Assembly (NCBI GenBank): GCA_902605215.1 | Contig: CACLBX010000001.1 | Coordinates: forward strand, 1-35,503 | DNA: 35,503 nt | Source: an uncultured Pelagibacteraceae bacterium | GTDB lineage: Bacteria > Pseudomonadota > Alphaproteobacteria > Pelagibacterales > AG-422-B15 | Direction: 5' to 3' | Shown here: positions 1 through 35,503 of the stretch, one piece after another | Layout of the letters: the number at the start of each line of letters is the position of its first letter | How positions within the stretch are numbered: the stretch's first letter is position 1 | Made by a program: the position numbers and the translations under genes | Notes under the pieces: model-generated | What the model was told of the DNA's origin: nothing | The model's database searches: none | Seen by the model: the letters and a program-made list of their open reading frames with translations, nothing else

Positions 1-243
1 GGCTATGTTCAGTACAACGGTCAAACATTTGACACCAATTACATGAATTGGTTAGTAGGAAATGGATTTGTAATCGTGCCTGGTTTTGGAAATCCAGGTA
101 CAGACATCCCAGCGAAATCCCGTATAGAGAAATATTTTCCAAATCGTGATGTGCATCTAGTTGAAATGTTGAGCTCTTGGGCAGCTGGGGGCGGAATACA
201 TTGTCATACAAATGATCAACCTGCCCTTTTAATATCTGAATAA
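1..243 (+). CDS. Agmatine deiminase / peptidyl-arginine deiminase (PAD_porph) family, C-terminal fragment (cut by left edge)
   Basis: Frame is open from base 1 (GYVQYNGQTFDTNYMNW...); C-terminal GGGIHCHTNDQP matches the family active-site Cys motif (GG.IHC.T...P). Confidence 0.8.
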   Translation, partial: GYVQYNGQTFDTNYMNWLVGNGFVIVPGFGNPGTDIPAKSRIEKYFPNRDVHLVEMLSSWAAGGGIHCHTNDQPALLISE

Positions 244-308
244 GTTCTCTACGATTTAAAAATAGTTTTTAGACTTCAGCTGAAAGACTTATGGAAATTA
301 AAGTAGTT

Positions 309-1208
309 TTACTCTGTTTCAACAACGAGATTAAAATCCCCCAAGTAGGACATTAAAATAATCACCTGCCCAGCACCAACTGGCGTATACCAAATACGGT
401 GCGCCTGGTCTGTGGAAAATTTATAATTCATTGATACTGTTTCTGCATCAACCGTCGCTGGAGTAGAAAATGGATATGATAACAAATGGTAGGCCGAGTC
501 AGCCTCATCTGATGCGAGATTGTAATCAGAGTCTAAGAGTAGGCCAAGTCCTGCAAAAGAATTGCTAAAAAATATAGGGTTTAGAGTGTCAGTCACCAGA
601 GTACCACTATTTTTATTAGCACTTCTTGATGTACCATAACAATTCGCCAATGTTTCAGCAGTTGTAAAAGTAGCTGAACCATAAAAAGTACTTACGTTGT
701 AATTGCCTTCTGCCGCAAGAGGGGGGCCACAGAAAGTTCCCGCACCTGTTGCATCTCTGCCGTCATTTGCACCAAAAGCCGTACCATCTTCAAATTCCAT
801 TTCTGCTTTAATTGAAGAGAATTTTGATATGGTCAATAAAGCATGCGTATAAGTTCCAATACCTGGCAAAACAGCAGGAAATGAAGTTGAAGCCGTATTA
901 CTCATGTTAACGGTTATCTGGTCATCTGTACGTTGTAAAACATACATACATGTATCGTCAATATTACGACCAGCGCCGTACTCTGTTTCGGGATTTGCAG
1001 TACATAAGGCTATTGAGTCAAAAGTTATTTCAAAGCTTTCTGCCGGAGCAAAGCATGAAGAAGTAAATTCTGTTTCGAGTTCATTTGTTATACTTACTTT
1101 ACCATTGCTGTCAGTATCGCAATTAAATGAAGCATCTACTGCATAAGATTTTGTAAGTAACATTGTATTGGTGATTAATAAAAAAATAATTAGATAAAAA
1201 TATCTCAT
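309..1208 (-). CDS. Secreted six-Cys protein, paralog B (unknown family)
   Basis: Signal peptide-like N-terminus (MRYFYLIIFLLITNTMLLTKSYA); clear paralog of 1227..2141 over its full length. Confidence 0.8.
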   Translation of the reverse strand: MRYFYLIIFLLITNTMLLTKSYAVDASFNCDTDSNGKVSITNELETEFTSSCFAPAESFEITFDSIALCTANPETEYGAGRNIDDTCMYVLQRTDDQITVNMSNTASTSFPAVLPGIGTYTHALLTISKFSSIKAEMEFEDGTAFGANDGRDATGAGTFCGPPLAAEGNYNVSTFYGSATFTTAETLANCYGTSRSANKNSGTLVTDTLNPIFFSNSFAGLGLLLDSDYNLASDEADSAYHLLSYPFSTPATVDAETVSMNYKFSTDQAHRIWYTPVGAGQVIILMSYLGDFNLVVETE

Positions 1209-1226
1209 CCGAAAATTTAAGTAGTT

Positions 1227-2141
1227 TTACTCTGCTTCTACAACAAGATTGAAGTCACCTAAATATGACATTAAAACAACGATATTAGGCGCGCCCGCAG
1301 TCATATACCAGATACGGTGTGCTTGATCCGTAGAAAATTTGTAGTTCATCGATGTAGTTTCAGAGTTAACTGTGACTGGGGTTGCAAACTCATATGGTTG
1401 TAAATAATAAACTGAATCACTTTCATCCGATGCAAGGTTATAGTCTGTGTCTAAAAGAAGGCCTAATCCAGCAACAGAATTAGAAAATTCTGTAGGAAGA
1501 AGACTGTCTGTGTTTAAAACTCCAGTATTTTTGCTGGCATTCCTTGATGTACCATAACAATTTGCCAATGTTTGGGCTAATGTAAAACTGGCAAAATCAT
1601 AAAAAGTGCTAACATTATAATTGCCTTGTGCTTCTAACGGAGGTCCACAGAAAGTCCCTGCACCTTGATTGTCCCTGGCATCATTAGCAGCAACGGCGAG
1701 TCCATTTTCAAATTCTATCTCAGCTTTTATTTTATAGAACTTAGACGTAACCAGTAATGCATGTGTATAGGTTCCAACACCCGGTAGAATGGCAGGGAAT
1801 GATGTCGAGGCTGCATTACTCATGTTAACAGTTACTTGATCATCTGTACGGTTTAAAACGTATGTACAAGTGTCATCTATATTACGCCCAGCACCGTACT
1901 CTGTTTCAGGGTTTGCAGTACACAAGGCTATTGAATCGAAAACTATTTCAAAACTTTCTGCCGGAGCAAAACATGTACCAAGAGTTAGATCTTTCCATCC
2001 CCCAGATGAAAGTTCACTCGTTGTACTCACTTTTCCATTACCGTTAGTATCACAATTATATTCAGCGTCCATTGCGTACAAATTTGATAAAAAAGCTGCA
2101 TAGCTGAAAACTGAAACAGCAATTAAGTAAAAATATCTCAT
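1227..2141 (-). CDS. Secreted six-Cys protein, paralog A (unknown family)
   Basis: Signal peptide-like N-terminus ending LYA; ATG at 2141 overlaps the TGA of the upstream gene (TGATG). The ORF track starts one codon earlier at a GTG. Confidence 0.8.
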   Translation of the reverse strand: MRYFYLIAVSVFSYAAFLSNLYAMDAEYNCDTNGNGKVSTTSELSSGGWKDLTLGTCFAPAESFEIVFDSIALCTANPETEYGAGRNIDDTCTYVLNRTDDQVTVNMSNAASTSFPAILPGVGTYTHALLVTSKFYKIKAEIEFENGLAVAANDARDNQGAGTFCGPPLEAQGNYNVSTFYDFASFTLAQTLANCYGTSRNASKNTGVLNTDSLLPTEFSNSVAGLGLLLDTDYNLASDESDSVYYLQPYEFATPVTVNSETTSMNYKFSTDQAHRIWYMTAGAPNIVVLMSYLGDFNLVVEAE

Positions 2142-3673
2142 CACGTAGCGTACCCTTTAATAGTGATGGTTATTTGAAGAGGAGTGTATGTGTATGTGAA
2201 CGCAGTGACATCCGCTAATGCATTGCCTAAGCTATCAAGAACACCAGCGTGATTAATATCAACCGATGCAGCGCCTGTTGTTGTGTTGGTCAAGACTACA
2301 GTATAAGTGTCGCCATCAACGGCGGTGAAACTGCTGAACGTTCCACTTGTTGTTGTGAGGTCACTTACATCAAATCCAGTAACCGTTTCGTCAAACTGGA
2401 AGGTCAGTGTGAGTGTTGTTGAATTACTGGTTCCACCAGATGCTAGAACAGTTCCATCATTTGCAGAGATGCCAACGGTTGCGCTACTGACGTGTGCTGA
2501 ATCATATGTATACGTGAAGGCAGTTGCATCCCTAACCGGTCTCCCAAGTGCGTCACTCAAATTATCGTGAGCCACATCAATGCTAGTTAAACCAGCGGTT
2601 GAGTTGGTCAGCACAGCAGTATAGGTATTGGCATCAACTGTTGAAAAACTGCCAAATGTTCCATTGGTTGAGCTGATATCAGAAACATCAAATCCTGTAA
2701 CATCGTTTGAGAATTGAAAGCTAAACGTAATGGCTGTTTGAGCAGTTGTTGCTCCAGAACTAATGGCAGGACTGGTTGCAGAAATTGTTACTGTTGGTGC
2801 CACAACAGTTTGTACGATAACTTTTTTTTCTCTTTCAACTTGGTCAAAACGTCTATTGGTTACATCCTCCATCTCCATCATGAATGGCTCAGGTGAAAAT
2901 AAATTCTTTAATTCTTTTTGAATTGGCTCGTGCGGTTTCTTCAGCTCCATTAAATTAATGGAAAGTTTTACGAATTCTTCATCCTGATTATAATTCTGAT
3001 AAAAAGTTTGTCCTAATGTTAAGCGCATCCCATAAGGCAATTCACTGGTTAAGCGATAAACTTCACCTTCTAAATCAGGTGCATTGAATTTAGAATTCCA
3101 ACTGAAGTCTTCTAAGTAAATTTTTGAAGTTGGAAAGTACGGGACAGGTAATCCCAATTTAAAATCGTAACCACCCAAAACATATTCATAATTCCCAGCA
3201 CTATTGATCACGCGCCCTGATTGGGCTTCGTAATAGTTTGCATGAATATCACCTAATGAGGACAGAAGATCCACTCCAACACTCCACCGTGAATGATGCT
3301 TACCTAAAAGTTCATCGTAAAAAATGTTTGGACCAACAAGGATTTTATTATCTAGAAAGAAATACCTTTGTGCAAAACCTAAATTAATTCGGTCGACCTC
3401 ATTACGTGTTGATAGACTTCCTTGAAAAAAAGAAGCTCTGCCTGGATGATCTGCGATAGGAATGAGACTGGTGATTCCAAATTCAGGTTTGCCATCTTCA
3501 AACCCAGAAAGATCAATTTCCACATTTTTAAAAAGATCGTTCATGGCGCCCTCTAAACGTTCTTCAGCAGTTGCTTTTGCTTTGGAAGAAAGTTCCCTAC
3601 TAACCGAGCTGTCTGCACCAGTAAGTGATATACTGAGGATCAATAACGCTACAATTTTATAAATTATACCCAC
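2141..3673 (-). CDS. Inverse autotransporter (intimin/invasin-type beta-barrel) with two C-terminal Ig-like (Big_12-like) domains
   Basis: Barrel motifs NLGFAQRYFFLDNKILVGPNIFYDELLGKHHSRWSVGVDLLSSLGDIHANYYEAQSG and YVLGGYDFKLGLPVPYFP; two repeats ending AFTYTY. GTG start. Confidence 0.75.
   Translation of the reverse strand: MGIIYKIVALLILSISLTGADSSVSRELSSKAKATAEERLEGAMNDLFKNVEIDLSGFEDGKPEFGITSLIPIADHPGRASFFQGSLSTRNEVDRINLGFAQRYFFLDNKILVGPNIFYDELLGKHHSRWSVGVDLLSSLGDIHANYYEAQSGRVINSAGNYEYVLGGYDFKLGLPVPYFPTSKIYLEDFSWNSKFNAPDLEGEVYRLTSELPYGMRLTLGQTFYQNYNQDEEFVKLSINLMELKKPHEPIQKELKNLFSPEPFMMEMEDVTNRRFDQVEREKKVIVQTVVAPTVTISATSPAISSGATTAQTAITFSFQFSNDVTGFDVSDISSTNGTFGSFSTVDANTYTAVLTNSTAGLTSIDVAHDNLSDALGRPVRDATAFTYTYDSAHVSSATVGISANDGTVLASGGTSNSTTLTLTFQFDETVTGFDVSDLTTTSGTFSSFTAVDGDTYTVVLTNTTTGAASVDINHAGVLDSLGNALADVTAFTYTYTPLQITITIKGYAT
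2170..2805 (-). repeat. Two tandem ~105-aa Ig-like passenger repeats within the inverse autotransporter
   Basis: Repeat 1: TVTISATSPAISSG..TGFDVSDISSTNGTFGSFSTVDANTYTAVLTN..VRDATAFTYTYD. Repeat 2: ATVGISANDGTVLASG..TGFDVSDLTTTSGTFSSFTAVDGDTYTVVLTN..LADVTAFTYTYT. Boundaries approximate. Confidence 0.8.
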
Positions 3674-3730
3674 AGATGTATCTTAATAGCACTTAAGCAT
3701 GAGTCTAATAAATATGAATTTTTTTTAGCT

Positions 3731-4990
3731 TTATTTATTCATTGATTGAAAGAAATCGGCGTTGTCTTTTGTTTCTTTCAATTTACCAAGCAAGAATTCA
3801 ATTGAATCCATAGTTCCCATTGGGTTAAGAATACGTCTCAATACATACATTTTTTGCAGCTCGTCTTTATCGAGAAGGATCTCCTCTTTTCGAGTACCAG
3901 ACTTGGTTATATCAATAGCAGGATAAATTCTCTTATCAGCGACTTTTCTATCCAGTATAATTTCTGAGTTACCTGTTCCTTTGAATTCCTCAAAAATAAC
4001 TTCATCCATTCTACTTCCTGTATCAATAAGTGCAGTAGATATAATCGTTAAAGAACCACCATCTTCGATGTTTCTTGCGGCTCCAAAAAATCTCTTTGGT
4101 CTTTGCAGTGCATTGGCATCAACACCACCAGTTAAAACTTTTCCTGAACTGGGAACAACCGTGTTGTATGCACGGCCTAGTCTTGTGATGGAGTCAAGTA
4201 AGATCACAACATCTTTTTTATGCTCCACTAATCTTTTAGCTTTGTTAATAACCATTTCTGCAACTTGTACGTGGCGTGATGCTGGCTCATCAAAAGTTGA
4301 ACTGACTACTTCACCTTTCACAGAACGTTGCATGTCTGTCACTTCCTCAGGTCGTTCATCAATTAACAACACCATCAAGTAACACTCAGGATGGTTGTCT
4401 GTAATAGAGTGCGCAATATTTTGCAGTAATACTGTTTTACCTGTTCTTGGAGGTGAAACTATAAGAGCTCTTTGACCTTTACCGATTGGTGAAACCAAAT
4501 CAATAACTCGTGCACTTTGATCTTTATCGGGCTTTTCTGTTTCAAGCTTAATTTGTTCATCAGGATATAGAGGTGTTAAGTTATCAAAGTTAATTTTATT
4601 TCTACTTTTTTCAGTTGCTTCATAATTGATTGTGTCAATTTTTAATAACGCAAAATATCGTTCACCTTCCTTAGGGGCTCTGATAGGACCTTCAACTGTA
4701 TCTCCCGATCTTAATCCAAACCTTTTAATCTGGCTGGGACTAACATAAATATCATCTGGACCCGGCAAATAATTTGCCTCCATTGATCTGAGGAAACCAA
4801 AGCCGTCTTGTAAAACTTCAAGTACACCTTCTCCGTCTATGTCCTTCTTATTTGAGGCAAGAGATCTTAATATCTCAAACAACATATCTTGTGTACGCAT
4901 AGAACTTGCGTTTTCAACGCCCGTTTCTTCAGCATATTTTAGAAGTTCTTGTGGAGTTTTTTTCTTAAGTTCTCTTAATTTTAAGCTCAT
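3731..4990 (-). CDS. rho: Transcription termination factor Rho
   Basis: Full-length; [27 protein letters not shown] (Walker A), [25 protein letters not shown]. Confidence 0.98.
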
Positions 4991-5073
4991 ACTGTTTTAA
5001 ATTTAGGATAAGTTTTTTTTGGAAAGTGTAAAAGAATGTGACTTCTAGCTTTAATTTCTGAATCTGGCAAGTT

Positions 5074-5517
5074 TTAAATTGGCTTAAATATTACTAAAAA
5101 TACAATAATTATCATCAAAACTGTGGGAAATTCGTTAATTATTCTATAAAAACGCTCTGATCTTGCACGCTTGTCTTGCTGGAACTCCTTCGTAATTTTA
5201 GCTAAATAACCATGTACTCCTGATAAAAGCAGTACAAAGAGAACTTTTAATTGTAGCCAAAGTGCACTTAATGACTCCACACCCAATGTGGAAATAAGAG
5301 CTATGCCAAATAACCAGGAAAATATCATAGCAGGGTTCATGATTATTCTGAGCAAGCGTATTTCCATTAATTTGAAAGTTTCAGATGTTTCAGAACCTAT
5401 TTCTTTTGTAAAGTGGTAAACAAAAAGTCTTGGCAAATATAAAAGTCCAGCCATCCATGCAATCACACTGATGATGTGTAAACTCAAAAATAAATTATAT
5501 AAAAATATGCTATTCAT
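5074..5517 (-). CDS. hemJ: HemJ-type protoporphyrinogen oxidase (membrane protein)
   Basis: LHIISVIAWMAGLLYLPRLFVYH N-terminal motif, about four TM segments, next to hemH/hemE. Confidence 0.88.
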   Translation of the reverse strand: MNSIFLYNLFLSLHIISVIAWMAGLLYLPRLFVYHFTKEIGSETSETFKLMEIRLLRIIMNPAMIFSWLFGIALISTLGVESLSALWLQLKVLFVLLLSGVHGYLAKITKEFQQDKRARSERFYRIINEFPTVLMIIIVFLVIFKPI

Positions 5518-6533
5518 TATATTTGCTGATAGCAGCGTTTAAATGTCGTTGGACAAATTTTTTCAGCAATATTTGCATTGCTCGTCTGGTCTGATTTGGC
5601 AACTATTTCAACTAAACTATCTATAAACACAGAATCAATGTTTAAAGACTCTGAACGAAAATAATGTTTGTAACCCATTTTGTCTGCCATTTCTTTATAT
5701 TCAATATCAAGCTCTACTAGAGTTTCAGAGTGATCTGAAACAAAAGCAATCGGAACAATAATAATAGCTGCATCTTCTTTAATCGCTTTTTCAATCTCAC
5801 TTGGTGTGGATGGTTCAAGCCACTTAACAGGTGTCACCTTGCTCTGATAAGCTAATACGTGATCGTCGTGTCCTTTAAGTCCTTTCATGACAGCATTTAC
5901 AGTTTGTTCAACCTGCCATTGATACGGATCGCCACCCTTGATAATTGAGACAGGCAGGCTGTGGGCAGAAAATAAAATCCTAATCTTTTTATCTTTAATG
6001 TGATCTATTTTCTTTTGTATTAAACTCTGATGAGACTCAATAAATTTCTTATCCATTGGATAACAGCAAGTGTATTTTGTTGGTGCTGATAATCTTTGTT
6101 TCTTTGCCTCTTTAAACCAAAGATCTAAAGAAGATTTGGTGGTTGTGGTTGAATATTGAGGGTAAAGGGGAAGTAAGAAAATATTATCTGGATTGTAATC
6201 TTTCACCCCTTTAACGATTTCGGCTGTCATTGGATGCCAGTATCGCATACACACAAACACCTTGGAGGATATACCTTGTGTTGCCAGGGCCCCTTCAAGT
6301 GCAGCGGCCTGATCGTTTGTAATGTCTAAAATGGGCGATTTACCTCCAATTTCAGAATATATTTCAGTTGCTTCCTTTGTCCTCAAAGTCGATATCAATT
6401 TTGCTAATAAGAAGCGAAACGGATTCGGTAACTTGAATATGTTAGGATCATTGAAAAGGTTGAATAAGAAAGGTCTCACACTTTCTTGTTTGTCGGGTCC
6501 ACCCAAATTAAATAATACTACTGCTGTCTTCAT
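5517..6533 (-). CDS. hemH: Ferrochelatase
   Basis: AVVLFNLGGPD, FSAHSLPVSIIKGGDPYQWQVEQT, PIAFVSDHSETLVELDIEY. Confidence 0.97.
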   Translation of the reverse strand: MKTAVVLFNLGGPDKQESVRPFLFNLFNDPNIFKLPNPFRFLLAKLISTLRTKEATEIYSEIGGKSPILDITNDQAAALEGALATQGISSKVFVCMRYWHPMTAEIVKGVKDYNPDNIFLLPLYPQYSTTTTKSSLDLWFKEAKKQRLSAPTKYTCCYPMDKKFIESHQSLIQKKIDHIKDKKIRILFSAHSLPVSIIKGGDPYQWQVEQTVNAVMKGLKGHDDHVLAYQSKVTPVKWLEPSTPSEIEKAIKEDAAIIIVPIAFVSDHSETLVELDIEYKEMADKMGYKHYFRSESLNIDSVFIDSLVEIVAKSDQTSNANIAEKICPTTFKRCYQQI

Positions 6534-7513
6534 TTTGCTCTTATTGTGTTTACAAGTTCTTCTACTTTCTTAATTGAAGTGTTTGGTAATACTCCATGCC
6601 CAAGATTAAAAATATGTGCTCTATCTTTAAAGGCAATTAATATTTTATCCACCTCTTCTTGCAAGATATTGTTCTCTGCCAATAAGGCTGTTGGGTTTAG
6701 GTTTCCTTGAAAGGCAACGTCTGGGTTTAGTTTGTTGATATGATCCAAATCAAAATCGTAATCTAAGCTTATACAATCAAGCTTATCTATATTTGAATAT
6801 TTCACATATCCTTCCTTACTTGTTTTTCTTGGGAATCCAATAACTGGTATGTCTGTTTTACTCTTTATCAAATGAATAATTTTTTGTGTAGGTTTTAGGC
6901 ACCATCGATCAAAATATTCATCTTCAAGATCTTCAGCCGCAGACTCAAATATTTGAAATGCATCAATGCCCGCATTTATTTGTTGTACTGCGTAATTAGA
7001 AATTATGTCAGTTAGATCTTCGATGTGAGTGTTTATTTTTTTTTCATTTTTATGAATGAGACCTTTGTTCATCTGTGATCTTTCTTCTTTATCAAACAAA
7101 CAATATAACAGCGTTGTCCAGGGTCCGCCTACAAAACCTATTAAAGGAACTTCAGATACTTTTTTGATGTTTTCAATACCTTTTGTAACCGGGTCCAGCT
7201 TGTGTGATGCAAAATTAAATTTCCCATTAAATTTAACTTGGGGACCTACACCTTCTTTAAAGCTAACATCACATCCAGATGCATAGGGGATCATCAATAT
7301 ATCAGAAAACACTATGCATGCGTCCAACCCGTATCTCTTCACGGGCTGAAGTGAGATCTTGGTTACCACCTCAGGATCAAGAAACATTTCCATAAGGTCT
7401 TTATATTTTTGTCTTATTTTAATATATTCAGGTAAGTGCCTTCCCGCCTGTCTCATTAACCAAATGGGGGTTTTTGTTTTATTGCCTTTTAGCGTTTCTA
7501 TAAGAATACTCAT
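6530..7513 (-). CDS. hemE: Uroporphyrinogen decarboxylase
   Basis: PIWLMRQAGRHLPEY, FSDILMIPYASG, GFVGGPWTTLLY, NLGHGVLPNT. Confidence 0.98.
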   Translation of the reverse strand: MSILIETLKGNKTKTPIWLMRQAGRHLPEYIKIRQKYKDLMEMFLDPEVVTKISLQPVKRYGLDACIVFSDILMIPYASGCDVSFKEGVGPQVKFNGKFNFASHKLDPVTKGIENIKKVSEVPLIGFVGGPWTTLLYCLFDKEERSQMNKGLIHKNEKKINTHIEDLTDIISNYAVQQINAGIDAFQIFESAAEDLEDEYFDRWCLKPTQKIIHLIKSKTDIPVIGFPRKTSKEGYVKYSNIDKLDCISLDYDFDLDHINKLNPDVAFQGNLNPTALLAENNILQEEVDKILIAFKDRAHIFNLGHGVLPNTSIKKVEELVNTIRAK

Positions 7514-7788
7514 ATAATATATATATAAGGTAGTATTAGTTTATGTACCTGTGATGATGTGTATATATAAAAACCTCTTACTTGCCCACAAATCAATACA
7601 TGTCTTTAACGTGGATATTTAGAGCATTTGTGATATTACCCACAAGGCAGAATAATGATTGAGGCATTATCCACAGGTGGATGAAAAGCAAGAAAATATA
7701 GGATAAAAAGGCCAAAATATTGTAAATGTTTAAAAACAGTAAACATATAATATATATCCACACTGATTACTCAGGTTGTTAATAGCTT
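7514..7788. other. oriC: Candidate chromosomal replication origin (oriC)
   Basis: Divergent hemE/maf gap; perfect DnaA box TTATCCACA 7667-7675; near boxes TTACCCACA 7636-7644, ATATCCACA 7754-7762, TTGCCCACA 7582-7590; AT-rich runs at both ends; matches alphaproteobacterial ori gene context. Confidence 0.8.
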
Positions 7789-8391
7789 ATGAACACACAA
7801 ATATCACTAGCGTCTAAAAGTCAAACACGCTCAAGACTTTTAACAAATGCCAAAATAAAATTTAAAACAGTTGATCACGGTGTTGATGAGGATGAAATTA
7901 AACTATCCATGTCAGAAAGTTCGCCAGAAGAGATTGTTACAAAGCTGGCTGAGATGAAAGCTTTAAAGGCATCTATATCAAATGATGGTTTGGTTATAGG
8001 ATCCGATCAAGGATTAGACCTAAATGGGAAGCTGGTTAATAAGGCAAAAAACTTTGATGAAGCTCACGAACAACTAAAGAGCATGAGTGGAAAGGAACAC
8101 ACCCTTGTAACAACCACGGTAGTAGCTAAAGAAAACAATATAATGTGGAAATATGTTGATAGAGGAAAAATGAAAATGAGAGTACTTGATGAAAAAGTCA
8201 TTAAAGAATACCTAGAGAGTGTTGATGAAAAGATACTTGGCTTAGTCGGGGTTTATGCAATTGAAGAGGAAGGCATAAAACTATTTGAGTACGTCGGTAG
8301 TGATTTATTTTCAATACAAGGAATATCAATGATACCATTAACTCAATTTTTATGGGACAGCGGGCTGTTGTTTAAAAGTAATGGCCATTGA
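7789..8391 (+). CDS. maf: Maf-family nucleotide pyrophosphatase
   Basis: ISLASKSQTRSRLLTNAKI, IGSDQGLDLNGK, GVYAIEEEGIKLFEYVGSDLFSIQGI. Confidence 0.93.
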   Translation: MNTQISLASKSQTRSRLLTNAKIKFKTVDHGVDEDEIKLSMSESSPEEIVTKLAEMKALKASISNDGLVIGSDQGLDLNGKLVNKAKNFDEAHEQLKSMSGKEHTLVTTTVVAKENNIMWKYVDRGKMKMRVLDEKVIKEYLESVDEKILGLVGVYAIEEEGIKLFEYVGSDLFSIQGISMIPLTQFLWDSGLLFKSNGH

Positions 8392-9208
8392 TAAAACGGC
8401 AGTTATAGGATTCCCAGTCGATCACAGCCTTTCACCAATTATTCACAACCACTGGATTAAAGAACTGGCGCTGGGCATAAAGCCATATGAAAAACTTAAT
8501 GTAGATCCAAACATGTTTGAAGAGCAGATGAATAACTTAAAGGCCGAAGGCTTTGGAGGAATTAATGTTACAGTCCCACTCAAAGAGCTTGCGTTCAATA
8601 TTAGCGATGAAACATCTAACGTTTCAAAAAAACTCAGGTCAGCCAATACTCTTACTCTAAGATCTGACAAAATAAATGCTGACAATACTGACGCCGTTGG
8701 TTTCATTAATTCTTTAGATAAGAAAACAATAGAAGAAAATATTACTAACAAAAAGACACTTGTTCTTGGCGCCGGGGGCTCCGCCAGGTCCGTCGTTCAT
8801 GCGTTAAACGAATTGGGAAGCCAGGTGAGATTGTTTAACAGAACACCTGAAAAAGCAGCGATTTTGCTTAATGATTTATCAATAAACTCAAGTCCCGTAA
8901 GTACAGAAGAGCTGGATGATTACGTTAACTCCTCATCGTTCATTGTTAACGCAACTAGCCTTGGGCAAAAGGAAGGGGAGCATAATAATATTTTGAGTTT
9001 TGAAAATATAGGAATGGAAACATTTATTTATGATTTAATTTATAATCCTAAGCGATCCAGTTTTTTAGAACAAGCGGAAGCAAAAGGTTTAAAAGTTCAA
9101 AATGGATTACGCATGTTAATTGAACAAGCAGCTTGCTCTTTTCAGATATGGCATGAAATTAAAGTGGGTGTTAGTGGCGAATTAATGTCACTATTGGAGA
9201 ACGTGTAA
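8381..9208 (+). CDS. aroE: Shikimate dehydrogenase
   Basis: AVIGFPVDHSLSPIIHN, GINVTVPLKE, NTDAVGF, VLGAGGSARSV, NATSLGQ. Confidence 0.97.
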   Translation: MAIDKTAVIGFPVDHSLSPIIHNHWIKELALGIKPYEKLNVDPNMFEEQMNNLKAEGFGGINVTVPLKELAFNISDETSNVSKKLRSANTLTLRSDKINADNTDAVGFINSLDKKTIEENITNKKTLVLGAGGSARSVVHALNELGSQVRLFNRTPEKAAILLNDLSINSSPVSTEELDDYVNSSSFIVNATSLGQKEGEHNNILSFENIGMETFIYDLIYNPKRSSFLEQAEAKGLKVQNGLRMLIEQAACSFQIWHEIKVGVSGELMSLLENV

Positions 9209-9831
9209 TGTTGTTGATAGGTGTAACAGGATCCATTGGCATGGGAAAATCTACAGTCGCTAAGATGTTTACCGAGTATGGTTTTGGCCTCTACAATGCA
9301 GATGATACCGTTCACTATATTTATGAAAACGATGAAGAAGTAATTAATAAAATTGAAGAGTCTTTTCCTGGAACTAAATCAGAGGGAAAAGTAAATCGAA
9401 TTGCGCTTAGAGACATACTTAATAAAGAACCTGAGAAGTTTAGAGATCTTGAAAAAATTGTACATCCAGCTACCAGACGGTATCAAATCGTATACATTGA
9501 GAAATTAATAAGCGAAGATAGCCCAGGATGTATTCTGGATATTCCTTTATTATTTGAAACAGGTGGAGAAAAGTATATCGATGTTTCGGTTGTGGTGACA
9601 GCATCCGAAGGTAAGCAAAAAGAAAGAGTGGTCGCAGAAAGAAAGGTGCCTTTAGAAATTTTTAACTCGATAAAGAATCAACAAATGCCAGACCGAGAAA
9701 AATTAAAGAAAGCAGACTACATAATCTCAACAGATCAAACTTTAGATGAGACAAAACTCGAAGTAAAAGATGTTGTATCTAAAATAAAATTGATTAATCC
9801 TAAGGCATGGAAAGCCTTCTATAAGAAATGA
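9208..9831 (+). CDS. coaE: Dephospho-CoA kinase
   Basis: IGVTGSIGMGKSTVAKMF (P-loop), LDIPLLFETGGEKYIDVSVVVTA. Confidence 0.96.
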   Translation: MLLIGVTGSIGMGKSTVAKMFTEYGFGLYNADDTVHYIYENDEEVINKIEESFPGTKSEGKVNRIALRDILNKEPEKFRDLEKIVHPATRRYQIVYIEKLISEDSPGCILDIPLLFETGGEKYIDVSVVVTASEGKQKERVVAERKVPLEIFNSIKNQQMPDREKLKKADYIISTDQTLDETKLEVKDVVSKIKLINPKAWKAFYKK

Positions 9832-10526
9832 GAGAAATCGTTCTAGATACAGAAACTACAGGCCTGAGACCTTCTGAGGGTCATAGAGTGATTGAAATTG
9901 CAGCCATTGAATTAGTTGATTTTTTGCCGACAGGTAGGGTTTATCAACAATATATCAACCCAATGAGGGACGTTCCAGAAGCCTCTTTTAAAGTTCATGG
10001 ACTGAGTTATGAGTTTTTAAAAGATAAGCCGTTGTTTGAAAAAATTGCTGACGATTTTCTCGACTTTGTTGGACAAGATACGATCATTGCGCACAATGTT
10101 GATTTTGACATCGGCTTTTTAAACCATGAACTTAGCGCATGCGGGAAAGAAAGTATCAAAAATAAAAAAGTGGATACCGTATCTATTGCAAGAGAAAAGT
10201 TTCCTGGTCAAAGCGTGTCGCTAGATGCTTTATGTAAGAGATTTTCCATTGACAATAAAGAGAGAGAAATACACTCAGCTACAATTGACACGGAACTTCT
10301 TGCAAGAGTTTACATAGAACTCATGGATGCCCGTGAGCTAAGTCTTGATCTAAACGTTAATAATCAAAAAGCTAGTACTGAGTCAAATTTTGATATTCAA
10401 AAGATTCAAAATAGAGAACTCGCAACAAGACTAACAGACGACGATAAAGAGTTGCACAAAGTTTTTGTTGAGACACTTGGTGAAAACGCTATCTGGAAAA
10501 AGAAAGAGCAATATAATAATGAATGA
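9828..10526 (+). CDS. dnaQ: DNA polymerase III epsilon subunit
   Basis: REIVLDTETTGLRPSEGHRVIEIAAIE (ExoI), HNVDFDIGFLNHEL (ExoII), HSATIDTELLARVYIEL (ExoIII). Confidence 0.95.
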   Translation: MREIVLDTETTGLRPSEGHRVIEIAAIELVDFLPTGRVYQQYINPMRDVPEASFKVHGLSYEFLKDKPLFEKIADDFLDFVGQDTIIAHNVDFDIGFLNHELSACGKESIKNKKVDTVSIAREKFPGQSVSLDALCKRFSIDNKEREIHSATIDTELLARVYIELMDARELSLDLNVNNQKASTESNFDIQKIQNRELATRLTDDDKELHKVFVETLGENAIWKKKEQYNNE

Positions 10527-11343
10527 TTATCAAAACTATAAAATTAATCACACATTATTAAATACGAATGAAAGCAAGCAACCATTAATACCAGCAGCAA
10601 CTGTTTTACTGGTTAGAGATCATAATTCTAAAATAGAAGTCTTTATGATTAAGCGTGCTATGAAAACAAACTTTGGGGGAGCGTGGGTATTTCCTGGAGG
10701 AAAAGTAGATAGCAGTGATGATATTAAAAATATAAGCAAGTACAGCCCATTATTAAATGACGAAGAGGCCTCTAAAAGACTTGATATTAAATCTGGCGGA
10801 TTAATCTACTGGATTGCTTGCATAAGAGAATGTTTTGAAGAGAGCGGAATACTTCTTGCCGACAACGAACAAAGAAAAATAAGTCTAGGCAGTCTCACCG
10901 TAACTGAATTAGATAATATCAATCAATACAAAAAGAAATTGCTCGATGGAAAAGATGTCTTCCTAGAATTAATTGAAAAATTTGATTTAACATTATCTAC
11001 CAATGAAATAGCTTATATTTCCCATTGGGTTACGCCAAAGATTGAAAAAAGAAGATACAGTACAAGATTTTTTATTGCTCGCTGTCCCAACCAACTTGCT
11101 AGTCATGATGGTGTAGAGGGGGTTGAAAGTCGTTGGCTGGAGCCCAAAGTTGCACTTGATTTATACAAGGCTGGAGAGTTTCCAATGATTATGCCAACAA
11201 TAAAAAATCTTGAATTGATTAAAGACTTTCAAAATACGCAAACACTACTACTTTCAATGAACGATAAATCGATTACTGACATCCCAAAAGTCGAACCTGT
11301 GTTTGATGTTGTGGATGGTAAACCTAAACTTATAAGTTATTAA
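10519..11343 (+). CDS. NUDIX hydrolase
   Basis: GGAWVFPGGKVDSS...RECFEESGIL, Nudix box with insertion. ATG at 10519 preferred over the track's TTG at 10465. Confidence 0.85.
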   Translation: MNDYQNYKINHTLLNTNESKQPLIPAATVLLVRDHNSKIEVFMIKRAMKTNFGGAWVFPGGKVDSSDDIKNISKYSPLLNDEEASKRLDIKSGGLIYWIACIRECFEESGILLADNEQRKISLGSLTVTELDNINQYKKKLLDGKDVFLELIEKFDLTLSTNEIAYISHWVTPKIEKRRYSTRFFIARCPNQLASHDGVEGVESRWLEPKVALDLYKAGEFPMIMPTIKNLELIKDFQNTQTLLLSMNDKSITDIPKVEPVFDVVDGKPKLISY

Positions 11344-11762
11344 TTTGTCTTTTTTCTTTTTTCATAAAGATCAGCAAAATTAACAGGGTCAAGCATTAGA
11401 GGAGGCAAAGATCCATCTGCATGCATATCGTATACAATGCGTCTTGCGAAAGGAAACAGTTGTCTTGGACATTCAACCAACAAATAAGCTTCCTTTATGT
11501 CTTCTGTAAGATTAGTAATTTCAAATAAACCAACGTATTTTAAATCAATAATATAAACATTTTTATCTTCACGCTTAGCGCTTATATTAATGTTTAACTC
11601 AACTTCATAAATATCAGTATCTTTTCTATTAGTAGCTTTTACATCTACATTTGCATTGATGGCAGGTCTTTCACTCCCTTGCTGAAATGCACCAGGTCCC
11701 ATAGGGTTCTCAAATGATAAGTCTTTCACAAATTGTGTTATTATTTTTGCAGATACATCCAT
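11340..11762 (-). CDS. secB: Protein-export chaperone SecB
   Basis: FVKDLSFENP, LLVECPRQLFPFARRIVYD, PPLMLDPVNFADLY. Confidence 0.96.
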   Translation of the reverse strand: MDVSAKIITQFVKDLSFENPMGPGAFQQGSERPAINANVDVKATNRKDTDIYEVELNINISAKREDKNVYIIDLKYVGLFEITNLTEDIKEAYLLVECPRQLFPFARRIVYDMHADGSLPPLMLDPVNFADLYEKRKKTN

Positions 11763-12205
11763 TATTTTATTTTATCCTCATCATCATTAATTTCTTCAAA
11801 GTCTCCTTCAATTGACACATCATTTGGATTTTGATTTTTCATACCATATCTAGAAAGAACAGAGTTTGCCACTATCTTTATGAAAATAACTCTGGTAAGT
11901 GGAATGAGTCCAAGGAACCCTAATGTGTCTGTGAAAAAGCCTGGAGTGATTAGCAAAATTCCAGATATCAATATCACCAATCCTTCAAACATAGTTTGAA
12001 TTGGCGCTTCTTGATTTTGGAGTTGGTTATATAACTTATAATAGGTACTGATGCCTTGTTGTCTTACAAAATAAACTCCGATCAATGCTGTTGTAAAAAT
12101 TAGTAAGATTGTATTAAATGAGCCAACAAAACTGCCGATTTCAATGAAAAGACTAATCTCAATGACAGGAATTAAGACAAATATAATGAGTAATAATATG
12201 AACAA
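11762..12205 (-). CDS. fxsA: FxsA-family membrane protein
   Basis: PVIEISLFIEIGSFVGSFNTILLIFTTALIGVYFVRQQG, GILLITPGFFTDTLGFLGLIP. Confidence 0.9.
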   Translation of the reverse strand: MFILLLIIFVLIPVIEISLFIEIGSFVGSFNTILLIFTTALIGVYFVRQQGISTYYKLYNQLQNQEAPIQTMFEGLVILISGILLITPGFFTDTLGFLGLIPLTRVIFIKIVANSVLSRYGMKNQNPNDVSIEGDFEEINDDEDKIK

Positions 12206-12270
12206 AATAGCTATAAATGTTGAAACTTTAGTTTAAATACCTAAATAAGGATCTTATAATATTAGTACAT

Positions 12271-12885
12271 ATGAGTGAAGCATTTCAATACCTAGATATA
12301 TTAATACTAGCCATTATAGCTGGCATAGTTTTATTACGTTTAAGAAGTGTCCTTGGAAGACGAACAGGTCATGAGAAAACTGATAAATCTTCCTTCAATT
12401 ACGAAACTCCTCAACAAGCTCAAACTGAGAAGGTTATAGAAATCAAGCCTAAGGGTGATGTACCAAGCAGAAAAGATGGCTGGTTTGACAAGGATGATTT
12501 TCTTAAAGGTGCATCAAATGCTTATGAGACTATTGTTACTAATTTTGAAAACGGAAACAAGGAAGCCTTAAAGCCTCTTTTATCAAGTGATGTCATGGAT
12601 AGCTTTTCTTCTGTCATCGATGATCGTAATAACAAAAATGAATCAGTAGAATTTAATTTTATTGGAATTGAAAAGTCCGAAATTGTTCATAAAGATTTAA
12701 AGAAGAATCCTATGGAAGTTAGTGTGAGATTCATCTCTGAAATGATTACGTGTATAAAGAACAGTAAAGATGAAGTTATTTCAGGAAGTTTGAATCAAGT
12801 TCAAAAAATCACTGATGTTTGGACTTTTGAAAAAAATCAAAAATCAAAAGGTTCTAATTGGCTACTAGCAGCAACTACTGACTAA
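12271..12885 (+). CDS. Tim44-like domain protein
   Basis: One N-terminal TM (ILILAIIAGIVLLRLRSVLGRRTGHEK) and Tim44-like C-terminal domain; position beside fxsA/secB is typical. Confidence 0.85.
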   Translation: MSEAFQYLDILILAIIAGIVLLRLRSVLGRRTGHEKTDKSSFNYETPQQAQTEKVIEIKPKGDVPSRKDGWFDKDDFLKGASNAYETIVTNFENGNKEALKPLLSSDVMDSFSSVIDDRNNKNESVEFNFIGIEKSEIVHKDLKKNPMEVSVRFISEMITCIKNSKDEVISGSLNQVQKITDVWTFEKNQKSKGSNWLLAATTD

Positions 12886-13310
12886 TCTAATAAATATTTA
12901 CTAAACTTATTTTTTAAATCTTCTGGAATAGATGTTGGCTTCATTTCATCTTGATTGGTGTTTACCCATATAATTTCGGCTTCATTAATCAATTCATCAG
13001 ATCCATCTCTATATATTTCTTGCGTAAACGTGATACTTGAATTTCCAATTTTCTTAATTGCAGTAAAAATATTAACTTCATCATTTAATCTTGCTGGATT
13101 TTTAAAATTTAATTGAGCCGCGACTGTATGAAATTCATTATTAGTTTCCTTAATATATTCTTCTTGATCAAATAAACTATCAAGCATCTCACTTAAGGAA
13201 ATGTCATAATAAGTTAGGTAGTGAGAGTTATAAACAATATTCTGTCTATCAACTTCTGAATATCGTACTTTCAATTTACTGATATATTTTGTTTTCTCTT
13301 TTAAAGACAT
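12882..13310 (-). CDS. YbgC/4HBT-type acyl-CoA thioesterase
   Basis: KVRYSEVDRQNIVYNSHYLTYYD hotdog-fold active-site motif. Confidence 0.88.
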   Translation of the reverse strand: MSLKEKTKYISKLKVRYSEVDRQNIVYNSHYLTYYDISLSEMLDSLFDQEEYIKETNNEFHTVAAQLNFKNPARLNDEVNIFTAIKKIGNSSITFTQEIYRDGSDELINEAEIIWVNTNQDEMKPTSIPEDLKNKFSKYLLD

Positions 13311-13313
13311 TGC

Positions 13314-14618
13314 TTAAAGAATGAATTTAGATAAATCTGTGTCTTTAGATAGTTCGCTAACATTACTTTTCACATACTCTGCATCTATTGTGATATTTTC
13401 TCCACCTTTGTCAGCTGCAGAAAAACTAATATCTTCTAAAACTCTTTCAAGAATTGTATGAAGTCTTCGTGCCCCAATATTTTCAATTGTTGAATTTATA
13501 TCAACAGCAAGAGTTGCAATGGCGTCAATTCCATCCTTACTGAAGTTGATTTTGACATTCTCAGTTCCCAATAAAGCTTCATATTGTTTAATCAAACTAT
13601 ACTTCGGTTCAGTGAGTATACGTTTAAAGTCCTCTTGCGTTAATGCTTTTAAGCTTACTCTTATCGGTAGCCTTCCTTGCAGTTCGGGCAGTAAATCGGA
13701 TGGTTTTGATAGTTGAAAAGCGCCTGAAGCGATAAACAGTATATGATCTGTTTTTATCGTGCCATGCTTTGTATTCACGGTTGTGCCTTCAATTAGTGGA
13801 AGAAGATCTCTCTGAACACCCTCTCGAGATACATCACCACCTACTCTCTCACTGCGTGCGCAGACTTTATCTATTTCATCAATGAAAACGATACCATTAT
13901 CTTCGACTGCTTTTTTTGCCTCATTTACGATTTGGTCTGTATCAATAAGTTTATCAGACTCCTCATTTACAAGTGTTTCGTATGAGTCTTCTACAGTCAT
14001 TTTCTTCTTTTTTGTCTTTGGACCCATTGCTTTACCTAGCATATCATTGAGATTAATCATACCAACACCAGCTCCTTGTCCTCCTTGCAAATCAATTGTA
14101 GGAAATGATCCAGTATCTTGAACTGATACTTCGATTTCTTTTTCTTCAAGCTCTCCGTTCCTTAATTTTTTTCTAAAACTTTCACGCGTAGTAGGTCCAG
14201 CGCCAGGACCAACTAATGAGTCCAACACTCGTTCCTCAGCTGCTAATTGTGCATTAGCTTTAACTTCTTTTCTTTTAATCTCACGCACCATAGTGATGGC
14301 AATTTCAATTAAATCACGAACAATAGACTCAACATCTCTTCCAACGTAACCAACTTCGGTAAACTTTGTTGCTTCAACTTTCATAAAAGGGGCTTGAGCT
14401 AGTTTTGAAAGTCTTCTAGAGATTTCTGTTTTACCAATACCAGTCGGTCCAATCATTAAAATATTTTTTGGAAGAACTTCTTCTCTCATATCTTCGGGAA
14501 GTTGTTGTCTTCTCCACCGGTTTCTTAGTGCAATAGCAACTGACTTCTTGGCATCATCCTGACCAATAATATATCTATCCAGTTCAGAGACTATTTCTCG
14601 AGGTGAAAATGCTTGCAT
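13314..14618 (-). CDS. hslU: ATP-dependent protease ATPase subunit HslU
   Basis: [78 protein letters not shown]. Confidence 0.98.
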
Positions 14619-14620
14619 GA

Positions 14621-15172
14621 TTAATATTCTATTTTTTCTAGAGTAATATTGTTATTAGTGAAAACACAAATTTCTCCTGCAATCTTAAGTGACTTCAAAG
14701 CAATTTCCTCAGCGGTTAAATCACTATCGATAAGTGCTTTTGCTGCAGACAATGCATAGTTACCGCCACTTCCGATGCCAATGACAGATCCCTCAGGGTC
14801 TAATACGTCACCCATTCCAGTAATTAGCAATGAGGTAGATGAGTCAGCAACAGTCAGTAGTGCTTCCAGCCTTCTAAGATATTTGTCAGTTCTCCAATCT
14901 TTAGCAAGCTCAACACACGCTCTTGTTAATTGTTTTGGGTGCTTTTCTAATTTTGCTTCTAGTCTTTCAAATAAGGTAAATGCGTCGGCGGTTGCTCCTG
15001 CGAAGCCAGCAATGACACTTCCGTCTCCAATTTTTCTCACTTTTTGGGCTGTACCTTTGATTACAGTATTGCCTAAACTTACCTGCCCATCTCCAGCAAC
15101 GACTACTTGATTGCCCTTTCGAACACTGATGATTGTAGTCCCGTGCCATGATGTACTTTGTTGATTTTCCAT
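14621..15172 (-). CDS. hslV: ATP-dependent protease peptidase subunit HslV
   Basis: [39 protein letters not shown] (catalytic Thr), [15 protein letters not shown]. Confidence 0.98.
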
Positions 15173-15180
15173 TATTCATG

Positions 15181-15210
15181 ATATGTGGCTATTTATTCGA
15201 TAACTTCAAG
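15181..15210 (-). promoter_or_regulatory. Possible RpoH-type promoter upstream of hslV
   Basis: Minus strand CTTGAAG (15210-15204) then CACATAT (15187-15181), CTTG-N19-CACATAT; partial match to CTTG-N17/18-CYTATNT with long spacer. Confidence 0.25.
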
Positions 15211-15286
15211 GTTATTTATTGCTCAAAAATTATATTTTTTATAGATAAATCAGTAATTTATTGATAAAAACCGAGTGGATTTTGAT

Positions 15287-15886
15287 ATGAGAACTGCAAA
15301 TTATAAAAGAGAGACAAAAGAAACTTCCATTAATGTTGAAATCAATATTGATGGCACAGGTTCGTATAATGTGAAAACTGGAATAGGTTTCCTTGACCAC
15401 ATGTTGGAACAATTTTCAAAGCATTCGTTAATCGATATGAACATTAAGGCTACAGGTGATACACATATTGATTACCACCACACAACAGAAGACACTGGTA
15501 TTGCAATAGGGGAATGCTTGTCAAAAGCGTTAGGTAATAGACAAGGCATTAATCGTTACGCTCACTCTTACATACCAATGGATGAAACACTTTCAAGAGT
15601 TGCTCTTGATCTTTCAAATCGTCCTTACTTAATATGGAATGTAAAATTTAGTGCTCCTAAAATTACTTCTTCACAAGGTGATTTTGATACAGAGCTTTTT
15701 AAAGAATGGTTTCAGGCATTTGCGCAGGCAAGTGGAACGACCCTACATGTTGAGAATATTTATGGAGAAAATAATCACCACATCATTGAGTCATGCTTTA
15801 AAGCCCTTGCACGAAGCTTAAGATTAGCAGTTCAAGTAAATGAACGTGAGGGCAACATAGTACCTTCTACAAAAGGTCAACTATAA
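15287..15886 (+). CDS. hisB: Imidazoleglycerol-phosphate dehydratase
   Basis: [59 protein letters not shown] at 15287; the track gives GTG at 15275. Confidence 0.97.
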
Positions 15887-15888
15887 TT

Positions 15889-16350
15889 ATGCTTAAAGAA
15901 GGTCAAAAACTTCCATCCTTTAAGCTTAATAACCAAAGGGGTGATGCAGTTAAATTGCCAGCTAAAGATATGACCCTTATTTATTTTTATCCAAAAGCCG
16001 ATACCCCAGGCTGCACAAAGGAATCTTGTGAATTCCAAAGTAATTTAAAAAAATTCAACAAGTTTGAGACCACAGTTTTTGGAATTTCAAAAGACTCTGT
16101 TCAACGTCAAAGTAAATTCGCTGAAAAATATAAATTAAAATTTAATCTTCTTTCTGATGAGAGTGAAAAAATTTGCGAAAAATTTGGAGTTTGGGTTAAT
16201 AAAAGTATGTATGGACGAACCTATAAGGGAATTGAAAGATCAACTTTTCTTGTGGGCAAAAATGGCAAGATCCTGAAAATTTGGCGAAAAGTAAAAGTTA
16301 ATAATCATGTCGAGGAAGTTTTAGATACCATTAAAGTATTCAGTAAATGA
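15889..16350 (+). CDS. bcp: Thioredoxin-dependent peroxiredoxin (BCP/PrxQ)
   Basis: LIYFYPKADTPGCTKESCEFQ with peroxidatic and resolving Cys five residues apart. Confidence 0.95.
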   Translation: MLKEGQKLPSFKLNNQRGDAVKLPAKDMTLIYFYPKADTPGCTKESCEFQSNLKKFNKFETTVFGISKDSVQRQSKFAEKYKLKFNLLSDESEKICEKFGVWVNKSMYGRTYKGIERSTFLVGKNGKILKIWRKVKVNNHVEEVLDTIKVFSK

Positions 16351-16982
16351 ATCTAGCTATAATAAATTTCGGTTCAGGAAATTTACATTCTGTTCATAAA
16401 GCTTTTGAAAGTGTAAGCTCAGATTTAAGCAATCCTTACAATATTATTGTGACCAATGATCCTAAAGAGATTCAGTCAGCCGATAAGATTGTGTTGCCTG
16501 GAGTAGGTGCTTTCGGTGATTGTAAAAATGCAATTTTAAACATAGAAGGTTTGCACGCATCACTTGAAGCTTCGGTTATAAAAAACAAAGTCCCTTTTAT
16601 GGGGATATGTGTGGGTATGCAGTTGCTGGCTGATCTATCATATGAGTTTGGTACACACTCAGGCTTTGGCTGGATACCAGGTGAAGTAAGAAGAATTACA
16701 TCTCCTAAAGAATATAAAATCCCTCACATGGGATGGAATGAGATTACGTTTTCAGACCACAAGTTATTTGATAATTGTGAGCAAGGGTCAGATTTTTATT
16801 TTGTTCACAGTTTTTATTTTCAGAATCAAAAAAATGAACATTCTATAGCTACGACTAAATACCCTGCTCAAATTACGGCGGCAGTTTGCAAGGAAAATAT
16901 ATGTGGTACACAATTCCATCCTGAAAAAAGCCATATAAATGGAAAAAAAATAATTCATAACTTTTTAGAGTGGAAGCCATAA
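16347..16982 (+). CDS. hisH: Imidazole glycerol phosphate synthase glutaminase subunit
   Basis: INFGSGNLHSV, LPGVGAFGDC, FMGICVGMQLL, GTQFHPEKS. Confidence 0.97.
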   Translation: MNLAIINFGSGNLHSVHKAFESVSSDLSNPYNIIVTNDPKEIQSADKIVLPGVGAFGDCKNAILNIEGLHASLEASVIKNKVPFMGICVGMQLLADLSYEFGTHSGFGWIPGEVRRITSPKEYKIPHMGWNEITFSDHKLFDNCEQGSDFYFVHSFYFQNQKNEHSIATTKYPAQITAAVCKENICGTQFHPEKSHINGKKIIHNFLEWKP

Positions 16983-17707
16983 TGATCTTATTTCCCGCTA
17001 TTGATTTGAAAGATGGTAAATGTGTGCGCCTTGTCCAGGGCGATTTTAATAAATCTACTACTTATAATAATTCACCTTTAGATCAGGCTAAGCTATTTGA
17101 AGATCTAGGGATAAGTTGGCTTCATTGTGTAGATTTAGATGGAGCTTTGGCGGGTCAATCAGAAAACGTAAAGTCAATTGAAGAGATTGCGTCAAAAACA
17201 AATTTGAAATTGCAATTTGGTGGAGGTATTCGAAATATAAAATCAGTTGAAACCTTAATCAACATTGGCATACAAAATGTAATACTTGGAACAGCAGCAT
17301 TTGAAGATTATGAATTATTTCAAACTGCTATTCAGAAATATCCAAACAAAATGTCTATTGCACTAGACATTAAAAATGAGCAAGTCGCTCTTCGTGGTTG
17401 GAGAGAAGTTAAGTCAATAAATCTCGAGAAATTTTTACTATCGATTGAAGGTTTAAAAATAAATTCAATTATATGCACAGACGTGATGAGAGATGGAATG
17501 AAAAAAGGAATTAACTTTGATATGCTGGAGAATGTCATGAAAATGACGAGCTTTTTGTGCGTTGCTTCAGGCGGCGTGTCGTCAATTGATGATATAAAAA
17601 ATATCAAAGGTAAAAACTACACTCAAATGAAAGGTGTCATTGTTGGTAAAGCAATTTATGACAAAAACATTGATATTAAAGACGCATTAAAAATATTAAG
17701 TAAATAA
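16982..17707 (+). CDS. hisA: Phosphoribosylformimino-5-aminoimidazole carboxamide ribotide isomerase
   Basis: [46 protein letters not shown] at 16982 overlaps hisH stop (TAATG). Confidence 0.97.
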
Positions 17708-18465
17708 TGTTAAAAAAAAGAATTATACCCTGTTTAGATGTTGATAATGGCAGAGTTGTTAAAGGGGTTAATTTTATCGATCTAATTGATGCAGGAGATC
17801 CAGTCGAACAAGCTATAATCTATAATGCTGAAGGAGCTGATGAGCTTTGTTTTTTAGATATTACTGCGTCAAGTGATAACAGAGACACATTGCTAGAGGT
17901 GGTGAAAAAAACAGCTGAGAATTGTTTCATTCCACTTACTGTAGGTGGAGGTGTCAGGAATTTGGATGATATTTCACGTTTACTTCATTTTGGTGCAGAT
18001 AAAGTTTCAATAAATACAGCAGCAGTTGATAACATTGATTTAGTAGCTGAGGCTGCAAACAAGTATGGTTCATCAACAATCGTGATAGCTGTAGACGCAA
18101 AAGAAACCGCTGAAAATCAATGGAAAGTATTCACTCATGGTGGTAGAAAAGAAACCAACATTGATGTTGTTACTTACTGCAATGAAGTCGCAAAACTAGG
18201 TGCAGGAGAAATATTGCTTACATCAATGGATAGAGATGGAACAAAAAGTGGGTTTGACAATAAACTATTAAAAGCTGTTACTTCAAAAGTTAATGTACCG
18301 GTTATTGCGTCAGGTGGGGTTGGCAACTTGAGTCATCTTCTCGATGGCATTCTTGAAGGGGAGGCAAGTGCATTACTTGCTGCTTCTATTTTTCACTTTG
18401 GTGAATACAGCATAGGTGAAGTTAAAAGATATCTTGCTGATAATAATATTCCAGTTAGGATCTAA
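17707..18465 (+). CDS. hisF: Imidazole glycerol phosphate synthase cyclase subunit
   Basis: [51 protein letters not shown]. Confidence 0.98.
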
Positions 18466-18467
18466 TC

Positions 18468-18755
18468 ATGAAAGGTTATTGGATTGCAAAAGTAAATGTA
18501 CTTCATCCCGATAAACAAAAGATGTATGCTGAACTTGCTTCTAAGGCAGTGCAAAAATACGATGGTAAGTTCTTAGTGCGTGGAGGAAGTCAAGTTATTG
18601 CTGAGGGAAAAAAGTACGAACGAAATGTCGTCGTAGAATACTCCTCATTCGATAATGCAAAAAAAGCTTATAACAGCAAAGAGTATCAAGAGGCAAAAAA
18701 ATTGCTTGGTGAAGATAAGGATAGACTTTTTGCAATTGTTGAAGGTTATGAATAA
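18468..18755 (+). CDS. DUF1330 family protein
   Basis: KGYWIAKVNVLHPDKQKMYAELASKAVQKYDGKFLVRGG...VVVEYSSFDNAKKAYNSKEYQEAKKL, DUF1330 pattern. Confidence 0.85.
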   Translation: MKGYWIAKVNVLHPDKQKMYAELASKAVQKYDGKFLVRGGSQVIAEGKKYERNVVVEYSSFDNAKKAYNSKEYQEAKKLLGEDKDRLFAIVEGYE

Positions 18756-19063
18756 TGGTTAATAAAGTTGATGTTCTTGTTCGATTATTTGAGACTATTG
18801 AAAAACGTTCAAAAGAAGATCCCTCTAAATCATACACAGCCAAGCTCTTATCTGAAGGTAAAGCTAAATGCATTGAAAAATTAAAAGAAGAGTCTCTTGA
18901 AACAGTTGAAGCTGCAGAGCAAGATAACGCAGAACAAATAATATATGAATCTGCCGATCTCATATATCATTTGCTTGTACTCTGGAAAAAATTTGATATT
19001 TCAGCTGATCAAATATACACAGAGCTGGAAAGCAGGGAAGGTAAAACAGGGTTACGTAAATAA
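18755..19063 (+). CDS. hisE: Phosphoribosyl-ATP pyrophosphatase
   Basis: LFETIEKRSKEDPSKSYTAKLLSEG, KLKEESLETVEAA, ESADLIYHLLVLW. Confidence 0.93.
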   Translation: MVNKVDVLVRLFETIEKRSKEDPSKSYTAKLLSEGKAKCIEKLKEESLETVEAAEQDNAEQIIYESADLIYHLLVLWKKFDISADQIYTELESREGKTGLRK

Positions 19064-19446
19064 TGAGTTACGACAAAGATAATATATTTGCAAAAATAAT
19101 AAGAGGTGAGATTCCCTGTGATAAAATATATGAAGATGACTTTGTACTTTCTTTTAAAGATATAAGGCCTCAAGCACCTTCCCACGCATTAATTATTCCT
19201 AAAGGCAACTATCTAGACATTAATGACTTTAGTTTAAACGCCAGTGATAATGAAATTATTGGGTTTAATAGGGCTATTGCGAAGGTTGCGGATATGTTGG
19301 GTATTAGTGAAAATTCAGGAGGAAATGGTTATAGAGTTATAGCGAATGCTGGAAATGACGCACATCAAGAAGTACCACATCTTCACTTTCATTTATTAGC
19401 TGGAAAACCTCTAGGTCCAATGGTTTTTCCAGAAAAACCAAATTAA
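19063..19446 (+). CDS. HIT family protein
   Basis: Histidine triad VPHLHFHLL; IFAKIIRGEIPCDKIYEDD N-terminus. Confidence 0.95.
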   Translation: MSYDKDNIFAKIIRGEIPCDKIYEDDFVLSFKDIRPQAPSHALIIPKGNYLDINDFSLNASDNEIIGFNRAIAKVADMLGISENSGGNGYRVIANAGNDAHQEVPHLHFHLLAGKPLGPMVFPEKPN

Positions 19447-19458
19447 GAGTAATTTATA

Positions 19459-19917
19459 ATGACAAGTAAGATTTCAGACGAAGAACTGGTAAATTTATTT
19501 AATAAAAATAAATTATTTAACCTATTCAATATGACAGTTCTTGAAGTGAATACTGATGCTGGAAGTATTAAAATGGAATTTGAAGTAGAGCAAAAATATT
19601 GTAATCCTGCAGGTGATGTTCAAGGAGGTATCGTAAGTGGGATGGTTGATGATGCTACTGCTCTTGCCTTTATCTTTCAGAACCATTTTAAGAAAAGACC
19701 GCCAACTATAGAACTAAAAACTAATTTTTTATATCCTACAAAACCAGGAAAAGTAATTGGATATGGCCAAGTAGTTAAATCAGGAAAAAATATTGCTTTC
19801 CTAGAAGGAAGACTTGAACAAAACAACAGAACTGTAGTTACAGCCACATCTACTTGTGTAATTGTAGATATGCCTCAAGTAAATTTAAAAAAAATGATGG
19901 GAGAAAAAAATGATTAA
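19459..19917 (+). CDS. PaaI-type hotdog thioesterase
   Basis: YCNPAGDVQGGIVSGMVDDATALAF, ELKTNFLYPTKPGKVIGYGQVVKSGKNIAFLEGRL. Confidence 0.85.
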   Translation: MTSKISDEELVNLFNKNKLFNLFNMTVLEVNTDAGSIKMEFEVEQKYCNPAGDVQGGIVSGMVDDATALAFIFQNHFKKRPPTIELKTNFLYPTKPGKVIGYGQVVKSGKNIAFLEGRLEQNNRTVVTATSTCVIVDMPQVNLKKMMGEKND

Positions 19918-20926
19918 TAAACAATGGATACTAAAAAATTTCCCTGTAGGAGATATCAAAGAAGGAGATTTAATTATGGAAGAAAATTCTGTTCCAGAAT
20001 TAAATGAAAATGACGTTTTGATAAGGAATATTTATTTATCACTTGATCCCGCTAATAGAGGATGGATGAGTGGGCGTGCTTCTTATGTTGATGCAATGCA
20101 AACCGGAGACGTTATGAGAGGCGGAACAATAGGCATAGTTGAGAAATCAAAAAACCAGAAATTTAAAGAAGGTGAGATTGTTAATTGTATGGGTGGATGG
20201 CAAGAATATTTTATCACCAATGGTAAAGGTGTTAGACAAATACCACAAGGTACCGGTTTTCCATTAGATAGTTACATGAGTATTTTGGGAATGACAGGGA
20301 TGACAGCTTATTTTGGTTTACTAGATATTACAAAACCTCAACCAGGTGAAACATTAGTTGTTTCAGCTGCAGCGGGTGCCGTAGGTTCTATAGTTTGCCA
20401 AATTGGAAAAATAAAAGGATGCAAAGTTATCGGTATCGCTGGTTCTGATGAAAAGTGTCAGTGGTTAGTAAATGATCTTGGCATAGATGGAGCAATAAAT
20501 TACAAAACAGAAAATATTAGAAAAAGACTTAAAGATCTTTGTTCTGATGGAGTTGATATATATTTTGAAAATGTTGGAGGAACCATTACGGATGCTGTCC
20601 TTACAAGAATGAATATAAATGGAAGAATAAGTTTATGCGGCTTAATATCTGGCTATAACGCTGAATCATTAGTGCCTGGACCAGCATGGGGAAACCTATT
20701 GATCAAAAGAATAATGCTTAAAGGTTTCATTGTTTTTGACTATTTTAAAAGATACATAGAGGCTTACCAAGACCTTACAACTTGGATCAAAGAGGGAAAA
20801 ATTAAATATAAAAATCATATAGTTCCTGGTTTAGAGAATGCAGAAAACTCTATTAAAAAGTTATTTTCAGGAGAAAATGAGGGGAAATTAATAATAAAAG
20901 TTTCAGAAGACACGACTCAAAATTAA
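19910..20926 (+). CDS. NADP-dependent oxidoreductase, MDR superfamily
   Basis: LSLDPANRGWMSGRASYVDAMQTGDVMRGG, VVSAAAGAVGSIVCQIGKIKGCKVIGIAGSDEKC, YFENVGG. Confidence 0.93.
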   Translation: MINKQWILKNFPVGDIKEGDLIMEENSVPELNENDVLIRNIYLSLDPANRGWMSGRASYVDAMQTGDVMRGGTIGIVEKSKNQKFKEGEIVNCMGGWQEYFITNGKGVRQIPQGTGFPLDSYMSILGMTGMTAYFGLLDITKPQPGETLVVSAAAGAVGSIVCQIGKIKGCKVIGIAGSDEKCQWLVNDLGIDGAINYKTENIRKRLKDLCSDGVDIYFENVGGTITDAVLTRMNINGRISLCGLISGYNAESLVPGPAWGNLLIKRIMLKGFIVFDYFKRYIEAYQDLTTWIKEGKIKYKNHIVPGLENAENSIKKLFSGENEGKLIIKVSEDTTQN

Positions 20927-20930
20927 ACCA

Positions 20931-21911
20931 ATGAAAAAAGTTTTAATCTTCAGCAATGGGGAGCAAATTGGAGATGGCATTTTAAAATTGCCAATTGTTT
21001 ATCAATTAAAAGATAGATTTCCAAATTATGAAATTCATTGGATGACTGACACAATCTATACGGAGTATAATAAAAGACTAAAAAAGTTTACCTCAAACTA
21101 TATCGACAAAATATGGGAAAAAGCAAAACTAAACCCCTTCTTTTGGAAAAAAATCTCAAATGTTTATAATTTAAATAACGAAGAATTTGATATTATTATT
21201 GATACGCAAAAAGCTGTGCCCAGAACCATTGCCTTAAAGAGGCTAAAAACAAAAATTTTTATTTCATCTGCGGCTAATTGGTTTTTTTCCAACTTAAAAC
21301 CCAAAGCTTTTAGTAAAGAAAGAAAATTTTATATAAAAAGTATTATTGAAATGCTTGACCTAGTTTCCAATTATGAAGATAAAAAACAATTTGAAATAGA
21401 TATTCCTCAAGCAATAACAGAGACCTTAAATAAATTGTTTGACCCCAGTAAAAAGTATATTGGTATTGCGCCTGGTTCAAATACTCCAACAAGGATTTGG
21501 TCATTTGATAAATACTTAGAAGTAGCTAAATTTTATGAAAAAAAAGATTTCAATATTGTTTTTTTTCTTGGACCAGAGGAACAAAATCTTCGTAAAGAAA
21601 TAATTGATGTTATAGATAATCCTCTTTTTCCTGAAGAAGAAGTTGCAAATTATCCAGGAATTGAAGTGGTAATGGCATCAACAAATTATTTAGATATTGC
21701 TATAACTAATGATAGCGGAACTGGTCAAATGCTCTCAACTAATATGTGTCCATTGTTAAAAATCTGTGGTCCAACAAGTGCAGTCAAATTTTTAAATGAT
21801 CAATTCACAAACATTAATTTTATTGCATCACAGAGTTTTGGTGGAGATGACATAGATTTAATAACTTCAGATGCAGTAATTAATGAAATTGATAAAATTT
21901 TAGATAGTTAA
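20931..21911 (+). CDS. Glycosyltransferase family 9 / heptosyltransferase-like protein
   Basis: GDGILKLPIVYQLKDRFPNYEIHWMTD, IGIAPGSNTPTRIWSFDKYLEVAKFY, AITNDSGTGQMLSTNMCPLLKICGPTS. Confidence 0.75.
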   Translation: MKKVLIFSNGEQIGDGILKLPIVYQLKDRFPNYEIHWMTDTIYTEYNKRLKKFTSNYIDKIWEKAKLNPFFWKKISNVYNLNNEEFDIIIDTQKAVPRTIALKRLKTKIFISSAANWFFSNLKPKAFSKERKFYIKSIIEMLDLVSNYEDKKQFEIDIPQAITETLNKLFDPSKKYIGIAPGSNTPTRIWSFDKYLEVAKFYEKKDFNIVFFLGPEEQNLRKEIIDVIDNPLFPEEEVANYPGIEVVMASTNYLDIAITNDSGTGQMLSTNMCPLLKICGPTSAVKFLNDQFTNINFIASQSFGGDDIDLITSDAVINEIDKILDS

Positions 21912-21914
21912 ATT

Positions 21915-22868
21915 TTATAATCTAGCCCCGTAGATTTGTATTACCTTTGAAGCAAATCTAACTCCTTCTTTGCCACACTCTTCAAGGGGCTGTCCCTGAA
22001 TATATTTTAATAAAAATCCTGCTGCAAATAGATCGCCAGCTCCCGTTGTATCAACAAGGTTATCTATTTTTTGGGGTTCAATTTTAATTACTTCTTCATT
22101 ATTTATAATTATTGCCCCATTTTCACCAAGTGTTATTGCGAATATCTTATTTCTATCTTTGATAATGTTTATGCTCTCATCCAAGTCTGATGTTCCTAAT
22201 AGAGATTTAATCTCCTCTTCGTTTGCAAAAATAATATCAGCTTCTTCATTAATTAAACTTAAAAAACTCTCTTTAAAACGTTCAATACAAAATACGTCAG
22301 ATACACTGAAGGCTACAATTTTATTATTTTCCTTAGCCACCTTTGTCGCTTTCTTGATTGCAACTTGGGCATCATCTAGGTCCCAAAGATATCCCTCTAG
22401 ATAAGTGATTTTTGATTGTGAAATAACATCTTCATTAACATCATCGGAATTTAGCTTTTGGGAAATTCCTAAATACGTACTCATTGTCCTTTGAGCATCA
22501 GGGGTTACCATAACTAAGCATCGTCCTGTTTCACTCTCGTCAGACTGAGGGACATTCGCAAAAAATACATTTTCTTTATTTAATCCATCAACAAATGCGT
22601 TCCCTACTTCATCTATTCCAACTTTTCCAATAAAAGCTGTTTTCATATTATTTTGAGCTAGAGCAACTATTGAGTTTGCAACTGATCCACCAGAAACAGT
22701 TTTTTTAATATCAATTTTTCCTGAGATATTTTTAATACCATCTAAGTCCACTAAAGACATGAGGCCTTTTCTCAATTCGTGCTCATTCAAAAATTGATCT
22801 TCTACGTCTGTAATTACGTCAACAATAGAATTACCAATACCTACGATGTCATATTTATTATCTACCAT
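21915..22868 (-). CDS. Adenosine kinase / PfkB-family carbohydrate kinase
   Basis: YDIVGIGNSIVDVITDVEDQFL, TGRCLVMVTPDAQRTMSTYLGIS, DTTGAGDLFAAGFL. ATG at 22868 with GGTGGAG upstream preferred over TTG 22880. Confidence 0.93.
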   Translation of the reverse strand: MVDNKYDIVGIGNSIVDVITDVEDQFLNEHELRKGLMSLVDLDGIKNISGKIDIKKTVSGGSVANSIVALAQNNMKTAFIGKVGIDEVGNAFVDGLNKENVFFANVPQSDESETGRCLVMVTPDAQRTMSTYLGISQKLNSDDVNEDVISQSKITYLEGYLWDLDDAQVAIKKATKVAKENNKIVAFSVSDVFCIERFKESFLSLINEEADIIFANEEEIKSLLGTSDLDESINIIKDRNKIFAITLGENGAIIINNEEVIKIEPQKIDNLVDTTGAGDLFAAGFLLKYIQGQPLEECGKEGVRFASKVIQIYGARL

Positions 22869-23590
22869 GTCTCCACCCAAGGACGCAGATCTATTTCATA
22901 AGTCCACGCGTTTTTTGGTTGATTATGTATCATTAAGTAGTTCTGTGCAATATCATCTGGATTCATTAGTCCATCAACTTTTTTCTTTTCTTTCACATAA
23001 TCGGGAAATAATTCATTGACCCATGGGGTATCAATTGCCCCATCAATAACAATATGTGCAACATGAATTCCTTTAGGTCCTAACTCTCTTGCCATACTCT
23101 GTGATAGAGCCCGCTTTGCATGCTTTGCTCCTGAAAAAGCGGCAAAACCCTCTTTACCTCTGACGCTTGCTGATGCACCAGTAAAAATTATAGTCCCTTT
23201 TTTTCTAGGAACCATTTTTTTTGCAACTTCTCTTCCCATAAGAAATGCACCGAAAGCAGCCATTTCCCAAACTTTATAATACTTTCTAGATGTTGTCTCT
23301 AATATGCCATACCTGATATTTGCCCCTATGTTGTATACTGCAACCAAGATCTTTCCGATTTCGTTTTCAACTTTATTAATTAAGCTAATGACATCATCCT
23401 CTTTTCTCGCATCAAGTGAATAAAAGAAACATTCACCACCATTTTTTTTAATTTCTTCAGCTAACTCAGATAACTTATCACCATTTCTTCTTGCAACCAC
23501 AACAGTAAACCCATCATTTGCAAAAACTCTTGCTATTGACGAACCTAGACTATCACCAGCGCCAATTATCAATGCTACTTTATTTGTCAT
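22862..23590 (-). CDS. Short-chain dehydrogenase/reductase (SDR) family protein
   Basis: VALIIGAGDSLGSSIARVFA; FTGASASVRGKEGFAAFSGAKHAKRALSQSMARELGPKGIHVAH. Confidence 0.92.
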   Translation of the reverse strand: MTNKVALIIGAGDSLGSSIARVFANDGFTVVVARRNGDKLSELAEEIKKNGGECFFYSLDARKEDDVISLINKVENEIGKILVAVYNIGANIRYGILETTSRKYYKVWEMAAFGAFLMGREVAKKMVPRKKGTIIFTGASASVRGKEGFAAFSGAKHAKRALSQSMARELGPKGIHVAHIVIDGAIDTPWVNELFPDYVKEKKKVDGLMNPDDIAQNYLMIHNQPKNAWTYEIDLRPWVETW

Positions 23591-23649
23591 ATCGAAAGAA
23601 CTCTAGCAGTTACCGTCAAACTATCAACTCCCTATTGTAAATATATCTA

Positions 23650-24303
23650 TTAAGGTTTTTTTGTTTGTACTGGCTTTTTTCTGTCAGGAAAACAGGTCTT
23701 GCAAATCTTACATTCTAAGCCAAAACATTTTCTTGCTTCACAATACTCTCTTCCATAAAAAATAATTTGTAAATGAAGTTTATTCCAACTATTCATTGGA
23801 AAGATTTTTTTTAAATCTTTTTCTGTTTGAGTTACATTTTTTCCATTAGTAAGTCCCCATCTTTGCGCTAATCGATGAATATGTGTGTCAACAGGAAAAG
23901 CTGGATGACCAAAACCTTGTGACATTACTACACTGGCTGTTTTATGGCCAACACCAGGAAGCTTTTCAAGTTCGTCAAAACTTTCTGGTACCTTGCCACT
24001 GAAATTATTTACTAATATTTTAGATAATCTATGGATTGCGCTAGACTTCTGGGGGGCAAGGCCACACGGTCTTATAATTTTGTATATTTTATTTTTAGAT
24101 AACGTTTGCATTTTTTTTGCATTATTTGCTTCTTTAAAAAGTATTGGTGTAATTTCATTCACTCTTTTATCAGTACATTGTGCACTTAAAAGAACAGAAA
24201 TTAAAAGTTCAAATTTGTTCTTGTGATTTAGAGGTATAGGAGTTTTAGGATATATTTTATTTAATATACCCATTATTTTTGTTGCACGTTCAGCTCTTTG
24301 CAT
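23650..24303 (-). CDS. nth: Endonuclease III
   Basis: LLSAQCTDKRVNEITP, LEKLPGVGHKTASVV (HhH), VDTHIHRLAQRW, 4Fe-4S motif CEARKCFGLECKICKTC. Confidence 0.97.
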   Translation of the reverse strand: MQRAERATKIMGILNKIYPKTPIPLNHKNKFELLISVLLSAQCTDKRVNEITPILFKEANNAKKMQTLSKNKIYKIIRPCGLAPQKSSAIHRLSKILVNNFSGKVPESFDELEKLPGVGHKTASVVMSQGFGHPAFPVDTHIHRLAQRWGLTNGKNVTQTEKDLKKIFPMNSWNKLHLQIIFYGREYCEARKCFGLECKICKTCFPDRKKPVQTKKP

Positions 24304-24321
24304 AAGCTATTTATTACTTTT

Positions 24322-25128
24322 CTAAATATTCAAAACGTCGGTCATCGAAAAAAGACCTGGTCCTTTATCCATTCCCCATTTTACAGCTTGAAGTGCTCCA
24401 TTAGCAAAAATGCCCCTATTTTCAGCTATATGCTGAATTCTAATCGTTTCATCATTTGATGAGAACATTACCTCATGGTCCCCAATAGTTTCACCCTTTC
24501 TAAAAGACGACATTACAATTTTATTTTTTATATTTTTACCAATTGTATTAGTGCGATTAATCTTCATTACATTTTCAAATTTTTTATTTTTCCCACTAGC
24601 AGCAGCTTTGCCAAGCATTATTGCTGTTCCTGATGGCGCATCAATTTTATGTTTATGATGAGTTTCATTTATTTTTATATCAAAAGAGCTATCTAATTTT
24701 GAGGAAGCAATTTTTACAATACTCTCTAATAAATTTATTCCCAAACTCATATTGCCAGATTTAATAATTGTGGCGTGCTGCGCAGCAAAATCTATTTTAC
24801 GTAACTGGCTTTTGCTGAAACCAGTTGTTCCAATTACGTGAACAATTCTTGCTTGTGCAGAATATTTTGCATGCTCTAATGTTGCTTTTGGAACTGTAAA
24901 ATCAATAACTGCATCAGCTTTTGCAAATAGTTCAATAATGTTATCTGTAATTAAAATACCAGTTTTTTTTGTTTTTAAAATATGACCCATATCTTTTCCT
25001 ATTAAAGGATGACCAACACTCTCGGTTGCTCCAAACAATGTAAAAGATTTATCTTGAACAATTCTTTTTGCTATTTGCGTGCCCATACGACCTGAAGCAC
25101 CCGTTACAATTACTTTAATTTTTTTCAT
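24322..25128 (-). CDS. dapB: 4-hydroxy-tetrahydrodipicolinate reductase
   Basis: VIVTGASGRMGTQIAKRI, VIGTTGFSK, ETHHKHKIDAPSGTA. Confidence 0.97.
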   Translation of the reverse strand: MKKIKVIVTGASGRMGTQIAKRIVQDKSFTLFGATESVGHPLIGKDMGHILKTKKTGILITDNIIELFAKADAVIDFTVPKATLEHAKYSAQARIVHVIGTTGFSKSQLRKIDFAAQHATIIKSGNMSLGINLLESIVKIASSKLDSSFDIKINETHHKHKIDAPSGTAIMLGKAAASGKNKKFENVMKINRTNTIGKNIKNKIVMSSFRKGETIGDHEVMFSSNDETIRIQHIAENRGIFANGALQAVKWGMDKGPGLFSMTDVLNI

Positions 25129-25168
25129 TTTTTAAAGATAATTCAAATAAAGAAAAAAGTAATGGTAT

Positions 25169-26308
25169 TTAATTTTTTGTTTTCCAGAATTCTCTGGCTT
25201 TTTTAAAAAAAGCCGAGCTAAGAGGACTTTCTTCATTATTACTGACTTCTTGAAAGGACTTTAGAATCTCAATTTGTTTTTTGTTTAAATTCACAGGTGT
25301 TTCAACTTTGGTTTGTATATATAAATCGCCAAGATATCCACTTCTTACGTTAGGCATTCCTTTCGATTTAAGTCTAAATTGATCTCCTGTTTGAGTTCCC
25401 TGAGGTATTTTTAATCTTGCTTTACCACCATCTATAATAGGCACATCAATAGATCCGCCAACTGCAGCATCAATCATTGAAATGGGTACCTCAGTAAAAA
25501 GATTTTCATCTTCTCTAGCAAAAATACTATGTTCGTTGACGTTAACAAAAATATACAAATCACCTTGTTGACCACCATTTGTGCCAGCTTCACCCTCGCC
25601 ACTTAGTCTTATTCTTGATCCATCATCAACTCCTTTTGGTATTTTAACCATTAGACTTTTTGTTTTTTGAGTTCGGCCGGAACCACGACATGGATTACAA
25701 GGATCAGATATTGTTGAACCTGTTCCCTGACAGGTAGGACAAGTTTGTTGAATCGAAAAGAAACCTTGTTGTGATCTAATTTGCCCTCTTCCCCCACATG
25801 ATTGACACGTGATGGGTTGACTTCCTTTAGATGCCCCTGAACCAGAGCATATCTCACATTGAACCTGTGTAGGTATTTTTACTTTGAATTTTTTTCCATT
25901 ATAGGCTTCTTCAAGTGAAACTGTAATATCATATCTTAAATCAGATCCACGATTGTTTGACTTTCTTCTTCTGTTTCCACCCCCTCCAAAAAAAGATGAG
26001 TCACCACCAAAAAAATCCTCAAAAATGTCCTGAAAAGCTGATGAAGAAAAATCAAATCCACCACCACCTTGTCCAGAGCTTCCGTCGACAGCTGCATGAC
26101 CAAACTGATCATAAGCAGACCTTTTTTCTTTATCTTGAAGAACCGCGTATGCCTCACTAGCTTCTTTGAATTTTACTTCAGCTTCTGCATCCCCCTGATT
26201 TCGATCAGGGTGATATTTCATCGCAAGTTTTCTGTAGGATTTTTTTATCTCGGAACCGTCGGCAGTCTTGGATACACCAAGAACTTCATAATAGTCTCTT
26301 TTTGACAT
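25169..26308 (-). CDS. dnaJ: Chaperone DnaJ
   Basis: J-domain with HPD (MKYHPDRN), G/F region, four CxxCxGxG-type motifs. Confidence 0.98.
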   Translation of the reverse strand: MSKRDYYEVLGVSKTADGSEIKKSYRKLAMKYHPDRNQGDAEAEVKFKEASEAYAVLQDKEKRSAYDQFGHAAVDGSSGQGGGGFDFSSSAFQDIFEDFFGGDSSFFGGGGNRRRKSNNRGSDLRYDITVSLEEAYNGKKFKVKIPTQVQCEICSGSGASKGSQPITCQSCGGRGQIRSQQGFFSIQQTCPTCQGTGSTISDPCNPCRGSGRTQKTKSLMVKIPKGVDDGSRIRLSGEGEAGTNGGQQGDLYIFVNVNEHSIFAREDENLFTEVPISMIDAAVGGSIDVPIIDGGKARLKIPQGTQTGDQFRLKSKGMPNVRSGYLGDLYIQTKVETPVNLNKKQIEILKSFQEVSNNEESPLSSAFFKKAREFWKTKN

Positions 26309-26320
26309 AAGCTTACCCGC

Positions 26321-28249
26321 TTACGATTCTTTATTGTCTTCTTTAACTTCTTCAAATTCTGCATCAACAACTTTTTCATTGTTTTCTTTTGCATCATTAG
26401 GTTCACTGCCTGCTGGCCCACCTTCTGGCGAAGGAGCATCTTGTTGTTGAGCTTTATACATAGCTTCACCTAGTTTCATTGAAGATTGAGTTAACGCTTC
26501 CAATCCACTTTTAATTTTTTCTATGTCATCAGAGGCAATCGCTTCTTTCAAAGTCTTAATATCATTCTCGATTGCATTTTTTTCTTGATCTGAAACTTTG
26601 TCACCAAATTCTTTAAGGTTTTTTTCTGCTGAGTGTACCATCGTATCAGCTTGATTTTTAACATCAACGGTTTCTCTTTTCTTCTTATCAGACTCTGCAT
26701 TTGCCTCAGCTTCTTTTACCATCTTTTCTATTTCTTCTTCGCTTAGGCCACCAGATGCTTGAATTTTAATCTGTTGTTCTTTTCCAGTTCCTTTATCCTT
26801 GGCGGATACATTTACAATACCATTAGCATCAATATCAAAAGTCACTTCAACCTGAGGTACTCCTCTTGGTGCCGGTGGAATTCCAACAAGATCAAAATTG
26901 CCCAGAAGCTTATTATCTGATGCCATCTCTCTTTCGCCTTGGCATACACGTATTGTCACTGCTGTTTGATTATCATCTGCGGTAGAGAAAACCTGACTTT
27001 TCTTAGTAGGTATTGTCGTATTCTTATCGATAAGTTTTGTGAATACTCCACCTAAAGTTTCAATACCAAGTGAGAGAGGGGTAACATCTAGCAATAAAAC
27101 ATCTTTAACATCACCTTGAAGTATTCCTGCTTGGATAGCAGCACCTTGAGCTACTACTTCGTCAGGATTAACTCCCTTATTAGGTTCCTTGCCAAAGAAG
27201 TTTTTAACTGTTTCAATTACTTTTGGCATTCTTGTCATGCCACCAACAAGAACAACTTCGTCAATTTCACCCGCACTTAAACCTGCATCCTTTAACGCGG
27301 CATCGCATGGTTTGATTGTTTTTTCGATTAAATCATCAACTAATGTTTCAAGTTTAGCTCTTGTAACTTTAATATTTAAGTGCTTTGGGCCAGATTGATC
27401 TGCCGTAATAAACGGAAGATTAATTTCTGTTTGAGAAGTAGATGATAATTCTATTTTAGCCTTCTCTGCTGACTCTTTGAGTCTTTGTAAGGCTAATTTA
27501 TCTTTCGTCAGATCAATATTATTTTCTTTCTTAAATTCATCAGCTAAATAACTGAGAAGTCTTGAGTCAAAATCTTCTCCACCAAGGAATGTATCACCAT
27601 TAGTTGACTTAACTTCAAATACTCCATCACCAATCTCTAATATTGAAATATCAAAAGTACCTCCACCCAAATCATAAACAGCAATTGTTTTGCCATCTTT
27701 TTTGTCTAAACCATATGCTAGTGCAGCAGCCGTGGGCTCATTAACAATTCTTTCAACTTCTAGTCCAGCTATTTTACCTGCGTCTTTGGTGGCTTGTCTT
27801 TGTGCATCATTAAAATAAGCTGGTACGGTAATCACTGCTTTCTCAACAGACTCTCCTAAATATCTTTCTGCATCTTCTTTTAGTTTTTGTAATACAAACG
27901 CAGAAATTTGTGATGGAGAATATTTTTCATTTCCAGATTCTACCCATGCATCTCCATTTTCTGATTTTATAATTTTAAATGGCACCATGTCTGAGTCTTT
28001 TTGAACCATTGGATCTTCAAAAGAACGACCCATGAGTCTTTTAATAGCAAAAAAGGTATTTTCTGGGTTTGTTACGCCTTGTCTTTTAGCTGGTTGACCA
28101 ACTAGTTTTTCACTTTCAGCACCAAAGCTTATAATGGAAGGTGTAGTACGTGAACCCTCCGCATTTTCTATTACCTTTGGATCTTTACCATCCATTATTG
28201 AGATACAACTATTAGTTGTTCCTAGATCTATACCAATTACTTTTCCCAT
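26321..28249 (-). CDS. dnaK: Chaperone DnaK
   Basis: [44 protein letters not shown]. Confidence 0.99.
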
Positions 28250-28277
28250 AAAATTCTCTTTGTTTGATTTGACTTAT

Positions 28278-28305
28278 ATATAGGTAGTTGATTTTTGTGT
28301 GCAAC
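28278..28305 (-). promoter_or_regulatory. Putative RpoH (sigma-32)-type promoter of dnaK
   Basis: Minus strand GTTG (28305-28302) - 17 nt - CCTATAT (28284-28278); one mismatch to CTTG-N17-CYTATNT, about 30 bp upstream of the dnaK ATG. Confidence 0.55.
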
Positions 28306-28371
28306 CCCCCTCAATAGAAAGTATTTTTACTAAATTCGCTGATATTTTATTGATTTATATTATTGATATTA

Positions 28372-28923
28372 TTAGTTTTTTTTCTTGACGACGCCTACCA
28401 TAGCAGGTCTTAAAAGCCTATCTCCTATACGGTATCCCTCTTGTACTACCTCAGTAATGATACCAGGCTTCTTATCAGGATTTTCTACTTCGAACATAGC
28501 TTGATGCAAGTTTGGATCAAAATTTTGGTCTAAAGAATTAATTTTTTCAATTTTGAACTTTTCAAAAACCGTTATTATTTGTTTTTCTGTTAATTCAATA
28601 CCTTCAACAAACTGTGAAATATTTTGATCTGATTTTTTTAATTCATCTAGATCTATCGATTTTAATGCTCTCTCTAAATTATCTAATACAGACAAGATTT
28701 CTTTTGCGAAACTAGAAATAACATAGTTACTGAGATCCTCTTTTTCTCTGTCAAATCTTTTTCTTAGATTATCGTTATCTGCTAGAGATAATAAAATTTG
28801 ATTTTCTGCCTCTTTTAACTTTTCTTCGAGTTCTGAATGGTCAATATTTTCCTTTACCTGAACTTCTTCAACATTCTCTTCAGTTTTTTTTTCAGAAACA
28901 TTCTTTTTTTTGTCTTTTGCCAT
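28372..28923 (-). CDS. grpE: Nucleotide exchange factor GrpE
   Basis: LADNDNLRKRFDREKEDLSNYVISSFAKEILSVLDNLERAL, LDQNFDPNLHQAMFEVE, GYRIGDRLLRPAMVGV. Confidence 0.97.
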   Translation of the reverse strand: MAKDKKKNVSEKKTEENVEEVQVKENIDHSELEEKLKEAENQILLSLADNDNLRKRFDREKEDLSNYVISSFAKEILSVLDNLERALKSIDLDELKKSDQNISQFVEGIELTEKQIITVFEKFKIEKINSLDQNFDPNLHQAMFEVENPDKKPGIITEVVQEGYRIGDRLLRPAMVGVVKKKN

Positions 28924-28990
28924 ATCTTTTTTTGAATATGTAATGATCTATATTATTTTCGTCAATACATAGTATAATGAATTTATTAAT

Positions 28991-29707
28991 ATGAGAAATA
29001 CAAGAAAAACTACCGATCTTCGTAAATTTGAAATTATTCCGAATTTCTCCTCATATCCAGAAGGCTCTTGTATGATAAAATTTGGTGAAACTCACGTATT
29101 GTGTAACGCGTCTTTAGATCAAAATGTTCCAAGGTGGCTTAAAAATTCTCAGCAAGGCTGGGTAACTGCTGAATATGGAATGCTTCCTAGATCAACATCT
29201 GAAAGAATGTCCCGAGAAGCTGTCAGAGGCAAACAATCAGGAAGAACACAAGAAATACAACGTTTGATTGGCAGATCGTTGAGAGCGGTAACAGATCTTA
29301 GTTTGTTAAAAGATATGCAAATTTTAATTGATTGTGATGTTATTCAAGCTGATGGCGGAACACGAACCGCTTCAATATCAGGTGCGTTTGTAGCACTGCA
29401 GTTATGTATCCAGAGCATGATAGGGAAAAAGATTATAAAAACTAACCCAATAAAGGAAAATCTTGCGGCTATAAGCTGTGGCATAGTCGATAATGTTCCG
29501 TTGCTTGATCTAGATTTTATAGAGGATCAAAATGCTGAGGTAGATGCTAATTTTGTCATTACAGAAACAAATAAAATAGTTGAGATACAAATGACATCTG
29601 AAAAAAAACTTTGCACAGAAAATGAATTTAATTCCATGTTTGAATTGGCGAAATCAGGTATTAGTCAAATAATTCAATCCCAAAAAATACTTTTAGAAGG
29701 TAAATAA
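28991..29707 (+). CDS. rph: Ribonuclease PH
   Basis: GSCMIKFGETHVLCNASLDQNVPRWL, GWVTAEYGMLPRSTSER, IQRLIGRSLRAV, DCDVIQADGGTRTASISGAFVAL. Confidence 0.98.
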   Translation: MRNTRKTTDLRKFEIIPNFSSYPEGSCMIKFGETHVLCNASLDQNVPRWLKNSQQGWVTAEYGMLPRSTSERMSREAVRGKQSGRTQEIQRLIGRSLRAVTDLSLLKDMQILIDCDVIQADGGTRTASISGAFVALQLCIQSMIGKKIIKTNPIKENLAAISCGIVDNVPLLDLDFIEDQNAEVDANFVITETNKIVEIQMTSEKKLCTENEFNSMFELAKSGISQIIQSQKILLEGK

Positions 29708-29708
29708 T

Positions 29709-30314
29709 CTGTTAAAGGATATTGTAATAGCAAGTCATAATTCTGGAAAAGTATCGGAAATAAAATCTTTATTAAAACCGCTAGGATATAATATTATTTC
29801 TGCCAAAAAACTTAAAATCAATGAACCCCTTGAAAATGGTTTTACATTTGGAGAAAACTCTCTTATCAAATCAAAAAATGCTGCATTAAAATCTAAATTG
29901 CCAGCTATAGCTGATGATAGTGGCCTTTGTATTTCATCATTAAATAATGAACCTGGTATTTATTCTGCAAGATGGGCGGGTAAGGAAAAAGATTTCAATA
30001 TTGCTATAGAAAAAATAGAAAAGAAAATGGAAAAAAATAATTATTTTAATAAATCTAGCAGAAAAGCTTTTTTTTGTTGTGCCTTATCAATCTATTTTCC
30101 AAACAATGTAAGCAGAGTTTTTGAAGGTAAGATTTACGGACATGTTCAATTTCCTCCAAAAGGCAAGAATGGTTTTGGGTATGATCCAATTTTTGTTCCT
30201 AAAGGTTATAAAAAAACATTTGGCGAAATGAATTTTAATTACAAAGAAAGAATAAGCCACAGAGCAATTGCATTTAAGAAGTTGTCAAATTTTTTATATA
30301 AAATAAAAAATTAA
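29709..30314 (+). CDS. rdgB: XTP/dITP pyrophosphatase, apparently starting at CTG
   Basis: Frame reads upstream of the track's TTG (29898): (CTG)LKDIVIASHNSGKVSEIKSLLKPLGYNIISAKKL...FTFGENSLIKSKNAALKSKLPAIADDSGLCI. No ATG/GTG/TTG between the in-frame TAG at 29694-29696 and this motif. Confidence 0.9.
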   Translation: MLKDIVIASHNSGKVSEIKSLLKPLGYNIISAKKLKINEPLENGFTFGENSLIKSKNAALKSKLPAIADDSGLCISSLNNEPGIYSARWAGKEKDFNIAIEKIEKKMEKNNYFNKSSRKAFFCCALSIYFPNNVSRVFEGKIYGHVQFPPKGKNGFGYDPIFVPKGYKKTFGEMNFNYKERISHRAIAFKKLSNFLYKIKN

Positions 30315-31597
30315 TTTCTAATTACAAACTTATCACTGCCTACATGGAATATTAAAGGTCTACGTTCCACTCTTCCATTTTCATCAAAACGGAACCACCC
30401 ATTTATACCTATATACCCTAAATTAGAGTGAAGAATTTCCTTAGTAATTTTCTTATGTTCTACATTTAAGCTGCTGATTAAACCTACTAAATCGTAAGCT
30501 AAAGGAGCTAATGTGTGAGGATTATTTTTGTAAATCTTTTTATATTCTTTTTTAAATTTTCTTTGGCCATTTAAGTCTAAGGACGAAAAATATGAATTCT
30601 TCATTGATGGCTCTTTAAGAATTAATTCTTTTCCCCAAATAGAATTTCCAATGAATTTTACTTTTTTAGGGTCAACATCATAATAGGGCAGTATTGAAAT
30701 AAAATTTGTTAACTCGCTAAATGATCGAGCAATTATTATGATAGCTTCAAAATCTACCTCACCCAAAGTATCCTTATTTCTTAATAATTTTAATTCTTTT
30801 AACGAAGACTCAGATTGCAATTCTTCTAGAAGCTTAACTCGATTATCCAAGTCTAATTTTCTTTCATCATAATTTGAAACTTCCCTCGCTATTTTATAAT
30901 AGTCTGGATCTTTAGTTGGATAAAAAATAAATTGTGAAGATGTATTATTATTTATATTATGGAATTTATTAATTTCATCTTTTACTTTGTTTCCATATTT
31001 ATTATCAGGAACTATAACCGCAAATTTATCAATTCCCCTATCAATTGAATATTCGTAGATTTTCTCCAATTCATCTTCAATAGTTAATCCAAAAACATAG
31101 ACATCACGATCACTTACATCAGAATTATTAGAAAATGTTATGATTGGAATATTTTGACCATCCAAGTACTCTTTAACTTTTAAAACTGTTTTGGTAAATA
31201 TTGGACCAAGAATCAAATCAACATCATTACTAATTAAGTACGATAGATTTTTATATAGTTGGTTTTCTTTTCCTGTGTCGACTATGTAAAATTCTAAATT
31301 TTCGTTATTGGTTTCTTCTAATGCCAGTTGCGCAGAATCGAGTAGCGATTTACCTATCTGATAAAATTCTCCAGACAAAGGTAAAAGTAAGCCTAGCCTG
31401 TAAATCTTATCATCTTTTTCTATTAAATTGTTTTCTTGAGCATTTGGATCTTCATCTTCTACTATAGTTTCTAGCAATTGTGTTTGATTGTATGTTAGTG
31501 TTTTCTTTGGAGCTAATTGGGTTGTTTCACAGCCATATAATAATAAACTTAAATAAAGAATTACTAAAATAAAAAACTTACCTCTAAAATAAAACAT
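30311..31597 (-). CDS. LppC/LpoA-like penicillin-binding protein activator lipoprotein (periplasmic-binding-protein fold)
   Basis: Lipobox LLLYGC; YRLGLLLPLSGEFYQIGKSLLDSAQLAL; LILGPIFTKTVLKV; LAPLAYDLVGLISSL; beside rsmI as is usual for LppC-like genes. Confidence 0.8.
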   Translation of the reverse strand: MFYFRGKFFILVILYLSLLLYGCETTQLAPKKTLTYNQTQLLETIVEDEDPNAQENNLIEKDDKIYRLGLLLPLSGEFYQIGKSLLDSAQLALEETNNENLEFYIVDTGKENQLYKNLSYLISNDVDLILGPIFTKTVLKVKEYLDGQNIPIITFSNNSDVSDRDVYVFGLTIEDELEKIYEYSIDRGIDKFAVIVPDNKYGNKVKDEINKFHNINNNTSSQFIFYPTKDPDYYKIAREVSNYDERKLDLDNRVKLLEELQSESSLKELKLLRNKDTLGEVDFEAIIIIARSFSELTNFISILPYYDVDPKKVKFIGNSIWGKELILKEPSMKNSYFSSLDLNGQRKFKKEYKKIYKNNPHTLAPLAYDLVGLISSLNVEHKKITKEILHSNLGYIGINGWFRFDENGRVERRPLIFHVGSDKFVIRN

Positions 31598-32483
31598 GCA
31601 ATCAAATTTAAATTTATCTTATATTACAAAGTTATTGGAACATGAGAAACCTCAAAGTGGTCTTTATATAGTTCCGACGCCAATAGGAAATTTATCTGAT
31701 ATTACGATAAGGTCATTAAAAATACTTTCTTCAGTCGACTTAATAATGAGTGAAGATACTAGAGTTACAAAAAAACTTACATCGAAATATGGAATAAAAT
31801 CTAAAATACAGTCATTTCACAAATTTAATTCTAAAAATAAAATTCCTGGAATAATAAAAAAAATAAGTTCTAATTTTTCTATTGCTGTTACTACAGATTC
31901 TGGAACACCACTTATTTCAGATCCGGGGGCTGACCTTGTGAAAGAATGCTTTGAAAATAATTTAAGTGTATTTTCTTTACCAGGTCCATCAGCACCAATA
32001 GCAAGCTTTGTTCTCACAACTTTTCAAGCAGAAAATTTTACCTTCAGAGGTTTTTTTCCAAGAGAAAAAAAGAAAATAGAAAGTCAATTAGCAAGATTTA
32101 ATGGAAGTGACTGTCCAGAAATATATTTTGAATCACCTAAGAGGATTATTAAAACATTAAATGCAATATTAGAACTAAGTGGTGATTGCAAAATAACATT
32201 TGTTAGGGAGTTAACAAAAAAACATGAGGAAATTATCAATACTAATATCTCTGACCTTTTACAGAAAATAAGTTTGAAAGAAAAAATATTAGGAGAGATA
32301 ACATTCATTATTGAACCAATAATGAGCAAAATTACTAAACTTCCTGAAGAAGAAATTATTAAATTTGGTAATAGTTTACTAAATAAAGGTATGAATATCT
32401 CTGAGGTATCGCGTCTTATGTCAAAAGATTTGAGTATATCAAAAAGGGATATTTATCAGCTATTAATAAAAAATAGGAAATAA
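31596..32483 (+). CDS. rsmI: 16S rRNA (cytidine(1402)-2'-O)-methyltransferase
   Basis: GLYIVPTPIGNLSDITIRSLKIL, SEDTRVTKKL, TDSGTPLISDPGADLV, LPGPSAPIASFVLT. Confidence 0.97.
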   Translation: MQSNLNLSYITKLLEHEKPQSGLYIVPTPIGNLSDITIRSLKILSSVDLIMSEDTRVTKKLTSKYGIKSKIQSFHKFNSKNKIPGIIKKISSNFSIAVTTDSGTPLISDPGADLVKECFENNLSVFSLPGPSAPIASFVLTTFQAENFTFRGFFPREKKKIESQLARFNGSDCPEIYFESPKRIIKTLNAILELSGDCKITFVRELTKKHEEIINTNISDLLQKISLKEKILGEITFIIEPIMSKITKLPEEEIIKFGNSLLNKGMNISEVSRLMSKDLSISKRDIYQLLIKNRK

Positions 32484-32505
32484 TATAAAATTAATATAAT
32501 TTTGA

Positions 32506-33096
32506 ATGATGGCACTTAACAAACTAACAATATTATCAATTTCTCTGTTATTTATGTTGATACTAACAAATTGTTCTATACCTGTAGCAACAGGAGTGGC
32601 TACAAAAGCGGTAACAGTTTCAAATTCAGACCGAAGCATTGGAGAGTATGTCGATGATGTACTGATAAAAGCTATTCTAAAAAACTCTTATTTTGATCAA
32701 AGTGAAAAAATATTTTTTAATGTTGATGTAGAGGTTTCTCAAGGAAGAGTATTATTAACCGGGACCGTTGATAATATAGATCTAAGAATAGAGGCTACTC
32801 GAATTGCATGGGGAGTGAAGGGAGTTCAAACTGTAATTAACGAAATTCAAATAAGTGAAAGCGATAACATATTAAATTTTGCAGATGATTTAGTTATTAG
32901 TACAAAAGTTTACGCAAAATTAATGCTTGATGAAGAAGTGAACTCTCTAAATTATAATATCGAAACTGTTAATAAAGTTGTTTACATAATTGGAATCTCA
33001 AGCTCAAGTGATGAAAAGAAAAAAGCTATAGATCTTACTAAAGAGGTATTTGGAGTTGAGGAAGTAGTTGAATATATAACCATAAAATCTGAATAG
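32506..33096 (+). CDS. BON-domain lipoprotein (two BON domains)
   Basis: Lipobox LILTNC; FFNVDVEVSQGRVLLTGTVDNIDLRIEATRIAWGVKGVQTVINEI then a second BON-like repeat. Confidence 0.88.
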   Translation: MMALNKLTILSISLLFMLILTNCSIPVATGVATKAVTVSNSDRSIGEYVDDVLIKAILKNSYFDQSEKIFFNVDVEVSQGRVLLTGTVDNIDLRIEATRIAWGVKGVQTVINEIQISESDNILNFADDLVISTKVYAKLMLDEEVNSLNYNIETVNKVVYIIGISSSSDEKKKAIDLTKEVFGVEEVVEYITIKSE

Positions 33097-33107
33097 GAGT
33101 TAGATTT

Positions 33108-34034
33108 ATGAAATTTGGCTTTCAAATAGATCCTGTGCATACACTCAATCATGATACTGACAGTACTTTGCCAATGATATTGGAGTCACAAAAAAGAAAA
33201 AATAGAAATTTTATTTTCTCTCCAAGTTCTCTCACATTCAAAAAAAATACTGTATATGCCTTAGTAAAAGAAATTAAATTCAAGAATAACAAATTGAACA
33301 GTCATATTATAAGTAGCGAAAAAATATTAAATTTAAATTCGTTAAATTATATTTTTATACGTCAAGACCCGCCTTATAATATGGAATACATATCATCAAT
33401 GCATTTACTGGAGCAATTGAATCCAAAAACAAAAGTAATTAATAGCCCAGCAGGCATACGAAATGCTCCAGAAAAAATACTAATGTTGAAATTTAAAGAT
33501 ATCATTCCTCCAACGTTAATAACTAGATCTAGAAAAGAAATAGATCTTTTTATGAGCAGCTGTAAGAGATCTGTTATCAAGCCTCTTTACGGCAATGGAG
33601 GACAGGGCATTTTTTTATTAGATAAGAAGGATAAAAATTATAATCAAATCATCGAGAAGTTTATAGATGAAGATAGTGTTCCTTTCATAGTACAAAAGTT
33701 TCTGCCAGAAATAATAAAGGGTGATAAAAGAATAATACTTATTAACGGTGAGCCTGTTGCAGCATTAAAAAGAATTCCTAAAACAAATGAGTTCAGATCA
33801 AACATTCACGTTGGGGGAAATACTAAGGCAGTAAAACTCTCAAAAAATGACAGAAAGATATGCAGTATTATCAAAGAAACTTTAATAAACGAAAAGCTGT
33901 TCTTCGCTGGCATTGATGTAATAGGAAATTATCTTACAGAAATAAATGTTACTTCACCAACTTGTATTCAAGAAATTAAAAAACTTCATAAGATTGATGT
34001 CGCAAAAATAATCTTTGATAAATTAGATGAATAG
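33108..34034 (+). CDS. gshB: Glutathione synthetase
   Basis: FIRQDPPYNMEYI, NSPAGIRNAPEKI, KPLYGNGGQGIF, VPFIVQKFLPEIIKGDKRIILINGEPVAAL. Confidence 0.97.
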   Translation: MKFGFQIDPVHTLNHDTDSTLPMILESQKRKNRNFIFSPSSLTFKKNTVYALVKEIKFKNNKLNSHIISSEKILNLNSLNYIFIRQDPPYNMEYISSMHLLEQLNPKTKVINSPAGIRNAPEKILMLKFKDIIPPTLITRSRKEIDLFMSSCKRSVIKPLYGNGGQGIFLLDKKDKNYNQIIEKFIDEDSVPFIVQKFLPEIIKGDKRIILINGEPVAALKRIPKTNEFRSNIHVGGNTKAVKLSKNDRKICSIIKETLINEKLFFAGIDVIGNYLTEINVTSPTCIQEIKKLHKIDVAKIIFDKLDE

Positions 34035-34052
34035 TTATTATTTGAATATTGT

Positions 34053-35015
34053 ATGAGTATCAGGGCAAGAATATTAAATTATGCATTAAAAAAATATGTA
34101 AAGAAAGTTCAACCTCCAGTTGAAGATCGCTCTTATCTAGAAGCAAGAAAAATGATGAATCAAAATGGCTATGAGGATACAAGTAGTTCAATTGTAAATA
34201 CTAGTTTGCAAAAATTTATATTTAATAAAAAAATTTCAAAAATTCAAACAAATGAGATTTATTTAGAAAATATTAGAACACTTTCTTTTGATCATGAAGA
34301 ATTGAGTAAAGACAAGTGTATACTTTACTTCCACGGAGGTGGATATATTGCTGGCTCTCCTGAAACCCATCAAAATCTTTTATCAAGTATAGCTGAAAAA
34401 TCTAATTTGAAAGTTTATGCAATTGATTATTCTCTTGCCCCTGAGAACCCTTTTCCAGCTGCACTTAATGATGCCGTTGAAAGTTATAAAAGTTTATTAA
34501 GAATGGGCTATAAGAGTAAAAATATATTCATAGGAGGTGACTCTGCGGGGGGCAATTTATCAATTGTAACTATATTAAAACTTCAAGAAATTAATGAACC
34601 CTTGCCATCAAAAGTTTTTCTGCTTTCCCCGTGGGCTGACTTAACAGGAGAAGGTAGTAGTATTAGAGAGAATTCATTGTCGGATCCTTATTTGTCTTAC
34701 GATGATTGGCTTAATACTGCTAAATCAATGAAAAAAACTGTTGAAGAGTGGTATGCTCCAAACCAGGACTGTAGGAATCCAATGATATCACCTATATTTG
34801 CAAATTTTAAAAATTTTCCTCATACACTTATCCAGGTAAGTAATATTGAAATATTATTCAGTGACTCAATCACAATCTCAAACAATCTTAAGAATAACAA
34901 TAATGGAGTGAAGTTGAGTATTTATAAAAATTTACCTCATGTTTGGCAAATCTTTGGATTTTTACCAGAGTCAAAAAAAGCAATTAATGAAATTTCAAAT
35001 TTCTTAAAAGACTAA
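34053..35015 (+). CDS. Alpha/beta hydrolase, hormone-sensitive-lipase-type esterase
   Basis: YFHGGGYIAGSPETH (oxyanion HGGG), YSLAPENPFPAAL, IGGDSAGGNLS nucleophile elbow. Confidence 0.93.
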   Translation: MSIRARILNYALKKYVKKVQPPVEDRSYLEARKMMNQNGYEDTSSSIVNTSLQKFIFNKKISKIQTNEIYLENIRTLSFDHEELSKDKCILYFHGGGYIAGSPETHQNLLSSIAEKSNLKVYAIDYSLAPENPFPAALNDAVESYKSLLRMGYKSKNIFIGGDSAGGNLSIVTILKLQEINEPLPSKVFLLSPWADLTGEGSSIRENSLSDPYLSYDDWLNTAKSMKKTVEEWYAPNQDCRNPMISPIFANFKNFPHTLIQVSNIEILFSDSITISNNLKNNNNGVKLSIYKNLPHVWQIFGFLPESKKAINEISNFLKD

Positions 35016-35503
35016 TTCTTAAAAGCTGCAAGTGCAGCGAGATTAACAATATCAGAAACATTCGCACCTAAAGGAGCTATTTGAATACTCTCTTTAAACC
35101 CCACAAGATAGGGACCAACCAGATTTCCTCCACCTAATTCTTGTAACATTTTAGTAGAAATACTAGCGCTGTGAATTGCTGGCATAATCAAAAGATTAGC
35201 AGGACCAGAAAGTTTACAAAATGGATACAAGTTCATCAAATTTTCATTCAAGGCAGTATTTGCTCCCATTTCACCGTCATATTCAAAATCAAGTTTTCTT
35301 TCATCAAGTATTTTGATGGCATCCCTCATATAAACTGAGCGCTCAGTATACGGTGTACCAAAATTTGAATAAGAAACTAAAGCCGCTCTCGGTTCAATTC
35401 CAAATATTTCTTTTACAACTTCCGCACTTTCCTGCGTTATATTTGCAAGCTGTGCAGCGTTGGGCATATCATGAACATTTGAGTCTGCAACAAATATTGT
35501 TCT
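35012..35503 (-). CDS. maeB: NADP-dependent malic enzyme, C-terminal phosphotransacetylase-like domain (cut by right edge)
   Basis: Frame open to the right edge (RTIFVADSNVHDMPNAAQLANITQESAEVVKEIFGIEPRAALVSYSNFGT...); LIMPAIHSASISTKMLQELGGGNLVGPYLVGF. Could also be a Pta-type protein. Confidence 0.8.
   Translation of the reverse strand, partial: RTIFVADSNVHDMPNAAQLANITQESAEVVKEIFGIEPRAALVSYSNFGTPYTERSVYMRDAIKILDERKLDFEYDGEMGANTALNENLMNLYPFCKLSGPANLLIMPAIHSASISTKMLQELGGGNLVGPYLVGFKESIQIAPLGANVSDIVNLAALAAFKN

Follow-up and report, generated by a model that had tools for sequence, protein, structure and literature searches.

The hemE/maf intergenic region as the probable chromosomal replication origin of a SAR11-order bacterium, with a conserved hemE-proximal core

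Introduction

Chromosomal origins of replication bordered by hemE have been described in several Alphaproteobacteria. In Caulobacter crescentus the origin (Cori) lies between hemE and COG1806, and parS is located within 8 kb of it (PMC4468827). The origins of Rickettsia and Wolbachia are hemE-linked as well, and in other lineages the CtrA sites known from Caulobacter are variable or absent (PMC1914354). A further element described at bacterial origins is the basal unwinding system (BUS), composed of a DnaA box, a spacer and DnaA-trios, the last being single-strand DnaA sites with the motif 3'-GAT-5' (PMC8287927). For the SAR11 order (Pelagibacterales) a literature search found no description of the origin; one replication study inferred the terminus from coverage (PMC9589681). 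The order includes some of the most abundant cells in the ocean, and metagenome-based estimates of growth depend on the positions of both origin and terminus.

The DNA analysed here, referred to as the window, comprises the opening 35.5 kb of contig C1 in a draft genome (G000; 874 kb, 45 contigs, 53% complete). Its close relatives include single-cell genomes listed under Pelagibacteraceae or Pelagibacterales. A preliminary description of this sequence had pointed to the gap between the divergent genes hemE and maf as the likely oriC. Here, this gap was compared with the corresponding gaps of relatives within the order, and it is very probably the oriC of this SAR11-order bacterium, a positional orthologue of the origins found beside hemE in Caulobacter and Rickettsia.

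Results

Gene order around the gap

The gap is 275 bp long with a GC content of 29%, and it extends exactly from the ATG of hemE to the ATG of maf (Table 1). The order rho-hemJ-hemH-hemE-gap-maf-aroE-coaE was found in 19 of the 21 members of the order examined, with single genes below detection in a few, and dnaQ follows coaE wherever the examined stretch reaches that far. On the rho side, the genes of the same-genus genome G015 continue as mnmE-gidA-gidB-parA-parB (named from the start of the protein sequences). In the sister family (f2), COG1806 lies between the gap and maf, as in Caulobacter, and this Kinase-PPPase gene adjoins the gap in the closed genomes G038, G040 and G043. A search for Kinase-PPPase (COG1806/DUF299) in seven members of family f1 (G000, G006, G015, G020, G063, G066 and G068), some of them 98–100% complete, found it in none. 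The Caulobacter-like flanks proposed earlier are present on both the rho/hem and the maf-aroE-coaE-dnaQ sides, but they do not fully match the Caulobacter set, as COG1806 is missing here.

Departures from this arrangement were few. In genus g2 of the sister family (G036 and G039), hemE is divergent and far from parS, and in G036 a distance of 19 kb separates COG1806 from parS. In this genus, hemE has apparently been relocated to a place remote from the origin. In G007, G031, G032 and G034, hemE, maf and a convincing rho are jointly missing, which is read as a missing stretch of assembly and not as gene loss.

A parS site with at most one mismatch was detected in all genomes searched except the fragmentary G000, once per genome and twice in G043. 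Nearly all contigs that are long enough have it on the rho side, at 7–10 kb from hemE. The exceptions are G040, with parS on the maf side at a distance of 17 kb, and genus g2 with its displaced hemE; in genera g5 and g6, three draft loci had none within the stretch examined. The contig carrying the window ends short of this distance on the rho side.

Table 1 Features of the hemE/maf region. Positions are those of the window.
Feature	Position	Strand	Basis or conservation
rho, hemJ, hemH, origin-proximal cluster	3731–6533	−	Gene annotation and synteny
hemE, left border of origin	6530–7513	−	TIGR01464 above cut-off
Proposed chromosomal oriC, hemE/maf divergent intergenic region	7514–7788		DnaA-box cluster, constant length, parS proximity, skew pivot in closed relatives
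AT-rich stretch ATAATATATATATA at hemE end, proposed unwinding element	7514–7527		TATATA (7522–7527) invariant in 33 gaps; adjoins TAG triplets; putative function
TAG-TAT-TAG, candidate DnaA-trios (single-strand DnaA sites)	7531–7539	+	Strand bias of TAG in relatives and published trio motif; putative function
Weak reversed DnaA-box-like pair	7550–7566	−	ATCATCACA (7550–7558), 4 mismatches; ATATACACA (7558–7566), 2 mismatches
Invariant weak box TTGCCCACAA	7582–7591	+	Same in 33/33 gaps of genus; contains TTGCCCACA (7582–7590)
Weak box ATATCCACG, 2 mismatches	7610–7618	−	Present, not conserved
DnaA box TTACCCACA, ≤1 mismatch	7636–7644	+	Retained in most of sublineage A only
Perfect DnaA box TTATCCACA	7667–7675	+	TTATCCACA or TTATCAACA in sublineage A; replaced (e.g. 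TCTCTAACA) in sublineage B
2-mismatch site TCATCCACC	7676–7684	−	Box scan of gap; additional to the five boxes of the preliminary description
Second AT-rich stretch, 75–88% AT	7690–7753		Sequence poorly conserved between sublineages
DnaA box ATATCCACA, ≤1 mismatch	7754–7762	+	Retained in sublineage A; genus-wide only CACA (7759–7762) invariant
maf, aroE, coaE, dnaQ, right border cluster	7789–10526	+	Gene annotation and synteny; maf itself 7789–8391

Two further observations concern the surroundings of the gap. Between rho and the contig end (309–3673), the window encodes two similar, probably secreted proteins of ~300 aa and a 510-aa protein with repeated domains; the matching place in G015 (213168–214998) encodes two relatives, differing in length, and this may be a variable surface-gene spot adjoining the origin. 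At the loci L009, L010 and L039–L041 among the relatives, Maf is 97–99% identical to that of the window and HemE only 74%, while the gap is nearly the same (window 6530–8391). This combination points to recombination, with the junction at the origin or close to it.

DnaA boxes in the gap

All five DnaA boxes that had been named in the gap were found in place, together with two additional 2-mismatch sites on the minus strand (ATATACACA and TCATCCACC), and the boxes form a cluster beyond chance. The gap contains three boxes with at most one mismatch, against 0.16 expected from composition-matched Markov shuffles (p = 0.0003), and seven with at most two mismatches, against 1.8 expected from Markov shuffles (p = 0.001). 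As the ten boxes with at most one mismatch in the whole window are at chance level (11.8 expected), the signal is a local cluster in the gap. DnaA itself is encoded on the same contig, which extends beyond the window (dnaA at C1:72126-73472), and it has a DHTT recognition motif.

The boxes stressed in the preliminary description are present in the window and turn over between the two sublineages of the genus: the perfect box at 7667 is confined to sublineage A, and the gaps of sublineage B are almost without any box at one mismatch or less. Boxes are enriched in the sister family too, where they read TTATNNACA, counted at 3.0 across 18 gaps against 0.31 expected, and many origins of this family read TTATTCACA on the minus strand at the position of the reversed pair (7550–7566). 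Scanned over whole genomes, TAGTWGTWGTWG alone is not specific to the origin.

Conservation of the gap and its core

The length of the gap is 271–277 bp in 33 distinct gaps of the window's genus, and it is kept though HemE drops to ~57% identity between the two sublineages. It is 275–287 bp in other genera of the family and mostly 258–292 bp, up to COG1806, in the sister family, where one gap was called as 238 bp with an upstream TTG taken as the start. Alignment of the genus (14 gaps of sublineage A and 19 of sublineage B) disclosed a block at 7540–7600 in which 41 of 61 columns are invariant between A and B, with far fewer elsewhere in the gap. Runs invariant in all 33 gaps are TATATA (7522–7527), GTTTATG (7539–7545), TGTG (7550–7553), TGTGTATATATA (7558–7569) and TTGCCCACAA. 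The best-conserved part of the origin thus adjoins hemE, and is not the perfect box at 7667. Of 97 relatives searched with a core pattern made of the 7558 block and TTGCCCACAA, 38 had a single match each, always at this locus, and all 38 belong to the window's genus; the pattern never matched in the reversed control and had no copy in viral contigs.

The block at 7540–7600 sits 27–87 bp upstream of the hemE start, and its conservation might be mainly that of a hemE promoter and leader, not of an initiation element, even if the whole gap is oriC; the Caulobacter origin also holds a hemE promoter, and the two functions can overlap. However, a consensus promoter scan, by which alphaproteobacterial promoters may be missed, gave no hemE site in the block and a single plus-strand hit against 2.5 by chance. 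Promoters are not characterised by TAG triplets, a C-rich spacer or a reversed box, all of which are seen again in the sister family, and the block matched no Rfam family. No RNA family, tRNA or terminator was found when these were looked for in the region. A role mainly as promoter and leader is considered unlikely for the block.

AT-rich stretches and TAG triplets

AT-rich stretches had been noted at each end of the gap, and both are real, with 70–78% AT at 7514–7560 and up to 88% at 7714–7753. Next to the hemE-proximal stretch, the triplet TAG shows a strong strand bias: within the first 60 bp beside hemE in 57 origins, which are related and not independent sequences, TAG occurs on average 1.9 times and CTA 0.05 times, that is, on one strand. 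The TAG count in the window by itself is not beyond chance. In genera g7–g9, TAG is repeated three to four times consecutively, followed by TTGT, a C-rich spacer and the reversed box. On these sequence features, the hemE-proximal block at 7522–7591, with its TAG-type triplets, reversed weak box and TTGCCCACAA, resembles an unwinding module of DnaA box and DnaA-trios.

Skew, gene orientation and alternative positions of the origin

The closed relatives G038, G040 and G043 were sampled in twenty 20-kb stretches each, and the origin was fitted with the terminus forced opposite. The best fit was 0.8 kb from the gap in G038 and 31 kb away in G043, while in G040 the gap lies on the best-scoring plateau; permutation p values of the GC skew for an origin at hemE were 0.0002 (G038), <0.0002 (G040) and 0.049 (G043). 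In four same-genus contigs (from G015, G020, G006 and G005), genes on both sides point away from the gap on average, and the minimum of cumulative skew and orientation is 37–39 kb off on the rho side, the gap being only slightly higher. GC skew, suggested earlier as a check and applied here to relatives, pivots together with gene orientation near the gap in G038 and G040 and more weakly in G043, but its minimum is displaced in the four same-genus contigs. Gene-strand corrected GC and AT skew at fourfold sites gave no reproducible signal, the sole nominal extremum (G015, p = 0.017) having the opposite sign, and therefore the skew switch is mostly one of gene orientation.

The displaced minimum arises from a conserved gene block whose members are directed toward the gap (G015:C1 209180-247000 and the three other contigs). 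Taken at face value, the crude skew and orientation minima in these four genomes would place the origin elsewhere in the rho-side domain, for example at the tsaD-hemC divergence ~38 kb away. Yet the minimum reflects that local run of genes in reversed orientation, in G015 the intergenic DNA at this place is ~100 bp long and has no box cluster, parS is nearer to hemE than to this minimum, and the offset does not occur in the closed G038 and G040. Such a position is very improbable, and it was rejected as the origin for the reversed-gene block and the lack of a box cluster.

In many other bacteria the origin is upstream of dnaA. Among the genomes compared here, dnaA and hemE are 60–70 kb apart. 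The window's genus and G040 have dnaA on the maf side, genus g3 has it on the rho side; these opposite sides fit inversions symmetric about the origin and are taken as a sign of them. If replication started in the rpsT-dnaA gap, ~65 kb off, the hemE/maf gap would be no more than a region of divergent promoters whose transcription DnaA regulates. The rpsT-dnaA gap, too, is long (316–323 bp), 75–81% AT and of near-constant length in four genomes; dnaA scores slightly above hemE in the skew fit of the closed G043, and the closed G040 record starts at dnaA. Against this, boxes with at most one mismatch number 0, 0, 0 and 1 in the rpsT-dnaA gaps of four genomes, with no cluster, hemE is favoured over dnaA by skew in G038 and G040, parS is near hemE in G043 too, and in the same-genus contigs the crude skew minimum and dnaA lie to different sides of hemE. 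Without a box cluster and with the weaker skew, the rpsT-dnaA gap was rejected, and an origin there is judged very improbable.

Discussion

The hemE/maf gap is assigned as oriC because of synteny, the proximity of parS, the skew of closed relatives, the constant length of the gap and a genus-specific core that occurs once per genome, and on the same grounds the reading of the preliminary description is supported. The locus is an ordinary hemE-linked alphaproteobacterial origin, and what is refined here is the location and conservation of its core.

From this arrangement a course of initiation can be proposed. DnaA would load on a small number of boxes spread over the 275 bp, most of them weak and particular to a lineage. 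A conserved hemE-proximal module, comprising the reversed weak boxes at 7550–7566, a short C-rich spacer, the TAG triplets and the AT tract, would guide DnaA onto single-stranded DNA, and the duplex would open beside the hemE start. The helicase would load at the opened duplex, forks would depart both ways, and the parS on the rho side would let ParAB segregate the new origins. Whether the unwinding site is the one described here is, in our estimate, an even question.

For the SAR11 family, we tentatively propose an origin of fixed length with a hemE-proximal unwinding core (TAG triplets and, in the genus, the invariant weak TTGCCCACAA), around which consensus boxes come and go from one sublineage to another, a generalisation we hold to be possible though somewhat short of probable. 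If it is true, initiation in much of the genus would depend on weak boxes alone. The gap between hemE and COG1806 or maf, together with parS, is a fixed anchor in almost every genome examined, which allows origins to be called even in drafts and offers a natural series for the turnover of DnaA boxes around a stable, putative unwinding core.

Among known systems, the sister-family SAR11 origins (f2, closed genomes such as G037–G048) share the gene order, the length class of the gap, parS, the TAG triplets and a reversed box ~42 bp from the hemE start; they differ by retaining COG1806 and by boxes that read TTATNNACA (TTATTAACA, TTATAAACA and similar). The likeness to the BUS lies in the reverse complement, which reads box, GG, CTACTACTA and AT tract, in the published order and strand and most clearly in g7–g9 (PMC8287927). 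Under the strict published rule, a DnaA box with at most two mismatches has at least three NAN triplets no more than 16 bp away; a gap of genus g8 (L198) fits it by eye, with ATAACCACA, GG and CTACTACTAC in the reverse complement. The window differs in its short triplet run (TAG-TAT-TAG), which 10 bp separate from a 4-mismatch box and 18 bp from the closest box with at most two mismatches, and is borderline for this rule.

The Rickettsia and Wolbachia origins are likewise bordered by hemE, AT-rich, poor in DnaA boxes and conserved only among close relatives (PMC1914354); their other border is COG1806 in Rickettsia and COG1253 in Wolbachia, and here it is maf. With Caulobacter Cori the gap has in common the hemE border, weak DnaA boxes and, in its relatives, parS within 8–10 kb (PMC1914354, PMC4468827), and its TTGCCCACA is a weak box in the way that the Caulobacter W-boxes are. 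It differs in having maf as border in place of COG1806, in its length of 275 bp and in another box consensus, and no CtrA (TTAA-N7-TTAA, strict), IHF or GANTC site was found in the gap of the window. Having the hemE border, and lacking COG1806 on the other side, the gap is placed as a derived positional orthologue of Cori rather than as a canonical Cori.
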